This document shows positions 1 through 64,000 of a DNA stretch of 64,000 nt, piece after piece. Position 1 is the first letter of the stretch. The number at the start of each line of letters is the position of its first letter. The translations under genes and the position numbers were made by a program. Under the pieces are notes generated by a model that was given only the letters and a program-made list of their open reading frames with translations, was not told the DNA's origin and did no database searches. The DNA comes from Stenotrophomonas sp. 610A2 (GTDB lineage Bacteria; Pseudomonadota; Gammaproteobacteria; Xanthomonadales; Xanthomonadaceae): NCBI RefSeq assembly GCF_030549615.1, contig NZ_CP130832.1:186001-250000 (forward strand), written 5' to 3'.

Positions 1-288
1 CTGCAGTTCCGGGCGCCGGTAGTTCACGTCGGTATAGCCGATGCGCACCAGGTGTTCCTGGCGCCAGTCCTTCAGCTCGGTCAGCCAATCCGCAGCGCTG
101 GCATTGGCGTCGATCATCCAGCTGCCGATGTCGGCGAACGGCCACGCCGGTGCCTTGCCCGGGGTGGGCAGGTAGCGGCCGGTGGTGACGTGCGAGAACT
201 TGTACTCGGTGTGGATCGCCTCACGCCCGTGATCGGGGGAATCGTTGTCGTAATCGGGTGCGGGGTAGGGCGAAGTCATGGCAGTCAT
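1..288 (-). CDS. Conserved hypothetical protein, N-terminal part (cut by window start)
   Basis: An open frame runs leftwards off the window without a stop; 96 codons are visible. There are two in-frame ATGs three codons apart (288 and 279), neither with a clear ribosome-binding site, so the start is uncertain. The visible part has no signal peptide. It is hydrophilic at first (acidic, Asp/Pro-rich) and then rich in Trp and aromatic residues (WPFADIGSW, WLTELKDWRQEHLVRIG). I recognise no catalytic motif in this fragment. It starts 27 bases after the ribokinase stop on the same strand, so it probably belongs to the ribokinase/serine hydrolase operon and to carbohydrate-related metabolism. That link is inference from position only. 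Confidence 0.6.
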   Translation of the reverse strand, partial: MTAMTSPYPAPDYDNDSPDHGREAIHTEYKFSHVTTGRYLPTPGKAPAWPFADIGSWMIDANASAADWLTELKDWRQEHLVRIGYTDVNYRRPELQ

Positions 289-315
289 CCAACAAAAACA
301 GGGAGGGCGTAACGG

Positions 316-1257
316 TTACAGCGCACACCATGCCGCGAGTGCGGCATGGGCGTCGGTGCCGGGCAGACGGCTGGTGTCGGCCAGCAGTGCCTGTACCTCG
401 GCATGTTCGGGAATGCTTGATTGTGCACCCAGGCGCGTGCAGGTCAGCGCCGATGCGGCACTGGCAGCCAGCAGGGCCTGCTGCAGTGGCTCACCGCGGG
501 CGAGCAAGGCAATCAAGGTGCCGCAGAAGGTGTCGCCCGCAGCGGTGGTATCCAACGGCGAAATCGAGAACGCAGGCTGCACCAGGATCTTGCCATCGAT
601 GCGGGCCAGGCAGCCGCGCGCGCCGAGGGTGACAATCACGCAGGGCACATCGATTCGTGCCAAGCCGGTGGCCAGGTCCGGCGGATCGCCGGCAACCACC
701 TCCAGCTCGCCTTCGTTGACGATCAGCATGTCCAGCTGTGCCAGCAGTTCAGCCGGCAGCACCTGCGCGGGTGCTGCGTTCAAAGCGACTTTCACTCCAG
801 CGGCGCGGGCGGCGGTGGCATAGGCCTGCACCGAGGCCAGCGGCGATTCCAGCTGCAGCAGCATCCATTGCACGCCATCCAGCGCTGGCAGGTGTTCGGG
901 CAACAGCGCCATGTTGGCGCCGGGCGCGACGGTGATCGCGTTCTCGGCGTCATCGGACAGGCAGATGAAGGCAGTGCCGGTCGGCAGCTGCGCATCACGC
1001 ACGGCATGCAGCAGCACGCCAGCATCGTTCAACGAAGCCTCGATCGGCTTGGCGAAGTCATCATCGCCAAGCGCCAGCAGCATCTGCGTGGCAGCACCAC
1101 CGGCACGCGCGCAGGCCACGGCCTGGTTGGCCCCCTTGCCACCGGGGAATGTGCGGAATTCGCGGCCGAGCACGGTTTCGCCCGGTGCCGGCACATGCGC
1201 TGCGCGCACCACGAAATCGAGATTGGCCGAGCCGGCGACGAGTACGGTGGAGGTCAT
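316..1257 (-). CDS. rbsK: Ribokinase (PfkB-family sugar kinase)
   Basis: This 313-residue protein has the size and architecture of ribokinase, which phosphorylates D-ribose at O5 with ATP. PfkB signature 1 is seen at about residues 38-52 (FPGGKGANQAVACARAG). Signature 2 with the catalytic base is DTTAAGDTFCG at about residue 235, where the Asp of AAGD is the expected general base. The N-terminal GSANLDFVVR strand is typical of ribokinases. Its ATG overlaps the stop of the upstream serine hydrolase gene (ATGA), indicating translational coupling in one operon. No ribose transporter or rbsD lies next to it, so a different pentose or nucleoside-derived sugar cannot be excluded. Confidence 0.9.
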   Translation of the reverse strand: MTSTVLVAGSANLDFVVRAAHVPAPGETVLGREFRTFPGGKGANQAVACARAGGAATQMLLALGDDDFAKPIEASLNDAGVLLHAVRDAQLPTGTAFICLSDDAENAITVAPGANMALLPEHLPALDGVQWMLLQLESPLASVQAYATAARAAGVKVALNAAPAQVLPAELLAQLDMLIVNEGELEVVAGDPPDLATGLARIDVPCVIVTLGARGCLARIDGKILVQPAFSISPLDTTAAGDTFCGTLIALLARGEPLQQALLAASAASALTCTRLGAQSSIPEHAEVQALLADTSRLPGTDAHAALAAWCAL

Positions 1258-2519
1258 GGGATGGCCTGGTAAACGAGGTTGTAGAACGGGGTTGCCACCG
1301 ACGGCAGACGCTTGTCGCCGTCCGGCAGGTATTGCAGCAGCACGATGGCGATCAGCTTCTCGCTGCGGTCCACGCTGAAATAGGTGGAGGCGGCACCGGA
1401 CCAGCCGAACTGGCCAATGCTGCCCAGGCGGCCACGTACTGCCGGATCGGTGACGACATAGCCGCCAAGGCCGAAGCCCTCGCCATTGCTGAAACCGCGG
1501 ATTGCCGGGCTGAAACCGCCGAGCTGGTCGGCCATCATCATGTCCACGGTTTTGCGCGACAGCAGGCGCACGCCGTTGTTCTCGCCGTTGCCCAGCAACA
1601 TGCGGGCGAACTTCAGGTAATCGCCAGCCGTGGAATACAGGCCGCCGGCACCGCTGTCATAGCCTTTCAGGCGCACGCCCGGCGTGCGTGCGCTCAAGGT
1701 GTCGGCGACATGCAGCGAACCATCGGCTGCACTGGTTGGCAGCTCGACCACGCGTGCGCGTTGATTCGCCGCCACCTCGAAGCTGGTATCGCTCATGCCC
1801 AGCGGTTGGAAGATGCGTTGCGCCAGGAACTGCGAGAACGGTTGACCGCTCACCACCTCAACCACGCGCGCGAGCAGCTCGGTGTTGCTGCCTTCGTAGT
1901 GGAAATGGGTGCCCGGTGCGTCCGCCAGCGGCAGCGTGGCCAATCGTGCAGCGACATCTTCCAGCGAGGTTGCGCTGTCGACGTCGGCGCGATTCAACAG
2001 TGCGGTGGCGACGGCATGTCCATCCGAATCCGCGGCAAAGCCGCTGGTATGGGTGAGCAGATGACGAATGGTGATCGCGCGCGGCGCAGGCGCCAGCAGC
2101 GGGTGTGCGACATCGCCAGCAGTGACGATCTGGCGCTCGGCGAAGGCGGGAATGAAGCGCGACAGCGGATCATCCAGCGACAGCTTGCCTTCTTCCAGCA
2201 GCATCAGGATCGCGGTCGAGGTGACCGGTTTGGTCATCGAGTAGATGCGGAAGATGCTGTCTTCGCGCATTGGCCGGGTGCGGCCGATATCGGCATGGCC
2301 CCAGTGGCCGTGGAATTCAGTGCGGCCGTTTACTTCGACCAGCGCTACTGCGCCGGGATAGCCGTTGTTGCCGGTGGTTTGAGCGAGGAAGCTGTCGAGG
2401 CGTTGCCAGCGGTTTCCGTTTGCGGCAGTGGCGTTGCTGATGCAGGCCAGCCAGGCAACGGCGCCCAGCAACAGGCCACGCGCGATATGACTACGGGTGT
2501 TGTTGCGGAACATGGGCAA
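1254..2519 (-). CDS. Serine hydrolase, class C beta-lactamase/EstB-like family, exported
   Basis: This 421-residue protein begins with a Sec signal peptide (hydrophobic GLLLGAVAWLACISNATA, cleavage expected near residue 33). The active-site SxxK tetrad is SMTK in IFRIYSMTKPVTS, about residue 93. A second conserved segment, YEGSNTELL at about residue 210, supplies the Tyr expected of the YxN-like element. Family members (LACTB, EstB, PBP4-like) hydrolyse esters or small amides, and the substrate cannot be told here. It is the first gene of a run continuing into ribokinase by a 4-base overlap. Upstream lie an inverted pair of palindromic repeats and the TonB receptor terminator. Confidence 0.85.
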   Translation of the reverse strand: MPMFRNNTRSHIARGLLLGAVAWLACISNATAANGNRWQRLDSFLAQTTGNNGYPGAVALVEVNGRTEFHGHWGHADIGRTRPMREDSIFRIYSMTKPVTSTAILMLLEEGKLSLDDPLSRFIPAFAERQIVTAGDVAHPLLAPAPRAITIRHLLTHTSGFAADSDGHAVATALLNRADVDSATSLEDVAARLATLPLADAPGTHFHYEGSNTELLARVVEVVSGQPFSQFLAQRIFQPLGMSDTSFEVAANQRARVVELPTSAADGSLHVADTLSARTPGVRLKGYDSGAGGLYSTAGDYLKFARMLLGNGENNGVRLLSRKTVDMMMADQLGGFSPAIRGFSNGEGFGLGGYVVTDPAVRGRLGSIGQFGWSGAASTYFSVDRSEKLIAIVLLQYLPDGDKRLPSVATPFYNLVYQAIP

Positions 2520-2551
2520 GCCTCCGTTTTCAGGGTCTTGGGCAGAAACCG

Positions 2552-2670
2552 TTGTAGGAGCGGCGTAAGCCGCGAAGCAAACAGCGGCGCCGACAAAGAA
2601 GTATCTGCAATTGCAGGCTTGGGTGGGAGCGGTTGCTTCTTCAGCTTCGCGGCTTACGCCGCTCCTGCAA
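2552..2670. repeat. Inverted pair of 27-bp palindromic intergenic repeats
   Basis: Two copies of a 27-bp element with core GGAGCGGCGTAAGCCGCGAA lie head to head at 2552-2578 and 2644-2670. Each has internal dyad symmetry, and the two are near-perfect reverse complements, so transcripts can form a long hairpin. The same pair recurs at 57238-57264 and 57312-57338. This is a REP-like family common in intergenic DNA of this group. Confidence 0.85.
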
Positions 2671-2701
2671 ACCCTGCAAGCTCCACAAGCCTCTAACCAA
2701 A

Positions 2702-2727
2702 CGGCGCCACAGTTGCCTGTGGCGCCG
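2702..2727 (-). terminator. Hairpin terminator of the TonB receptor gene
   Basis: A perfect 11-bp GC-rich stem (CGGCGCCACAG / CTGTGGCGCCG) with a TTGC loop sits 18 bases beyond the stop codon of the minus-strand receptor gene. On the minus strand it is followed by GTTTGGTT, a short T-rich tract. Confidence 0.7.
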
Positions 2728-2744
2728 CCTTCAAACTGCAGCTA

Positions 2745-4928
2745 TCAGAACTTGAACGTATGGGTCAGCGACACCATGCGGCCGCGGCCGGAGAAGAAGT
2801 TCTGCCAGCCCGGCAACTGCGACCAGGTCAGCACGTACTGCTTGTCGAACACGTTCTCCACGCCCAGTGCCAGCTGGCCATAACGGCCGATGTCGTAGTT
2901 CACGCTGAGGTCCCACAGCGCGTAGCCATAGGTGTTCTCTTCGTTCTTGTAGACGGCATTGTTGGACGGGTTGACGAAGGTCTCGCGCAGGTCGCGGCTG
3001 AAGGTCTTGCTCACGCCCAGCGTTGCGCTCAGGTCATCGTTCGGGGTCCAGGTCACCGAGGCATTCACCTTGTCCGGCGAGATGTCGAGGATGCCCATTT
3101 CCTTCTTCAGGCCCGAGCCCGGGTAGTACTGGGTCTGGCCACGGATGCGCGAGTACAGGAAGCTGGCCTTCCACTGCTCGTTGAAGGTCCAGGCGCTGTT
3201 CAACTCGAAGCCCTCGATCTCGACCGGTGCGCGGGTCAGGATGAAGTCTTCGGTTGCCGGATCGATGGTCAGGCTGGAACCGAAGTCCGAGGTCGAGCGG
3301 TACACGGACGCACCCAACTGGCCCTTGGCACCGCGCCAGTTGAAGCCGATTTCCTTGTTCTCGGTGATCAACGGCTGCAGGTCGGCGATGCAGGACACGG
3401 CCTTGCACGGGCTGTTGGCCTGGATGTTGCGCAGCGGGATGCCGACGTTGGCAATGCCGAAGCCTTCGGAGTACGAAGCGAACACCGACCACTCATCGGT
3501 GATGCGCCAGATCGCACCGAAGTTGGGCATGTTTGCCTTGTAATCCATCTTGCCGCCCTGCACCGGAGTGTGGTCGCGGTAGGCAACGGTGGTGTAGCTG
3601 TCGATTTCCAGCTGGCCGTCTTCGCGACGGATGCCGGCATCCAGCGTGACCGGGCCGATGTCCCAGCTCAGCTGCGCGTACGGCGCGATGCTGGTGTACT
3701 TCATCGGCGGCACCCACAGGCGGTTGGTCAGCGCCAGGCGCTGCTCGGCGGTGTCTTCGACCAGGTCCAGGCCGGCACGCAGGCGCAGGCCTTCAACCTT
3801 GAACAGGTCGCCGTAGGCGTAGCCGAAGCGCAGGCCCTTCTTCTCGCTGTTGATTTCCGACTGGTCCCAGATGCGCAGGGCGTCATCGGTCGGGGCTGGC
3901 TTGGTCAGCTGGCGGTCGTCGCCGTTTTCCGGCACGTAGCGCATGGCCTGCTCGGCCCAATACGCATCAACGCTCAGGTCGCCACCGAAGAAATCGGCAT
4001 TGGTGTACTTCACCGCGAACTGTTCGAAATCGTTGAACTCGGCCAGCGAGCCGGCGATGGAACCCTTCTCGGCGGTATTGGTGGTCGGGTTCGGGCAGGT
4101 CACCGCATCAAAACGGCAGCCTTCGACCGGGATGTAGTTGTGCTTGCCGCCGATGTGGAAGTTGCTGTAGCTGGCCTGGATGCGCTGCATCTGGCCTTCG
4201 CCGAAGTTGTAGCCGCCCTTCAGGAACAGGTTCTTGCTATACGAATCGGACAGCGAGCCGGAGGTGTTCAGGCCGACGCGGCGGCCGTCGCCGTCATAGG
4301 CGATACCGCGATCGATGTAGGCGCCGCTGATCAGGTAGTCGACCGCGTCGCCCTTGAACGTGTGGGTGACGCCGACCTTGGACTGGCCGCTGTCATCCTT
4401 GAACTGGGTGCCGTAGCGGGTGGTGATGGTGGTTTCGTGGCCAGCCACATCCGGGTTCTTGGATAGGTAATTGATCACACCACCGGCGCCGCCGATGCCT
4501 TCAGCAGCGGACGGGCCGTTGATGACTTCGATGCGGCCGATCACGCCCATGTCGGTGAAGGTGCCGTTGCGGCTGCCTTCGCGCAGCGGCGAGCCCTGCG
4601 GCACGCCGTCGAACAGGCGCAGCGCGACGCGACCGCGCAGGGTCTCACCGGAGTTGCTCATCGCCTGCGAGGATTCGGAATAGCCCGGCACCATGCGTGC
4701 GAGCACGGCGGTGGCGTCTTCGGTCAGGTTGAGGGTGCGCTGCACCTGCTCCGGGCTGATCAGGGTGACCGCGCCGGGCACCTTGTCGATGGCAACCGGG
4801 GTGCGGGTACCGGTGACGATCACCTGGTCCAGCGTGGTGGCGGCATCGCCTGCGTCCTGCGCGAAGGCCGGGCTCATCGCGCTGGCGAGCAGCACGGCGC
4901 TGATGGCGGCCGAAAGTGGCTTGATCAT
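2745..4928 (-). CDS. TonB-dependent outer-membrane receptor
   Basis: This 727-residue protein has a signal peptide (LSAAISAVLLASAMSPAFA), a TonB-box-like segment LDQVIVTGTRTP near residue 34, a plug domain at about residues 45-160 with the FDGVPQG and NGPSAAEGIGGAGGVINY elements, and a 22-strand barrel ending in the C-terminal aromatic residue (LTHTFKF). The plug resembles siderophore and metal-chelate receptors more than the long Xanthomonas sugar receptors (compare the one at 35.2 kb). Residues CRFDAVTC could form an extracellular-loop disulfide. No Fur-box-like sequence was recognised upstream, so the ligand is open. The nearest regulator is the LysR gene upstream on the same strand. Confidence 0.88.
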   Translation of the reverse strand: MIKPLSAAISAVLLASAMSPAFAQDAGDAATTLDQVIVTGTRTPVAIDKVPGAVTLISPEQVQRTLNLTEDATAVLARMVPGYSESSQAMSNSGETLRGRVALRLFDGVPQGSPLREGSRNGTFTDMGVIGRIEVINGPSAAEGIGGAGGVINYLSKNPDVAGHETTITTRYGTQFKDDSGQSKVGVTHTFKGDAVDYLISGAYIDRGIAYDGDGRRVGLNTSGSLSDSYSKNLFLKGGYNFGEGQMQRIQASYSNFHIGGKHNYIPVEGCRFDAVTCPNPTTNTAEKGSIAGSLAEFNDFEQFAVKYTNADFFGGDLSVDAYWAEQAMRYVPENGDDRQLTKPAPTDDALRIWDQSEINSEKKGLRFGYAYGDLFKVEGLRLRAGLDLVEDTAEQRLALTNRLWVPPMKYTSIAPYAQLSWDIGPVTLDAGIRREDGQLEIDSYTTVAYRDHTPVQGGKMDYKANMPNFGAIWRITDEWSVFASYSEGFGIANVGIPLRNIQANSPCKAVSCIADLQPLITENKEIGFNWRGAKGQLGASVYRSTSDFGSSLTIDPATEDFILTRAPVEIEGFELNSAWTFNEQWKASFLYSRIRGQTQYYPGSGLKKEMGILDISPDKVNASVTWTPNDDLSATLGVSKTFSRDLRETFVNPSNNAVYKNEENTYGYALWDLSVNYDIGRYGQLALGVENVFDKQYVLTWSQLPGWQNFFSGRGRMVSLTHTFKF

Positions 4929-5167
4929 GTTGTTCTCTCCCCCAGGTTTGAATGTGTGACGCGACCGGACTGGGAAGCCGACAACGCCAGAAAGCGGTGG
5001 GGACTAGCGCCCCTTTGATCGTGTCGTTTGCAGTGCCCGCTGGCCGTTTGCACGGACCCCGGGCGCAGCTCCGACGTTGGGCGAAGCCTAGGCGGCACCC
5101 CGGCGCGATAGAAGCGCACCTGTGTATGTTCAAAGCCTAGGGTTTGTTGCGATTGGCCTTTGCACCG

Positions 5168-5253
5168 GTAGTGCCGAGGCATGCTCGGCAGGGGCCTTGC
5201 CAGGAAATCCAACAGGACCGGGAATGCCCTTGCCGAGCATGGCTCGGCACTAC
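5168..5253. repeat. Inverted pair of SMAG-type palindromes in a 359-bp intergenic region
   Basis: A copy of GTAGTGCCGAGgCATGCTCGGCA at 5168-5190 is followed by its reverse complement at 5231-5253. Each is itself a hairpin. They match the described Stenotrophomonas SMAG repeats, whose GTAG tetranucleotide precedes the stem. The rest of the gap between the receptor and the LysR gene (4929-5287) holds no gene or recognisable operator. Confidence 0.85.
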
Positions 5254-5287
5254 AGGGGATTATCCCTGCCGATCAGGGGCATTGCGC

Positions 5288-6169
5288 TCAATCCGTCGGC
5301 TGCAACAACGCCGTGCGCGCCTCGTCCAGCAGCACGTTGACCTGGCGCAGGCGCACCGACGAGCGCGACCAGACCATGCCGATGCGGCGCGGTTCACTCG
5401 GCTCGGGCAGGGGAATGCGCACCACCGAAATCCCTTCCGGCCACGGCTTGGCCCAGTCCGGCACCAGCGACACGCCCAGGCCGCGATCCACCATCACCGC
5501 AATCGCATTCAGCGCATTCAGCTCGAACCGTTCGCGCGGCACGATGCCGGCTTTGCGCAGGTATTCGTCGGCCTGGCGGCCGCCCCATTCATGGCGGTCG
5601 TAGCGGATCAGCGGTTCCTCGCGCAGCAGCTGGTGCGGGTCGGCACCGGCCATGCGCGCCGGCGCCAATACCACCAGCGGCTCTTCACGCAGCAGCTGCC
5701 AGTCGCAGGTCTTGGGCAGCGAGAACGGCGCCTGCAGCACCATCGCCGCATCCAGGTCGCCCGATTCCACGGCGCCATACAGGTCGGCCGAATAACCGGG
5801 TTTGATGAAGACGTTGATCTCGGGGAACTTGGCCACCATCCGCGCCAGGATGTCCGGCACCAGTCCGCCAAGTGCGGTGGGGCAGGCGCCCAGCCGCAGC
5901 TCGCCGGCCATGCCGCTTTCATTGGCGACGCTGCGCAGGTCAGCCACGCCACGCAGCAGGTCGCGCGCGCGCTGCAGGATGCGCGCGCCTTCCTCGGTGA
6001 CGCTGACGGTGCGGCCGGCGCGGGCGATCAGCGGTGCGCCCAGCTCGCGTTCCAGCGTGCGGATCTGCTGGGCGACGGCGGCCGGGGTGATGTGCAGCAT
6101 GCGTGCCGCCGCGGCCATGGAGCCACGGTCGACCACGGTGACAAAGGTATTGAGGAACTGGGTTTCCAC
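5288..6169 (-). CDS. LysR-family transcriptional regulator
   Basis: This is a standard-length (293 residues) LysR regulator. The N-terminal winged helix-turn-helix covers residues 1-60 (FVTVVDRGSMAAAARMLHITPAAVAQQI), followed by the linker helix (GARILQRARDLL) and a periplasmic-binding-protein-like effector domain from about residue 90. It is transcribed in the same direction as the symporter and lyase genes upstream and the TonB receptor downstream. It therefore lacks the usual divergent target, and which neighbour it controls cannot be read from the sequence. Effector unknown. Confidence 0.9.
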   Translation of the reverse strand: METQFLNTFVTVVDRGSMAAAARMLHITPAAVAQQIRTLERELGAPLIARAGRTVSVTEEGARILQRARDLLRGVADLRSVANESGMAGELRLGACPTALGGLVPDILARMVAKFPEINVFIKPGYSADLYGAVESGDLDAAMVLQAPFSLPKTCDWQLLREEPLVVLAPARMAGADPHQLLREEPLIRYDRHEWGGRQADEYLRKAGIVPRERFELNALNAIAVMVDRGLGVSLVPDWAKPWPEGISVVRIPLPEPSEPRRIGMVWSRSSVRLRQVNVLLDEARTALLQPTD

Positions 6170-6305
6170 GCGATTAGACCTCTCAGCTGCGCGCCAAACT
6201 ACACCAGCGGGCCGGGTGAAGCGATCCGACCAAGGTCCCGGCCGTTGCCGGAACCAGCTTTCACGCCGCCACGGAGCGGGCCCGCGGCGACGTGCAGGCA
6301 GGTCT

Positions 6306-8714
6306 TCACACCGCGTCCTGCTTGTAGATGGTCAGGCCCTTCAGCGAACGGCTCGGTGCCGGGAAGCACAGGCTGGCCAGGTAGCCGATCACGATGCACA
6401 GGAAGATCGAGATGGCCAGGTAGAAGTACGGATGGACCAGGTTGAACCACCAGGCGACGAAGGTCAGCACGATGCTGGAGGCCACGCCGATCGCCACGCC
6501 CTGTGAGTTGGCGCGGCGGGTGAACATGCCCAGCGTATAGGCACCGGCAAAGCCACCGCCGAGCAGGCCGGCCAGTTCGATCGACACGTCGAACAGCGAG
6601 TGGATGTCGTAGCGGGTCATGATCAGCGCCAGGCCGATGGCGGTCAGGCCGACCAGCACCGTGGAGATCTCGGCGAACAGCACGCTCTTGCGCGGGGTCG
6701 GGTTCTTGGCGATGCGCTCGTAGAAGTCGACCGAGATCAGCGTGGCGACGCTGTTCATGATGCTCGACAAGGTGGCCATTGCCGCGGAGAACACGCCGGC
6801 GATGATCAGGCCGGTGACGCCCGGCGGCAGCTCGGCGGCGATGAACAGCGGGAAGGTCGCATCGATCGGCAGCAGCGGGTCAAGGCGCTGCGGGTTGTTC
6901 TTGTAGAACACCCACAAGGCGGTACCGATGCCGTAGAAGATGAAGCCACCCGGGATCATGATCGCGGCGAAGGCCCAGATCGAACGGCCGGCTTCCTTGT
7001 CCGACTTGGTGGCCAGGGTGCGCTGCATCAGCACCTGGTCCTTGGGGAAGGTCAGCACCACGTCGAACACGACCAGGAAGATGAAGCCCCACACCGTGGC
7101 CTTGGTCAGGTCGAAGCTGAAATCGAACAGCTTGGTCTTGTCTTCCATTGCAGCGGTGGCGACGAACTCACCGAAGCCGCCCTTCAGCGTCCACACGATG
7201 AACAGGATGGCGAAGATCGCGCCGCCCATCTTCACGATCACCTGCACGAAGTCGGTCCAGATCACCGCCTTCATGCCGCCCATCGCGGTGTAGAGGATGG
7301 TGAAAACGCCCATCATCATGATGCTCCACACCACGCTGATGCCGGTGATGGTGGCGATGGCCAGCGCCGGCAGGAACAGCACCACGCTCATGCGCGCACC
7401 GATCTGCATGACGATGCACAGCGCGCTGGCGAGCATGCGGATGGCCGGATGGAAGCGGGTTTCCAGATACGAGAACACGCTCATCAAATCCAGACGACGC
7501 AGCAGCGGCACGATCCACACCGCCACGAACATCAGGCCCAGCACCGCGATCAGGTTGTTGGTCAGGTACTGCCAGTTGGTCTCGAAGGCCTTGGCCGGAA
7601 TGGCGATGAAGCTGATCGAGCTGGTGTTGGTGGCGTACAAGCTCACGCCCGCTGCCCAGAACGGAATGCTGCGGCCACCGACGAAGAAGTCGGCGGTGCT
7701 GGCGCGCTTCTCGCGGAAGTAGAAGTAGGCGCCCATGCCCAGCATCGCGCCCAGGTAGATGATGATTACCGTCCAGTCCATCCAGCCCAGCAGGTGCTTG
7801 CCGCTCTGCAGTTCAAAGGTGTGCAGGCTGCCATCGGCATTTGCCCAGGCCAGGCCATTGCCCCAGCTGGCGCTGGCCAGCGGTGCCTTGGCATCGGTAT
7901 CGGCCAGGTCGGCCCAGGCGCTGGTGATGGTGTGGAAGGTACGCGCGTGGCTGCTGCCAACCGCATCGGTCACCTGCATCAACAAGTGCGCCTGGCCGAG
8001 TGCACGCAGCGAACCCGGGACAACGTCGCCACCGATGGCGGGTAGCTCGTGCCAGCCCTTCTCTGCGTTCCAGCGCAGCAGTTGCTGCGCGCCGTTGTTG
8101 CCGACCACCGCATACAACGCGCCTTTCTGCGCCTGCAGGGCGACAACCGCGGCAGCGCCCGGCCAGATCGGCTGCGGCTGCCATTGCGTGGCGTCGGCCG
8201 GCTTTTTGTACAGCTGGGTCACGCCGCTATCGTCGACACCGGCGACGAACAGGGCGCCATCCAAGGCGGCTGCATGCGCATTGCCCAGTGCTGATGGCAG
8301 TGCCAGCGACTGCCCCTTGCCGAGGCTTTCGCCCTTGAGCGTGAGCTGCTGCAACTGATTGCTGTGGCTCGCATCCGGGCCGGTCAATATCCAGGTGCTG
8401 GTGCCGTTGCGGACGATGTCCTGCACCACCTCGTTGCTGATGCCGTTGGCGGCCGACCACGCCTTGCCGTTCTTGTCCAGCAGCCAGGCCTTGTCGCCAG
8501 AGCGCGCCAGCAGGCGGCCATCGACATCCAGCAGCTGCTGCACCGGCGCGGCCTCCGGCAGTGGCGGCAGCGAGCCGGGCTTCACTGCATTCAAACTCTC
8601 GTCGGCGGCCGCGGTGCCGGCAAGCGCCAGCAAGGTGGTGACAACGAGCAGGCGGAAGCCGAGCGAGAAGCGATGCGACAGCGCGGCGAGCGCAGTGGCC
8701 ATGGGCGTGGGCAT
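6306..8714 (-). CDS. Sodium:solute symporter with N-terminal mutarotase-like beta-propeller
   Basis: This 802-residue protein has two parts. After a signal/anchor segment (FRLLVVTTLLALAGTAAA) come about 290 residues of repeated short beta-blade sequence (for example GALFVAGVDD, GALYAVVGNNG) resembling the NanM/YjhT cyclically permuted mutarotase propeller. From about residue 305 follows a complete SSS-family transporter with about 13 membrane helices (DWTVIIIYLGAMLGMG, then KRASTADFFVGGRS, a typical SSS N-terminal element). I chose the ATG at 8714 because an upstream in-frame start would overlap the CitE-like gene. It sits 52 bases after that gene and is probably co-transcribed with it. Sialic acid or a related sugar is a plausible substrate by analogy with mutarotase-SSS fusions, but this is not proven. 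Confidence 0.85.
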   Translation of the reverse strand: MPTPMATALAALSHRFSLGFRLLVVTTLLALAGTAAADESLNAVKPGSLPPLPEAAPVQQLLDVDGRLLARSGDKAWLLDKNGKAWSAANGISNEVVQDIVRNGTSTWILTGPDASHSNQLQQLTLKGESLGKGQSLALPSALGNAHAAALDGALFVAGVDDSGVTQLYKKPADATQWQPQPIWPGAAAVVALQAQKGALYAVVGNNGAQQLLRWNAEKGWHELPAIGGDVVPGSLRALGQAHLLMQVTDAVGSSHARTFHTITSAWADLADTDAKAPLASASWGNGLAWANADGSLHTFELQSGKHLLGWMDWTVIIIYLGAMLGMGAYFYFREKRASTADFFVGGRSIPFWAAGVSLYATNTSSISFIAIPAKAFETNWQYLTNNLIAVLGLMFVAVWIVPLLRRLDLMSVFSYLETRFHPAIRMLASALCIVMQIGARMSVVLFLPALAIATITGISVVWSIMMMGVFTILYTAMGGMKAVIWTDFVQVIVKMGGAIFAILFIVWTLKGGFGEFVATAAMEDKTKLFDFSFDLTKATVWGFIFLVVFDVVLTFPKDQVLMQRTLATKSDKEAGRSIWAFAAIMIPGGFIFYGIGTALWVFYKNNPQRLDPLLPIDATFPLFIAAELPPGVTGLIIAGVFSAAMATLSSIMNSVATLISVDFYERIAKNPTPRKSVLFAEISTVLVGLTAIGLALIMTRYDIHSLFDVSIELAGLLGGGFAGAYTLGMFTRRANSQGVAIGVASSIVLTFVAWWFNLVHPYFYLAISIFLCIVIGYLASLCFPAPSRSLKGLTIYKQDAV

Positions 8715-8766
8715 GGATGGAATCCCGGTAATGAACGGCGTGGCGGCGAACCGCCAGATGGAAAGA

Positions 8767-9618
8767 TCAGGCGCCCAGGGCGCCGGCGAGCAGGGCTTCG
8801 GCCCGGCGCAGGTAGGGCACATCGATCATGCGTCCCTCGAACAGGAACGCACCGCGGCCCAGATCGCTGGCCGCCTGCGCGGCGGCAACAATACGCCGTG
8901 CCTCGTCCAGCTCGGCCTCGGCCACGCTGAAGATCACATTGGCCTGGCCTACCTGGCGCGGATGGATGCAGCTCTTGCCGATATAGCCCAGCTGCTGCGA
9001 CAGCACAGCCTCGGTACGGAAGCCCTCGGCGTCGGCCACATCCGGCCAAGCCCCGTCACAGGCAAACACGCCCGCTTCGGTGGCGGCCATTTTCACCGCG
9101 AACAACGCCGCATGCACATTGGTCGGGGTGCGGGCGATGCCATTGGGCGCGAACAGATCACCCAGGCCCAACTGCAGGCCGGCCACACGCGGATGCGCGG
9201 CAGCCAGTTCGGCGGCCAGGCGCAGGCCGCGCGGGGTTTCGATGTTCAGCAGCAGGCCGATCGGGCGGGTGACGCCATTGGCGGCTTCGGCGCGTTCCAG
9301 CGCAACGACTACCTGGCGCACCTGCGCGGCCGATTCGACCTTGGGGATATTCAACAGCCACAGGCCGGGCACTGCCATCGCGGCCAGGTCGGCGGTGAAA
9401 TGCGGGCTGTCGGTGGCATTGGTGCGCACGATCAGCAGCTTGTTGCTGGCAAGCACGTCGGCGCGGGCGAGGAAGCTGGCGATGGCCGCACGCGCCGCCT
9501 GTTTGCCAGCCTCGGGGACGGAATCCTCCAGATCGAAGGACAGGGCATCGGCCGCACTGGCCAAGGCCTTGTCGAACAGTTCCGGACGTGCGCCGGGCAC
9601 AAACAGCTTGCTACGCAT
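8767..9618 (-). CDS. CitE-like lyase (HpcH/HpaI aldolase/citrate lyase family)
   Basis: This 283-residue protein starts MRSKLFVPGARPELF, the hallmark of CitE-like proteins. It contains the acidic DLEDSVPE motif (about residue 30) and the GLQLGLGDLF segment that provides Mg-binding and substrate-contact residues. The family cleaves or condenses short acyl-CoA thioesters (citryl-, malyl-, citramalyl-CoA). No citrate lyase alpha or gamma subunits are nearby, so a stand-alone role such as (3S)-malyl-CoA thioesterase or citramalyl-CoA lyase is more likely than citrate fermentation. It is the first gene of a minus-strand pair with the symporter. The upstream gap is filled with repeats. Confidence 0.82.
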   Translation of the reverse strand: MRSKLFVPGARPELFDKALASAADALSFDLEDSVPEAGKQAARAAIASFLARADVLASNKLLIVRTNATDSPHFTADLAAMAVPGLWLLNIPKVESAAQVRQVVVALERAEAANGVTRPIGLLLNIETPRGLRLAAELAAAHPRVAGLQLGLGDLFAPNGIARTPTNVHAALFAVKMAATEAGVFACDGAWPDVADAEGFRTEAVLSQQLGYIGKSCIHPRQVGQANVIFSVAEAELDEARRIVAAAQAASDLGRGAFLFEGRMIDVPYLRRAEALLAGALGA

Positions 9619-9764
9619 GGCTTCCCCTCACTTTGAGAGGCAGTCTGCGCGAATCGGAAGGCTGAAAAAGTGTATTCCCCGACATTCACCAGATAGGTTT
9701 TGTTGTGGTTTGCGGGGTTTGGCGGGTGGGGTGACCCACGAAGCGCAGGAAACAATCGCCGTCC

Positions 9765-10026
9765 CCTCTCCCGCCTGCGGGGGAGGGTGCCCCGAAGGGG
9801 CGGGTGGGGGAGCTCTTGATCTTGACTTTGACGTTGCCAAAGGCCAAAGGCCAAAGGCCAAAGTACCCCTCCTCAACCCTCCCCTTGGCCTCTGGCCAAA
9901 GGGAGGGAGCAGACTGCCGCGGCACCCAGCCATGCCAGGCCGCAAGCAACACCGCAGAACCCCGGCGCCGTCCCCTCTCCCGCCTGCGGGGGAGGGTGCC
10001 CGAAGGGCGGGTGGGGGGCGCTTTTG
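9765..10026. repeat. Cluster of CCCTCCC/GGGAGGG intergenic repeats with a 4 x 7-bp tandem
   Basis: The 617-bp gap 9619-10319 carries no gene. It holds two near-identical copies of a CCCCTCTCCCGCCTGCGGGGGAGGG-type palindrome (about 9767-9805 and 9970-10015) flanking a third related element (9868-9905). GCCAAAG repeated exactly four times lies at 9836-9863. Further right, GCAAAACCCAGCC occurs twice (10050-10062, 10105-10117) in a C/A-rich stretch. These look like the group's non-coding interspersed repeats; no protein coding is supported. Confidence 0.75.
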
Positions 10027-10319
10027 ATCTCGATCGCACTCCGCCCCCTGCAAAACCCAGCCCAAGCGCCAAGTAAGTAACCAGGCCCTGGATTACAACA
10101 GCCAGCAAAACCCAGCCACAAACCCCAAGCGCCCTTTGCCCAAGAGCAACCCAAGCTCCAGAAGGCCTTAAACAAAGCAGTTACCCCCACCACCAAGCCG
10201 GTTCAGCCTGATATACACAAGCCACCCCGGCTATCATGGCCCTTCACATAAATCAGCCAGATCCGGCGGCCGCATCCCGGCGCCAAAAGGCTGAAACAAA
10301 CTACCGAGGCAGGGGAAGC

Positions 10320-11207
10320 ATGGCGGAAGTAACCAAGGCCCGGACCGGCCACCTGATACGCAAGTTGTTCAGCATCCTGCAAACCCGGCCCGACGGCATG
10401 AAGGCCGCAGAAGCCCTGGCAACCCTCGCGTCCCAGGTCGAACTGACTCCTTACGAAGCCGGCGACTACCCCACCGGCGGGCGCCGCTTTGAAAAGATCG
10501 TGCGCTTCGCCACCGTCGACACCGTAAAAGCCGGTTGGCTGGTCAAGGACAAGGGCATCTGGAGCATCACCGCCGAAGGCGCCCAAGCCCTGCAGCAGTA
10601 CCCGGACGGCGAGCAGTTCTACCGTGAGGCAGTACGCCTGTACCACAAATGGAAAAAGGCCCAGCCAGTAGTCGAAATCGACGAAGGCGATGACGAGGCG
10701 GTGGAAAAATCCGCCAGCATCACCCTGGAGCAGGCCGAGGAAATGGCGTGGGCCGAGATCGAGGCCTACCTGGCCGACATGCCGCCCTACGATTTCCAGG
10801 AGCTGGTGGGCGCCCTGCTTACCGCCATGGGCTACCACGTGGCTTGGATCGCCCCGCCCGGCAAGGACGGCGGCGTGGACGTCATTGCCTACAACGACCC
10901 GCTGGGCACCCGCCCGCCGCGCATCAAGGTGCAGGTCAAGCGCAACGCCAACTCACCCAAAATTGACGTGATGGGCCTGCGCAGCTTCATGGCCGTACTG
11001 GGCGAAGGCGACGTAGGCCTGTTCGTGGCCCTGTCCGGCTTCACCAAGGACGCCGACCTGGAAGCCCGCCAAAGCCATCGCCGCATCACCCTCATTGACG
11101 CCAACCAGTTGGTCGAACTGTGGACCCGGCACTACGGGCAGCTGGATGACAGCGCCCGCCGGCGGTTGCCGCTCAAGCCGGTGTGGTTCTTGGCCGGTGA
11201 AGGCTGA
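10320..11207 (+). CDS. mrr: Mrr-type restriction endonuclease
   Basis: The ATG at 10320 is preferred over an upstream in-frame ATG (10236) because GGGGA lies five bases before it; this gives 295 residues. An N-terminal winged-helix Mrr_N-like domain (residues ~1-95) precedes a PD-(D/E)xK Mrr catalytic domain (~150-275). Catalytic-core residues visible are FQELV (helix), GKDGGVDVIAY (the Asp) and IKVQVKR (QxK). Mrr enzymes cleave methylated or otherwise modified DNA, or accompany restriction-modification systems. Directly downstream is the start of a type I methyltransferase gene, now truncated, so Mrr probably belonged to a larger restriction locus. Upstream is only repeat DNA. Confidence 0.88.
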   Translation: MAEVTKARTGHLIRKLFSILQTRPDGMKAAEALATLASQVELTPYEAGDYPTGGRRFEKIVRFATVDTVKAGWLVKDKGIWSITAEGAQALQQYPDGEQFYREAVRLYHKWKKAQPVVEIDEGDDEAVEKSASITLEQAEEMAWAEIEAYLADMPPYDFQELVGALLTAMGYHVAWIAPPGKDGGVDVIAYNDPLGTRPPRIKVQVKRNANSPKIDVMGLRSFMAVLGEGDVGLFVALSGFTKDADLEARQSHRRITLIDANQLVELWTRHYGQLDDSARRRLPLKPVWFLAGEG

Positions 11208-11304
11208 CAGGGCCGCCGTGTCGCTCCCGACACTCTACTTCCCTTGGCTCGCTGCATGCGGGCTCCAGATCAAAAGCACTGAAGATTCAGATAGGAACAA
11301 CCGC

Positions 11305-11518
11305 ATGACCAGTACCCAACAGGGCGCCGAACTGCATCGCCGTATCTGGCAGATTGCCAACGATGTCCATGGCGCCGTCGATGGCTGGGATTTCAAACAA
11401 TGCGGTCCTGCCCAAGATGAGCCCGTTGAACCCGCAGCATCTCAGCAAGAAGCAGGGCGTTTTCCAGAAGATCGCGATGTTTGTTGAGAAGCTGAAAGGT
11501 GTGGGTGGGCAGATCTGA
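11305..11518 (+). pseudogene. hsdM: Remnant of a type I restriction-modification methyltransferase (hsdM) gene
   Basis: An ATG with a well-spaced AGGA opens [20 protein letters not shown] followed by [12 protein letters not shown], which is the conserved HsdM N-terminal helix bundle. After DFKQ the homology breaks off: where intact HsdM continues with the LFYRFISEN-type segment, this frame reads unrelated sequence and stops at 11487. A second frame (11417-11518) gives [13 protein letters not shown] then [12 protein letters not shown] and a stop; I cannot place it with confidence. The simplest reading is a large internal deletion that removed nearly all of hsdM and the rest of the operon. Confidence 0.75.
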
Positions 11519-11593
11519 GGGCGGGATGGATTGCGCTTGTGGCTGCATGCCTTCTGAAACAGCGGAGTACGAGGCTCAAAATTGTTGCCGAGC

Positions 11594-12463
11594 ATGATTG
11601 ATCTCAACGATCTACTGACCAAGAGCGGACTCGACCCGGCGACAGTGATGGTGATGCGCCACCGCCCGGCCGAAAAGGATTTGCGGGCCGTGCTGCCATG
11701 GTTGGCGGCCGAGCGGCCTGCCGTCTATAACGCGTTTCAGTGCAATCACAGTGAAGTGGTGGAGAAAGCGCTATCCAAGGCGCGCTATCTGGTGTCCTTC
11801 ATCGGGCATGAGGCAGGGCGTGCGGTGTTTGTGGGTGTGTATGAAGTTGCCAGATATGAGGTTGTATCCGTTGATCGATTCTGGGCTCTACCTGGTAACG
11901 CGGAATTGCGCGTATTGGGGATCAGCGGTCCCAAGGACGAGCGCGATTCGTTCTGGTTCGATCTGCAGCCGACTCTGCATCTGTCCGATTGGAAAGGAAA
12001 GCTGGTGATCGATTGGACGGGCATCGAGCGCTCGTGGTGGCGCTGGGCCTCGCGAAATCGTTTGCCCGTTCGTGCCATCCATGACGAGAGCTTGCTGGTG
12101 AAGGCTATGCCGGATTGGCAGACGCTGACCTTTGAGTGGAGTCAGTTGAATCTGTTGCCGACCAGCTGGCGGCAGGCGTTGGCGCAATGGCGCGGCATCT
12201 ATTACATCTTCGACCGGACGTCGCGATTGGGATACGTGGGGTCGGCCAGCGGCGGCGAGAATCTGCTTGGCCGCTGGCAGAACTATGCGTCGAGCGGCGA
12301 CGGTGGCAACCGCTTGTTACGGGGACAAGATCCCCAGGGGTTTGTTTTCAGCATCCTGCAGCGCTTGTCGCCCGATATGCAGGTTGAAGACGTTGTGCAG
12401 ATTGAGAGCACGTGGAAAGAGCGGCTGCACAGCCGCACTCCGAATGGGTTGAACGACAATTAG
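11594..12463 (+). CDS. GIY-YIG nuclease-domain protein
   Basis: This protein has 289 residues from the ATG at 11594; a TTG four codons upstream is possible, and no strong ribosome site is seen for either. Residues ~1-185 form an uncharacterised alpha/beta region (FIGHEAGRAVFVGVYEV, WALPGNAELRVLG). The C-terminal ~95 residues are a GIY-YIG nuclease domain: WRGIYYIFD, GYVGSASGGENLLGRW (catalytic Tyr and Arg region), then the acidic metal-binding Glu in IESTWKERL and a closing GLN. Base composition is visibly more AT-rich than the flanks. It sits with Mrr and an hsdM remnant, suggesting a nuclease kept from a defence island. Substrate unknown. Confidence 0.8.
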   Translation: MIDLNDLLTKSGLDPATVMVMRHRPAEKDLRAVLPWLAAERPAVYNAFQCNHSEVVEKALSKARYLVSFIGHEAGRAVFVGVYEVARYEVVSVDRFWALPGNAELRVLGISGPKDERDSFWFDLQPTLHLSDWKGKLVIDWTGIERSWWRWASRNRLPVRAIHDESLLVKAMPDWQTLTFEWSQLNLLPTSWRQALAQWRGIYYIFDRTSRLGYVGSASGGENLLGRWQNYASSGDGGNRLLRGQDPQGFVFSILQRLSPDMQVEDVVQIESTWKERLHSRTPNGLNDN

Positions 12464-12539
12464 GTGGTGATGAAGCCGGGAATGACGCAATGGCGGCCTT
12501 CAGGGTACTCCCGCGCGGCCTCGGGCTTGGCTGCGTCCA

Positions 12540-12568
12540 TGAGCCGAATAAATGCGCTATTCGGCTCA
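12540..12568 (+). terminator. Perfect 11-bp stem-loop after the GIY-YIG gene
   Basis: TGAGCCGAATA and TATTCGGCTCA form an uninterrupted stem around a 7-base loop (AATGCGC), 77 bases past the stop. There is no T-tract, so it may be a REP-type hairpin or an mRNA-stabilising 3' end rather than an intrinsic terminator. A further GAGCCGA lies just right of it. Confidence 0.5.
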
Positions 12569-12701
12569 CGGTTGAGCCGATCGGCGCGGGTTCGCCGAAT
12601 TTTGCTCGCTTTCTAGGCTCCGACTACTTCGGGCAGGCGACTTTGCCTAGGTGGAATGGTGCGGCAGGCCTGATGGAGCTTTGGCGAAGAGCTATGGGTG
12701 G

Positions 12702-12822
12702 TCCCCTCTCCCGTTTGCGCGGGAGGGGGCTTTTGATCTTGTTCGTGCTGCTGCCTACAAGCCAGAGCCAGAGCACCCCTCCCCAACCCTCCCCTGCGCC
12801 TCTGGCGCAAGGGAGGGGGGTG
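12702..12822. repeat. CCCTCTCCC / GGGAGGG intergenic repeat pair
   Basis: This is an inverted arrangement of the interspersed element (CCCCTCTCCCGTTTGCGCGGGAGGGG, then CCCCTCCCCAACCCTCCCCTGCGCC with AAGGGAGGGG) in the 420-bp gap before xthA. No gene is seen in that gap. Confidence 0.7.
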
Positions 12823-12883
12823 ATTGCTGCCGCCTTCAGCTGAGAGGAGGGCCTTAGGCTCCAGCCCCGGCTAGAATCCCCCC

Positions 12884-13657
12884 ATGAAAATCGCTTCGTG
12901 GAACGTCAATTCGCTCAATGTCCGCCTGCCGCACCTGGAACAGTGGCTGGCCGACGTTGCCCCCGACGTGGTCGGCATCCAGGAAACCAAGCTGGAGGAC
13001 CACAAGTTCCCCGATACGCGGCTGCTGGAACTGGGCTACCGCAACGTGTTCGCCGGGCAGAAGACCTATAACGGCGTGGCGCTGCTGTCGCGGCATCCGA
13101 TCGAAGACGTGCAGATTGGCATTCCCGGCTTCGAGGACGAGCAGAAGCGGGTGATTGCCGGCACCGTCAATGGCGTGCGCATCATCAATCTGTACGTGGT
13201 CAACGGCCAGGATGTTGGCACCGACAAGTACGACTACAAGCTGCGCTGGCTGGAGGCGGTGCACGCCTGGGTCGCGGCCGAGCTGCAGAAGCATCCGCAG
13301 TTGGTGGTGATGGGCGATTTCAACATCGCGCCGGATGACCGCGACGTCTACGATCCGGCGGTGTGGAACGGTGACCATATCCTGACCTCCACCGCCGAGC
13401 GTGGCGCGCTGCAGAAGCTGCTGGATCTGGGCCTGCACGACGCTTTCCGCCTGCACAACGATGCCGCTGGCATTTTCAGCTGGTGGGATTACCGCGCGGC
13501 CGGTTTCCGGCGCGACCTGGGCCTGCGCATCGACCTGACCTTGGTTTCCGACGCGCTCAAGCCGCGGGCTGCCGCTTCCGGCATCGACCGGGAGCCGCGC
13601 ACCTGGGAACGCCCCAGCGATCACGCGCCGGCTTGGGTGCAGTTGGCACAGGGCTGA
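12884..13657 (+). CDS. xthA: Exodeoxyribonuclease III
   Basis: This 257-residue protein is of typical length for the ExoIII/AP endonuclease family, which cuts at abasic sites and degrades 3' ends during base-excision repair. All hallmark motifs are visible: SWNVNSLNVRL at the N-terminus, IQETKLED (metal-binding Glu, ~residue 34), LYVVNGQ, GDFNIAPDDRD (catalytic Asp-Asn, ~residue 147), LRIDLTLVSD and the C-terminal SDHAPAW with the catalytic His. It is followed by a strong hairpin separating it from the convergent gene. Confidence 0.96.
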   Translation: MKIASWNVNSLNVRLPHLEQWLADVAPDVVGIQETKLEDHKFPDTRLLELGYRNVFAGQKTYNGVALLSRHPIEDVQIGIPGFEDEQKRVIAGTVNGVRIINLYVVNGQDVGTDKYDYKLRWLEAVHAWVAAELQKHPQLVVMGDFNIAPDDRDVYDPAVWNGDHILTSTAERGALQKLLDLGLHDAFRLHNDAAGIFSWWDYRAAGFRRDLGLRIDLTLVSDALKPRAAASGIDREPRTWERPSDHAPAWVQLAQG

Positions 13658-13664
13658 AACAACA

Positions 13665-13690
13665 AGGCCCGGCTGTTGCCAGCCGGGCCT
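13665..13690. terminator. Bidirectional hairpin between convergent genes
   Basis: A perfect 10-bp GC-rich stem (AGGCCCGGCT / AGCCGGGCCT) around GTTGCC lies between the xthA stop and the stop of the minus-strand membrane protein gene. The minus-strand side is followed by TTGTTGTT, giving a partial U-tract. Confidence 0.75.
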
Positions 13691-13713
13691 CGGTCGAATC
13701 GGCGCCAGAGCGT

Positions 13714-13968
13714 TTAACGCACGCTTTTGCGTGTGAAAAGATTGACGATGGCAAGCAGTATCACCGCGCCAACCAGTGACAACAGGAAGGAGCGCAAAGT
13801 GATCGCGCCATTGATGCTGCCGCCGCTGAAGAAGAAGCCGGCGATCATGGCACCGACGATGCCCACCACGATGTTCAGGATGATGCCCTGCTGCGCATCG
13901 CGGCGCATGATGATGCTGGCCAGCCAACCCACGACGCCACCAATAATCAACCAGATGATGATGCCCAT
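13714..13968 (-). CDS. GlsB/YeaQ/YmgE-family stress-response membrane protein
   Basis: This 84-residue protein is almost entirely membrane-embedded, with three predicted helices (IIWLIIGGVVGWLASIIM, IILNIVVGIVGAMIAGFFF, LLSLVGAVILLAIVNLF). The GGVVGWLAS and NIVVGIVGA patterns are characteristic of the transglycosylase-associated (Tag/YeaQ) family. An excellent ribosome site (AGGGAGG, six bases before the ATG) fixes the start; longer versions of this frame lack support. Members are induced by envelope, acid or salt stress, and biochemical function is unknown. Confidence 0.9.
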   Translation of the reverse strand: MGIIIWLIIGGVVGWLASIIMRRDAQQGIILNIVVGIVGAMIAGFFFSGGSINGAITLRSFLLSLVGAVILLAIVNLFTRKSVR

Positions 13969-14070
13969 GCGCGAACCTCCCTGCCATGAAGCACCCCGAA
14001 AGGTGCGGTGGCGACAGTCAACGCGCAACGGCGTTAAGAACATGTTTGTCCGGGCAGGAACCTGTTCAGC

Positions 14071-14661
14071 ATGAGCACGGCCGGTAGCGATTGGCAGTTT
14101 GGCCCGGTCGACGTATGGCTGTTGCCGCATACCCCAGGCACGCGCGGCGAGCCGCAGGCCCGAGAGCTGCTTGCCGGTGTTTTCGAGACGACGCCCGAGG
14201 CCTTGCCGCTGACCCGCGATGAGCGTAGCCGGCCCTGGCTGATCGGCGAGCTGGCGCATTACGGCACCGGCTGGAGCCATAGCGGCGGCCATCTGCTGGT
14301 GGCGCTGGGCGAGGGCGCACGCCTGGGTGTGGACCTGGAGCGGCAGCGGCCACGCAAGCAGATGCGCGAGGTGATCCGCCGTTTCTTCCACCCGGAGGAG
14401 ATTGCCTGGCTGGATGCGCTGGATGACAGCGGTTGTGAACAGTGGTTCTTCCGCGTGTGGTGTGCCAAGGAGGCGCTGTTGAAGGCACACGGGCATGGCA
14501 TTTCGTTCGGGCTGGAGAAGCTGCGCTTTGCGCCGGATGCGGCGGGGGCCTTGCAGCTGGTGTGGTGCGATCCGGGACTTGGCGACGCGACCCGCTGGCA
14601 TCTATATGAGTGGCAGGCGACGGAGGACTTCCGCGCCGCGCTGGCCTGGTATCCGCTGTAG
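14071..14661 (+). CDS. 4'-phosphopantetheinyl transferase, Sfp type
   Basis: This 196-residue protein transfers the phosphopantetheine arm of CoA to acyl- or peptidyl-carrier proteins. The two family motifs are present: GVDLER (Mg-binding Asp and Glu, ~residue 88) and the [15 protein letters not shown] segment (WxxKEA, ~residue 131). The upstream WSHSGG element is also typical. In this bacterial group a single Sfp-like enzyme often serves aryl-polyene/xanthomonadin or NRPS/PKS carrier proteins. None is encoded here, so the partner is unknown. It is divergent from the YeaQ-family gene across a 102-bp shared promoter region. Confidence 0.92.
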
Positions 14662-14664
14662 CTT

Positions 14665-14812
14665 CTGCCCCCTCCCTTTGGCCGTAGGCCAAGGGGAGGG
14701 CTGGGGAGGGGTAGCTGTTGCCGTTGCTCTTGCCCCGCGCGACAGATCAAAAGCCAGATCCAGAGCACCCCTCCCAAACCCTCCCCTGCGCCTTTGGCGC
14801 AAGGGAGGAGGC
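14665..14812. repeat. CCCTCCC-type intergenic repeats before rsmG
   Basis: Two inverted copies of the element (CCCCTCCCTTTGGCCGTAGGCCAAGGGGAGGG and CCCCTCCCAAACCCTCCCCTGCGCC with AAGGGAGG) fill the gap between the phosphopantetheinyl transferase and rsmG genes. Confidence 0.7.
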
Positions 14813-14842
14813 TCAAGCGCCACTCCTGCGATAATCCCCGCC

Positions 14843-15484
14843 ATGAACGACACCACTCTCCCGCGCGAAGTCGCCAGCGACCTCGACCACGGCTTGAAGG
14901 CCATGGGTCTGGACACAGCCTTGGCCAAGCCCTTGCTGGCTTACCTGACCCTGCTGGTGCGCTGGAACCGCACCTACAATCTCACCGCCATCCGCGACCC
15001 GCGCGAAATGGTCACCCGCCATCTGCTCGACTCGCTGGCCATGGCCGAGCATGTCAGCAGCGGCAGCCTGGCCGATCTGGGCACCGGTCCTGGCTTGCCG
15101 GGCATTCCGCTGGCGATCACCCATCCGCAGCTGCAGGTGACCCTGGTCGAGAGCAACGGCAAGAAGGCCCGCTTCATGCGTGAGGCCGTGCGCCAGCTTG
15201 GTTTGAGCAATGCCCGTGTCGCCGAATCCCGCGCTGAAGCGCTGGACGAGCCGGGTGCTTATGACAATCTCACCGCCCGTGCCATGGATACGCTGGCCGG
15301 CATCATCGAGGTTGGCGGTCACCTGCTGCGTCCCGGTGGCCAGCTGCTGGCGATGAAGGGTGTGTACCCGCACGAAGAGATCGCCCAGCTGCCCGCCGGC
15401 TGGCAGGTGCTGGAAGTGCGTCCGCTGCAGGTGCCGGGCTTGGTTGGTGACCGGCATCTGGTGGTGGTGGAGCGCAAGAGCTAG
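14843..15484 (+). CDS. rsmG: 16S rRNA (guanine527-N7)-methyltransferase
   Basis: The protein has 213 residues from the ATG at 14843. It methylates N7 of G527 in 16S rRNA with S-adenosylmethionine. The SAM-binding motif is [17 protein letters not shown] (~residue 73). [20 protein letters not shown] upstream is the conserved RsmG N-terminal element, and [10 protein letters not shown] and LLAMKG follow in the right order. The rsmG-parA-parB order is the conserved arrangement found near the replication origin, here without mnmG. Repeat DNA separates it from parA, so it need not share a transcript. Confidence 0.96.
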
Positions 15485-15488
15485 AGCT

Positions 15489-15795
15489 GTAGTGCCGAGC
15501 CATGCTCGGCAGGGGCTTTACCGGCCAAGGCTAAAAGCTGCCCTCACCCCAATCCCTCTCCCGCAAGCGGGAGAGGGGCTAAAGCAGTAGTTCCGGGCAA
15601 TCCCCGCGGCCAAGGCCAAAAGCTACCCCTCCCCAACCCTCCCCTTAGCTTCGCCAAAGGGAGGGGGCAGAAGCGTAGTGCCGAGCCATGCTCGGCAGGG
15701 GTTTTACCGGCCAAGGCTAAAGGCTGCCCTCACCCCAACCCCTCTCCCGCAAGCGGGAGAGGGGCTAAAGCGGTGGTGCCGAGCCATGCTCAGCA
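15489..15795. repeat. Alternating SMAG and CCCTCTCCC repeats between rsmG and parA
   Basis: Three same-orientation SMAG-type palindromes lie at 15489-15511, 15675-15697 and 15773-15795 (the last with GTGG and CAGCA variants). Between them are CTCACCCC..CCCTCTCCCGCAAGCGGGAGAGGGG elements at about 15541-15580 and 15727-15766 and a CCCTCCC element around 15626-15666. The pattern is a roughly 185-bp composite block partly duplicated in tandem. No gene is seen in the 417-bp gap. Confidence 0.8.
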
Positions 15796-15901
15796 GGGGG
15801 CTTTACCAGCAAAAGCCGCCCGTTACCCGGAAACCGATTTCCGCCTGCGCGCCGCTACCCCCATAATGACCAGTCCAACTTCGCCAACGAGGCTCTCCTG
15901 C

Positions 15902-16699
15902 ATGGCTCGCATCATCGCCATCGCCAACCAGAAAGGCGGCGTCGGCAAGACCACGACGGCTGTCAATCTGGCTGCTTCCCTTGCCGCCGCGCCCAAGCGC
16001 GTGCTGCTGGTCGACCTGGACTCGCAGGGCAACGCGACCATGGGCAGTGGTGTGGACAAGCGTGAGGTGGCTGCGTCCACCTGTGACCTGCTGCTGGGTG
16101 AGGTCACCGCAGCTGAAGTGCGCGTCACCACGCCGGAAGGCTTCGACCTGCTGCCAGGCAACATCGACCTGACCGCGGCCGAGATCCAGCTGATGGACCA
16201 GGGCGAGCGCGAGCAGCGCCTCAAGCGCGCGCTGGCACCCATCCGCGATCAATACGACTACATCCTGATCGACTGCCCGCCGGCGCTGTCGCTGCTGACG
16301 CTGAACGCGCTGGCCGCCGCCGACTCGGTGATCGTGCCGATGCAGTGCGAGTACTACGCGCTGGAGGGCCTGAGCGCGCTGGTCGAGACCATCGACGCGC
16401 TGAAGATCAACCTCAACCCGGCGCTGGAAATCGAAGGCGTGCTGCGCACCATGTTCGACGTGCGTAACAACCTGGCCAATGCGGTGTCGGCGCAGCTCAC
16501 CGAATACTTCGGCGACCGTGTGTTCCGCACCATCGTGCCGCGCAACGTGCGCCTGGCCGAGGCGCCCAGCCATGGCCAGAGCATCGTCGGCTATGACCGC
16601 GCCTCGCGCGGTGGCGTGGCCTACCTGGGCCTGGCCGGTGAGATCATCCGCCGCAACAACGAACGCAAGCAGCCCTCCCGGGCCGTGGAGGCTGTCTGA
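15902..16699 (+). CDS. parA: Chromosome-partitioning ATPase ParA/Soj
   Basis: This is a 265-residue ATPase of the ParA/MinD family that drives segregation of origin regions by ParB-stimulated ATP hydrolysis on the nucleoid. The deviant Walker A box KGGVGKTTTAVNLAASL lies at residues 11-27, the switch I region around DSQGNATMGSG, and Walker B as YILIDCPPAL (~residue 117). I chose the ATG at 15902 (GAGG upstream); another in-frame ATG at 15866 lacks a ribosome site. The stop overlaps the parB start by one base. Confidence 0.96.
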   Translation: MARIIAIANQKGGVGKTTTAVNLAASLAAAPKRVLLVDLDSQGNATMGSGVDKREVAASTCDLLLGEVTAAEVRVTTPEGFDLLPGNIDLTAAEIQLMDQGEREQRLKRALAPIRDQYDYILIDCPPALSLLTLNALAAADSVIVPMQCEYYALEGLSALVETIDALKINLNPALEIEGVLRTMFDVRNNLANAVSAQLTEYFGDRVFRTIVPRNVRLAEAPSHGQSIVGYDRASRGGVAYLGLAGEIIRRNNERKQPSRAVEAV

Positions 16700-17613
16700 T
16701 GAGTGCAGCGAAAAAGCGCGGTCTTGGCCGTGGTCTTGATGCATTGCTGGGCCCGAAGGGCGCCGTAACCCCGGTCACCGTCGCTGCCGTCGCCGAGCCG
16801 CAACCCGGCGAAGTGCTGCGCAAGCTGCCCATCGACCAGCTGCAACCCGGCAAGTACCAGCCGCGTCGCGACATGGACGAGGGCAAGCTGGCCGAACTGG
16901 CCGAGTCGATCAAGGCACAGGGCATCATCCAGCCCATCCTGGTGCGCCAGATCGAGGGCGGCAGCTACGAAATCATCGCCGGTGAACGCCGTTGGCGCGC
17001 CTCGCGCCTGGCCGGGCTGGACGAAGTACCGGTGGTGGTGCGCGAGCTGGAAGACCGCACCGTCATCGCGATGGCGCTGATCGAGAACATCCAGCGCGAA
17101 GACCTCAATCCCCTGGAAGAAGCCGAGGCACTGGCACGGCTGGTCAGCGAGTTCACCCTGACCCACGCCGAAGCCGCACAGGCCGTTGGTCGTTCGCGCG
17201 CCTCGGTGTCCAACCTGCTGCGCCTGATCGATCTGCCGATCGGTGTGCGCGTGCTGCTGGAAACCCGCCGCCTCGAAATGGGTCATGCCCGCGCGCTGCT
17301 GACGCTGGCGCCGGAACTGGCCACCAAGCTGGCCGAAGAAGCCGCCGAGCAGGGTTGGTCGGTGCGTGAAGTCGAGCACCGCGCGCAGCAGTTCGCCGCC
17401 GGCAAGGTGCCGGGCGCACGCAAGGCCAAGCCGTCGCCGACGGCGCCGCAGGCCGATATCGCATCGCTGGAAACCGAGCTGTCCGAATCGCTGGGTGCGA
17501 AAGTGGCGATCAGCCATGGCCGCGGCGGCAAGGGCAAGCTGGTCATCCACTACACCGACCTGGACACGCTAGACGGCGTGCTGGAGCGGCTGCGCGTCCG
17601 CCAGAACGGCTGA
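16699..17613 (+). CDS. parB: Chromosome-partitioning protein ParB
   Basis: This 304-residue protein binds parS sites and spreads as a CTP-dependent clamp. It has a basic N-terminus (KKRGLGRGLDALLG, the ParA-stimulating segment), a ParB/Srx CTPase domain with the GERRWRASRLAGL box (~residue 95), a helix-turn-helix (LTHAEAAQAVGRSRASVSNLLRL, ~residue 155) and a C-terminal dimer domain after a Pro/Ala-rich linker. It overlaps parA by TGATG. I searched by eye for a parS-like TGTTCCACGTGGAACA palindrome in the window and found none, so parS sites lie elsewhere or are degenerate. Confidence 0.96.
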   Translation: MSAAKKRGLGRGLDALLGPKGAVTPVTVAAVAEPQPGEVLRKLPIDQLQPGKYQPRRDMDEGKLAELAESIKAQGIIQPILVRQIEGGSYEIIAGERRWRASRLAGLDEVPVVVRELEDRTVIAMALIENIQREDLNPLEEAEALARLVSEFTLTHAEAAQAVGRSRASVSNLLRLIDLPIGVRVLLETRRLEMGHARALLTLAPELATKLAEEAAEQGWSVREVEHRAQQFAAGKVPGARKAKPSPTAPQADIASLETELSESLGAKVAISHGRGGKGKLVIHYTDLDTLDGVLERLRVRQNG

Positions 17614-17647
17614 CGCAGTTCTTCCCCAACGAGGTGCATGCAAGGCA

Positions 17648-17956
17648 ATGAACCCCACCAAGGTCGACCGCAATCATCTATTGCGTCTGACCGACCTGCC
17701 GAATGTCGGGCCGGCCTGTGAAAAGGATCTCCGTCTAATCGGAATCCGGGTTCCCGCGCACCTGTGCGGGCGTGATCCCTACGATATGTATGCGCAGTTA
17801 TGCCTGAAGACCGGCGTGGTGCACGATCCCTGCGTGATCGATGTGTTCCTGTCGGTGGTGCGCTTCATGGGTGGTGATGCGCCGCAGCCGTGGTGGGCGT
17901 ACAGCAAGGAACGCAAGGAAACCCTGGCCAAGGACGCGCCGCTCACCCTGTGGTGA
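17648..17956 (+). CDS. Cdd1-like helix-hairpin-helix protein
   Basis: This is a small 102-residue soluble protein. The LTDLPNVGPACEKDLRLIGI segment is a helix-hairpin-helix motif, and the layout with a GRDPYDMYAQLC helix and a C-terminal WWAYSK matches the Cdd1 ('pathogenicity locus') family as I know it. Members have no established activity; the HhH suggests DNA contact. It follows parB by 34 bases and may be co-transcribed with it and the SUFU-domain gene after it. Confidence 0.75.
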   Translation: MNPTKVDRNHLLRLTDLPNVGPACEKDLRLIGIRVPAHLCGRDPYDMYAQLCLKTGVVHDPCVIDVFLSVVRFMGGDAPQPWWAYSKERKETLAKDAPLTLW

Positions 17957-17995
17957 GGCAGGGGCGATGCTCGTGGCCAACAACCGGAGCAATGC

Positions 17996-18727
17996 ATGAG
18001 CAACACAGGTGACGAAATGAGCCCCGGCGGCAGCCGCATGCTGGACCACGGTCAGGCCAGTGACTTCGAGCCCGCACGCGGCCATTCGCACGTTGCGGCG
18101 ATCAGCGCGCACATCGAGCACCATCTCGGGCCGATATCCAACGTGCTGCACGAAATCGTCTCCGACACCGTGCAGGTGGACATCCATGTGGTGCCGCCGT
18201 GCGGGGACTGCCCGAATACGCGCCTGGTGACCTCCGGCATGAGCGACCTGCCGATGCAGCTGCCCGATGATGTCGAGGTCTCGCCCTACCTGGAGCTGAT
18301 GCTGACCCTGCCGGGCGACTGGCCGCTGGATCGCGAGCAGTTGCAGGACGAGCGCAATTACTGGCCCATCCGCCTGCTCAAGACCCTGGCGCGGCTGCCG
18401 TACAAGCACAACACCTGGCTGGGCCTGACCCATACCGTGCCCAACGGCGATCCGGCCCAGCCGTACGCGCCCGGCGTGGAGTTCGATGGTGCGATCCTGC
18501 TGCTGGCGCTGTCGGCACCGGAAGATTTCGACACCCTGGTGATCGATGACGACACCAGTATCGAGTTCCTCTCCGTGGTGCCGTTGTACCCGCAGGAAAT
18601 GGCCCTGAAGCTGCACGAAGGTGCGGATGCGCTGATCGACCTGCTGAGCGACAACGACATCGGTGATGTCATCGAGCCGGGTCGGCATAACCCGGCCCGC
18701 GAATACCTGTCTGGACTTCCTGCATGA
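17996..18727 (+). CDS. Suppressor-of-fused (SUFU) domain protein
   Basis: This 243-residue soluble, acidic protein resembles the bacterial SUFU family: HIEHHLGPISNVLHEIVSDTVQVDIHVVPP near the N-terminus, a TSGMS element, PYLELMLTLPGDWPL, and YWPIRLLKTLARLP in the middle. The related eukaryotic domain binds Gli factors. In bacteria, SUFU proteins are often immunity proteins of polymorphic toxin systems, but no toxin gene is next to this one. GGAG eight bases before the ATG supports the start. The stop overlaps the epimerase ATG (ATGA). Confidence 0.75.
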   Translation: MSNTGDEMSPGGSRMLDHGQASDFEPARGHSHVAAISAHIEHHLGPISNVLHEIVSDTVQVDIHVVPPCGDCPNTRLVTSGMSDLPMQLPDDVEVSPYLELMLTLPGDWPLDREQLQDERNYWPIRLLKTLARLPYKHNTWLGLTHTVPNGDPAQPYAPGVEFDGAILLLALSAPEDFDTLVIDDDTSIEFLSVVPLYPQEMALKLHEGADALIDLLSDNDIGDVIEPGRHNPAREYLSGLPA

Positions 18728-19689
18728 CCATACTCGTCACCGGCGCCGCCGGTTTCATTGGCGCCTATACCTGTCAGGCCCTGATTGCACGCGGCGAGCG
18801 TGTGGTTGGGCTGGACAACTACAACGACTACTACGATCCGCAGCTCAAGCGTGACCGTGTGGCCGCGCTGTGCCCGCAGCTCGACCTGCGCACGCTCGAC
18901 CTCACCGACCGCGATGGCCTGGCCGCGCTGTTCGATGAAATCCAGCCGACGCAGGTGATCCACCTGGCCGCGCAGGCCGGCGTGCGTTACTCCCTGGAGA
19001 ACCCGCACGCCTACGTCGAAAGCAACCTGGTTGGCTTCGTCAACATGCTGGAGCTGTGCCGGCACCGCGGTGTGCAGCATCTGGTCTATGCCTCCAGCAG
19101 CTCGGTGTACGGCAACTCGGCCACGCCGCCGTTCTCCGAAGACCAGCGCGTGGACCAGCCGCGCTCGCTGTATGCGGCCACCAAGGCCGCCAATGAATTG
19201 ATGGCCTATACCTATGCGCAGCTGTACGGCCTGAAGGCCACCGGCCTGCGTTTCTTCACCGTGTACGGCCCCTGGGGCCGGCCGGACATGGCGCCGCTGC
19301 TGTTCTCGCGCGCGGTGCTGGCCGGGCGCAGCATCGATGTGTTCAACAACGGCCACATGCGCCGCGACTTCACACATGTTTCTGACATCGTCGCCGGTAT
19401 CCTCGGGGCGCTGTCGCATCCCTCCGCCCAGACAACACCCCACCAGGTGTTCAACCTGGGCAACCACACCCCGGTGGAGCTGGAACATTTCATCGACGTG
19501 ATCGCCTCGGCCGCGGGGCACCCGGCGCACAAGGTCTACAAGCCGATGCAGCCGGGCGACATGGTGGAAACCATGGCCGATACCTCGCGCGCACAGGCCG
19601 CCTTCGGCTACGCGCCGGACACGCCGATCGAACTGGGCCTGCCGCCGGTGGTGGAGTGGTGCCGCAGCTACTTCGGGTTACGCCCCTGA
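18724..19689 (+). CDS. NAD-dependent epimerase, UDP-glucuronate 4-epimerase-like
   Basis: This 321-residue extended short-chain dehydrogenase has the NAD-binding GAAGFIGAY at residues 7-15, the NYNDYYDPQLK segment typical of UDP-glucuronate/UDP-GlcNAc epimerases of the CapI/LspL/WbpP group, and the catalytic SLYAATK (YxxxK, ~residue 152) preceded by ASSSSVYG. The TVYGPWGRPDM element supports the UDP-glucuronate 4-epimerase subgroup, which makes UDP-galacturonate for LPS or capsule. It overlaps the SUFU-domain gene upstream and is followed by glycosyltransferase genes, consistent with an envelope-glycan function. Confidence 0.88.
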   Translation: MTILVTGAAGFIGAYTCQALIARGERVVGLDNYNDYYDPQLKRDRVAALCPQLDLRTLDLTDRDGLAALFDEIQPTQVIHLAAQAGVRYSLENPHAYVESNLVGFVNMLELCRHRGVQHLVYASSSSVYGNSATPPFSEDQRVDQPRSLYAATKAANELMAYTYAQLYGLKATGLRFFTVYGPWGRPDMAPLLFSRAVLAGRSIDVFNNGHMRRDFTHVSDIVAGILGALSHPSAQTTPHQVFNLGNHTPVELEHFIDVIASAAGHPAHKVYKPMQPGDMVETMADTSRAQAAFGYAPDTPIELGLPPVVEWCRSYFGLRP

Positions 19690-19761
19690 CTCACTTTCCG
19701 CTAAGTTGGGTTTTGGAGAATGTGTGATCTTTCTTGAAACGTTTAACTCGCGGAAACCGCA

Positions 19762-20484
19762 ATGAACCAACCCAGCCTTTCAGTGGTTGTTCCCGTCTTC
19801 AACGAACGCGACAACGTCGCGCCGCTGGTCAATGAAATCACCGCCGCGCTGCGTGGCCAGATCGATTTCGAGATCGTCTACGTCGACGACAACTCCAAGG
19901 ACGACAGCCTGCAGGTACTGCAGGCGCTGAAGGCCACCAACCCGGAGCTGCGGGTGCTGCACCATGTCAGCCAGAGCGGGCAGAGCACGGCAGTGCGCAC
20001 CGGCGTCAAGGCCGCGCGCGCGCCGTGGATCGCCACCCTCGATGGCGACGGCCAGAACGACCCGGCCGATATCCCCAAGCTGCTGGCCGCACGTGCCAAG
20101 GCCGATGCGCAGGTCAGGCTGTTCGCCGGCTGGCGCGTCAATCGCCAGGATTCGGGCAGCAAGCGCTGGGCCAGCAAGTGGGCCAATGCCATCCGCGCGC
20201 GCATGCTGCGCGATGACACCCCGGACACCGGCTGCGGCATCAAGCTGTTCGAGCGCGCTGCCTTCCTCGACCTGCCGTATTTCGACCACATGCACCGCTA
20301 CCTGCCGGCGCTGATGCAGCGTGCCGGCTGGAAGACGGTGAGCGTGCCGGTCAACCATCGCCATCGCACCGCTGGCGTGTCCAAGTACAACAACCTCGGC
20401 CGCGCGCTGGTCGGCATCCGCGACCTGCGTGGCGTGGCCTGGTTGATCACCCGTTCCAAGCGCACCGCGGTGGAAGAGGTCTGA
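19762..20484 (+). CDS. Family 2 glycosyltransferase, dolichol-phosphate-mannose-synthase-like
   Basis: This 240-residue GT-A fold enzyme has SVVVPVFNERDNV at the N-terminus, VDDNSKDDSL (~residue 41), the catalytic DGDGQNDP metal-binding motif (~residue 94) and RHRTAGVSKY near the C-terminus. There is no long C-terminal membrane domain, so it resembles soluble DPM1-like enzymes that charge undecaprenyl phosphate with a sugar. It is separated by two bases from the next gene, which encodes a small membrane protein of lipid A context; the pair likely acts in lipid A or carrier-lipid modification. Confidence 0.88.
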   Translation: MNQPSLSVVVPVFNERDNVAPLVNEITAALRGQIDFEIVYVDDNSKDDSLQVLQALKATNPELRVLHHVSQSGQSTAVRTGVKAARAPWIATLDGDGQNDPADIPKLLAARAKADAQVRLFAGWRVNRQDSGSKRWASKWANAIRARMLRDDTPDTGCGIKLFERAAFLDLPYFDHMHRYLPALMQRAGWKTVSVPVNHRHRTAGVSKYNNLGRALVGIRDLRGVAWLITRSKRTAVEEV

Positions 20485-20486
20485 GC

Positions 20487-20822
20487 ATGGATTTCATGAA
20501 CCAACCGCTGGTGTGGCTGGAGTGGACCGGCGTGCACATGTCGCCGTGGAAGCTGATCGGCCTGACCGGTGCGTTGATGTTCGGTGGCCGCTGGCTGGTG
20601 CAGTTCGTCGCCTCGCGGCGTGCCGGCAAGCCGGTGATCCCGCGCCTGTTCTGGTACATGAGCGTGCTCGGCAGCCTGATGACGCTGAGCTACTTCCTGT
20701 TCTCGTCCAAGCAGGATGCGGTGGGTGTGGTGCAGAACCTGTTCCCGGCGTTCACCGCGCTCTACAGCCTGCGCCTGGATATCAAGCACCGTGGCTGGCA
20801 GCGCGACAAGGCCGGTCACTGA
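20487..20822 (+). CDS. Lipid-A-disaccharide-synthase N-terminal-domain membrane protein
   Basis: This 111-residue protein has three to four hydrophobic segments. The opening WLEWTGVHMSPWKLIGLTGALMFGGRWLVQF and the later PRLFWYMSVLGSLMTLSYFLFS match the LAB_N (lipid A biosynthesis N-terminal) domain, which occurs alone or fused in sugar-lipid transfer clusters. It is probably an inner-membrane partner of the glycosyltransferase two bases upstream. Function is inferred from family and context only. Confidence 0.82.
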   Translation: MDFMNQPLVWLEWTGVHMSPWKLIGLTGALMFGGRWLVQFVASRRAGKPVIPRLFWYMSVLGSLMTLSYFLFSSKQDAVGVVQNLFPAFTALYSLRLDIKHRGWQRDKAGH

Positions 20823-20931
20823 GCAGGCGACTATGCCCAAATCCGGCGGTTTGCCGCCCGAATCCGTCTAGGTCGGGCGGCAGCTTCAATGCGATGATCG
20901 GGGTGAATGAACCACCTGGGGAACACCGATC

Positions 20932-22716
20932 GTGAAATCGCCGTTGACCGTTGCGCTGCTGCTCACCCTTGGCCTGAGCGCCACCCCGGCCTTTGCCGCC
21001 GCACCGTCGGCCCCGGCCACGCTGGCCACTCAATCGCTGGATGACCAGTTCAAGGCCATCTACGAGAAGGAATGGGCCTGGCGCCAGACCGGTGGCGGTG
21101 AAGCCAGCGAAGACAGCGACGCCCCGGCCAACAGCACGCGCCTGCCTGACGTCAGCGCTGCGGCACAGCAGGCACGCCTGAAGGTATGGGACGAGGTGCT
21201 GGGCCAGCTCAAGGCCATCGACCCGGCCAAGCTCTCGGCCGAAAACCAGATCAACTACGCCATCTATCACTACCAGGTCGAAAGCCTGGCCGATGAAGTA
21301 CGCCTCGGCAGCTACGAGATGCCGTTCAATTCGGATTCCTCGTTCTGGTCGAATCTGAGTTTCATGGCCCGCCGCGAGATGAAGACGGCGGAGGATTACC
21401 GCAACTACATCGCGCGCTTGAACGATGTGCCGCGTTACTTCGATCAGCAGATGGTCAATATGCGCGCCGGTCTCGCCCGTGGCTTCAGCGTGCCGCGCGC
21501 GGTGCTGGAAGGGCGTGACGTCTCCATCTCGACCGTGGCCGAGCTGAAGGACCCGACCGAGTCGCCGCTGTACGAGCCGTTGAAGAAGCTGCCCAGCAGC
21601 ATTCCGGCAGCCGAGCAGGCCAAGCTGCAGGCCGATGCCAAGCAGGCCATCAGCGGCAGCGTGGTGCCGGCCTTCGGCAAGCTGCTGACCTTCTACCGGC
21701 AGGAATACGTGCCGCAGTCGCGCACCACCCTGGCGGCCGAGAAAATGCCCGGCGGCAAGGAGTTCTACCGCCAGCAGATCCGCGAATACACCACGCTGGA
21801 CCTGAGCCCGCAGCAGATCCATGCGCAGGGCCTGGCCGAGGTGAATCGCATCCAGCAGGAAATGAACGCGATCATCGACAAGGTCGGCTTCAAGGGTAAG
21901 AGCGAGCAGACCCGCTTCGCCGACTTCCTAGAATTCCTGCGCACCGACCCGCAGTTCTACGCCAAGACGCCGGACGAACTGCTGTGGCGTGCGGCGTGGA
22001 TCTCCAAGCGCGTGGATGGCGTTATCGGCAAGTACATGACCTTGCCGCGCGCGCGCTTCACCATCGTGCCGGTGCCGCCGGATATCGCCCCGTTCTGGAC
22101 CGCCGGCCGTGGCGGCATGGGCACCTACTGGCTCAACACCTACAACCTGCCAGCGCGCCCGCTGTACAACCTGCCGGCACTCACCCTGCACGAGTCCGAC
22201 CCGGGCCACGCCCTGCAGGGCGCGCTTGCCGCTGAGCAGACCGGCCAGCCCGAGTTCCGCCGCACCGCGTACATCTCGGCCTATGGCGAAGGTTGGGGCC
22301 TGTACACCGAGAAACTCGGCGTCGACATGGGCATCTACCAGACCCCGTACGAAGACTTCGGCCGCCTGACCTATGAAATGTGGCGTGCCTGCCGCCTGGT
22401 GATCGATACCGGCGTGCACCATTACGGTTGGGACCGCGACCGCGCGATCGCCTACCTGCGTGACCACACCGCGCTGAGCGAGCACGAAGTCACCACCGAA
22501 GTGGACCGCTACATCTCCTGGCCGGCGCAGGCACTGAGCTACAAGCTGGGCGAGATCACCATCGTCAAGCTGCGCGCGCAGGCCGAGAAGGAACTGGGCG
22601 ACAAGTTCGACATCAAGGGCTTCCACGACGCCGTGCTCAAGCAGGGCTCGGTGCCGCTGCCGGTACTGGAGCAGCAGATCCAGGCCTACATCGTTGAGCG
22701 CAAAGCCGCGAAGTGA
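20932..22716 (+). CDS. DUF885-family exported metallopeptidase-like protein
   Basis: This 594-residue protein has a signal peptide (LTVALLLTLGLSATPAFA). It starts at GTG 20932, with GGGGA about ten bases upstream. The DUF885 hallmark HESDPGHALQ (~residue 422), a HExxPGH-like zinc site, and the downstream YGEGWGLYTEKLG (~residue 451, the probable third ligand Glu) are both present, as in the gluzincin-like members of this family. Related xanthomonad proteins are periplasmic or cell-surface, and substrates are unknown. It stands alone between the lipid A gene pair and a repeat block. Confidence 0.88.
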   Translation: MKSPLTVALLLTLGLSATPAFAAAPSAPATLATQSLDDQFKAIYEKEWAWRQTGGGEASEDSDAPANSTRLPDVSAAAQQARLKVWDEVLGQLKAIDPAKLSAENQINYAIYHYQVESLADEVRLGSYEMPFNSDSSFWSNLSFMARREMKTAEDYRNYIARLNDVPRYFDQQMVNMRAGLARGFSVPRAVLEGRDVSISTVAELKDPTESPLYEPLKKLPSSIPAAEQAKLQADAKQAISGSVVPAFGKLLTFYRQEYVPQSRTTLAAEKMPGGKEFYRQQIREYTTLDLSPQQIHAQGLAEVNRIQQEMNAIIDKVGFKGKSEQTRFADFLEFLRTDPQFYAKTPDELLWRAAWISKRVDGVIGKYMTLPRARFTIVPVPPDIAPFWTAGRGGMGTYWLNTYNLPARPLYNLPALTLHESDPGHALQGALAAEQTGQPEFRRTAYISAYGEGWGLYTEKLGVDMGIYQTPYEDFGRLTYEMWRACRLVIDTGVHHYGWDRDRAIAYLRDHTALSEHEVTTEVDRYISWPAQALSYKLGEITIVKLRAQAEKELGDKFDIKGFHDAVLKQGSVPLPVLEQQIQAYIVERKAAK

Positions 22717-22724
22717 GTGCTCTG

Positions 22725-22905
22725 CTCCCTCCCTTGCGCAACGCGCAGGGGAGGGTTGGGGAGGGGTGCTTCTAGCTCCCTCCCTTTGGCGAAGCCAAGG
22801 TGAGGGCCGGGGAGGGGTGCACTTCGCAGTGACTCAAAGCCACAAGCAAAGCCACCCCCTCCCAACCTCCCCCTTGGCTGCGCCAAAGGGGAGGGGCAAC
22901 AGCGC
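22725..22905. repeat. Triple CCCTCCC-type intergenic repeat
   Basis: Three successive elements (TGCTCCCTCCCTTGCGCAACGCGCAGGGGAGGG, AGCTCCCTCCCTTTGGCGAAGCCAAGGTGAGGG, CCCCTCCCAACCTCCCCCTTGGCTGCGCCAAAGGGGAGGGG) lie between the DUF885 gene and the metal-efflux operon. The last is inverted relative to the first two, giving a potential long stem. Confidence 0.7.
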
Positions 22906-22970
22906 ACAGCTGAACCACTGCAACCACACTGCGATTGTGTAACCCCACAAGCACCCGCTAACCTGCGCCG

Positions 22971-23354
22971 ATGCTGCACGCCCTGCGCCATCGTCGCCTT
23001 CACCTGCTGCGCCTGCTGATGCTGGCGCTGGTCGGCATTGGCGTATTCGGCACCTCGCTGGCCGCAGCACTGACCGACATCCACATGCTGGCGCACACCG
23101 ACATCGGTGCCGACGTGCATGAGCACGACGACGCCAAACTGGCGACCGCTCCGGATGCCGAAGACAGCGCCAACGCCCTGCTGCATGCCTTGGTGCACTG
23201 CGTGGACTGCCACGGTCACGGCGGCGTGCTGCCAACCGTCACTCCCGCCTGGATCGTGGCATCACCGCCTGCACAGCAGGCCGTGGCCATCCTCGGCACG
23301 CAGGCGGTCACGCACCCGACCGAGAGCCTGTTCCGCCCCCCGATAGCCGTCTGA
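22971..23354 (+). CDS. His-rich exported small protein of the metal-efflux operon
   Basis: This 127-residue protein has an N-terminal hydrophobic helix (LLRLLMLALVGIGVFGTSLAAAL) that would anchor or export it. The remainder is rich in His, Asp and Cys (DIHMLAHTDIGADVHEHDD, then ALVHCVDCHGHGG), a plausible periplasmic metal-binding surface. No named family is recognised with confidence. It is 54 bases upstream of the outer-membrane efflux gene and in the same direction, the position often held by small metal-sensing or metal-buffering proteins in czc-like operons. Confidence 0.75.
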   Translation: MLHALRHRRLHLLRLLMLALVGIGVFGTSLAAALTDIHMLAHTDIGADVHEHDDAKLATAPDAEDSANALLHALVHCVDCHGHGGVLPTVTPAWIVASPPAQQAVAILGTQAVTHPTESLFRPPIAV

Positions 23355-23408
23355 CGTCCCGGCCGCATGGCCGGTCCCCACGTCTGAACCTGCTATCTGG
23401 AGAAACCC

Positions 23409-24685
23409 ATGTGGATGCGCCTGGCGGCTGTTGTCGCCTTTGCGCTGGTGCCGCGCGCGTATGCGCAGGCGCCGGTGCCTGTTGTGCCGTTGACGCTGGA
23501 CGATGCCATCGTCCGCGTTGCCCTTGACCACCCCGAACTGCGCCTGATCGATGCGCAGCGCCCCGTACTTGAAGCCCGTCGCGATGCCGCGCTGCTGCGC
23601 CCGCCCATGCAGTTGGGTGTGGAACTGGAGAACCTGCTCGGCAACGGCGATGCCCGTGGCGTGCAGGGCGCCGAAGCCACCGTCAGCCTTTCCGGTGTGC
23701 TGGAACGCGGCGACAAGCTCGATGCGCGGCGCATGTTGGCCCAGGCCAATATCGATGCACTGGCGCCGCAACGCGCTACCGCACGCCTCGATCTGCTCGC
23801 CGAAACCGCACGCCGCTATCTCGCTGTAGCGCAGGCGCAAGCGGCGTTGCAGATCGCCAATACCGATATCGAGCAGCGTCGCCGCGCGGTTTCCGCCGCC
23901 CGTCTGCGACTGCAGGCCGGTGCTTCGCCGGAGTCGGTGCTGTTCACCGCGCAGGCAATGCTGGCGCAGGCGGAGCTGGATCGCGATCGTGCCATCGAAG
24001 AAGCCAGCGCAGCGCGGCTGTCGTTGGCTGCGTTGTGGGGCGCCCGATCGCCTGACTTCAATACGGTGAGTGGCGATGTGCTGCAACTGCCGGCACTGCG
24101 CGATTTCGTATTGCTCAATGACGATCTGCAGCGCGCACCTGAGTTGGCCGAGCTGCTCGGCGAGCAGCGTATCCGTGAGGCGCAGCTGCAATTGGTGCGC
24201 ACCCGCAGCCGACCGGATTGGAACTGGCAGGTGGGCGTGCGCAACAGCCGCGCCGACAACGCGACCTCGCTGGTTGGCGGCTTCAGCATCCCGCTGGGCA
24301 GCGCCCGCCGTGCCGCGCCGGAAATCCGCGAGGCGGAAGCCGATCTCGCCCTGCTTCCCTATCAGCGCCAGGCCCGCCAGCAGCAGCTGTACGCCACCCT
24401 TGCCGAAGCACACGGCCGCTATGTCACCGCGCGGCTGGAAGTGCAGCGCATGCAGGCGGACGTCTTGCCGCAGTTGCAGAAGGCCGAACGTGCCGCCGAG
24501 CAGGCCTGGCGCGCTGGTGCCGCCAGCTACATGGAGTGGGCGCAGCTGCAGGCCATGCGCATTGAATCGCGCCAGCGCCAGTTGGACGCGGCCATCGCCG
24601 CACAGACCGCGCTGATCGAGATCCAGCGCCTCACCGGTCAGGGAATGCTGGCCACCGATGCAACCGTTGCCGTGGAGAACGCACG

Positions 24686-24689
<4 letters not shown>
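23409..24689 (+). CDS. czcC: CzcC-family outer-membrane efflux protein
   Basis: This 426-residue TolC-like protein has a signal peptide (LAAVVAFALVPRAYA) and two OEP repeats. Long helical stretches rich in Ala, Gln and Arg dominate (residues ~95-200 and ~300-410), and beta segments carry GVELENLLG and VGGFSIPL. It would form the outer-membrane exit duct of a heavy-metal RND pump. A 4-base overlap (ATGA) couples it to the adaptor gene. Assignment to the metal-specific group rests on operon partners. Confidence 0.88.
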
Positions 24690-28887
<4,198 letters not shown>

Positions 28888-28937
28888 CGCCTGCTTGGCT
28901 TTGGCTTTGGCTTGAAGCTCCTGCTTCGCTTAAAGCC

Positions 28938-29020
28938 CCTCTCCCGCATGCGGGAGAGGGGTTGGGGTGAGGGCAGCTTTTTCGCTGGTAAGGCCCTTGC
29001 CGAGCATGGCTCGGCACTAC
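28938..29020. repeat. CCCTCTCCC element plus SMAG palindrome
   Basis: A CCCCTCTCCCGCATGCGGGAGAGGGG hairpin (about 28938-28963) is followed by TGGGGTGAGGGC and a reverse-oriented SMAG palindrome (28998-29020). The stretch lies downstream of czcA and could act as its transcript end. Confidence 0.75.
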
Positions 29021-29097
29021 CCCTGGCGGCTCGCTGATTTCTACCTGCCCTGGCACATCAGCGCGATAATCCAACAAAACATTCCTGCGGAACCCCA

Positions 29098-29742
29098 ATG
29101 AGCGACTGCTGCGGCTGCGGCAAAACCCTGGAAGTCGAACGCATGCAGGCGCAGCAGCGCCGCGTGCTCTACCAGGTGCTGGCGATCAACCTGATCACCT
29201 TCGTGATGATGATGCTCGCCGCCTGGCACAGCGGCTCGGCCTCATTGCTGTCCGGCAGCCTGGACAATCTCGGTGATGCCCTCACCTATGCGTTGAGCCT
29301 GGCCGTGGTTGGCGCCAGCCTCGCTGCCAAGGCGCGTGTCGCCATGCTCAAGGCGCTCTTCATCCTGTGCGCGGCAATTGCGGTTGGCGCAGGCATCGCC
29401 TGGAAGTTGGCGCATCCGCACCTGCCGCTGTTCGAAAGCATGGGCATCGCCGCGCTGCTCAACCTCGGCGCCAACCTGGTCTGCCTGCGCTTGCTGTGGC
29501 CGTACCGGCTGGGTGACATCAACCTGGCCTCGGCATGGGCATGCTCGCTGAATGACGTCTACGAAGGTTCGGCGGTGATCCTGGCAGCGCTGGCAGTATG
29601 GGCGTTCGGTGCCGGTTGGCCGGACCTGCTGATCGCGGTGGCCTTGTTGCTGTTGTTCCTGCGTTCGGCCTGGAAAGTCGCAAGGGCAGCGTGGCGCGAG
29701 CTGCGCAGCCAGCGGGCGATCGCCGCCGACGCCACACGTTGA
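29098..29742 (+). CDS. Short CDF-like cation transporter
   Basis: This 214-residue membrane protein has about five to six helices and a Cys cluster at its N-terminus (SDCCGCGK). The SGSASLLSGSLDNLGDALTY segment corresponds to CDF helix 2, with a D-x3-D pair where ligand residues sit. ACSLNDVYEGSAV corresponds to helix 5, with N-x3-E instead of the usual H/D-x3-D. The C-terminal cytoplasmic domain of classical CDF proteins is missing. It follows the czc operon in the same direction, so divalent metal export is the working idea. The altered site makes the metal and mechanism uncertain. Confidence 0.75.
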   Translation: MSDCCGCGKTLEVERMQAQQRRVLYQVLAINLITFVMMMLAAWHSGSASLLSGSLDNLGDALTYALSLAVVGASLAAKARVAMLKALFILCAAIAVGAGIAWKLAHPHLPLFESMGIAALLNLGANLVCLRLLWPYRLGDINLASAWACSLNDVYEGSAVILAALAVWAFGAGWPDLLIAVALLLLFLRSAWKVARAAWRELRSQRAIAADATR

Positions 29743-29798
29743 GTTGCCGCCTGTTCCTGCGCTGGGCACAGTAGGGGCTGGCATCCAAGGAGTGATCC

Positions 29799-30497
29799 AT
29801 GCGCTTTCGCATCCTGCCCATGCTCGGCCTGTTGTTGCTCAGCGGCAATGCAGCTGCCGAGGCAGAAGACATCTACATCGAATTCCTGTGGTCGAAAACG
29901 CCAACAGGTGCATTGGCCCGTCAGCAGACCCGGCAGTTCGTGATGCAGGGCCAGCACGATCACCAGGTGTGTGTTGCCGCCAACGCCAAGCCCACCGATG
30001 TGGGCGGTTTGCAGATCGAGATGCTGGATGCCGACGGCAAGCGGATGTCACTGCAGCAACACGATGACTACCGCGGCAGCAAACAGTGCTACCGCGCTGA
30101 CCTGGGCGCAGATCTGGCCGAAGCAGGCGCAGCCGGCGATTGGACGGCCCGTGTGAACCTCGGCGATGGCCGTACACAGACGGCCAGCATCCGCGTCGAC
30201 AGGACGCTGGAGGATTCACCGCAGTTCCTTGATCGCGGGCAACCCTATGTCGCCGGCCGGCCAAACTACGACGCCTCCATCCCGGCCGAGCAGTGGGTGG
30301 GCAAGCTGGTGTGGGCGGTGGACGTGGACCCGCAGGGGCGGGTGACCCATGTCGAGGTGGAAGTGGCCGAAGGCGTGGGCGAACGCCTGCGTGAGCGTGC
30401 GATCGCCGCCGGTTACCTCAGCCTGTTTCCGCCAGATCCGGCGCGCGCGACGGTGCCGTTGCGCTGGCGCCGCACCCTGCAGTTCGCCTCGGAGTAA
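29799..30497 (+). CDS. Exported protein of unknown function with TonB-C-like tail
   Basis: This 232-residue protein has a signal peptide (LPMLGLLLLSGNAAA). The middle holds two Cys residues (HQVCVAANA, SKQCYRADL) that could form a disulfide and alternating beta-strand patterns. The last ~70 residues (VWAVDVDPQGRVTHVEVEVAEGVGERLRERA..) resemble the TonB C-terminal/energy-transducer fold seen in many periplasmic proteins. I recognise no specific family. Neighbours are the CDF-like gene upstream and the IclR regulator downstream; no functional link is evident. Confidence 0.7.
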   Translation: MRFRILPMLGLLLLSGNAAAEAEDIYIEFLWSKTPTGALARQQTRQFVMQGQHDHQVCVAANAKPTDVGGLQIEMLDADGKRMSLQQHDDYRGSKQCYRADLGADLAEAGAAGDWTARVNLGDGRTQTASIRVDRTLEDSPQFLDRGQPYVAGRPNYDASIPAEQWVGKLVWAVDVDPQGRVTHVEVEVAEGVGERLRERAIAAGYLSLFPPDPARATVPLRWRRTLQFASE

Positions 30498-30529
30498 GCC
30501 CACTCGCAGGCGGTGGAAGCGCCTGTTTG

Positions 30530-30544
30530 TTGCTATTGATGGCA
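30530..30544 (+). promoter_or_regulatory. Half-site resembling the IclR operator, upstream of iclR
   Basis: TTGCTA occurs here 45 bases before the chosen iclR ATG, followed three bases later by a degenerate right arm (ATGGCA). The left arm is identical to that of the two full inverted repeats at 31334 and 34996. Autoregulation is possible, but this site alone would not be convincing. Confidence 0.35.
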
Positions 30545-30574
30545 TTGCACGAGGGGGCCAAGTACGCTTTCACC

Positions 30575-31294
30575 ATGCGTACAAAGCCCAATGCCCAGCC
30601 CAACCAGAGCCTGATCGATGGCATCGCCACCTTGCAGGCGCTGGCCTCGTCTCCCGAACCGGTCGGTTGCCGTGAGCTGGCCCGCCAGCTCGATGCCAAC
30701 CCGACTCGGGTCAACCGCCTGCTCAAGACCCTGGCCTACCTGGGCATCGCCCGGCAGACCGCGGACCGCAAGTACACCGCCGGGCCCGGCATGCATGTGC
30801 TGGCCGCGCAGAGCCTGTTTGCCTCGGGCCTGATTCGGCGCGCGCTGCCGGTGCTGGAGAGCCTGCGCCGCTTCGGCCACACGGTGGCGATGGGTGTGCT
30901 GTGGAATGACAGCGTCAGCTATCTGTTCCACGCACCGCCGGGAATCGAGGCGGCGCGAGGCCTGGGCCGCATCGGCCTACTGCCGGCTACCACCAGCGGC
31001 ATCGGCATCGCCTTGCTGGCCCAGCTGTCCGACGAGGATGTGCGCGAGCTGTACGCGGACAAGCCGATCCCGATGTTCCCGAACGGCATCGAGCAGCTGC
31101 TGGCGACCCTGGCCGTCACCCGCAGCCAGGGCCATGCGCGCGTGCATGTCGCCGATGAGCGCGACCACCATGTCGTCGCCATTGCCATGGGCGACCCGGT
31201 GCATGCCGGCATCGCGATGTCAGGCTGGATCCCGGAATCGGCCACTGAGGAGCTGGTCCGCGCGCTGCAGGCAGCCGCCGCCGAAATCGGCTGA
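30575..31294 (+). CDS. IclR-family transcriptional regulator
   Basis: The protein has 239 residues from ATG 30575; in-frame upstream starts (30539 ATG, 30527 TTG) cannot be excluded because no clear ribosome site precedes any of them. The N-terminal winged helix (residues ~8-65: SLIDGIATLQALASSPEPVG, CRELARQLDANPTRVNRLLKTL) is followed by the IclR effector domain (~80-239) with the conserved PATTSGIGIALLA turn. IclR proteins usually repress or activate nearby catabolic operons in response to a sugar acid or aromatic. The downstream sugar-acid gene set and the shared inverted repeats make it the likely regulator of that locus. Confidence 0.88.
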   Translation: MRTKPNAQPNQSLIDGIATLQALASSPEPVGCRELARQLDANPTRVNRLLKTLAYLGIARQTADRKYTAGPGMHVLAAQSLFASGLIRRALPVLESLRRFGHTVAMGVLWNDSVSYLFHAPPGIEAARGLGRIGLLPATTSGIGIALLAQLSDEDVRELYADKPIPMFPNGIEQLLATLAVTRSQGHARVHVADERDHHVVAIAMGDPVHAGIAMSGWIPESATEELVRALQAAAAEIG

Positions 31295-31333
31295 TCCAGC
31301 CGGATCAGCCGTGGCGCAGTGCGGCTTGACCTG

Positions 31334-31348
31334 TTGCTAAAATAGCAA
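31334..31348. promoter_or_regulatory. Candidate IclR operator upstream of the MFS transporter
   Basis: A perfect 6-3-6 inverted repeat, TTGCTA-AAA-TAGCAA, lies 54 bases before the transporter start and 39 bases after the iclR stop. The same pattern recurs at 34996-35010 in the divergent promoter of the same locus. It is AT-rich in an otherwise GC-rich context, as expected for a regulatory site. Confidence 0.65.
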
Positions 31349-31382
31349 TACGTTGCAGCCTTCCGAAGGGGAGGCGTTGTCG

Positions 31383-31406
31383 ATGGCCAAGCGCGGGTTC
31401 GCATGA
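31383..31406 (+). CDS. Seven-codon leader ORF overlapping the MFS start
   Basis: A strong ribosome site (AAGGGGAGG) sits eight bases before ATG 31383, which encodes only MAKRGFA before TGA. That TGA overlaps the transporter ATG as ATGA. The transporter's own start has no clear ribosome site, so its translation may depend on termination/reinitiation at this mini-ORF. Alternatively the true transporter start is misjudged. Confidence 0.4.
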   Translation: MAKRGFA

Positions 31407-32716
31407 CGGGGACGGGCAGGACCAAATGGGTTTTGCTGGGGCTGCTGTTCTTCTCCACCGTCATCAATTATCTGGACCGGCAGGCGCTGTCGATCCTGGC
31501 CACGACCATCCAGGCCGACCTGGACATGTCCGACCTGGAGTACGCACGGGTCGTGCAGGTGTTCCTGTTCGCCTATGCCGCGGCCTACGTGATGGCCGGG
31601 CGCGTCACCGATTGGTTGGGTGCACGGCTATCGCTGCTGTTGTTCGTTGGCTGGTGGTCGCTGGCCAACATCGCCACTGGGTTGGTGCGCACGCCGCTGG
31701 AACTGGGCGCGGCACGCTTCGCGCTGGGGCTGGGTGAGCCGGGCAATTACACCGTGGGCAGCAAGGTGGTGTCCGAGCAGTTCCCTTCGCGTCAGCGCGG
31801 GCTGGCGCTGGGCCTGTACACCGCAGGCGCGATGATCGGCGCGACCTTGGCGCCGCCGCTGATCGGCGGTATCGCGTTGGCCTACGGCTGGCGCAGCGCG
31901 TTCTGGATCACCGGCGCGGCTGGCTTGCTGTGGATGATCGCGTGGTGGTGGGTCTACCCGCGTGGCAAGGCCAAGGCTGCAGCGCCTGCGCAAGCGCTGG
32001 CGGCAGATGTGGCTACTGCTTCGCCGGCGGTCGCCGATGAAGCGCTGCCAGCAGCCACGCCATCAATGAAAGGCGTGTGGGGCCGCCTCGCGCGTGATCG
32101 CACCGTGTGGGCGCTGGTTGCTTCGCGCGCGGTGGCCGATCCGGTCTGGTATTTCTATCTGTTCTGGTTCCCCAAGTACCTCGGTGATGCGCGCGGCATG
32201 AGTCTGGCGACGATCGCCTCGCTGGCCTGGGTTGTGTACGTGGCCGCGGATATCGGCAGTGTCGGTGGTGGTCTTATTTCTGGCCGGTTGGTGAAGCGCG
32301 GCATGGACCCGGTGCGTGCCCGCCTGACCACCATGGTCGGCGCGGCCTGCCTGGCGCCGGTTGGCATCTTCGTCGCGATGCACCCATCGATCCCTGTATT
32401 GCTGGGGCTGGCCTGCCTGGTGACGTTCGCGCACCTGACCTACCAGATCAACCTGACCACGATGACCCTGGATATGTTCCCGTCACGCTACATCGCCTCG
32501 GTGGCGGGATTGGTGGGTTGCGGCAGTGCGCTGGGCGGCATGTTGTCGGCGCAGGTGGTGGGGCATCTGGTAGCGGACGGAAACTTCGATCGCGCCTTCA
32601 TCCTGATGGCCTTCCTGCATCCGATCGCGGTGGGGCTGGCGTGGACTGCATCGCGGCTGGCACGGCGCTCGCCGATGACCTTGATCGGACCGCAGGCGGC
32701 AAGCGCGGCTGGCTGA
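31403..32716 (+). CDS. MFS transporter, anion:cation symporter (hexuronate/sugar-acid) type
   Basis: This 437-residue protein has 12 predicted helices. TVINYLDRQALSILATTIQADL at the start is the signature of the ACS family that includes ExuT, GudP and DgoT. The helix 2-3 loop reads GRVTDWLGARLSL and helix 4 has LGLGEPGNYTVGSKVVSEQFP. A cytoplasmic Ala-rich linker separates the halves at about residue 195. The likely role is proton-coupled uptake of a sugar acid such as galactonate or a hexuronate across the inner membrane, feeding the catabolic genes around it. A 6-3-6 inverted repeat lies in its promoter. Confidence 0.88.
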   Translation: MTGTGRTKWVLLGLLFFSTVINYLDRQALSILATTIQADLDMSDLEYARVVQVFLFAYAAAYVMAGRVTDWLGARLSLLLFVGWWSLANIATGLVRTPLELGAARFALGLGEPGNYTVGSKVVSEQFPSRQRGLALGLYTAGAMIGATLAPPLIGGIALAYGWRSAFWITGAAGLLWMIAWWWVYPRGKAKAAAPAQALAADVATASPAVADEALPAATPSMKGVWGRLARDRTVWALVASRAVADPVWYFYLFWFPKYLGDARGMSLATIASLAWVVYVAADIGSVGGGLISGRLVKRGMDPVRARLTTMVGAACLAPVGIFVAMHPSIPVLLGLACLVTFAHLTYQINLTTMTLDMFPSRYIASVAGLVGCGSALGGMLSAQVVGHLVADGNFDRAFILMAFLHPIAVGLAWTASRLARRSPMTLIGPQAASAAG

Positions 32717-32731
32717 AACCTTGTTGCACTG

Positions 32732-32765
32732 AAAAGGCCGGAGCGGGTAACCGCTCCGGCCTTTT
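32732..32765. terminator. Bidirectional intrinsic terminator
   Basis: A perfect 15-bp stem (AAAAGGCCGGAGCGG / CCGCTCCGGCCTTTT) with a GTAA loop lies between the convergent transporter and dehydratase genes. It carries A- and T-tracts on both sides, so it can stop transcription in either direction. Confidence 0.95.
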
Positions 32766-32774
32766 GCCTGCCGC

Positions 32775-33944
32775 TCAGCTGATTGCTTCGGCGTGTTCCC
32801 AGAACAACGCGTTGGGTGTGGCGCCCAGGCCATTGCCACTGGGCAGCTGATAACCCTGGCGGCCGTAGGCCATGTCGGTGTCGAGCATGCGCAGCGAGCG
32901 CGAGAAGATCGAATGCTGCCACTCATGCCGCCACAGGCCTTCGATCACGGCGGAGGCCTGCAGGCTGGCCGCCATGAAGATGCCGCCGCCAATCGTCGCG
33001 TGCGGTGCCACCTGCACGCCGCGCGCAGCGGCGAGGCGGGCAATGCGCAGGAACTGGGTGATGCCGGTGTGGCCCATCTCCGGCTGCACGAAGGCAAGAC
33101 TGCCACCGTCGATGCGCGGCCGTGCAACGTATTCGGTGGGCCACTCTTCGCCGGCAGCAACCGGGATCGGACTGTCCTTGCCGAGTGCGATCAGGCCGGG
33201 CACGTCTTCCGGTTTCAACGGTGCCTCGATGAAGGTCAACTTGCTGGGCTGCAGTTGCTGGGCCAGCTGCAGTGCCTGTGCGTGATCGAACTTCCAGTGC
33301 AGGTCGACCATCAATTCGACCTCGTCGCCCAGGGCTTCGCGCAGTGCCGCCATTTCCTCGGCGATGCCTTCATGGCTTACAACGGCGTGCACCTTGAACG
33401 CGGTGTGGCCATCGGCAGCGAAGCCGCGCGCCATCTCGATCTTCTCGGCGACGGTGGCGGCCGGCAGGCCGGACACATAGCCGGCGATGCGCTCATGCCG
33501 GCGTTCGCCCAGCAGTGCCCACAGTGGCTTGCCCTGCGCGCGTGCGCGCAGGTCCCACAGTGCGATATCGAGTGCGGCAATCGCATCGGTGTGGAAGCCG
33601 CTGCCACAGCCGCGTACGCGCATCAGCCCGTACAGGTCATCCCAGATGGATTCCACGTCCTCGGGCTCGCGCCCAAGCAGTTCCGGTGCGAGCAGGTCGT
33701 TGATGATTTCGCAGGTCGCACGCGGTGCGCAGATGCCATAGGTCTCGCCCCAGCCGATGGCACCATCGGCCGTGGTCACGCGTACCAGTACCGATCTGTC
33801 CACGGTTGGATACAGCGTGCCGTTGCCACGTCGCACCAGGTAGCCGCGTGCATTGACCCGCTCACCCGCGCCCAACGGGCCCAGGTAAGGGGTGCTGCGC
33901 GGCACGGTCAGGATGAAGGTTTCGACGCGGGTGACGGCACTCAT
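32775..33944 (-). CDS. Enolase-superfamily sugar-acid dehydratase (galactonate dehydratase candidate)
   Basis: This 389-residue member of the mandelate racemase/enolase superfamily has an N-terminal capping domain (IGWGETYG), then a barrel with Lys at FKVHAVV (~residue 199), metal ligands at LMVDLHWKFD, FIEAPL and AAGEEW, and a His base at APHATIGGG. The D-x-H at the first ligand resembles DgoD-type acid dehydratases. These enzymes remove water from aldonic or aldaric acids to give 2-keto-3-deoxy acids, which matches the DgoK and KDPGal aldolase genes nearby. The exact substrate is not fixed by sequence. It is coupled by ATGA overlap to the DapA-family gene upstream. Confidence 0.82.
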   Translation of the reverse strand: MSAVTRVETFILTVPRSTPYLGPLGAGERVNARGYLVRRGNGTLYPTVDRSVLVRVTTADGAIGWGETYGICAPRATCEIINDLLAPELLGREPEDVESIWDDLYGLMRVRGCGSGFHTDAIAALDIALWDLRARAQGKPLWALLGERRHERIAGYVSGLPAATVAEKIEMARGFAADGHTAFKVHAVVSHEGIAEEMAALREALGDEVELMVDLHWKFDHAQALQLAQQLQPSKLTFIEAPLKPEDVPGLIALGKDSPIPVAAGEEWPTEYVARPRIDGGSLAFVQPEMGHTGITQFLRIARLAAARGVQVAPHATIGGGIFMAASLQASAVIEGLWRHEWQHSIFSRSLRMLDTDMAYGRQGYQLPSGNGLGATPNALFWEHAEAIS

Positions 33945-34873
33945 GCAGGACTCCGTGGCAAGCGGCCGGGCACCACGTCCAGCGGCAGCAGATCGGCGAT
34001 GCGGGCCAACAGGGTATCCAGTTCGCGCTGGTCGTAGGCATCCAGTGCCGGGCCGGGTGCACGCACATGGTCGCTGGCAATCAGGCCGCGGCGCAGCAGC
34101 ACGGCCTTGGTCAGGCGCCAGCGGAACACCGCCTGCATGCTCAGCAAGGGCAGGGTGCGCTCGAACAGCACGCGCGCTGTTTCCAGGTCACCGGCGGCAT
34201 GCGAAGCCAGCATCGCCACGTGCACCTCGGTGATTTCGCAGGCAGGCATGGTGCCGACCGCGCCGCGGGCCAGCTCATCAAGGACGTAACGGGCACCGGC
34301 GCCGCCGAATATCGCTTCCACCGAGTCGCCAGCGCGCTCGGACAGCGCGGTGATGCGGTGGCCGGAAGGCATGGTTTCTTCCTTGACGTAACGGATCGCA
34401 GGCACGCGCGTGGCCAGCGACAGCAATGCGTCCACGCCAAGGCCGATGCCCATCGGTGCCGGTGCGTTCTGCAACATGATGGCGACGCCGGATTCTTCGC
34501 CGAGGCGGGCGAAGAATGCCGCCATCGCATCTTCGTCACCGGCCAATGCATGCGGGGTCAGCACCATTGCCGCCGCCGCGCCGGCCTGGCCGCCAGCGCG
34601 GGTGACCTGCACCGCGTCCTCCAGCGTCTTTGCGCTGCCGCCGACGATGAAGGGCACGCGGCCGCGGTTCCAGCGGCCGATGCAGGCCGTCAGGTGCAGC
34701 CGCTCCTCCAGGCTGAGCATGTCGTACTCGCTAGCCAGGCCGGGAAACACGACGCCTGCGGAACCTGCGGCCAGCAGGTACTCGAACACTGCTTCGGTGC
34801 CGGCTTCGTCGATGGCGCCAGTGGCAGTGAAGATCGTGGGGAGAATCGGGAAGACGCCTTGCAGAGCGGCCAT
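33941..34873 (-). CDS. DapA-family aldolase/dehydratase
   Basis: The protein has 310 residues from the ATG at 34873 (AGGA ten bases upstream); the longer open frame to 35158 is not supported. It is a DHDPS/NAL-superfamily TIM barrel: the start GVFPILPTIF, the GLASEYDMLSLEER phosphate/carboxylate-binding region, and the Schiff-base Lys in IRYVKEET (~residue 160) are typical. In sugar-acid loci such proteins act as 2-keto-3-deoxy-sugar-acid aldolases or dehydratases. It would give the locus a non-phosphorylative branch or act on a related keto-deoxy acid. It is the first gene of a two-gene minus-strand operon, divergent from the TonB receptor. Confidence 0.85.
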   Translation of the reverse strand: MAALQGVFPILPTIFTATGAIDEAGTEAVFEYLLAAGSAGVVFPGLASEYDMLSLEERLHLTACIGRWNRGRVPFIVGGSAKTLEDAVQVTRAGGQAGAAAAMVLTPHALAGDEDAMAAFFARLGEESGVAIMLQNAPAPMGIGLGVDALLSLATRVPAIRYVKEETMPSGHRITALSERAGDSVEAIFGGAGARYVLDELARGAVGTMPACEITEVHVAMLASHAAGDLETARVLFERTLPLLSMQAVFRWRLTKAVLLRRGLIASDHVRAPGPALDAYDQRELDTLLARIADLLPLDVVPGRLPRSPA

Positions 34874-34995
34874 TGCGCCGGGTCCTTGTTCTATTGGTGT
34901 GCCATTCGTAGCAACACGCGTTAAAGGGGATTTCCAAGTGTCCGCTGGTACATCTACTTCTTTCGCTGCATTGCAGCGTGCGCGGCCAAAACATA

Positions 34996-35010
34996 TTGCT
35001 ATATTAGCGA
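34996..35010. promoter_or_regulatory. Candidate IclR operator in the divergent DapA-family/TonB-receptor promoter
   Basis: TTGCTA-TAT-TAGCGA has the same 6-3-6 design as the perfect site at 31334 with one mismatch in the right arm. It lies 122 bases from the DapA-family start and 153 bases from the receptor start, in a 290-bp divergent gap where no other gene is seen. Binding here could control both operons. Confidence 0.6.
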
Positions 35011-35163
35011 CAACACTGCCAAGTCGCAGTGCAGCAGCAATGACGGATTTCGTTGGATCCGGGCGGCAGGCTGGCAGTGCGGGGCGGGGCAGCGGACGGA
35101 GAGGGTCCGCGCCGGTCCTGGTGGCAGGCTGCAGGATCCCTACCTTGGGAGAGGGCACGACAT

Positions 35164-37827
35164 ATGCATCGTTTTCGACGTTCGACTTTGTTCACCGCAC
35201 TGGGCGTCTGCCTGTTGGCACCTGCACTGGCCTCGGCACAGGACGCCGCTGCCCCGCCCGCAGGCGGGCAGGAAGCGCAGACCCTGGATGCTGTTGCCGT
35301 GGTTGGCATCCGCGGCAGCCTGGAGGCATCACGCGACCTGAAGCGCGATTCGGCGCAGATAGTCGACGCGATCGTCGCCGACGATATCGGCAAGCTGCCC
35401 GACACCAACGTGGCCGAATCGCTGGGCCGCGTGGCCGGCGTGCAGATCGAGCGCGGCATGGGTGAAGGCAGCGACATCCTCGTGCGCGGCATGAAGGAAA
35501 ACGTGCTGCTCTACAACGGCCGGCAGATCGTCGATGCCACCGGCCGCGGCGGCAATGGCCTGGACCAGCTGGCTACCTCCACTTATGGGTTGCTGTCACT
35601 GGTGCCGTCGGAGCTGATCTCGCGGCTGTCGGTGACCAAGCTGGCCGGTGCCGACCAGCTCAGCGGTGGCCTCGGTGGTATCGTCGACATCAATACGCGC
35701 CAGCCGCTGTCCGGCGACAGCGAACAGAACGTGGTCAGCGTCGCCGGTACCTACGATGACATGGCCGATGCCTACGGCTACAACGCCTTCGGCCTGCTGT
35801 CGCGACGCAGCGAGGATCGCCGCTTTGGTGCGCTGATCTCGGCCACCTACGGTCACCGCAATGTGGTCCAGCAGGGCCTGGACACGTTCTCTGGCTACAG
35901 CCGTTTCACCGATCCGACCGACCCGGGCAAGACCCGCTTCGGCAGCACCGACATGCGTGCGCAGAACATCGACGATGACCGTACTAAGGTTGGCGTCAGC
36001 GCCGTGCTGCAATGGCGCCCGGTCGATGGCGTCGAGTTGACCTGGGATACGTTCTACTCGCGCCAGGAAGCCGAGCGTGATCGCTACTGGATCGCCTTCA
36101 ATCCTTCAGCCGGGTTGAGCAACGCGGTGTATTCCGAGCACAACATCCTGCTCGCTGGCCGTTCTACCGGCACCGTGCTGCTCAACTCGGAAGTGGCCGA
36201 CATCGACGCGGACACGCTGTCCACCGCCTTGCGCGCCAGCTTCCGCGTCGGTGAGCGTCTGGACGGTTCGGCCGAGATCAACTGGGGCCGTTCCACCGCC
36301 AGCTATGACCAGCACTACATGCGCCTGGCGCCGATGGCCGGGCTGACCTCGGTCACCGACTTCGACCTGCGCAATGGCAGCTTCGGCAGCTTCAATGTCA
36401 GTGGCGTCGACCTGACCGATCCGGCGCAATGGCGCATGACCATCCTGTTCGACAACAACTGGCGCGCCCAAACCGATTCCAGCGCGTTGCGTACCGACTG
36501 GAGCCTGGCCTTCGATGACGGCCCGCTGCGCTCATTGGATTTCGGCGCGCGTTTCAGCCGACTTGAAAGCCTGCAGAACCCGTTGCGAGCCGACATCCGC
36601 CCGACCGGCGGCATCCCGGTATCGCAGATGGGTGGCTACGTCAGCCAGTACAGCAACCACGATTTCCTGCCGGGCGAATTCAGCGGCCTGCCGCGTGACT
36701 ACCTGGCCGGCCTGCGCGGCCAGCTTGGCGGCTGCGAAACCTATACCAACCTGCCGGTGATCTCGCAGAACGCGCAATGCCTGGACCTGCGCAACACCGT
36801 GCTGACCAATGGCTCCACCTTCAGTGTCGACGAGGATTTCCTGGAGGGCTACGCCAAGCTCAACTGGGATACCACGGTCGGCGACATGGGGCTGACCGGC
36901 AACATCGGCGTGCGCTTCCTGCACCGCGAGCTCGAGTCGCGTGGCAACCTGCTCAGCGGCACCGGCGTGGTGACACCGGCCACGTTCAAGCGCAACGATG
37001 ACGAGATGCTGCCGTCGATGGTGGCCAAGCTGCAGCTCAGCGACACCCTGGTGTTGCGTGGTGGTGCGGCCAAAGTCGTGGCGTTCCCGAACACGGAAGA
37101 CCTCAACAACGGCGTGACCCTCAACAACAACGCCGTGTTCGATGGCAATGGCGTGCAGACCTCGCCTGGCACCGGCAGTGGCGGCGCACCGGACCTGGAT
37201 CCGTTCAAGGCCACCCAGTACGACCTGTCGCTGGAGTGGTATTACGGCGGCCAGGGCCTGCTCTCGGCCGGCCTGTTCTACAAGGATGTCTCGACCTTCA
37301 TCGTCCAGCGCCAGAGCAACGAGGTCTACAACAACACCAACTTCCTGGTGCTGCGCAAGATCAACGGTGACAAGGCCAAGGTGAAGGGTGCCGAACTGCT
37401 GGCGCAGGTGCCGTTCACCGGCATCCTCGACGGCTTCGGCGTGGTGGCCACCTACACCTGGATCGACTCGGAAACCCCGATCACCGACATCAACGGCAAT
37501 GCGATGAGCTTCCCGGGCTTGTCGAAGAACAACGCAAACCTGATCGGCTACTACGAGAACGGCCCGTTCGGCATTCGCTTGGCCTACAACTGGCGCGATG
37601 AATACCTGGTCGGTCTGTCCGCTGCGTCCACCGGCATCTACAACGATACCTACAAGGATCTGTCGGCATCGATGAGCTACGATTTCAGCGACCGCATGTC
37701 GTTGAAGTTCGAGGCCAACAACCTGCTGGACAGCGAGCAGCGCACGTTTGACGGCTATGGCGAAGGCCTGCGCACCAATGTGGTGTTCGGGCGTTCGTAC
37801 AAGGCCAGCATCACCTATCGGTTCTGA
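35164..37827 (+). CDS. TonB-dependent receptor of the long carbohydrate type
   Basis: The protein has 887 residues from the ATG at 35164 with GGGAGAGGG before it; a longer frame from 35053 is not needed. Signal peptide (LFTALGVCLLAPALASA), then a TonB box region (LDAVAVVGIRGSLEASRDLK), a plug with IGKLPDTNVAESLGRVAGVQ (the 'TonB receptor, CUT-type' hallmark of xanthomonads) and GGLGGIVDINTRQPL, and a barrel ending in YKASITYRF. Such receptors import plant-derived oligosaccharides or sugar acids. It precedes the SDR-dgoK-aldolase genes by 23 bases, so it is probably the first gene of that operon. Confidence 0.93.
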   Translation: MHRFRRSTLFTALGVCLLAPALASAQDAAAPPAGGQEAQTLDAVAVVGIRGSLEASRDLKRDSAQIVDAIVADDIGKLPDTNVAESLGRVAGVQIERGMGEGSDILVRGMKENVLLYNGRQIVDATGRGGNGLDQLATSTYGLLSLVPSELISRLSVTKLAGADQLSGGLGGIVDINTRQPLSGDSEQNVVSVAGTYDDMADAYGYNAFGLLSRRSEDRRFGALISATYGHRNVVQQGLDTFSGYSRFTDPTDPGKTRFGSTDMRAQNIDDDRTKVGVSAVLQWRPVDGVELTWDTFYSRQEAERDRYWIAFNPSAGLSNAVYSEHNILLAGRSTGTVLLNSEVADIDADTLSTALRASFRVGERLDGSAEINWGRSTASYDQHYMRLAPMAGLTSVTDFDLRNGSFGSFNVSGVDLTDPAQWRMTILFDNNWRAQTDSSALRTDWSLAFDDGPLRSLDFGARFSRLESLQNPLRADIRPTGGIPVSQMGGYVSQYSNHDFLPGEFSGLPRDYLAGLRGQLGGCETYTNLPVISQNAQCLDLRNTVLTNGSTFSVDEDFLEGYAKLNWDTTVGDMGLTGNIGVRFLHRELESRGNLLSGTGVVTPATFKRNDDEMLPSMVAKLQLSDTLVLRGGAAKVVAFPNTEDLNNGVTLNNNAVFDGNGVQTSPGTGSGGAPDLDPFKATQYDLSLEWYYGGQGLLSAGLFYKDVSTFIVQRQSNEVYNNTNFLVLRKINGDKAKVKGAELLAQVPFTGILDGFGVVATYTWIDSETPITDINGNAMSFPGLSKNNANLIGYYENGPFGIRLAYNWRDEYLVGLSAASTGIYNDTYKDLSASMSYDFSDRMSLKFEANNLLDSEQRTFDGYGEGLRTNVVFGRSYKASITYRF

Positions 37828-37850
37828 ACATGGGCGAGGATGGACGGCAG

Positions 37851-38576
37851 ATGGAATGGAGTGGGCGTCGCGTCTGGGTGAGTGGCGCTGCCAGCGGCGC
37901 AGGGGCGGCCGTGTGCGCGCTGTTGCAGGCGCGCGGTGCGCAGGTGCTGGCGTTGGATCGCGTCGCGGTGGCGGCGGATGTCCCGCAGCTGGTGCTGGAC
38001 CTGGCCGATGGCGCGGCGGTGGATGCCGCGCTGGCGGCACATGTCGGCCAGCCGCTGGATGCCTTGATCCATTGCGCTGGCATCTGCCCGTCCGCCGATA
38101 CCTGGGCCGATGACGATGCCTTGTGGCAACAGGTGCATGCGGTCAACGTGCTCGGCGCACGGCGCCTGATGCGGCATGCATTGCCGGGCCTGCGCAGCAA
38201 CGGCGGCGGCAGCATCGTGCTGCTGTCGTCGATCAACGCGCGTTACGCCACGCCGGGGTTGGCTGCGTACGCTGCCTCCAAGGCCGCACTTGAATCGCTG
38301 GCGCGCACCGCGGCATTGGAGCTGGCTCCGGAGCAGATCCGCGTCAATGCGATCGCGCCGGCCTCGCTGGATACACCGATGCTGCGCGCCTCCTTCGATC
38401 GCAGTGAGGATGCCGATGCGGCACGCACGCGCAATGTGCAGCGGCATCCATTGCAGCGGCTCGGCACGGCGACGGATGCCGCCGAGCTGGCGCTGTTCCT
38501 GGCCTCGCCGCGCAGTGGCTGGATGACCGGCGCGGTGGTGCCGCTTGATGGTGGTGCGGGAGTGACGCGTCGATGA
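37851..38576 (+). CDS. SDR-family oxidoreductase (sugar dehydrogenase candidate)
   Basis: The protein has 241 residues from the ATG at 37851, which has GAGGA-like sequence upstream; an in-frame ATG at 37830 would add seven residues. It is a classical short-chain dehydrogenase: VSGAASGAGAAV dinucleotide site at residues ~9-20, Asp after beta-2 (LALDRV) favouring NAD, HCAGICP, the catalytic Ser in IVLLSSIN and YAASK (YxxxK), and a C-terminal LDGGAGV. In its operon, oxidation of an aldose (for example galactose) to its lactone is the obvious role; the lactonase half of the third gene would act next. The stop overlaps dgoK by ATGA. Confidence 0.85.
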   Translation: MEWSGRRVWVSGAASGAGAAVCALLQARGAQVLALDRVAVAADVPQLVLDLADGAAVDAALAAHVGQPLDALIHCAGICPSADTWADDDALWQQVHAVNVLGARRLMRHALPGLRSNGGGSIVLLSSINARYATPGLAAYAASKAALESLARTAALELAPEQIRVNAIAPASLDTPMLRASFDRSEDADAARTRNVQRHPLQRLGTATDAAELALFLASPRSGWMTGAVVPLDGGAGVTRR

Positions 38577-39505
38577 GTGGCATGCAACAGGCGCCGATCA
38601 TCGGCATCAACTGGGGTAGCAGCAATTTCCGCGCGTTCCTGATCCATGCCGATGGCCGCGTTGCCGATACGGTGGAACAGCCGCGCGGCATCGTTGGCCT
38701 GGACCGCGCGCAGATGGAAGCATTGCTGGTGCAGACAGTGGCGCGTTGGCCGGATGCCACGCAGGTCTATGCCTGCGGCATGGTCGGCTCCAACGTTGGC
38801 TGGAGCGATGCTGGTTATGCCGATTGCCCGGCAACGCCGCAGCGATTGGCGGCACGGCTGCACCGGACCCATATCGGTCCGGTGGCGGTGGCGATCGTGC
38901 CTGGGCTGGCTTGCCGGCGGCCGCAGGACGATGCGCCCGACATCATGCGCGGCGAAGAGACCGAGCTGCTTGGCCTGCTCGACGCCGGCCAGCTGCCGCT
39001 GGATGGATTGCTGGCCTTGCCGGGTACGCACAGCAAATGGGTGCAGCTGCAGGACGGCGCGGTGGCATCGTTCCTGACCGCGATGTCCGGTGAAGTATTC
39101 GATCGGCTGACCGCTGCCGGTTTGTTGGCGTCGGTGGTGGATGGCCCGGCCGAAGATGGTCCGGCCTTCCTCGATGGCCTGCAGCAAGGTCATCGCAGCG
39201 GTTTGGGCCTGGGCAGCCTGTTGTTTGGCGCGCGTGCGCGGGTGATCCGAGGTGAACTGCTGCGCCGCGCCGGCGCATCGTGGTTGCGTGGTGTGCTGAT
39301 CGGTGCGGAATTGGCCGATGTGCTGCAGCTGTGGCCGGATGCATTGAGCAGGCCGTTGCCGCTGGTAGGTGCTGCGCCGGTGTGCGCGCTGTATGCGCGC
39401 GCCATCGAAGTACTTGGCGGGCAGGCGCATTCAATCGCATCGCACGACGCGGTGACCCGCGGATTTCTCGCCCTGCATCGGGCGGCATTGGAACAACCAG
39501 CATGA
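38573..39505 (+). CDS. dgoK: 2-dehydro-3-deoxygalactonokinase
   Basis: This 310-residue member of the DgoK family makes 2-keto-3-deoxy-6-phosphogalactonate from KDGal and ATP. IIGINWGSSNFRAFLI at the N-terminus is the phosphate-binding strand of the ASKHA fold. MVGSNVGWSDAGY, IMRGEETELLGL and LPGTHSKWV follow in the order found in DgoK proteins. It overlaps both neighbours by four bases and so is tightly coupled to the SDR and the aldolase-lactonase fusion. Confidence 0.92.
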   Translation: MSGMQQAPIIGINWGSSNFRAFLIHADGRVADTVEQPRGIVGLDRAQMEALLVQTVARWPDATQVYACGMVGSNVGWSDAGYADCPATPQRLAARLHRTHIGPVAVAIVPGLACRRPQDDAPDIMRGEETELLGLLDAGQLPLDGLLALPGTHSKWVQLQDGAVASFLTAMSGEVFDRLTAAGLLASVVDGPAEDGPAFLDGLQQGHRSGLGLGSLLFGARARVIRGELLRRAGASWLRGVLIGAELADVLQLWPDALSRPLPLVGAAPVCALYARAIEVLGGQAHSIASHDAVTRGFLALHRAALEQPA

Positions 39506-40953
39506 ACCACAGCTCCGCAGCCGCCTTCGATGCGGCGATCGAACACACGCCGCTGGTCGCGATACTGCGTGGACTTACCGGCGCCGAGGCACTGGCGGTC
39601 GGTCAGGCGCTGGTCGATGCAGGCGTGCGTCTGGCCGAAGTGCCGCTCAATTCGCCCGATCCACTGGCCACCATCGCGTTGATGGCCGCGCATTTCGGCG
39701 ACCGCTTGCTGGTGGGCGCAGGTACCGTGCTGCAGGTGGAGCAGGTGCAGGCGCTGGCGGCGATTGGTTGCCGCTTCTGCGTATCGCCCAATACCAACCC
39801 GGCGGTGATCGCCGCCGCGCTCGAGCATGGCATGGAGCCGATGCCGGGCTTTGCCACGCCGAGCGAAGCATTCGCTGCCTTGGCTGCTGGTGCGCGTTAC
39901 CTGAAGGCCTTCCCTGCGCACGAGGCGGCGCCGCGCTTGTCGGCACTGGCAGCGGTGCTGCCGGTGCGGGCGCGGCTGGTGGCGGTGGGCGGCTTCAGCG
40001 CAGATGCCTTGCCGGCGCTGTGGCAGGCCGGAGTACGTGCCGTCGGCATCGGTTCGGATCTGTACCGGCCGGGCCGCAGTGCCGACGAGGTGGGGGTGAG
40101 GGCGAGGCAGTGGTTGCAGGCTTTGCAGGCGGTGCCCGCCAGCGGTGTCAGTCTGGCCTGCGACGCGCAGACCTTGGTTGGCGAGTCGCCGCTGGTGCTG
40201 GAAGACGGTCGGGTCGCCTGGGTCGAGCCGACCGCACCGGCCCTGCTGCATTGGGATGGTGAGGCCTGCACACGAACACCCTTGGCCGAGGCGGTCTGGT
40301 CGCTAGCTTGCGACGGGCAGGGTCTGGTGGGCAACGGCGAGACCCATTTCGTGCGGATCGGTGCCGACGGCAGTTTGGCGGCTGGCCCCGAAATCGCAGT
40401 GGGCGCTGGTTGCCGCCTGAATGACATGGTGGTCGACGCCCGTGGCGGGCTGTGGGCCGGTTCGATGCACCGTGGCCTGCTCGCTGGCCGCGGCGCACTG
40501 TTCCATGCGCCCAGCGCCGATGCGCCGGTGCGCTGCGTGGCCGAAGGGCTGGGCGTGGCAAACGGCATGGCTTTCTCTGCCGACGGCCAGACCCTGTATG
40601 TGATCGACACGCTGGCACGGACCCTGTTGGCCTACCCAGCCCACATCGAGGCCGGCAGCCTGGGGGAGCCACGGGTGATCACCGACTTCCTCGGCGAACC
40701 CGGCAAGCCGGATGGCATGGCGATGTCGCCGCAGGGCAGCCTGTGGGTGGCGATGTGGGGTGGCGGCGCGGTAGTCGAACTTGCCGCCAATGGCGCCGTC
40801 CAGCGGCGCCTGGCGGTGCCCGCGCCGCATGTGGGCAGCCTGTGTTTTGCCCCGGATGGGCGCCTGTTCATCAGCACCGCCAGGGCCCGGCTGAGCGCCG
40901 ATGCGCTGCAGCGGGCGCCGGCTTCGGGCGGGCTGTTCGTCGCCACGCCCTGA
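39502..40953 (+). CDS. dgoA: Fusion: 2-dehydro-3-deoxy-6-phosphogalactonate aldolase + SMP-30 lactonase
   Basis: One continuous 483-residue frame encodes two enzymes. Residues ~1-205 are a KDPG/KDPGal aldolase: VAILRGL, Glu in LAEVPLNSPDP, VGAGTVL, and the Schiff-base Lys region ARYLKAFPA. After a short linker (~residue 215) comes a six-bladed SMP-30/gluconolactonase propeller with the expected metal ligands in GESPLV, CRLNDMVVD, GVANGMAFS and GKPDGMAMS (~residues 230-420). The aldolase splits the last pathway intermediate to pyruvate and glyceraldehyde-3-phosphate, while the lactonase opens the aldonolactone made by the SDR. E. coli keeps these on separate genes or fuses dgoA differently. 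No frameshift or stop lies at the join. Confidence 0.88.
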   Translation: MNHSSAAAFDAAIEHTPLVAILRGLTGAEALAVGQALVDAGVRLAEVPLNSPDPLATIALMAAHFGDRLLVGAGTVLQVEQVQALAAIGCRFCVSPNTNPAVIAAALEHGMEPMPGFATPSEAFAALAAGARYLKAFPAHEAAPRLSALAAVLPVRARLVAVGGFSADALPALWQAGVRAVGIGSDLYRPGRSADEVGVRARQWLQALQAVPASGVSLACDAQTLVGESPLVLEDGRVAWVEPTAPALLHWDGEACTRTPLAEAVWSLACDGQGLVGNGETHFVRIGADGSLAAGPEIAVGAGCRLNDMVVDARGGLWAGSMHRGLLAGRGALFHAPSADAPVRCVAEGLGVANGMAFSADGQTLYVIDTLARTLLAYPAHIEAGSLGEPRVITDFLGEPGKPDGMAMSPQGSLWVAMWGGGAVVELAANGAVQRRLAVPAPHVGSLCFAPDGRLFISTARARLSADALQRAPASGGLFVATP

Positions 40954-40970
40954 GCATTGCCGGGGCCAAC

Positions 40971-40999
40971 TTGCGCAGGTAACTGATTACATGCACAAT
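40971..40999 (+). promoter_or_regulatory. Possible sigma-70 promoter of rpmB-rpmG
   Basis: TTGCGC and CACAAT are separated by 17 bases, with a start point predicted near 41006, leaving a leader of about 155 bases. Each box matches four of six consensus positions. The leader contains TCCGGAATTCTCCGGA (41015-41030), a palindrome of unknown meaning. Confidence 0.35.
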
Positions 41000-41162
41000 A
41001 TGCGGCTCGCTGTGTCCGGAATTCTCCGGATCGGCGGCCAGGAACACGTCATCTGGCTGCCCTCGTCGGCGTAACCCTTTGATTCCCATGACGCGTGGCG
41101 GGTAACCGCCGGGGCCGCCGTCTTCCTGGCTAAGGAAGTCATCAACATTACCGAGGTGCGCA

Positions 41163-41399
41163 ATGTCCCGCGTATGCCAAGTTTCCGGCAAGCGAGTGCA
41201 GACGGGTAACAACGTCTCGCACGCCAACAACAAGACCCGTCGTCGTTTCATGCCGAACCTGCACGAGCGCCGTTTCTGGGTTGCCAGCGAAAACCGCTGG
41301 ATCAAGCTTCGTGTTTCCGCGCATGCACTGCGCACCATCGACAAGAACGGCATCGATTCCGTTCTGGCTGAGCTGCGTGCGCGCGGCGAAAAGGTCTGA
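41163..41399 (+). CDS. rpmB: 50S ribosomal protein L28
   Basis: This 78-residue basic protein begins [20 protein letters not shown], the conserved L28 N-terminus, with the single Cys and [16 protein letters not shown] following. It is a structural protein of the large subunit. It is followed after 13 bases by rpmG, the usual order in gammaproteobacteria. Confidence 0.98.
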
Positions 41400-41412
41400 G
41401 GAGTAAACGATC

Positions 41413-41577
41413 ATGGCAGGTAAGCGCGATAAGGTCCGTATGATTTCCTCGGCCGGCACTGGCCACTTCTACACGACCGACAAGAACAAGAAGAACACCC
41501 CGGGGAAGATGGAATTCCTCAAGTACGATCCGGTTGTTCGTAAGCACGTGATGTACAAGGAAGGCAAGATCAAGTAA
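41413..41577 (+). CDS. rpmG: 50S ribosomal protein L33
   Basis: A 54-codon frame encodes [20 protein letters not shown] and ends [24 protein letters not shown]. This is the zinc-free form of L33 without Cys pairs. GAGGAG about ten bases upstream supports the start. It is co-transcribed with rpmB and followed by an intrinsic terminator. Confidence 0.97.
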
Positions 41578-41612
41578 TCCCCAGGGATTGTTTGAGCTGC
41601 TGTTCCAAGCAG

Positions 41613-41637
41613 AACCCGCCGAAAGGCGGGTTTTGTG
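41613..41637 (+). terminator. Intrinsic terminator of rpmB-rpmG
   Basis: An AACCCGCC / GGCGGGTT stem with a GAAA tetraloop is followed by TTTTGTGTTT, 35 bases after the rpmG stop. It is a classical rho-independent terminator. Confidence 0.95.
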
Positions 41638-41730
41638 TTTCAGCTGTGTGAAAAAGTTCCCGTCCTGCCAGCATGAATACATGCCCGTGCAGCATCAGGC
41701 AGGGGTACGGCATCGCCTACAATCGGGCAG

Positions 41731-43113
41731 ATGAGTATTATCGATACCCCTGCATTGTGTGATCTGGCCATCATTGGCGGTGGCGCCGCCGGCGTGCTTG
41801 CCGCCATCGGCGTGCTGCGTGGCGCAAGCGGGCCGCTGCGCCTGCTGGTGATCGAGCCCAGTCTGCCGCTGGCCCGTGGCGTGGCCTATGCCACCACCCG
41901 CGACGAGCATGTATTGAACGTGCCGGCCGCCAAGATGAGTGGCTTTCCTGAACAGCCCGAGGATTTCCTCGACTACCTGTGTGAGGCGCAGGCCTTTCCG
42001 GCACTGTCGCGGGAACAGTTGGCCGGGCAGTTCGTGCCGCGTCGTTTTTACGCCGACTACCTGCGCCACCGTCTGCAGCAGGCGGTGGACGCCAGTCCTG
42101 CGCAATTGGAAATTCTTGCTGCACGCGTACAGGCGCTGCAGCCCAATGACGAAGGCGTGCTGCTGACCCTGGATTCGGGCCGGCCGTTGCAGGCTGGGCG
42201 GGTGATTCTGGCGGTGGGCAATGCGCTGCGGCCGTTGCCGGCACGCGGTGCCAGCGGCCTGGTCGACGGCAAGCGAGTGGAGGCCTGGGATTACCCGTCA
42301 CTCGACGGCATTGCGGGCAACGCCGACGTGGCGATCATCGGTTCCGGCCTGAGCATGGCCGACAGCGTGGCAACGCTGCAGGCCAACGGTCATCGCGGTC
42401 GCATCCATGTGATGTCGCGGCATGCGCTGCTGCCGTTGCCTCATGCCAAGGGCGCTGCGGCCGATTACGATCCCGAGCCTTTGCTGGCGATGAATCTGCG
42501 CCAGCGCATGCATGCACTGCGATGTCACGCGGCCGAAGCGGAAACGCGTGATATTCCGTGGCAAAGCGTGATGGAGCGTATCCGTCCGCTGGGTCAACGC
42601 CTGTGGCAAACCCTCTCATTCGATGACCAGCGCCGCTTCCTGCGCCATGTGGTGCGCTACTGGGATGTGCATCGCCACCGCATCGCCGCCCCGCTGCATG
42701 CGCAGCTGCTGGAGCTGCAGCGGGCCGGTCGCCTGCAGTTGCATCGTGGCCGTCTGGAAACCGCCGTTGCCGAAGGCGCCTGCGTGCGGTTGAGCGCGCA
42801 GGATCGCTGGCGTCAGCCGTTGCAGTTGGAAGTGCAATGCGTGATCAACGCCACCGGTGTGGAGATGCGCGCGCAGGCGATGCGCAATTCGCTGCTGCAG
42901 CAGTTGCTGGGCAGCGGCGTCGGCCGGGCCGGCCCGCATGGGATCGGACTGGACACGGCAGCCGACGGCAGCTTGATCGACGCCGATGGCGTGGTCGAGC
43001 CGCGCGTGCAGGTGTTGGGCAGCCTGCGCATCGGCAACCTGTGGGAGAGCCTGGCGATTCCTGAATTGCGCGGGCAGGCGGCTGAGGCAAGTCAACGGTT
43101 GATCGAGACTTAG
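41731..43113 (+). CDS. FAD/NAD(P)-binding protein
   Basis: This 460-residue flavoprotein-like protein has the dinucleotide-binding GGGAAGVLAA at residues ~17-26 and the LLVIEPSLPLARGVAYAT element with EHVLNVPAAKMSGFP, which is characteristic of the FAD-NAD(P)-binding family (NAD_binding_9) as I know it. A second Rossmann site, VAIIGSGLSMADSV, lies at ~residue 205. ATGVEMRAQAM and LRIGNLWESLAIPELRGQA close the C-terminus. Substrate is unknown; relatives are linked to oxidation of amines or hydroxy acids. It is monocistronic, with terminators on both sides. Confidence 0.85.
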   Translation: MSIIDTPALCDLAIIGGGAAGVLAAIGVLRGASGPLRLLVIEPSLPLARGVAYATTRDEHVLNVPAAKMSGFPEQPEDFLDYLCEAQAFPALSREQLAGQFVPRRFYADYLRHRLQQAVDASPAQLEILAARVQALQPNDEGVLLTLDSGRPLQAGRVILAVGNALRPLPARGASGLVDGKRVEAWDYPSLDGIAGNADVAIIGSGLSMADSVATLQANGHRGRIHVMSRHALLPLPHAKGAAADYDPEPLLAMNLRQRMHALRCHAAEAETRDIPWQSVMERIRPLGQRLWQTLSFDDQRRFLRHVVRYWDVHRHRIAAPLHAQLLELQRAGRLQLHRGRLETAVAEGACVRLSAQDRWRQPLQLEVQCVINATGVEMRAQAMRNSLLQQLLGSGVGRAGPHGIGLDTAADGSLIDADGVVEPRVQVLGSLRIGNLWESLAIPELRGQAAEASQRLIET

Positions 43114-43118
43114 CCGAA

Positions 43119-43143
43119 AAAAAGGGTGGCATGCACCCTTTTT
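43119..43143. terminator. Bidirectional terminator
   Basis: AAAAAGGGTG and CACCCTTTTT pair around GCATG between the convergent flavoprotein gene and the small exported-protein gene. A- and T-tracts lie on both sides. Confidence 0.85.
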
Positions 43144-43195
43144 AACGCCTTTTTCCTGCCCCTGGGGCGTCCCGCCAAACGTGGCTGATCAATGA

Positions 43196-43663
43196 TCAGT
43201 TGCTTCTTTCGCGAGGAACGAGCGCGGGTTGCATTACGAGTTCCTGGGACGAGCCCCTATAAGTGGCGAGAGTATAGTTGGTGCCGTTTTGGATCCATTT
43301 CACGTTTCCAGAAGGCGCTGGGCGGGTAGATGCCACTTCAAAATGCAGCGACTTATCACCGTTGCTGCTCTCAGTCACCACGGATCTCATGTCGGCAATG
43401 AATTGGCTGTTCGGTAAATAATCGGAGGTAATTTCCGGGGAGCTGTTCAGCCTTTGCTCGAGATTGGCGCGTAACAGCTTTTGAGCGCGTGAGGTCAGGC
43501 GCACTGCTGGCAATACTTCGGTGATTTGGCGTGTGGAGTCTGTCTTCACCAGTACAGGAATGATGGTGCTGGCGGCACTTTGATCCTGTGTGCTGGCCTG
43601 AGCGACAGAGGATGCGGTCAATAGTAGTAACGCGCTAGCAAAAAATGACTTAGTCTTGAACAT
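43196..43663 (-). CDS. Small exported protein of unknown function
   Basis: The protein has 155 residues from the ATG at 43663 (GGAG nine bases upstream). A clear signal peptide (KSFFASALLLLTASSVAQAS) is followed by a polar Ser/Thr/Asn-rich mature part without Cys. Local GC content is visibly lower than in flanking genes, and codon choice includes many A/T-ending codons, suggesting recent arrival. I recognise no family. It is convergent with the flavoprotein gene and divergent from uvrD across a 142-bp gap. Confidence 0.7.
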   Translation of the reverse strand: MFKTKSFFASALLLLTASSVAQASTQDQSAASTIIPVLVKTDSTRQITEVLPAVRLTSRAQKLLRANLEQRLNSSPEITSDYLPNSQFIADMRSVVTESSNGDKSLHFEVASTRPAPSGNVKWIQNGTNYTLATYRGSSQELVMQPALVPRERSN

Positions 43664-43805
43664 ATCCCTGCTCCATCTGGGTGTGTGGTTCGGACTTGCT
43701 GCTTGCGTTGGCTGCAGTTCTTCAAGCTGATCCTTTTCTTGGTAGCTTGTCAAGTTTTACGGGGCGTTGGGTCGGGATAATGTGATCTGGCGGTAAACTA
43801 GAGGC

Positions 43806-46001
43806 ATGGATGTCTCCCACTTGCTCGACGGGCTGAACGCAGCCCAGCGCGAGGCCGTTTCCGCGCCTCTTGGTCACCACCTGATTCTTGCCGGCGCCGG
43901 TTCCGGCAAGACGCGCGTGCTTATCCATCGCATCGCCTGGCTCACCGAAGTCTGCGGTGTACCTGCGCACGGCATTTTCGCGGTCACCTTCACCAACAAG
44001 GCGGCCGGCGAAATGCGCCACCGCATCGACCTGCAGCTGAGCAAGGGCAGCCGCGGCATGTGGATCGGTACCTTCCACGGCCTGGCCCATCGCCTGCTGC
44101 GCCTGCACTGGGCCGATGCCAAGCTGCCCGAAGCCTTCCAGGTGATGGATTCGGACGACCAGCTGCGCATGGTCAAGCGCGTGGTCCAGCAGCTGGAGCT
44201 GGACGACAGCAAGTACCCGCCCAAGCAGGTGATGTGGTGGATCAACACGCAGAAGGATGAAGGCCGACGTCCGCAGCACATCCAGCCCGAGCCGCACGAC
44301 CAGTGGGGCGAAACCCTGCGCCAGGCCTATGCGGCCTACCAGGAGCGCTGTGATCGGGCGGGCCTGGTCGACTTCGCCGAACTGCTGCTGCGCGCGCATG
44401 AACTGCTGCGCGACAACCCGGCGCTGCTGGCGCATTACCGCGCCCGCTTCCGCGAGATCCTGGTCGACGAGTTCCAGGACACCAATGCCATCCAGTACGC
44501 CTTCGTGCGCGTGCTGGCCGGCGACAGCGCGCATGTATTCGTGGTCGGTGACGATGACCAGGCCATCTACGGCTGGCGCGGTGCCAAGGTCGAGAACGTG
44601 CAGCGTTTCCTCAAGGATTTCCCGGGCGCGCAGACCATTCGCCTGGAACAGAACTACCGCTCCACCGCAAATATCCTTGGTGCCGCCAATGCGGTGATCG
44701 CGCACAACCCGGACCGCATCGGCAAGCAGCTGTGGACCGACAGCGGCGACGGTGATCCGATCGACCTGTTCGCCGCCTACAACGAGATGGACGAGGCGCG
44801 TTACCTGGTCGAGCGTGCGCGGCAGTGGGTGCGTGATGGTGGCAGCTACGGCGATGTCGCCGTGCTCTATCGCAGCAATGCGCAGTCACGGGCCTTCGAA
44901 GAAGCGCTGCTCAGCGAGCAGGTGCCATACCGTGTATACGGCGGCATGCGCTTCTTCGAGCGTGCTGAAATCAAGGACGCGTTGGCCTACCTGCGCCTGA
45001 TGACCAACCGCAACGACGATGCCGCCTTCGAGCGTGCGGTGAATACGCCGACGCGCGGCATCGGCGAGCGTACCCTGGATGAAGTGCGACGCATTGCGCG
45101 CCAGCAGGCGCTGCCATTGTGGGAAGCGGCGATGCTGGCCACGCAGGGCACCGATCTGACTTCGCGCGCGAAGAACGCGCTGGCCGGTTTCATCAATCTG
45201 GTGCAGCAGATCACCGCCGAAACCGGCGAGATGGATCTGTCCGAGCGTATCGATCACGTGCTGTCGCGTTCGGCGCTGCGTGAGCACTGGGGCAAGGAGA
45301 GTCGCAACGCGCTGGATTCGGAATCGCGCACCGACAACCTCGACGAATTGATCTCGGTGGCCTCGCGCTTCGTGCGTCGCGAAGACGATATCGAAGAAGG
45401 CGCCGAGGACATGAGCGAGTTGGTTGCGTTCCTCTCCTACGCCTCGCTGGAAGCCGGCGAAGGCCAGGCACAGGCGGGAGAGGAAGGCGTGCAGCTGATG
45501 ACGTTGCACTCGGCCAAGGGCCTGGAATTCCCGCTGGTGTTCCTGGCCGGCATGGAAGAGGGCCTGTTCCCCAGCGCACGTTCGCTGGAAGAAAGCGGGC
45601 GCCTGGAAGAAGAGCGCCGTCTGGCCTATGTCGGCATTACCCGCGCGCGGCAGAAGCTGGTACTCGGCTATGCCGAATCGCGTCGCATCCACGGCCAGGA
45701 CAACTACAGCCTGCCGTCACGTTTCCTGCGCGAGATCCCGCGCGAGTTGCTCAACGAAGTGCGCCCCAAGGTGCAGGTCTCGCGCCCGGCCTCGCTCGGC
45801 GCAAGCCGCACGATGGGTGGTCACGCCAACATCGAGAAGCCGCCGATCAAGCTCGGTGCGCTGGTCAATCACCCGAAGTTCGGCGAAGGCATGGTCACCG
45901 ATTACGAAGGCAACGGCCAGCACGCGCGCGTGCAGGTCGAGTTCGCTGACGCCGGCAGCAAGTGGCTGGTGATGGCGTATGCGAATTTGACGGTGATCTG
46001 A
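43806..46001 (+). CDS. uvrD: DNA helicase II (UvrD)
   Basis: This 731-residue SF1A helicase unwinds DNA 3' to 5' in mismatch and nucleotide-excision repair. LNAAQREAVSAPLGHHLILAG, the Walker A AGAGSGKTRVL (~residue 29), FTNKAAGEM, VDEFQDTN (Walker B, ~residue 221), GDDDQAIYGWRGA, EQNYRS and LMTLHSAKGLEFP with the YVGITRAR motif VI are all in order. The C-terminal Tudor-like tail that binds RNA polymerase (PKFGEGMVTDYEGNG) is also present. Confidence 0.97.
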   Translation: MDVSHLLDGLNAAQREAVSAPLGHHLILAGAGSGKTRVLIHRIAWLTEVCGVPAHGIFAVTFTNKAAGEMRHRIDLQLSKGSRGMWIGTFHGLAHRLLRLHWADAKLPEAFQVMDSDDQLRMVKRVVQQLELDDSKYPPKQVMWWINTQKDEGRRPQHIQPEPHDQWGETLRQAYAAYQERCDRAGLVDFAELLLRAHELLRDNPALLAHYRARFREILVDEFQDTNAIQYAFVRVLAGDSAHVFVVGDDDQAIYGWRGAKVENVQRFLKDFPGAQTIRLEQNYRSTANILGAANAVIAHNPDRIGKQLWTDSGDGDPIDLFAAYNEMDEARYLVERARQWVRDGGSYGDVAVLYRSNAQSRAFEEALLSEQVPYRVYGGMRFFERAEIKDALAYLRLMTNRNDDAAFERAVNTPTRGIGERTLDEVRRIARQQALPLWEAAMLATQGTDLTSRAKNALAGFINLVQQITAETGEMDLSERIDHVLSRSALREHWGKESRNALDSESRTDNLDELISVASRFVRREDDIEEGAEDMSELVAFLSYASLEAGEGQAQAGEEGVQLMTLHSAKGLEFPLVFLAGMEEGLFPSARSLEESGRLEEERRLAYVGITRARQKLVLGYAESRRIHGQDNYSLPSRFLREIPRELLNEVRPKVQVSRPASLGASRTMGGHANIEKPPIKLGALVNHPKFGEGMVTDYEGNGQHARVQVEFADAGSKWLVMAYANLTVI

Positions 46002-46021
46002 TCAAGCGTTGAGCCATGTAG

Positions 46022-46103
46022 CCCGGGTAAGCGCAGCGCACCCGGGGAATGGTCGGCGTACTAGCCTGTGCGCGAAAGGCTGCCGAGCATGGCTCGGCAC
46101 TAC
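46022..46103. repeat. CCCGGGT hairpin and SMAG palindrome between convergent uvrD and rtcR
   Basis: GTAGCCCGGGTAAGCGCAGCGCACCCGGGG (stem 46022-46046) is another interspersed palindrome of this group. A reverse SMAG copy follows at 46081-46103 and runs into the end of rtcR (last codons from 46100). Either could end transcripts from both sides. Confidence 0.75.
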
Positions 46104-47701
46104 GGTTGGGTTGCGTGATTCCTCAGCTGCTCCCAGTCCAGATCGAACTTGGCCAGGTACTTGCGCAGGCGGTCGGCGTCGTTGGTGCTGGCGCGCTGGG
46201 TGCGGGATACCGCGAACAGCTCGCGGCCGGCGGCTGACAGGCTTTTCGAGCGCAGGCAGACGCGCACCACTTCTTCCAGCTGCACGCGGTCGAAGCGGTC
46301 CAGCTGGTTTGCCGCATCGCCGAGCAATGCCTGCAATGGCGATGCATCATCGCCGCCATGCCATTGCGTGCGCAGGCGGTTGATTTCTTCATCGACGCCG
46401 TCGGTCTGGATGCGGCCGGCATTGGCCAGCGTCGCCATGCGTACCACGCTGGCACCCAGGTCGCGGAAGTTGCCGCGCCATGCGGCTTCGCTGCTGGTGG
46501 CGAAGTTCAGATAGCGGCTGCGCGCTTCGGTATTGAAGCGCACGCGTTCGTGCTGCTCGCGTGACCAGCGCTCCAGTTCAAACTCGAGGTTGGGTTCGAT
46601 GTCTTCGCTGCGTTCGGCAAGGCCGGGGAGTTGGTAAGTCCACAGGTTCAGGCGTGCCAGCAGGTCCTCGCGGAAGCGGCCTAGTCGTACGTCCTGCTGC
46701 AGATCGCGGTTGGTGCCGGCAATCAACTGGAAGTCGCTCTCCACCTCGCGGTCGCTGCCCACTGGCAGGAAGCGCTTCTCTTCCAGTGCGCGCAGCAGCA
46801 TGGCCTGTTCGTCGGCACCCAGCTCGCCGATCTCGTCGAGGAACAGCAGGCCTTGGTGGGCCGAGCGCAGCAGGCCGGCGCGGTCACTGCTGGCGCCGGT
46901 ATAGGCGCCCTTGGTGTGGCCGAACAAGGTGCTCATCGCGCCATCGCCACGCAGGGTGGCGCAGTTCACCTCGACGAAGCGACCTGGCAGCTGGTGCTTG
47001 AGCTTCTTCAGCTCGAATACGCGCTTGGCCAGCTGGCTCTTGCCGGCACCGGTGGGGCCGGTCAGCAGCATCGGTGCGCGCGAACGCGTGGCTACTTTCT
47101 CGATCTGCTCGATCATCCGGTTGAAGGCCGGGTTGCGGGTGGCGATGCCGCTCTTGAGCAGGTCGCGATCCTGCAGCTGCTGTTGGGCGAAGCGCTGGGC
47201 GATGTGGTCGTAGCGCGACAGGTCCAGGTCGATCACGGTGTGGCTGCCGGGGTCGCCATTGGCTTGCTTGCGCGGCGGCGAGGTCTGCAGCAGGCGGCCG
47301 GGGAAGTGGCGGCTCTCGGTCAGCAGGAACCAACAGATCTGGGTGACGTGGGTGCCGGTGGTGATGTGGACGTAATAGTCCTCCTCGTCCGGCTGGAATG
47401 GATAGGCCGCGAGAAAGTCATGCAGGCGTGCGTAGACGCCTTCGAATTCCCAGGGATCGACCAGGTAGGTGTCGTGCAGGCGCAGCTCGGTACCGGGTGA
47501 TACCAGTGCCAGATCTTCCTGCACCAGTTTGGCCAGCCGGCTGAAGCGGCGCTCGTCCAGCATCAGCTCGATGCGATCGGGCTGGAAGTCTTCATGCATG
47601 CCCAGGGCTACGGTGGGCCGCCATTTTTCCCAGCGACCGGGGCCGCTGCCCGAATCGAGCTGGGTGCCGAGCATGCCGAAGATGACCTGCCGCTTGGACA
47701 T
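46100..47701 (-). CDS. rtcR: RtcR, sigma-54-dependent activator of the RNA-repair operon
   Basis: The protein has 533 residues from ATG 47701, chosen because AGGA lies six bases upstream; ATGs at 47707 and 47779 are less well placed. Residues ~1-180 are the RtcR regulatory domain (CARF-like, with VHITTGTHVTQICWFLL). Then comes the AAA+ core: Walker A GPTGAGKSQLA (~residue 216), the sigma-54 contact loop as GAYTGA (usual form GAFTGA), Walker B LLFLDEIGEL and GTNRDL. A helix-turn-helix-like C-terminus (SLSAAGRELFAVSRTQRAST) ends it. In E. coli and Salmonella, RtcR senses RNA damage products and activates rtcBA. It is divergent from the operon it should control. Confidence 0.95.
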   Translation of the reverse strand: MSKRQVIFGMLGTQLDSGSGPGRWEKWRPTVALGMHEDFQPDRIELMLDERRFSRLAKLVQEDLALVSPGTELRLHDTYLVDPWEFEGVYARLHDFLAAYPFQPDEEDYYVHITTGTHVTQICWFLLTESRHFPGRLLQTSPPRKQANGDPGSHTVIDLDLSRYDHIAQRFAQQQLQDRDLLKSGIATRNPAFNRMIEQIEKVATRSRAPMLLTGPTGAGKSQLAKRVFELKKLKHQLPGRFVEVNCATLRGDGAMSTLFGHTKGAYTGASSDRAGLLRSAHQGLLFLDEIGELGADEQAMLLRALEEKRFLPVGSDREVESDFQLIAGTNRDLQQDVRLGRFREDLLARLNLWTYQLPGLAERSEDIEPNLEFELERWSREQHERVRFNTEARSRYLNFATSSEAAWRGNFRDLGASVVRMATLANAGRIQTDGVDEEINRLRTQWHGGDDASPLQALLGDAANQLDRFDRVQLEEVVRVCLRSKSLSAAGRELFAVSRTQRASTNDADRLRKYLAKFDLDWEQLRNHATQP

Positions 47702-47823
47702 ATCCATTCCTATAAAAAGCGCGCTCAAAGTATACGTAAGTTCGCAATGCGGATGCGCGAATCGTCTCCTGGAAATCAAAAATACCTTTGTGAATCAACG
47801 AGTTGATCGAGGAACGGAAAAGT

Positions 47824-47839
47824 TGGCACGGCCATTGCG
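47824..47839 (+). promoter_or_regulatory. Sigma-54 promoter of the rsr-yrl-rtcBA operon
   Basis: TGGCACG-GCCA-TTGCG matches the sigma-54 consensus (TGGCACG-N4-TTGCW) almost perfectly, with -24 GG at 47825-47826 and -12 GC at 47837-47838. It lies 50 bases before rsr and downstream of divergent rtcR. TCAACGAGTTGA (47795-47806), an inverted repeat just upstream, is a possible activator-binding site, though close for an enhancer. Confidence 0.92.
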
Positions 47840-47859
47840 TTTATAGGGGCAAGACAAGT

Positions 47860-47876
47860 GGCGGGCAGTTCCCGCC
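47860..47876 (+). promoter_or_regulatory. Leader hairpin abutting the rsr ribosome site
   Basis: GGCGGG and CCCGCC form a 6-bp stem around CAGTT. The AAGGAG ribosome site of rsr starts at the next base. The hairpin would lie about 15 bases from the predicted 5' end of the sigma-54 transcript and may protect the message end or tune translation. Confidence 0.5.
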
Positions 47877-47888
47877 AAGGAGTACGAA

Positions 47889-49436
47889 ATGGCCAACGCA
47901 AACCTGTTCGCTTCCTTCCGCGGCGCCCTGCTGCCGAAGGCCACGGTCCGCAACGAAGCCGGTGGATCGGCCTATGCCCGTGACCCGCGTGCGGCCTTGG
48001 CTCTGTTCGCCGCCACCGGTTGCTTGAACAGCACCTTCTACGCCAGCGCCGATGCGCAACTGGAGCAGGTGCAGGCGCTGTGCAACGAGGTCGATGCCGG
48101 CTTCATTGCCCGCACCGCCGCCTATGCCCACGGCGTGGCGCATATGAAGGACGTGCCGGCGCTGCTGTTGGCAATGCTGAGCGTGCGTGATGGCGAGGCC
48201 TTTGCCGCAGCCTTCCCGCATGTGATCGACAACGGCCGCATGCTGCGCACCTTCGTGCAGATCATGCGTAGCGGTCGGGTGGGTCGCCGTTCGCTGGGCT
48301 CGTTGCCGAAGCGCCTGCTGCGGCAGTGGCTGGAGCAGGCCTCGCCGAAGGCGATCATCCGTGCTGCGATCGGCAACCAGCCGTCGCTGGCCGATGTGAT
48401 CCGCATGGTCCATCCCAAGCCGCAGGATGCCGCGCGTGAGGCGCTGTATGCCTGGGTGATCGGGCGGCCCTACGACGAAACCTTGCTGCCGGCAGAGCTG
48501 CGTGCCTACGAGGCGTTCAAGCGCGATCCGCGCGGGATGCTGCCGGACCTGCCGTTCCAGTACTACAGCGCGCTGGCATTGGTTGCGACGCAGTGGTCGG
48601 TACTGGCACGCAACTCGAGCTGGCAGCAGCTGCGGATGAACTTGAACACCTTTGCCCGTCACGGTGTGTTCGAGGACGAATCCATGGTTGCAGAAGTGGC
48701 TGCGAAGCTGCGTGACCCGCAGCAGATCGCCCGCTCGCGGGTGCTGCCTTACCAGCTGCTGATGGCTTACCACGCCGGTGCGGCACTGCCGCGTCCGATC
48801 CTGGACGCGCTGCAGGACGCGATGGAAGTGGCGACCGCTTCGGTGCCGGCATTGCAGGGCAACGTAGTTGTGGCGGTGGACGTCTCCGGTTCGATGCAGT
48901 GGCCGGTGACCGGCTATCGCAAGGGGGCAAGCTCGGCGGCGCGTTGCGTCGACGTGGCGGCCCTGATCGCGGCCTGCGTGCTCCGCGGTCACCCGCAGGC
49001 GCAGGTGCTGCCGTTCGATACCGAGGTGCGTCCGCAGCAGTTGAACCCGCGTGACAGTGTGATGACCTTGGCACGGCAGTTGGCGATCAATGGTGGCGGT
49101 ACCTCGGTAAGCGCACCGCTGGCCTACCTCAACCGCAAGCGGGCGCAGGTGGATCTGCTGGTGCTGGTGTCGGACAACGAAAGCTGGCGTGACACCCGCG
49201 GCCGCCAAGAGACCGCAACCATGCGTGAGTGGGCCGCGCTGAAGGCGCGTTGCCCGCAGGCGCAGCTGGTCTGCATCGATCTGCAACCGGTGGCCAGCAG
49301 CCAGACGGTAGAGCGCGAGGACGTGCTGCATATCGGCGGCTTCAGCGATGCGGTGTTCGAGTTGCTGGCCAATGCCAGCCTGCCGCCGGCACAGCGCCCG
49401 CGCTGGGTGGAGCGGATCGCGGCAATGGATTTGTAA
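47889..49436 (+). CDS. rsr: Rsr, bacterial Ro60 (TROVE-domain) protein
   Basis: This 515-residue protein is similar in size to animal Ro60 and bacterial Rsr. Residues ~1-340 form the HEAT-repeat TROVE ring (DPRAALALFAATGCLNSTFYA, AFAAAFPHVIDNGRMLRTFVQIMRSG, RSLGSLPKRLLRQWL). Residues ~330-515 form a von Willebrand A domain whose metal site is VVAVDVSGSMQW (DxSxS) with a later GGGTSVSAP and LVLVSDNESW. Ro proteins bind Y RNAs on the outer ring face and the ends of misfolded RNAs in the hole. The gene is preceded by AAGGAG and a sigma-54 promoter and followed by the tRNA-like RNA array. Confidence 0.95.
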   Translation: MANANLFASFRGALLPKATVRNEAGGSAYARDPRAALALFAATGCLNSTFYASADAQLEQVQALCNEVDAGFIARTAAYAHGVAHMKDVPALLLAMLSVRDGEAFAAAFPHVIDNGRMLRTFVQIMRSGRVGRRSLGSLPKRLLRQWLEQASPKAIIRAAIGNQPSLADVIRMVHPKPQDAAREALYAWVIGRPYDETLLPAELRAYEAFKRDPRGMLPDLPFQYYSALALVATQWSVLARNSSWQQLRMNLNTFARHGVFEDESMVAEVAAKLRDPQQIARSRVLPYQLLMAYHAGAALPRPILDALQDAMEVATASVPALQGNVVVAVDVSGSMQWPVTGYRKGASSAARCVDVAALIAACVLRGHPQAQVLPFDTEVRPQQLNPRDSVMTLARQLAINGGGTSVSAPLAYLNRKRAQVDLLVLVSDNESWRDTRGRQETATMREWAALKARCPQAQLVCIDLQPVASSQTVEREDVLHIGGFSDAVFELLANASLPPAQRPRWVERIAAMDL

Positions 49437-49464
49437 GGGCGATACGGATGTCGCCGATGTGATG

Positions 49465-49490
49465 CCCGGCCGGCAATGGGGCCGGCCGGG
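49465..49490 (+). terminator. Perfect 10-bp hairpin between rsr and the RNA array
   Basis: CCCGGCCGGC / GCCGGCCGGG pair around AATGGG, 28 bases after the rsr stop. There is no T-tract, so it is more likely an RNA processing or 3'-end-stabilising structure that helps separate rsr mRNA from the noncoding RNAs than a full terminator. Confidence 0.55.
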
Positions 49491-49525
49491 CCTGGAGACT
49501 ATTTCATGGGAGAAGGCGGATGCCG

Positions 49526-49575
49526 GCCTGACTACATTGGTTGTTCATTCCGGTTCGAATCCGGAGAGTCAGTCC
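49526..49575 (+). ncRNA. Reduced tRNA-like/Y-like RNA unit 0 (T-arm only)
   Basis: A canonical T-arm (TCCGG-TTCGAAT-CCGGA, 49549-49565) is enclosed by an outer stem GGCCTGACT / AGTCAGTCC (8 of 9 pairs). Between them lies ACTACATTGG, which matches the AACTACATTGG of unit 3 and the AACTACAGCC of units 1-2. No D-arm is present. A wider TGGGAG/CTCCCA pairing (49507-49512 with 49591-49596) could close a larger domain. It is either a degenerate copy or a minimal Y-like RNA. Confidence 0.5.
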
Positions 49576-49624
49576 AACCCTTGCCGTCTGCTCCCACCCC
49601 TCAATGTCGGCATGTGCGAATGCC

Positions 49625-49756
49625 GATGGAACTACAGCCTTTCACGCTCCAGGTCGCGGGTTCGATTCCCGCCCGATGCCGCAATGCATCGGTAGCTCAG
49701 TGGATAGAGCAGGATCGCCGCCTTGCCCTCGTGGCACAGCGGTGAAACGTTCCATC
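49625..49756 (+). ncRNA. yrl: Y RNA-like (Yrl) with circularly permuted tRNA module, unit 1
   Basis: The ends pair perfectly (GATGGAAC 49625-49632 with GTTCCATC 49749-49756). Inside, a T-arm (GCGGG-TTCGATT-CCCGC, 49656-49672) is followed directly by CCGATGC (49673-49679), a six-base loop, and GCATCGG (49686-49692), a perfect 7-bp acceptor-like stem. Then come T-A (tRNA positions 8-9) and a D-arm GCTC-AGTGGATA-GAGC (49695-49710) with the invariant A and GG. The order is therefore 3' tRNA half before 5' half, joined through a sealed acceptor end. An extra hairpin (CCGCCTTGCC/GGCACAGCGG, ~49718-49742) lies between D-arm and closing stem. This fits bacterial YrlA RNAs, which mimic tRNA and bind Rsr. 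Confidence 0.82.
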
Positions 49757-49840
49757 ATTCTTGTCGTACTTGCCGGCACCTTTTCATATTACTTCGTGCT
49801 TCGGCATGAAAGCGCATCAACGTCGGCATGCACGAATGCC

Positions 49841-49940
49841 GAAGGAACTACAGCCTCTTAAGCTCCGGGTCGCGGGTTCGAATCCCGCCCGTTGTGGAAA
49901 CGCAGCGGTAGCTCAGTCAGGTAGAGCAGGATGTTCCTTC
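49841..49940 (+). ncRNA. yrl: Y RNA-like (Yrl) with circularly permuted tRNA module, unit 2
   Basis: It has the same plan as unit 1 in 100 nucleotides. Closing stem GAAGGAAC (49841-49848) with GTTCCTTC (49933-49940), perfect 8 bp. T-arm GCGGG-TTCGAAT-CCCGC (49872-49888). Acceptor-like strands CCGTTGT (49889-49895) and GCAGCGG (49902-49908) pair over 7 bp with two G-U pairs around a GGAAAC loop. Then TA and a D-arm GCTC-AGTCAGGTA-GAGC (49911-49927). It lacks the extra hairpin of unit 1. The loop and acceptor sequences differ while pairing is kept, which supports a folded RNA rather than a dead copy. Confidence 0.82.
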
Positions 49941-49994
49941 AAACCTCGTCGTGCACGCCGGCACCTTTCGTAGATGTTTCATGCGGTGAATGCA

Positions 49995-50082
49995 GGTGGA
50001 ACTACATTGGAAGCCCTTCGGGGTCGGGTTCAAGTCCCGGCCGCCTTGCCAGACCTGTTCTGGCATTGCGGACAGTTCCACC
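49995..50082 (+). ncRNA. yrl: Y RNA-like unit 3, T-arm plus long hairpin, no D-arm
   Basis: The closing stem is again a perfect 8 bp, GGTGGAAC (49995-50002) with GTTCCACC (50075-50082), and AACTACATTGG follows the 5' strand. A T-arm TCGGG-TTCAAGT-CCCGG lies at 50024-50040. Instead of an acceptor plus D-arm, a hairpin CCGC..TGCCA / TGGCA..GCGG (50041-50071) occupies the place. It is a Y-like RNA whose tRNA mimicry is partial. It ends 47 bases before rtcB. Confidence 0.65.
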
Positions 50083-50129
50083 CCCTTTGTCACCGCACCT
50101 TTGATTTGAAGATGACAGGAAAGCCATCA

Positions 50130-51356
50130 ATGAACGACACCAATTACAACGTGATCCAGGAGCATGGTGCGGCACCGATCAAGCTGTGGACGCGCGGCGT
50201 GCCCTTGGAAGACGAGGCCCGTGAGCAGCTGAAGAACATCGCGCGCCTGCCCTTCATCCATCAGTGGGTTGCGGTGATGCCCGACGTGCACCTTGGCAAG
50301 GGCGCAACCGTGGGCTCGGTGGTACCGACCATCGGCGCCATCATTCCGGCTGCGGTTGGCGTGGATATCGGCTGCGGCATGATCGCCACCCGCACAACGC
50401 TGACCGCCAGCGACCTGCCGGACAATCTGTCGGCCCTGCGCAGCGCGATCGAACGCGCAGTGCCACATGGCCGCAGCGTGACCCGTGGCGGCCGCGACAA
50501 GGGCAGCTGGGACACCGCGCCGGAGCTGGCGGTGGAAGGCTGGTCGCAGCTTGCTGCTGACTTCGCCCTGATCTGCGAGCGCCACCCCAAGCTGAAGAAC
50601 ACCAACAACCTCAAGCATCTGGGAACGCTGGGTACCGGCAACCACTTCGTCGAGGTGTGCCTGGATGAAGAGCAGCGCGTGTGGTTCATGCTGCACTCCG
50701 GTTCGCGTGGCGTCGGCAATGCCATCGGCACCTACTTCATCGAGCTGGCCAAGCAGGAAATGCGTCGCTGGATGATCAACCTGCCCGACCAGGACCTGGC
50801 ATACCTGCCGGAAGGCAGCGCGCATTACGGCGACTACGTGTTCGCGGTGGATTGGGCACAGCGTTTCGCCCGCATCAACCGTGAGGTGATGATGCGCAAC
50901 GTCGTGGCCGCCGCACGTACGGTGATCAGCAAGCCGTTCGAGGCGCAGGCCGAGGCGGTCAACTGCCACCACAACTACGTCAACCGCGAGCACCACTTCG
51001 GCAAGGATGTGCTGGTGACACGCAAGGGCGCAGTGAGTGCGCGCAAGGGCGAGATGGGCATCATTCCGGGCAGCATGGGCGCCAAGAGCTTCATCGTGCG
51101 CGGGCTGGGCAACGAGGACAGCTTCCACAGCTGCAGCCACGGTGCCGGCCGCGTGATGAGCCGCACCAAGGCGCGCAAGCTGATCAGCGTGGATGACCAC
51201 ATCAAGGCCACCGCGCATGTGGAGTGCCGCAAGGACGCCGAGGTGGTGGATGAGTCACCGGCCGCCTACAAGCCGATCGAGGCGGTGATGGAGGCGCAGC
51301 GCGATCTGGTTGAGATCATGCATACCCTGCGTCAGGTGGTATGTGTGAAGGGATAA
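50130..51356 (+). CDS. rtcB: RtcB RNA ligase
   Basis: The protein has 408 residues from ATG 50130 (AGGAAAG upstream). The long open frame further left runs through the RNA array and is not coding. RtcB joins 2',3'-cyclic-phosphate or 3'-phosphate ends to 5'-OH ends using GTP and Mn2+. Metal and catalytic residues are visible: MPDVHLGKGATVGSV, GVDIGCGMIA (Cys), GTGNHFVEV, HSGSRGVG, NCHHNYVNREHHFG and SCSHGAGRVMSR, whose His is the guanylylated residue in E. coli RtcB. In this operon it would seal cleaved tRNAs or related RNAs. Confidence 0.97.
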   Translation: MNDTNYNVIQEHGAAPIKLWTRGVPLEDEAREQLKNIARLPFIHQWVAVMPDVHLGKGATVGSVVPTIGAIIPAAVGVDIGCGMIATRTTLTASDLPDNLSALRSAIERAVPHGRSVTRGGRDKGSWDTAPELAVEGWSQLAADFALICERHPKLKNTNNLKHLGTLGTGNHFVEVCLDEEQRVWFMLHSGSRGVGNAIGTYFIELAKQEMRRWMINLPDQDLAYLPEGSAHYGDYVFAVDWAQRFARINREVMMRNVVAAARTVISKPFEAQAEAVNCHHNYVNREHHFGKDVLVTRKGAVSARKGEMGIIPGSMGAKSFIVRGLGNEDSFHSCSHGAGRVMSRTKARKLISVDDHIKATAHVECRKDAEVVDESPAAYKPIEAVMEAQRDLVEIMHTLRQVVCVKG

Positions 51357-51404
51357 GGCAAGATGGCGCTCCACTGCGGTGGGGCGCCACAGGAAGGCAA
51401 GACA

Positions 51405-52421
51405 ATGGAAATGATCGAGATAGATGGAAGCCAGGGCGGCGGGCAGTTGCTGCGCTCTGCGTTGAGTTTGAGCCTGTGCACCGGGATTGGCTTTGCCATG
51501 CAGGACATCCGTGCCAAGCGCTCACGGCCCGGCTTGATGCGCCAGCATTTGACCGCGGTCAACGCTGCGGCGCGGATCAGCAATGCACAGGTGGAAGGCG
51601 CAGCCCTGGGCGCGACCACGCTGCGTTTCGTGCCTGGCATCGTGCAGGCTGGCGACTACCACTTCGCCATCGGCAGCGCTGGCTCGGCGACGTTGGTGCT
51701 GCAGACAGTGCTGCCCGCGCTATGGCAAGCCTCCGCGGCATCACGTGTGCGCCTGGAAGGCGGTACGCACAACCCGATGGCACCGAGTGCCGACTTCATC
51801 AGCAGCTGCTATCTGCCGGCACTGGCGCGCATGGGCGTGCAGGCCGACTTGCAGCTGCATGTACCGGGCTTCCATCCGGCCGGTGGCGGTGTGCTCGAGG
51901 CCATGGTGCAACCGTGCCCGCAACTGCAAGCACAGGAATTCAGTGTGCGCGGGCCCTTGCAGGCGCTGGAAGCGCAGGTGCTGGTATCGGGCCTGCCCGC
52001 CGCCATCGGCCAGCGTGAGCTGGATGTGCTGGCAAAGCGCTTCGGTGTGGACGCCCATCCGCGCCATGTGCAGGTGGTGCGGCCGGCCTTGGGCCCGGGC
52101 AATGTGGTGTCGATGACGGTGTGCCATGACCAGCACGTGGAACATTTCGACAGCCATGGCGAGCGCGGGCTGGCTGCAGAAGGCGTGGCCGGGCGGCTGG
52201 CCGATACCGTTCAGGCCTACCTGGATGGCGGTGCCTGCGTGGGCGAGCACCTGTCCGACCAGTTGCTGTTGCCGATGGCACTGGCCGGCGGCGGCCGCTT
52301 CACCACCGGCACGCTCAGCGACCACCTGCGCAGCAATGCGCGGCTGATCGAGAAGTTCCTGCCGGTGGAATTCGACTGGCAGCAGCGCGGACCACACTGG
52401 GAGGTATGGGTCAGCGCCTGA
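51405..52421 (+). CDS. rtcA: RNA 3'-terminal phosphate cyclase
   Basis: The protein has 338 residues from ATG 51405, preceded by AGGAAGG; an ATG at 51363 is less favoured. It starts IEIDGSQGGGQLLRSALSLS, the conserved RtcA N-terminus, with GSAGSATLVLQTVLPAL and HVPGFHPAGGG in the middle and the active-site His in VGEHLSDQLLLPMAL (~residue 290) that becomes adenylylated. It converts RNA 3'-phosphates to 2',3'-cyclic phosphates, the substrate of RtcB. It is the last gene of the sigma-54 operon, 48 bases after rtcB. Confidence 0.96.
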   Translation: MEMIEIDGSQGGGQLLRSALSLSLCTGIGFAMQDIRAKRSRPGLMRQHLTAVNAAARISNAQVEGAALGATTLRFVPGIVQAGDYHFAIGSAGSATLVLQTVLPALWQASAASRVRLEGGTHNPMAPSADFISSCYLPALARMGVQADLQLHVPGFHPAGGGVLEAMVQPCPQLQAQEFSVRGPLQALEAQVLVSGLPAAIGQRELDVLAKRFGVDAHPRHVQVVRPALGPGNVVSMTVCHDQHVEHFDSHGERGLAAEGVAGRLADTVQAYLDGGACVGEHLSDQLLLPMALAGGGRFTTGTLSDHLRSNARLIEKFLPVEFDWQQRGPHWEVWVSA

Positions 52422-52510
52422 TCGGCCCGGTTTGATCTTGCGCAAGGCATGGGGGCAACATCGGGTGTGCAATGGTGTCACCACCACCCTTTCCTGCAAG
52501 GAGAACTGCC

Positions 52511-52960
52511 ATGTACAAGCGCATCCTGATCGCCACCGACGGTTCCGAGCTTTCCGCCAAGGGCCTGGCCAAAGGCTTGGAGCTGGCCGCCCAGCTGGGC
52601 GCGCATGCCGACATCGTCACGGTTTCCGAGCCGTGGGCGGTGGGCATGTATGACGCCATGGGCTGGAGTGCCGGTTACGAGGCCAGCCCGGAGTACAAGA
52701 AGGACCGCGAGGAAGCCGCGCAGAAGATCCTGCAGCCGGCGCTGGCAGCCGCACACGCGGCCGATGTGGCCGATGTGCAGACCCACCACGTGCTGGACCG
52801 CTACGCCGCCGACGGCATCATCGACACCGCCAAGGCCTGCAACAGCGACCTGGTGGTGATGACCTCGCATGGTCGCCGTGGCGTCACCCGGGTACTGCTG
52901 GGCAGCCAGACCTCCGAAGTGCTGGCCCGCAGCACGGTACCGGTGCTGGTGATCCGCTGA
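52511..52960 (+). CDS. Universal stress protein (UspA family)
   Basis: The protein has 149 residues from ATG 52511 with AAGGAGA seven bases upstream. The single USP domain starts YKRILIATDGSELSAKGLAKG and ends with the ATP-binding pattern G-x2-G-x8-GS (SHGRRGVTRVLLGSQTSEVL) and PVLVIR, so it is of the nucleotide-binding type. The physiological role is stress survival in general. It is not obviously part of the RNA-repair operon, being 89 bases downstream with its own ribosome site. Confidence 0.92.
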   Translation: MYKRILIATDGSELSAKGLAKGLELAAQLGAHADIVTVSEPWAVGMYDAMGWSAGYEASPEYKKDREEAAQKILQPALAAAHAADVADVQTHHVLDRYAADGIIDTAKACNSDLVVMTSHGRRGVTRVLLGSQTSEVLARSTVPVLVIR

Positions 52961-52967
52961 GGCCTTG

Positions 52968-53182
52968 AGCTCCCTCCCTTTTGCCGCAGGCAGAGGGGAG
53001 GGTTGGGGAGGGGGGCTTGTTGCTGTGCCCCCAAAGAAACCAGAAGCCAGAATCAGCAAAGCCCTCAAGCGAGGGCTTTGTCGGAGCAGGTTAAAGGGCC
53101 GGCTGCCATTCACGCTTGGCTGCCAAAAGCACCCCTCCCCAACCCTCCCCTCCGTGCTGCGCACGCAAGGGAGGGAGCCCGG
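52968..53182. repeat. Facing CCCTCCC-type repeats
   Basis: AGCTCCCTCCCTTTTGCCGCAGGCAGAGGGGAGGG with TTGGGGAGGGG (52968-53011) and its inverted counterpart CCCCTCCCCAACCCTCCCC..AAGGGAGGGAGC (53129-53178) enclose about 115 bp of unremarkable sequence between convergent genes. Confidence 0.7.
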
Positions 53183-53183
53183 A

Positions 53184-53465
53184 TCACCAGCTATACAGCT
53201 TCCAGTACACCGGCTTGGTGCCGTCCTTGTCGCTGTCCATGCGGCCGTCGCCGTCGCGGTCGTACATGTAGAACGGTGCGCCGCGCGACGGGGTCACCTT
53301 GACCATGCGCAGGGTGCCGCCGACCCGGTATTCCTCGATGGTGTCGCCGTTGTCCATCGACTTGCGCGTGATATCCGCACCTTTGACATCTACCGGAGGC
53401 GCGCCGCCGCCGAGGGAGGCGCAGCCGGCCAGGGCCAGCAGGGGAATCAGCAGCAGGGATTTCAT
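53184..53465 (-). CDS. DUF2782-like small lipoprotein
   Basis: The protein has 93 residues from ATG 53465 with AGGAAG eight bases upstream. A lipobox (LLALAGCAS, Cys ~residue 15) predicts a lipid-anchored periplasmic protein. The body ITRKSMDNGDTIEEYRVGGTLRMVKVTPSRG.. followed by PFYMYDRDGDGRMDSD matches the DUF2782 family, often found beside polA. The DRDGDGRMD segment resembles a calcium-binding loop. Function unknown. It is divergent from polA with a 78-bp gap. Confidence 0.8.
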   Translation of the reverse strand: MKSLLLIPLLALAGCASLGGGAPPVDVKGADITRKSMDNGDTIEEYRVGGTLRMVKVTPSRGAPFYMYDRDGDGRMDSDKDGTKPVYWKLYSW

Positions 53466-53543
53466 GGGGTCGCTTCCTTCGGTGGGAATGGTTCGATTAT
53501 GCCTGTCCACATGCAGCAACGGTCCGCCGCGTAGAATCAGCGC

Positions 53544-56312
53544 ATGAGCAGATTAGTCCTTATAGACGGTTCCAGTTACCTGTACCGCGCGTTCCACGCG
53601 CTCCCGCCACTGACCAATGCCAATGGCGAGCCGACCGGCGCGCTGTTCGGCGTGGTCAACATGCTGCGCTCCACGCTGAAAGAGAAGCCCGAGTACGTCG
53701 CCTTCGTGGTCGATGCGCCGGGCAAGACCTTCCGCGACGACATGTATGCCGACTACAAGGCCAATCGCCCGCCGATGCCCGATGACCTGCGTTCGCAGGT
53801 GCAGCCGATGTGCGACATCGTGCAGGCGCTGGGTATCGACATCCTGCGCGTAGACGGCGTCGAAGCTGATGACGTGATCGGCACGCTGGCGCTGGCCGCT
53901 GCCGCGGATGGACTGGAAGTCACCATCTCCACCGGCGACAAGGATTTCGCCCAGCTGGTGCGCCCTGGCGTGGTGCTGGTCAACACCATGACCGGCAGCC
54001 GTACCGATTCGGACGCGGCGGTGATCGACAAGTTCGGCGTGCGCGCCGATCAGATCATCGATTACCTCGCGCTGATGGGCGACACCGTCGACAACGTTCC
54101 GGGCGTGGAGAAATGCGGCCCCAAGACCGCTGCCAAGTGGCTGGCCGAGTACAACGATCTGGACGGCGTGATTGCTGCCGCCCCGGGCATGAAGGGCAAG
54201 ATCGGTGAGAACCTGCGCGCCGCACTTCCGCGCCTGCCCTTGAACCGCGATCTGGTCACCATCCGCACCGACGTGCCGCTGGAACAGGGACCGCGCGACC
54301 TGCAGCTGCGCGAGCAGGACGTGGAGTCGCTGCGTGGCCTGTACGCGCGCTACGGCTTCACCCAGGCGCTGCGCGAGCTGGGCGGTGTGGCCGCACCAGA
54401 CGTCGCTGCCGACAGCAAGCCCAGCCTGCGCGGCACCGCCGCCGGCTATGCCAAGGCCGCCGACAGTGAGCCGGTTGCTGGTTTGGATCCGGCGATGGCG
54501 GCCAAGGGCGAATACGAAACGGTATTCACCAGTGAGCAGTTGCAGGCCTGGGTGGAACGCCTGCAGGCCGCCGACGAATTCGCCTTCGATACCGAAACCG
54601 ATGCGCTGGATGCAATGCGCGCCAACCTGGTCGGCATCAGTCTGGCGGTAGAGGTCGGCAAGGGCGCCTATATCCCGGTAGGCCACATCTATCCGGGTGC
54701 GCCGGCACAGCTGCCGATGCAGCAGGTGCTGGATGCGCTCAAGCCGCTGCTGGAAGACGCCGGCAAGAAAAAGCTCGGTCAGCACGGCAAGTACGACATC
54801 CATGTGCTGCGCCGCCACGGCATCGAGGTGCAGGGCTATGCCGATGACACCATGCTGGAAAGCTTCGTGCTCAATTCCACGGCGACCCGCCATGACATGG
54901 ACTCGCTGGCGCAGCGCTACCTCGGTTACACCACCACCAAGTTCGAGGACGTGGCCGGCAAGGGTGCCAAGCAGATCTCCTTCGCCCAGGTAGGCATCGA
55001 CGAGGCCGGTGCCTACGCCGCCGAAGACGCCGATATCACCTTGCGCCTGCATCGCGTTCTGGGCCCGCAGCTGGCAGCGGTGCCATCGCTGCAGAGCGTG
55101 TACCGCGATATCGAAATGCCGCTGGTGCCGGTGCTTGCGCGCATCGAAGCCAATGGCGTCCGCATCGATGCGGCCGAACTGAAACGGCAGAGCAATGATC
55201 TGTCCGCACGCATGCTGGCCGCGCAGCAGAAGGCCACCGAGCTGGCTGGCCACACTTTCAACCTGGATTCGCCCAAGCAGCTGCAGGCGGTGTTGTTCGA
55301 CGAGCTTGGTTTGCCCGCGCTGGTGAAAACGCCCAAGGGCCAGCCCAGCACCAACGAAGAAGCGCTGGAGGCGATTGCCGAGCAGCACGAGTTGCCGCGC
55401 GTCATCCTCGAATACCGCGGCCTGACCAAGCTGCGCAGCACCTATACCGACAAGCTGCCGGAGATGGTCAACCCGGATACCGGCCGCGTGCACACCAGCT
55501 ATCACCAGTCGGGTGCAGCGACCGGACGCTTGTCATCTTCTGATCCCAACCTGCAGAACATCCCAGTGCGTACCGAGGATGGCCGTCGCATCCGCCAGGC
55601 TTTTGTCGCACCGCCGGGGCGCAAGCTGATGGCCTGCGATTACTCGCAGATCGAGCTGCGGATCATGGCCCACCTGTCGGAAGACCCGGGTCTGGTGCGT
55701 GCGTTCGAACAGGGCGCCGATGTGCACCGAGCCACTGCTGCCGAAGTATTCGGGCGCGCGCTGGACGAGGTGACGCCGAACGAACGCCGCGCAGCCAAGG
55801 CGATCAATTTCGGCCTGATGTACGGCATGAGCGCGTTTGGCCTGGCCAAGAACCTGGGCATTGATCGCGGCCAGGCGCAGGATTACGTGGCGCTGTATTT
55901 CAGCCGCTATCCGGCGGTGCGTGACTTCATGGAGCGCATGCGCGTGCAGGCGCGCGAGCAGGGCTATGTGGAAACCCTGTTCGGTCGTCGCCTGTACTTG
56001 AACGACATCAACGCCCGCAACCAGGGCCTGCGTGCCGGCGCCGAGCGTGCCGCCATCAATGCACCGATGCAGGGCACCGCGGCGGACATCATCAAGCGCG
56101 CGATGGTCAGCGTGGACGCGTGGCTGCAGGAGCATAGCGACAAGGCCAGGATGATCCTGCAGGTGCACGATGAACTGGTGTTCGAGGCAGATGACGCATT
56201 CATTGACACCTTGCGTGCCGAAGTCGAGCAACGCATGGCATCCGCCGCGAGTCTGCGTGTGCCGCTGGTAGTTGACACCGGAATCGGGGAAAACTGGGAT
56301 CAGGCACACTGA
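53544..56312 (+). CDS. polA: DNA polymerase I
   Basis: This 922-residue protein has three intact parts. Residues ~1-300 are the 5'-3' exonuclease (LVLIDGSSYLYRAFHALP, VDAPGKTFR, GDKDFAQLV, GVEKCGPKTAAKWL). Residues ~325-520 are the 3'-5' proofreading domain with the active DxE in FDTETDALD. Residues ~560-922 are the polymerase: GRLSSSDPNLQNIPVRT, motif A DYSQIELRIMAHLS, the O-helix KAINFGLMYGMSAFG and motif C QVHDELVF. It fills gaps in repair and removes Okazaki primers. Confidence 0.98.
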   Translation: MSRLVLIDGSSYLYRAFHALPPLTNANGEPTGALFGVVNMLRSTLKEKPEYVAFVVDAPGKTFRDDMYADYKANRPPMPDDLRSQVQPMCDIVQALGIDILRVDGVEADDVIGTLALAAAADGLEVTISTGDKDFAQLVRPGVVLVNTMTGSRTDSDAAVIDKFGVRADQIIDYLALMGDTVDNVPGVEKCGPKTAAKWLAEYNDLDGVIAAAPGMKGKIGENLRAALPRLPLNRDLVTIRTDVPLEQGPRDLQLREQDVESLRGLYARYGFTQALRELGGVAAPDVAADSKPSLRGTAAGYAKAADSEPVAGLDPAMAAKGEYETVFTSEQLQAWVERLQAADEFAFDTETDALDAMRANLVGISLAVEVGKGAYIPVGHIYPGAPAQLPMQQVLDALKPLLEDAGKKKLGQHGKYDIHVLRRHGIEVQGYADDTMLESFVLNSTATRHDMDSLAQRYLGYTTTKFEDVAGKGAKQISFAQVGIDEAGAYAAEDADITLRLHRVLGPQLAAVPSLQSVYRDIEMPLVPVLARIEANGVRIDAAELKRQSNDLSARMLAAQQKATELAGHTFNLDSPKQLQAVLFDELGLPALVKTPKGQPSTNEEALEAIAEQHELPRVILEYRGLTKLRSTYTDKLPEMVNPDTGRVHTSYHQSGAATGRLSSSDPNLQNIPVRTEDGRRIRQAFVAPPGRKLMACDYSQIELRIMAHLSEDPGLVRAFEQGADVHRATAAEVFGRALDEVTPNERRAAKAINFGLMYGMSAFGLAKNLGIDRGQAQDYVALYFSRYPAVRDFMERMRVQAREQGYVETLFGRRLYLNDINARNQGLRAGAERAAINAPMQGTAADIIKRAMVSVDAWLQEHSDKARMILQVHDELVFEADDAFIDTLRAEVEQRMASAASLRVPLVVDTGIGENWDQAH

Positions 56313-56353
56313 ATTTCTATTTTCTTAACCAGAAAGTATTAGTAAATGAGACA

Positions 56354-56476
56354 ATGCGTCGCGTTACATCGCATTTAATAAATGCCAGCGATATTGAGCT
56401 GATGAATCTGTCCTTAATTCTTTTGAAAGAGCGACAGAATCTTCACGATCCATCAAGGTTGGGAATGCTCATATAG
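56354..56476 (+). CDS. Possible 40-codon small ORF in a low-GC patch after polA
   Basis: The 400-bp gap 56313-56712 opens with about 165 bp of AT-rich DNA unlike its surroundings. One frame encodes MRRVTSHLINASDIELMNLS followed by LILLKERQNLHD and PSRLGMLI, an amphipathic, protein-like composition, and ends exactly at a strong hairpin terminator. No good ribosome site is seen and the frame continues a few codons upstream of the ATG. It may be a real micro-protein or the tail of a lost gene. Confidence 0.35.
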   Translation: MRRVTSHLINASDIELMNLSLILLKERQNLHDPSRLGMLI

Positions 56477-56505
56477 TCCGCGACAGACGCAACGTCTGTC
56501 GCGGA
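56477..56505 (+). terminator. Strong 13-bp hairpin
   Basis: TCCGCGACAGACG and CGTCTGTCGCGGA pair perfectly around CAA, one base after the stop of the 40-codon frame and 164 bases after polA. TCTCTCCC follows. It probably ends polA or small-ORF transcripts. Confidence 0.75.
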
Positions 56506-56712
56506 TCTCTCCCATCCCCTGGAGCAGATCTCGGAGCGGGGATTCCTCCCCAAATGCCCGCTCCCCGGCCCCGTCGACCCCCCCCTGGTCGGCGGGGCTT
56601 CTTTTTTGTAGCAAATGAAACTATTTCCGCCGCGCTTGTTGCCGGCGAGTTTCTCGCACCATCTTTATCCGCGTTGGCCGACGATGGCGCCATCGAGTGG
56701 TGGAGGGGAATC

Positions 56713-57195
56713 ATGTCCGACCTGTTCGCACTGGCGATGCCGTGGTGGGAGTTCATCCTGCGCGCGGTGATTGTCTATGTCGTGGTGCTGGTGATGGTGC
56801 GGGTTGCGGGCAAGCGCACGTTGGGGCAGTTCACCCCGTTCGACATGTTGTTGCTGGTGCTGTTGGGCAATGCCGTGCAGAACGCCTTGCTGGGGCCGGA
56901 CACCTCGTTGGGTGGTGGCCTGTTGCTGGCAGCCACGTTGATCGCGCTGAACTACATCGTAGGCTGGATCACCACCCGCAGCGCGTTGATGGAACAGGTG
57001 ATCGAGGGCGAGCCGGTGGTGTTGGCACGCCATGGCCATGTGCTGCAGAAAGTGTTGCAGCGCGAGCTGGTCAGCAAGGCGGATTTCGCCAAGGCGATGC
57101 GCGATGCAGGTTGCGATCAGGTCGATGAAGTAGATCTGGCGCTGCTGGAAACCAACGGCCACATCACCATCATTCTCAAGAAAGACAAGATGTAG
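56713..57195 (+). CDS. DUF421 (YetF-type) membrane protein
   Basis: The protein has 160 residues from ATG 56713, which has GGAGGGG just upstream; a longer frame from 56554 lacks support. Three N-terminal membrane helices (FILRAVIVYVVVLVMVRVAG, FDMLLLVLLGNAVQNALLG, LLLAATLIALNYIVGWI) are followed by a cytoplasmic alpha/beta domain (IEGEPVVLARHGHVLQ to EVDLALLETNGHITIILKK), the YetF layout. GKRTLGQFTPFDMLL is the family signature. Function is unknown; some relatives are stress-induced. It is convergent with hemF across a nested repeat block. Confidence 0.88.
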   Translation: MSDLFALAMPWWEFILRAVIVYVVVLVMVRVAGKRTLGQFTPFDMLLLVLLGNAVQNALLGPDTSLGGGLLLAATLIALNYIVGWITTRSALMEQVIEGEPVVLARHGHVLQKVLQRELVSKADFAKAMRDAGCDQVDEVDLALLETNGHITIILKKDKM

Positions 57196-57388
57196 TGCCG
57201 AGCCATGCTCGGCAGAGGCGTTACCAGGAAACCAAACTTGTGGGAGCGGCGTAAACCGCGAAACTCGTGGTCGATCCGATTGCAGGCTTTGCTGCAGCTT
57301 CATTGCTGTCGGTTTCGCGGCTTACGCCGCTCCCACAAATCTGTCGGGTCTCAGGTAAAGCCCCTTGCCGAGCATGGCTCGGCACTAC
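57192..57388. repeat. Nested palindrome: SMAG pair enclosing a GGAGCGGCGTAA pair
   Basis: A SMAG copy (57192-57214) and its inverse (57366-57388) enclose a GTGGGAGCGGCGTAAACCGCGAAAC element (57238-57264) and its inverse (57312-57338). All four units face symmetrically around the centre, so both strands can form a very long multi-stem structure between convergent genes. Confidence 0.85.
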
Positions 57389-57391
57389 AGG

Positions 57392-58294
57392 TCAGGCGTC
57401 CAGCCAATCGCGCGGGACCAGGTATTCGGCCAGGCGTGCTTCGTCGCTGCCGGTGTCGGGGCTGTAGCCGTACTCCCAGCGCACGCGCGGTGGCAGGCTC
57501 ATCAGGATGCTCTCGCTGCGGCCGCCGCTCTGCAGGCCGAACAGGGTGCCGCGGTCGTAGACCAGGTTGAACTCGACGTAGCGGCCGCGGCGGTACAGCT
57601 GGAACTCGCGCTCGCGTTCGCCATACGGCGTGTCCTTGCGGCGTTCGACGATGGGCAGGTAGGCATCGAGGAAGCCGTCACCAACCGCCTGCAGGTAGGC
57701 GAAGTCGGTTTCGAAGTCAGCGTGCAGGTCGTCGAAGAACAGGCCGCCCACGCCGCGCGTTTCATTGCGGTGCTTGAGGAAGAAATATTCATCGCACCAG
57801 CGCTTGTGCGCGGCGTAGCGCTCTTCTCCGTAAGGCGCGCATAGCTCGCGGGCAACCGTGTGCCAGTGCTGCACGTCTTCGTCGAAGGGATAGAAGGGGG
57901 TCAGGTCGAAGCCACCGCCGAACCAGGCAGCCACCGTCTTGCCGTCCAGTTCGGCCTGGAAGTAGCGCACGTTGGCGTGCGTGGTCGGCAGGTAGGGGTT
58001 GCTGGGGTGGAACACCAGCGACACGCCACAGGCGCGCCAGGACGCGCCTGTGAGCTCCGGGCGGTTGGCGGAGGCGGAAGGGGGCAGGCGGGTGCCGGCG
58101 ACGTCGGAGAAGCCGATGCCGGCCTGCTCGAACACCGCGCCATCGCGCAGGATGCGGGTGCGGCCACCGCCGCCCTCGGCGCGCTGCCAGCGGTCTTCGA
58201 TGAAACGGGCCTGGCCGTCGGCCTGCTCGATGGCGGCGCAGATGCGGTCCTGCAGGCCGGTCAGATAATCGCGTACGCGGTCGAATTCGTTCAT
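57392..58294 (-). CDS. hemF: Oxygen-dependent coproporphyrinogen III oxidase
   Basis: The protein has 300 residues from ATG 58294; the frame extending to 58420 is not needed. It converts coproporphyrinogen III to protoporphyrinogen IX with O2 in haem synthesis. Family signatures are clear: [60 protein letters not shown] and [16 protein letters not shown]. It lies near an S9 peptidase and a cytochrome bd gene but not in one operon with them. Confidence 0.97.
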
Positions 58295-58340
58295 GCGCGT
58301 ACTGTAGCGCAGGCCGCTGCCGCGGCCTGCGCCTTGGTGC

Positions 58341-59897
58341 TTATTTGCGCAGCGACTTGCCCTTGCTGGGGGCCGCCGGTGCTTCGGCTTCGTCTTCGTT
58401 GTCGAGGTCTCCGGCGGCACGCATCAGCTGTGCGCCCAGGCCGGCCATTGCCCAGTTGGTGGTCTCGTAGACATCGCAGGCCACATGGGTGCCCTTGCCG
58501 TCGCGCTTGCCGATGGACAGCAGCTTGCCGGGAATATCTTCGTCGGCGGTGTTCTCGTAGACGCTGCGCAGGTTCTCGCAGCCAACGCGGACGCCGGCCT
58601 GGCACAGCTTCTGGTAAGCCGGGGCGGCGGCCTGCCAGTCGCCGGCCAGCGCATTGCGGTGGCCGAGCGTGTTGCAGCCCTGCAGCTTGCCGCTGTCGCA
58701 GCAGGCCTGCGGGTCGCTGCCCAACGGGCAGTCCTGCGGCAGCGGCAGTTCGACGAATACCTTCGGCGCGCTGCATTGCGTGCTGCCGCCGGTGCGCTGG
58801 TAGACGGCGTAGCGATTCCATTCGTCGACGCCAAGCAGGCCACCATTGCGCAGCGGCTTGAGCACGAAGTCGCCGCCCTTGTCGTGGCGGATATGGATGG
58901 CACCATCCTGCAGACGTGCGCGCATCTCACTGCCCATGCCTACAGTGACCAGGCCATCGTTGCCGAAACCCAGTTCGTCCATCAGCCCGGTGCTGGCCTT
59001 GTAGTCGCCGCAGGGCAGGGCGCTGGCCTGCTCTGCATCCAGATCGGCGGCGCTCAGTGCGGCCAGGCTTTGGGCACGTTGGCAGGTGATTTCATCGGCG
59101 CCGGACTTGCAGGCCAGCTGCAGGGCTTCCCGTGCGGGGAAGTAACGCGAAGCATCCCAATGCGCGTCGGCAACCTTGCCGCAGAAGCCTGCGTCCGGAT
59201 GGCTGCGGCACAGCTGCAGCAGCTCGTTCAAGCGTGGCTCGGGCAGGATCACCGTGCTGCTGCTCAAGGCGCCGGCCAGCGCCTTGGCCATGGCGATGCC
59301 GAGCACTTCCTTGGCCGCTGCCAGACAGGCGGCTTCGTTGTACTGCGGATTGCCCTCCTTGCAGACTGCAGGCTCTTCCAGGTCCGGATCAGGCAATGCT
59401 GCCTGTTGTGCGTCCTGGGCTTCAACGCGGTAGCTGGACAGCAGGCGCTCGCAGGCGAAGGGCAGGTCTTCCCGGCACCACTGGCTCAACTGCTGCGGCG
59501 TCGCCGTACGGGCGTTCTCGACGCAGCTGTCGATATCGGCACGGCAGCTGTTCGCGGCCGGCGCGGGCGAGGTCTTGCAGCTGTTGCTTGAATCAAGCAC
59601 GTAGCCGCCCAGGCTGCCGGTGATGCGCTTGCCATCGCGGCTGAGGCTGTACTCGGTGCTGAAACCATTGGAGACATCGGCGGCGTGCAGCGTGTTGCCC
59701 TGCTGGCGGATCACGTACTTTGTGGGTGCCAGACCCTGGTAGCGCATCGTGGCCTGGCTGCTGCTTTCAACCACAAAGCGTGCCGAACCCTCTTCGGCGG
59801 TATAGCTGCCGCAGCTCAAGGTGGCGGCAGCCGCTGGCAGCACAGTCAGCGCCAGCAGGCCGCTGGCAACGGCGCACAGAAATCGTGGGACAGACAT
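58341..59897 (-). CDS. Cys-rich exported protein with Sel1/HcpA-like repeats
   Basis: This 518-residue protein has a signal peptide ([19 protein letters not shown]). The mature chain carries more than 20 Cys residues spaced as in disulfide-bonded Sel1-like (HcpA) repeats: [84 protein letters not shown]. An N-terminal beta region (residues ~22-110) and a central beta region (~300-390) interrupt the helical pairs. It is probably a periplasmic or secreted scaffold stabilised by DsbA. No enzyme motif is seen and the function is unknown. It precedes hemF and follows a membrane-protein gene on the same strand. Confidence 0.8.
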
Positions 59898-59913
59898 GGA
59901 TACTCCGGGGGAT

Positions 59914-60492
59914 TCAGCGAAACAGGGCGCGCACGTCTGGGCGACGCAGCTTGATCACCAACCATCCGTGCAGCACGGCCAGGGCCAGTGCGGCGGCGGC
60001 GCCGGTGATCAGCGAGGTCCACAGGCCGACACGCAGTTGCACGCGCATCTCCAGGCCCTGTGGTGAATTGAGGAAGTCTGCAGGCACCATCGCCTGCATG
60101 CTTTCGAACATGCCGTGGATCAGCGGCAGGAAGGCGAAGTTGGCCACCGCCACCAGCACCAGGAAGACGATGAAGCCGATCCGGCCCCATTCGCGGTGCC
60201 TGAGCAAGGCCCATGACACCGCAAGGAACGCGATCGAGAGCAGCAGGCCGAGCACGCTGAGCGAGAGTGCGTGCTTGCCGAGCCAGATCACACCGGCCGG
60301 CACCGGCAAACCCTCGCTCTGCATCGCTGCGATGATGTCCAGGCGGCCCATCAGTGCTACCACCAGTAGTTGCAGCAGGCTCCAGACAATAGCCAGCGCC
60401 GCCATCACCAACGACAGTTTGGCGGTAACTGCGATGAACGAGGCCGCGGCGGAGGGCGTGGCCGTAGAGGTCGGGAATTGAGGCTGGTTCAC
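59914..60492 (-). CDS. Four-helix membrane protein of unknown function
   Basis: The protein has 192 residues from GTG 60492; an ATG at 60585 lies inside the NUDIX gene and is less likely. Four predicted membrane helices (ALAIVWSLLQLLVVALM, LSLSVLGLLLSIAFLAVSWALL, IGFIVFLVLVAVANFAFLPLI, LITGAAAALALAVLHGWLVI). The start region is Thr/Ala/Ser-rich. HREWGRIGFIVFLVL resembles small predicted membrane proteins in other xanthomonads, with no known role. It lies 16 bases upstream of the Cys-rich secreted-protein gene, suggesting co-transcription. Confidence 0.75.
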   Translation of the reverse strand: MNQPQFPTSTATPSAAASFIAVTAKLSLVMAALAIVWSLLQLLVVALMGRLDIIAAMQSEGLPVPAGVIWLGKHALSLSVLGLLLSIAFLAVSWALLRHREWGRIGFIVFLVLVAVANFAFLPLIHGMFESMQAMVPADFLNSPQGLEMRVQLRVGLWTSLITGAAAALALAVLHGWLVIKLRRPDVRALFR

Positions 60493-60532
60493 AATGGCTC
60501 GTTGCGCGTTTGAGGGTGGGCCATTGCCGATG

Positions 60533-60964
60533 TCAGTCGGCTTTCGCGGCGGGGAACAGCGCGGCATACGCTGCGGGCAGTACATGCAATGCGCTCAGCG
60601 GTGCCAGTTTCACGCCATGCGGTGCCTGCAACGGGATCCATGCCAGTTCGGCAATTTCTGCCTGTACCTGCGGCATGCCGGTGATGCTTACCAGGAAGGA
60701 TTCGCCTTGTACGCGGCGGCCGGGTTCGTTGACGGCGACGTCTTCGAAGCTGCCCAGTGCAACTGCGTTGCTGCTGTCGACGTGTACGCCGAGTTCTTCG
60801 TGCAGCTCACGTGCCAGGGTCTGCAGCGCGTCTTCGCCTGGCTCGCGCTTGCCACCGGGCTGGATGAAGGTATCCGAGCCATGTTTACGCACGACCAGCA
60901 CGCGTTGCTGCGGATCGAGGATGACGGCGGTGACGATGCGGATGGGGTTTTCAGTGGCTGACAT
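60533..60964 (-). CDS. NUDIX hydrolase
   Basis: The protein has 143 residues from ATG 60964. The Nudix box GGKREPGEDALQTLARELHEELGV (~residues 37-60) keeps all consensus Gly, Glu and Arg residues for Mg-dependent hydrolysis of nucleoside diphosphate-linked substrates. The N-terminal RIVTAVILDPQQRVLVVRK and the GESFLVSITG strand fit MutT-like members. Substrate is not predictable. A 40-base gap to the next gene suggests a shared transcript. Confidence 0.92.
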   Translation of the reverse strand: MSATENPIRIVTAVILDPQQRVLVVRKHGSDTFIQPGGKREPGEDALQTLARELHEELGVHVDSSNAVALGSFEDVAVNEPGRRVQGESFLVSITGMPQVQAEIAELAWIPLQAPHGVKLAPLSALHVLPAAYAALFPAAKAD

Positions 60965-61049
60965 GTGCTTCCAGCGGGTAGGGCTCCGTGTGGGAATGGT
61001 ACTGGAGGCTTGGGTGGTGATGTGGTTCTGCGTAGGCAAGGGGAAAAGC

Positions 61050-61098
61050 AAAAGCACCCCTCCCCAACCCTCCCCTGCGCTTTGCGCAAGGGAGGGGG
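61050..61098. repeat. CCCTCCC-type intergenic repeat
   Basis: A single CACCCCTCCCCAACCCTCCCCTGCGC..GCAAGGGAGGGGGC element stands between the divergent-facing ends of the NUDIX upstream region and the S9 peptidase terminator. Confidence 0.7.
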
Positions 61099-61109
61099 CG
61101 GTCTTCAAA

Positions 61110-61139
61110 CAACAAGGGCGCCTTACGGCGCCCTTGTTG
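61110..61139 (-). terminator. Intrinsic terminator of the S9 peptidase gene
   Basis: CAACAAGGGCGCC and GGCGCCCTTGTTG pair perfectly over 13 bp around TTAC, four bases past the minus-strand stop. On the minus strand TTTG follows, giving a short U-rich end. Confidence 0.85.
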
Positions 61140-61143
61140 ATGC

Positions 61144-63513
61144 TTACTTCAGTTCCTGCTCGAACAACTTGAGGATGCGCTTGTACTGGTCCAGCCAGGA
61201 ATCGGCACGCGTATAGCCGTGGCGTTCCAGCGGGTAGGGTGCGATCGACCAGTTGTCCTTGTGCAGCTCGATCAGCTTCTGCGTCATGTTGACCGAGTCC
61301 TGGAAGAACACGTTGTCATCCATCATGCCGTGCGCGATCAGCAGGTTGTCCTGCAGGCCTTCGGCATATTCGATCGGCGAGGAGATGCGGTAGGCCTCCG
61401 GATCGATGTCCGGGGTGTTGAGGATGTTGGCGGTGTAAGCGTGGTTGTACTGGTGCCAGTCACCCACCGGGCGCAGTGCGGCACCGGCCTTGAAGGTGCC
61501 CGGCGAGCGGAACAGCGCCATGTAGGTCATGAAGCCGCCGTACGAGCCGCCGTAGATGCCGGCGCGGGCGCGGTCACCCTGCTTGGTCTCGACCAGCCAG
61601 TCCAGGCCGTCCAGATAGTCCTCCAGCTCCGGGTGGCCCATGTTGCGGTAGATGGCGGTACGCCAGTTGCGGCCATAGCCCTCGCTGCCGCGGTAGTCCA
61701 TGTCGAGCACGATGTAACCCTTCTGCACCAGCAGGTTGTGGAACATCTGCTCGCGGAAGTAGTTGGAATAACGCGCATGCACGTTCTGCAGGTAACCGGC
61801 GCCGTGCACGAACATGGCGATCGGGTACTGCTTGCCCGGCTCGAGCTTTTCCGGGCCGTAGTACTTGGCCCAGACGTGGCCGGCGCCGTGCTTGGACGGC
61901 ACCTGCACCATCTGCGGCTGCACCCACTCGCGGGCCTTGAACTCGGCGCTGCGGGTATCGGTGAGCTTGCGTGCTTCGCCGCCGCTGACCGGCAGCACGG
62001 CGACCTGGGCCGGCAGATACGGCGCGGAATAGCGCACCAGCAACTGCTGGCCATCCGGCGACAGGCTGAAATCTTCAACACCATCGAGCGCGGTCACTTC
62101 GCGCACGGCACCGCCGTTGGCGTTGACGTTGCAGACCTCGTAATCGCCCGGCCACTTCTGGTTGCAGACGAAGTAGAAGCTGTTGCCGTCGGCACTGACC
62201 ACCGGCGCCGAGGTTTCCCAGTTGCCGGAGGTGATGGCCTTGGGCTTGCTGCTACCGGTCTGCGTGTACAGGTGCGAATAGCCGGATTCCTCGGACAGCA
62301 GCCACAGGGTGCGGCCGTCCGGCATCCAGCCGTAATCGTTGAAGCCCCAGTTGATCCAGCCGCCGTCAGTCAGCCGGTGGCGGCTTTCCAGGCGCGCGCT
62401 GGTTGCGCTGGTGGTGGCGATCCAGCGGTCCTTGTTGTCGTTGGCACGCAGCATCAGCGCGGCCTGGCTGCCGTCGGCATTCCAGCGGATGCCGCCGCCC
62501 ATGAAGTCGCTCATCAATTCGAGCGGACGGTTGCCCTTCAGCGCGTCCTTGCCGGCCTTGCGGCGCAGCTCGGCCAGCGGATCGGTGGCGATGCCGGGCA
62601 GGTTGTCCAGCGACAGCGGCTCGACCTTGCCGGTGGCGGCATCGGCCAACCAGAACGCATGCGGTTCGGGATTGTTGCGGCCGACGCGGGTGCGGGTGTC
62701 TTCGGCTTCTTCGTAGCCGGACTCGGTGACGTACAGCGGCATCTTGCCGCCGCGGCCTTCCTCGTAACCCTTGGGCTTGGTGACCACGATCAGGTGGCGG
62801 GCATCGGGCGACAGCGCGCTGTCGACGATCTCGACATCGGCGCCAAGGAAGATCGGTGCCGGTGCGCGGGTCGGGTCGGCCTGGCGCCAACGCTCGCCCT
62901 GCTCGCGCAGCTCTTCGCGCTGGGCGCGATCAGTGCGCAGGGTGGACAGGGTGCGCATCTGCTGGTCGCGCAGTACGTCGGCCTTGGGCGCGTCGGCCGG
63001 GTTCTTGTCGGCCTTGAGCTGGGCGACCTGGCTGGTGATGTTGTTGCGCGGATTCCAGTGGAACCAGTTGTTGCCCACTTCCCAGATCACGCCGCCATCG
63101 CTGGCGAAATTGACGCCGCTGGCGCGTTCATTGCTGCGGGTCAGCTGGGTCAGCGTGCCGTTGCGCAGGTCGCGCACGAACACGTCGCCATTGCGGACGA
63201 AGGCCATGCGCTGGCGGCTGCTGTCATAGACGCGGTCGGCGGCATCGAGGGTGCCGCGCTGGTCATCGGCGACCTGCTGGCCGACGCCGCCACTCACCGG
63301 CAGGCGGAAACTGTCGCGCACTGCGCTGCCCTGGCGCTTGAGCGTGTATTCGACCTGCTGGCCGTTCCACGACCACCAGGCCGATTCCACCGGCGGCCCG
63401 ATCCAGTCCGGGTTGGCCATTGCCTGCTCGATGGTGATCGGCGTGGGCGCGGCATGGGCGTTGCCGAAAGCGGTCAACAACAGCAGGGACAGGGGCAGCA
63501 GCTTGGGCATCAT
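61144..63513 (-). CDS. S9-family prolyl oligopeptidase (DPP-IV-like), exported
   Basis: The protein has 789 residues from ATG 63513 (a second ATG is adjacent). Signal peptide LLPLSLLLLTAFGNAHA. Residues ~30-520 form a beta-propeller (DPP-IV N-terminal type, for example LSPDGQQLLVRYSAPYLP). Residues ~540-789 are the alpha/beta hydrolase: nucleophile in GIYGGSYGGFMTY, Asp in HGMMDDNVFFQD, His in YPLERHGYTRAD. It would release dipeptides or cut oligopeptides in the periplasm. It is monocistronic with its own terminator. Confidence 0.92.
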   Translation of the reverse strand: MMPKLLPLSLLLLTAFGNAHAAPTPITIEQAMANPDWIGPPVESAWWSWNGQQVEYTLKRQGSAVRDSFRLPVSGGVGQQVADDQRGTLDAADRVYDSSRQRMAFVRNGDVFVRDLRNGTLTQLTRSNERASGVNFASDGGVIWEVGNNWFHWNPRNNITSQVAQLKADKNPADAPKADVLRDQQMRTLSTLRTDRAQREELREQGERWRQADPTRAPAPIFLGADVEIVDSALSPDARHLIVVTKPKGYEEGRGGKMPLYVTESGYEEAEDTRTRVGRNNPEPHAFWLADAATGKVEPLSLDNLPGIATDPLAELRRKAGKDALKGNRPLELMSDFMGGGIRWNADGSQAALMLRANDNKDRWIATTSATSARLESRHRLTDGGWINWGFNDYGWMPDGRTLWLLSEESGYSHLYTQTGSSKPKAITSGNWETSAPVVSADGNSFYFVCNQKWPGDYEVCNVNANGGAVREVTALDGVEDFSLSPDGQQLLVRYSAPYLPAQVAVLPVSGGEARKLTDTRSAEFKAREWVQPQMVQVPSKHGAGHVWAKYYGPEKLEPGKQYPIAMFVHGAGYLQNVHARYSNYFREQMFHNLLVQKGYIVLDMDYRGSEGYGRNWRTAIYRNMGHPELEDYLDGLDWLVETKQGDRARAGIYGGSYGGFMTYMALFRSPGTFKAGAALRPVGDWHQYNHAYTANILNTPDIDPEAYRISSPIEYAEGLQDNLLIAHGMMDDNVFFQDSVNMTQKLIELHKDNWSIAPYPLERHGYTRADSWLDQYKRILKLFEQELK

Positions 63514-63668
63514 TCGGCACCGGTGAAAGGGAACCGAACAAGGGTAGCAGCCACCAACTGCGCGGGGCTGGGCCACAGGTCATGGAGGCGGGGTTCGGCG
63601 GCTGAGCTGCCGGAATCGGCAATGTTTTGCGCCCTCCCGTTGGCGCAGCCAGGGAAAAGGGAAGAAGC

Positions 63669-63736
63669 GTAGTGCCGAGCCATGCTCGGCAGAGGCTTTA
63701 CCGGTAAGGCCCCTGCCGAGCATGGCTCGGCACTAC
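63669..63736. repeat. Inverted SMAG pair in a 335-bp promoter region
   Basis: GTAGTGCCGAGCCATGCTCGGCA at 63669-63691 is followed by its inverse at 63714-63736, separated by 22 bases. The rest of 63514-63848, between divergent S9 peptidase and cytochrome bd genes, contains no gene; TTGACG at about 63763 may be a -35 element of the oxidase gene, but no good -10 is clear. Confidence 0.85.
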
Positions 63737-63848
63737 AGGGGGCAGGAGCCGCTGCGACTTTTTGACGCACTGCGACAACCGGTCACATCCGTTCTTAACC
63801 AATACCGGACCAGAATCGCCCCAATTAAAAAGTTGCGGAGAAGCGGCC

Positions 63849-64000
63849 GTGGAAGCGCTGCTGTTGTCCCGGATCCAGTTCGGATTCGTGGTGAGTTTTC
63901 ATGTGCTGTTCCCGGCCTTCACCATCGGTACGGCCAGCTGGTTGGCCTTCGTTGAATGGCGTTGGCTGCGTACCCGCAACCCGGTCTGGCGCGAGCTGTT
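63849..64000 (+). CDS. cydA: Cytochrome bd ubiquinol oxidase subunit I, 5' end (cut by window end)
   Basis: GTG 63849 with GGAGA nine bases upstream opens a frame that runs off the window: 50 codons. MEALLLSRIQFGFVVSFHVL then FPAFTIGTASWLAFVEWRW is the conserved first helix of CydA/CioA, including the His (SFHVLFPAFTIG) that ligates haem b595. The WLRTRNPVWREL end fits the CioA (cyanide-insensitive) branch. The enzyme reduces O2 with ubiquinol at low oxygen. Confidence 0.92.
   Translation, partial: MEALLLSRIQFGFVVSFHVLFPAFTIGTASWLAFVEWRWLRTRNPVWREL

Follow-up and report, generated by a model that had tools for sequence, protein, structure and literature searches.

tmRNA and viral tRNA-like structures mimic the shape of a tRNA, and permuted tRNA genes are present in the red alga Cyanidioschyzon. 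Y RNAs encoded near Ro60 have reportedly been described, in a 2014 paper, in more than 250 species, with at least one tRNA-like member each. The closest described system is YrlA (RF02553; PDB 6CU1) of the Salmonella rsr-yrlBA-rtcBA operon, which lies next to rsr and rtcBA, has an Rsr-type stem with GRAUGC and UUGUC, and includes T, acceptor and D arms in permuted order. Circular permutation is already in print for a bacterial Y RNA, PDB 6CU1 (PMC11472068, in excerpt). For YrlA, the excerpted text of PMC8394870 names no arms other than the D, T and acceptor arms as mimicking those of a tRNA. The Y RNA of Deinococcus radiodurans also binds Rsr and may tether an effector such as PNPase (PMC7790460 and PMC8394870, in excerpt); the likeness of the RNAs presented here to this RYPER system is by description. 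In the literature covered on anticodons and permuted tRNAs, which did not extend to the primary YrlA papers, no description of an anticodon-type hairpin in YrlA or other Y RNAs was found, and such an absence is not proof of novelty.

Here, an operon of this kind is described from Stenotrophomonas sp. 610A2, in a window of 64,000 nucleotides (contig NZ_CP130832.1, positions 186,001 to 250,000), which is the whole stretch of DNA analysed. It has four Y-like RNAs, compared with two in Salmonella, and two of them almost certainly contain a complete permuted tRNA with its anticodon stem-loop.

Operon organization and distribution of rsr

The gene order is rtcR on the minus strand, then on the plus strand rsr, a 0.7-kb gap with the four Y-like RNAs, rtcB and rtcA.

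46100..47779, minus strand: rtcR, sigma54-dependent activator with RtcR sensor domain (Pfam RtcR 255 bits, Sigma54_activat 168 bits)
47823..47838, plus strand: sigma54-type promoter-like site TTGGCACGGCCATTGC, 51-66 nt upstream of rsr, weak alone
47889..49436, plus strand: rsr, bacterial Ro60 orthologue (Pfam vWA_Ro60 58.7 bits)
50130..51356, plus strand: rtcB, RNA ligase (Pfam RtcB 430.6 bits)
51405..52421, plus strand: rtcA, RNA 3'-phosphate cyclase (Pfam RTC 246.7 bits)

The N-terminal half of the rsr product gave no match in the Pfam search; relatives of the gene are annotated as TROVE or RNA-binding protein, and the nearest named ones in one scan of genome contigs belong to Stenotrophomonas humi (96%) and S. 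terrae (95%). The pattern TGGCACN5TTGC has a single match in the window against 0.38 expected, and at least one match was found in 29 of 100 shuffles; as one such chance site is not rare, the sigma54-type site upstream of rsr is weak by itself, and a stricter pattern (W at the end) had zero matches in the window. Between 47700 and 50200, no sigma70-type promoters were found, and terminators occurred only at chance level. Further along the window (56491-56604, plus strand) is sX13, a known sRNA of Xanthomonadaceae, with 119 bits to Rfam RF02232.

The rsr gene was present in 28 of the 297 genomes of the family sample and in 2 of 17 of the genus, so the operon is patchy. The rtcR-rsr-Y-rtcBA block of Xanthomonas sacchari (NZ_CP010410.1, L087) is located on a 509-kb replicon, near gltX, and Rhizobium plasmids commonly carry rsr (44/76 plasmid records with a match). 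In one case (L072/L073, G342:C25:6930-8425) the rsr match is split into two pieces, perhaps by a frameshift or a gap. Annotated phage records include 246 with rsr, mostly distant actinophage proteins; of three taken up for comparison, two unverified ones (L093 and L094) look alike and are probably not phage.

The four Y-like RNAs

The interval between rsr and rtcB contains the following units.

49507..49596, plus strand: Y RNA unit 1, Rsr-type stem and T-arm only (27.7 bits to YrlA, below cut-off)
49607..49775, plus strand: Y RNA unit 2, complete permuted tRNA module and an extra hairpin (42.9 bits to YrlA, below cut-off)
49823..49965, plus strand: Y RNA unit 3, YrlA proper, complete permuted tRNA module (Rfam RF02553, 74.4 bits)
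49982..50097, plus strand: Y RNA unit 4, Rsr-type stem, tetraloop hairpin, T-arm and long hairpin, no D-arm (31.2 bits to YrlA)

The presence of Y-like RNAs at this place, proposed in the original prediction from the letters of the DNA, was borne out by the Rfam match of unit 3 and by the Y core found in every unit, which consists of a stem, GRAUGC, a second stem ending in AC, TACA, and UUGUC or UUGCC on the 3' side. YrlA membership was decided by the Rfam gathering cut-off of 69 bits, which only unit 3 reaches. The match spans are 49829-49958 for unit 3 (E-value 3.3e-17), 49613-49741 for unit 2 (4.1e-8), 49983-50099 for unit 4 (9.6e-5) and 49513-49593 for unit 1 (0.001), these E-values being for the 751-nt stretch searched alone. 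All four are encoded beside rsr, and a tRNA-like domain with T, acceptor and D arms is present in units 2 and 3 but not in unit 1 (T-arm only) or unit 4 (no D-arm). By its architecture unit 2 was filed as YrlA-like, and units 1 and 4 were filed as Y RNA-like.

YrlA scores of 30.6-31.9 bits were also obtained at three places with tandem tRNA genes in the same genome; the assignment of units 1 and 4 therefore comes from relatives and conserved stems and not from Rfam. All four units have alignable copies in relatives. The alignment of unit 4 (13 sequences) has 21 pairs, 7 with both-side change, and a covariation term of -1.19, and that of unit 1 (6 sequences) has 24 predicted pairs, 5 with both-side change, and a term of +0.28, which is slightly unfavourable; the relative of unit 1 in L008 is without the standard T-loop. 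ARAGORN called no tRNA genes in the window, none of the units being read as a linear tRNA. The Rfam tRNA model scored just over its cut-off on the Y RNA sequence of two other loci, L016 (3215-3359, 34.5 bits) and L074 (3415-3489, 30 bits), so automatic annotation may list false tRNAs there.

The permuted tRNA module of units 2 and 3

The two full units stood as originally predicted, with extents slightly wider (49607-49775 and 49823-49965) than those first given (49625-49756 and 49841-49940). Their parts are as follows.

49636..49648, plus strand: anticodon-type stem-loop of unit 2, AGC[CTTTCAC]GCT, tRNA positions 29-41
49656..49672, plus strand: T-arm of unit 2, from sequence reading and register
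49673..49692, plus strand: acceptor-type stem (7 bp) of unit 2, loop CGCAAT
49693..49713, plus strand: U8-A9, D-arm and positions 26-28 (AGG) of unit 2, GG pairing with CC at 49649-49650
49715..49745, plus strand: extra hairpin after the D-arm, unit 2 only
49852..49864, plus strand: anticodon-type stem-loop of unit 3, AGC[CTCTTAA]GCT
49872..49888, plus strand: T-arm of unit 3, from sequence reading and register
49889..49908, plus strand: acceptor-type stem of unit 3, loop GGAAAC
49909..49930, plus strand: U8-A9, D-arm and positions 26-28 of unit 3, GG at 49929-49930 pairing with CC at 49865-49866

In both units the module runs from the anticodon-type stem-loop and the variable region into the T-arm, then through an acceptor-type stem of 7 bp with a 6-nt closing loop to U8-A9 and finally to a D-arm that has A14 and GG. 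From the T-arm onwards, this agrees with the circularly permuted tRNA that had been proposed. The T-loops are TTCGATT in unit 2 and TTCGAAT in unit 3, and the acceptor-type stems are GCATCGG/CCGATGC and GCAGCGG/CCGTTGT, the latter with two G-U pairs. The Y stem of both ends in GGAAC/GTTCC and is followed by TACA. These RNAs differ from tmRNA and viral tRNA-like structures in having neither a reading frame nor a charged free acceptor end, and in that their tRNA parts are permuted and joined to the Y stem.

Selection on the structure, also part of the original prediction, is seen in compensatory changes: over the whole structure, including the Y stems, 97.5% of cells are paired, compared with 82.5% after shuffling (32 sequences), and the conserved Rsr-type stem (GRAUGC/UUGUC; helices 1 and 2 of alignment A3) is 94.6% and 96.9% paired, with both-side changes in 11 of its 14 pairs. 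The extra hairpin of unit 2 (49715-49745) also covaries, being kept in 5 genomes with 49/50 cells paired and 4 both-side changes.

An anticodon-type stem-loop completes the tRNA

The GGAAC/GTTCC stem had been thought to replace the anticodon arm. Instead, the units have kept an anticodon-type hairpin, which covaries, and the insertion of the Y stem lies next to this hairpin. The comparison was made on 87 rsr loci with downstream DNA, 85 of them distinct (L042/L066 and L093/L094 are near-identical pairs), after dropping L001-L006 (further matches within the genome of the window), L035 (from the genome that also provides L008), L054 (where a local search found no rsr match) and L073 (second fragment of one rsr). 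With a pattern for the core and T-arm, 69 of the 87 loci yielded a total of 170 units; a D-arm is also present in 96 of these, from 60 loci. Between ACTAC and the T-arm, 20 nt is the most frequent spacing (50/96 of these T- and D-arm units), and the units spaced by 17-23 nt, 74 in 56 loci, were taken as the comparable set; two spurious units (L015 and L017, with acceptor loops read as T-loops at distance 38) are among the 96 and outside the 74.

A 7-nt loop on a stem of three base pairs occupies the place of tRNA positions 29-41. With the register fixed to that of a tRNA, all three pairs are formed in 67 of the 74 units (52 loci), compared with only 0-11 units after sliding of one strand or of both; counted without selection over all 74 units, 204 of 222 cells are paired. 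The two lower pairs, in which positions 42-43 pair with positions 27-28 after the D-arm, played no part in the selection of the 67 units and are formed in 146 of 148 cells of the 74 units, as CC/GG, CG/CG and GC/GC. For the five pairs of the anticodon stem together, in the 66 distinct selected units, 330/330 cells are paired, both-side changes number 76 against 18.5 in shuffled alignments, and the covariation score is 0.667, against 0.115 shuffled and 0.013-0.066 slid. With pairs 29-31/39-41 and 27-28/42-43 both formed, no pair of the anticodon stem is missing, and its interruption by the Y stem falls between positions 28 and 29. Judged from these alignments, it is almost certain that units 2 and 3 are YrlA-type RNAs with a complete permuted tRNA interrupted by the Y stem at that point. 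The Rfam YrlA model is without this hairpin and aligns its 13 nt as an insertion in both full units; relative to that model (for Salmonella, the Rfam consensus only), the units have in addition the anticodon-type stem-loop and the last two anticodon-stem pairs. The hairpin is not in every module, being absent from 27 of 94 units with T- and D-arms (the two spurious ones removed), which coexist with hairpin units in the same arrays.

Thermodynamic folding of the units of the window prefers a GCCU/AGGU hairpin and gives the anticodon-type pairs probabilities of 0.03-0.16. This competing hairpin was rejected, as it is 74.2% paired compared with 73.3% shuffled and thus has no comparative support. 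Un-permuting the 67 units for ARAGORN was discarded as a line of evidence: 67/67 were called with the expected anticodon, yet 60-66/67 were still called after shuffling of the hairpin, and an ACCA tail had been added to each, so the calls say nothing about the hairpin or the 3' end. The 29 other units with T- and D-arms, forced through the same register, gave 19 calls.

Arrays and module in other genomes

An array of four with full, partial and minimal versions had been regarded as unusual. This was not upheld, as multi-member Y RNA arrays are normal in rsr-rtcB intervals. Within an early subset of the loci, 40 have rtcB on the same strand at a distance of up to 3 kb; 2-6 core motifs are present in 39 of these intervals (11 two, 8 three, 16 four, 3 five and 1 six) and none in one; the reverse strand of the same intervals has none in 35, one in 4 and two in 1. 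Bare-hairpin and T-arm-only units also recur in the family, among the units listed.

A covariance model (R1) was built from 32 units, including unit 3 of the window and not unit 2. In the window it found three of the four units, with 106 bits for unit 2 and 47.3 bits for unit 4, and did not find unit 1 even at E 10. At E<=0.001, R1 has matches in 292 of the 297 family-sample genomes, many covering only model positions 31-109; the weak matches limited to this span are presumed to be tandem tRNA genes. With at least 70 bits, a threshold chosen after the results were seen and for a model that contains some of the scored units, matches were found in 27 of 28 rsr genomes of the family sample and in 0 of 269 without rsr (best 60.9), the remaining rsr genome (G146) having a best score of 57.5; in the phylum sample, the same threshold gave 9 of 12 rsr genomes and 0 of 386 others (best 68.4). 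Over related genomes, high scores of the model thus track rsr.

R1 gave 56 matches in 31 loci overlooked by the pattern search or counted there as hairpin-less; 10 of the alignments were inspected. The anticodon-type hairpin was present in L044 (Acidobacteriota), L043 (Verrucomicrobiota) and three loci of the window's order (L057, L058 and L062), none of which is in R1. It was also found in both units of L086, an IMG/VR contig likewise outside R1, with loops AUCAUAA and CUGAUAA, and in one unit of L085, with a 2-nt insertion, the other unit being without it; L093 has no hairpin. L085 (61 kb) and L086 (194 kb) are predicted viral IMG/VR contigs that have an rsr gene with nearby Y RNAs.

In most genomes, the weak scores of the module model over positions 31-109 apparently fall where the 3' half of a tRNA gene runs into the 5' half of its neighbour. 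A simple idea for the origin of the module is that it equals such a junction between tandem tRNA genes; this would account for the scores of models at these places (seen for the YrlA model in this genome, presumed for R1). On the Acidobacteriota contig (L044), a hairpin-bearing Y RNA (3490-3636) lies right behind three tRNA genes (3205-3488), upstream of rsr; the layout would fit an origin of the Y RNA from a tRNA array.

Loop sequences and the acceptor loop

In the 67 units, C32 is found in 55, U33 in 57, U35 in 55 and A37 in 64; position 34 is C in 22, U in 17, G in 14 and A in 14, position 36 is U in 32, G in 18, C in 15 and A in 2, and position 38 is A in 37, C in 27 and U in 3. The loop bias is thus C32 U33 N34 U35 N36 A37. 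U35 is present in 38/43 units on the Xanthomonadaceae side and in 17/24 elsewhere, and in 25/36 distinct loops compared with 8/34 distinct tRNA loops of this genome, a reference that is incomplete (42 tRNAs by ARAGORN where Infernal found 61). Known anticodon nucleases often act on tRNAs with NUN anticodons (Lys, Glu, Gln, Asn, Asp, His, Tyr), which offers a lead.

The loop of unit 2, CUUUCAC, is identical to that of tRNA-Glu(UUC) of this genome, and the loop of unit 3, CUCUUAA, to that of tRNA-Lys(CUU). Matches to the tRNA loops of the genome occur in 27/67 units (column-shuffled mean 11.9; 0/10000 as high) and in only 6/36 distinct loops (3.3 expected; reached by 850/10000 shuffles), so relatedness may explain the identity, and the idea that the loops are copies of real anticodon loops was rejected. 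A single donor tRNA was rejected as well, since the nearest real tRNA varies and the scores are within the range of real tRNAs against each other.

The acceptor loop starts with N-CCA, as tRNA positions 73-76, in 17 of the 56 hairpin units with an acceptor loop of at least 4 nt (11/67 units with shorter loops were left out); CCA at other offsets occurs 0-2 times, and shuffled loops have a mean of 1.2 and a maximum of 6 (5000 shuffles). The NCCA units are from Planctomycetota, Alphaproteobacteria and the window's own order, and some of the 17 are closely related (e.g., L023, L029 and L030), so fewer are independent. Units 2 and 3 of the window have no CCA, and unit 3 has G-U at 1-72.

Proposed function

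Here it is proposed that the locus encodes an array of tRNA-mimic Y RNAs within an rtcR/rsr/rtcBA operon, the best explanation overall, with a probability of roughly 0.5. The array would be co-transcribed with rsr under RtcR and sigma54 when tRNAs are cut, and Rsr would bind the Y stem and present the tRNA-shaped body, with its anticodon loop, to tRNA-recognising enzymes. Because the two full units appear to fold like a whole tRNA, anticodon loop included, they may stand in when real tRNAs are cut, and the array could serve as a decoy or resealable bait for the anticodon-loop nucleases whose damage switches the operon on, with RtcB encoded next door. Some role of the anticodon loop in facing tRNA enzymes is fairly probable, and the nuclease decoy or bait specifically is a tentative suggestion. 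The Rsr-tethered tRNA mimic is favoured as a candidate, with the anticodon-nuclease decoy or bait as the leading role and PNPase tethering as the main rival.

In that rival, a plain YrlA tether, the tRNA-shaped module would only dock Rsr to PNPase, in a RYPER-like manner, and the hairpin would be a prop of the three-way junction without a partner. Salmonella Rsr and YrlA are reported to bind PNPase (PMC9879122 and PMC8394870, in excerpt), and units without the hairpin are found in the same arrays; however, it is not obvious why a prop should require 7 loop nucleotides with U33, A37 and the U35 bias, or NCCA at the place of the 3' end, and the hairpin is present in at least four phyla and on a viral contig. 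The plain tether is rather unlikely, if still a serious competitor.

A stronger version of the decoy, considered unlikely, is that the Rsr-bound whole-tRNA copies, their quickly changing anticodon loop exposed, would be sacrificial bait for toxin, phage or defence anticodon nucleases, to be resealed by RtcB. The cut RNA would hold together, with the Y stem and the tRNA core keeping both halves, and nucleases that act on NUN-anticodon tRNAs would find a broad target in loops of the type U33-N34-U35-N36-A37. A bolder addition is that, where NCCA is kept, opening of the acceptor loop by RNase P and RNase Z might leave a free CCA end.

RtcR responds to 5' fragments of tRNAs cleaved in their anticodon loop, which induce the operon, and for four Salmonella tRNAs (Trp, Tyr, Cys and Phe) the end of most fragments is at position 36, between two adenines (PMC7790460, in excerpt). 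A36, the nucleotide at these cuts, is rare in the loops (2/67), which argues against bait for that particular activity. According to the same excerpt, YrlA fragments were not detected in Salmonella and YrlA is not cut by the nuclease, its authors suggesting that the tRNA-like domain of YrlA might competitively inhibit it (PMC7790460).

The RNAs might also act as damage sensors: cleavage of the Y RNA by a nuclease in its anticodon loop would yield a fragment that bears a 2',3'-cyclic phosphate and contributes to the RtcR signal. They share the operon with RtcR, and the CARF domain of RtcR binds 5' tRNA halves that terminate within the anticodon loop and have a cyclic phosphate (PMC7790460, in excerpt). 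After permutation, however, a cut in the loop would leave the Y stem, and not a tRNA 5' half, as the upstream fragment, and an RNA made only after induction could only amplify the signal, which makes this role improbable.

Much less probable still is a permuted tRNA gene, in which the Y stem would be excised, RtcB would join position 28 to 29, and RNase P and RNase Z would open the acceptor loop to release a translating tRNA. All tRNA parts are present, RtcB is adjacent, NCCA occurs in 17/56 units, and the un-permuted sequences read as tRNAs, with the weak control given above; as in Cyanidioschyzon, the 3' tRNA half precedes the 5' half and, in some species, CCA is inside the linker. The units differ from those genes in their Y stem with the Rsr motif and in the lack of any sign of joining to a translating tRNA; neither a usable anticodon (A34 in 14/67 loops, position 34 essentially free) nor a usable 3' end was found, as the units of the window are without CCA and unit 3 has its G-U at 1-72, and no single donor tRNA fits. 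Decayed tandem tRNA genes or an annotation artefact, to which the weaker and apparently tandem-tRNA matches of the module model in nearly all genomes (292/297) might point, can practically be dismissed in view of the covarying Y stems that enclose the module, the conserved GRAUGC/UUGUC and the strong tie of high scores to rsr.

For the tRNA-mimic array favoured here, the loop is the part handled by anticodon nucleases, by RtcA and RtcB and by RtcR. Should an anticodon loop be present in many YrlA-type RNAs, together with the CCA position in several lineages, the role of bacterial Y RNAs in RNA-repair operons would therefore become directly testable.
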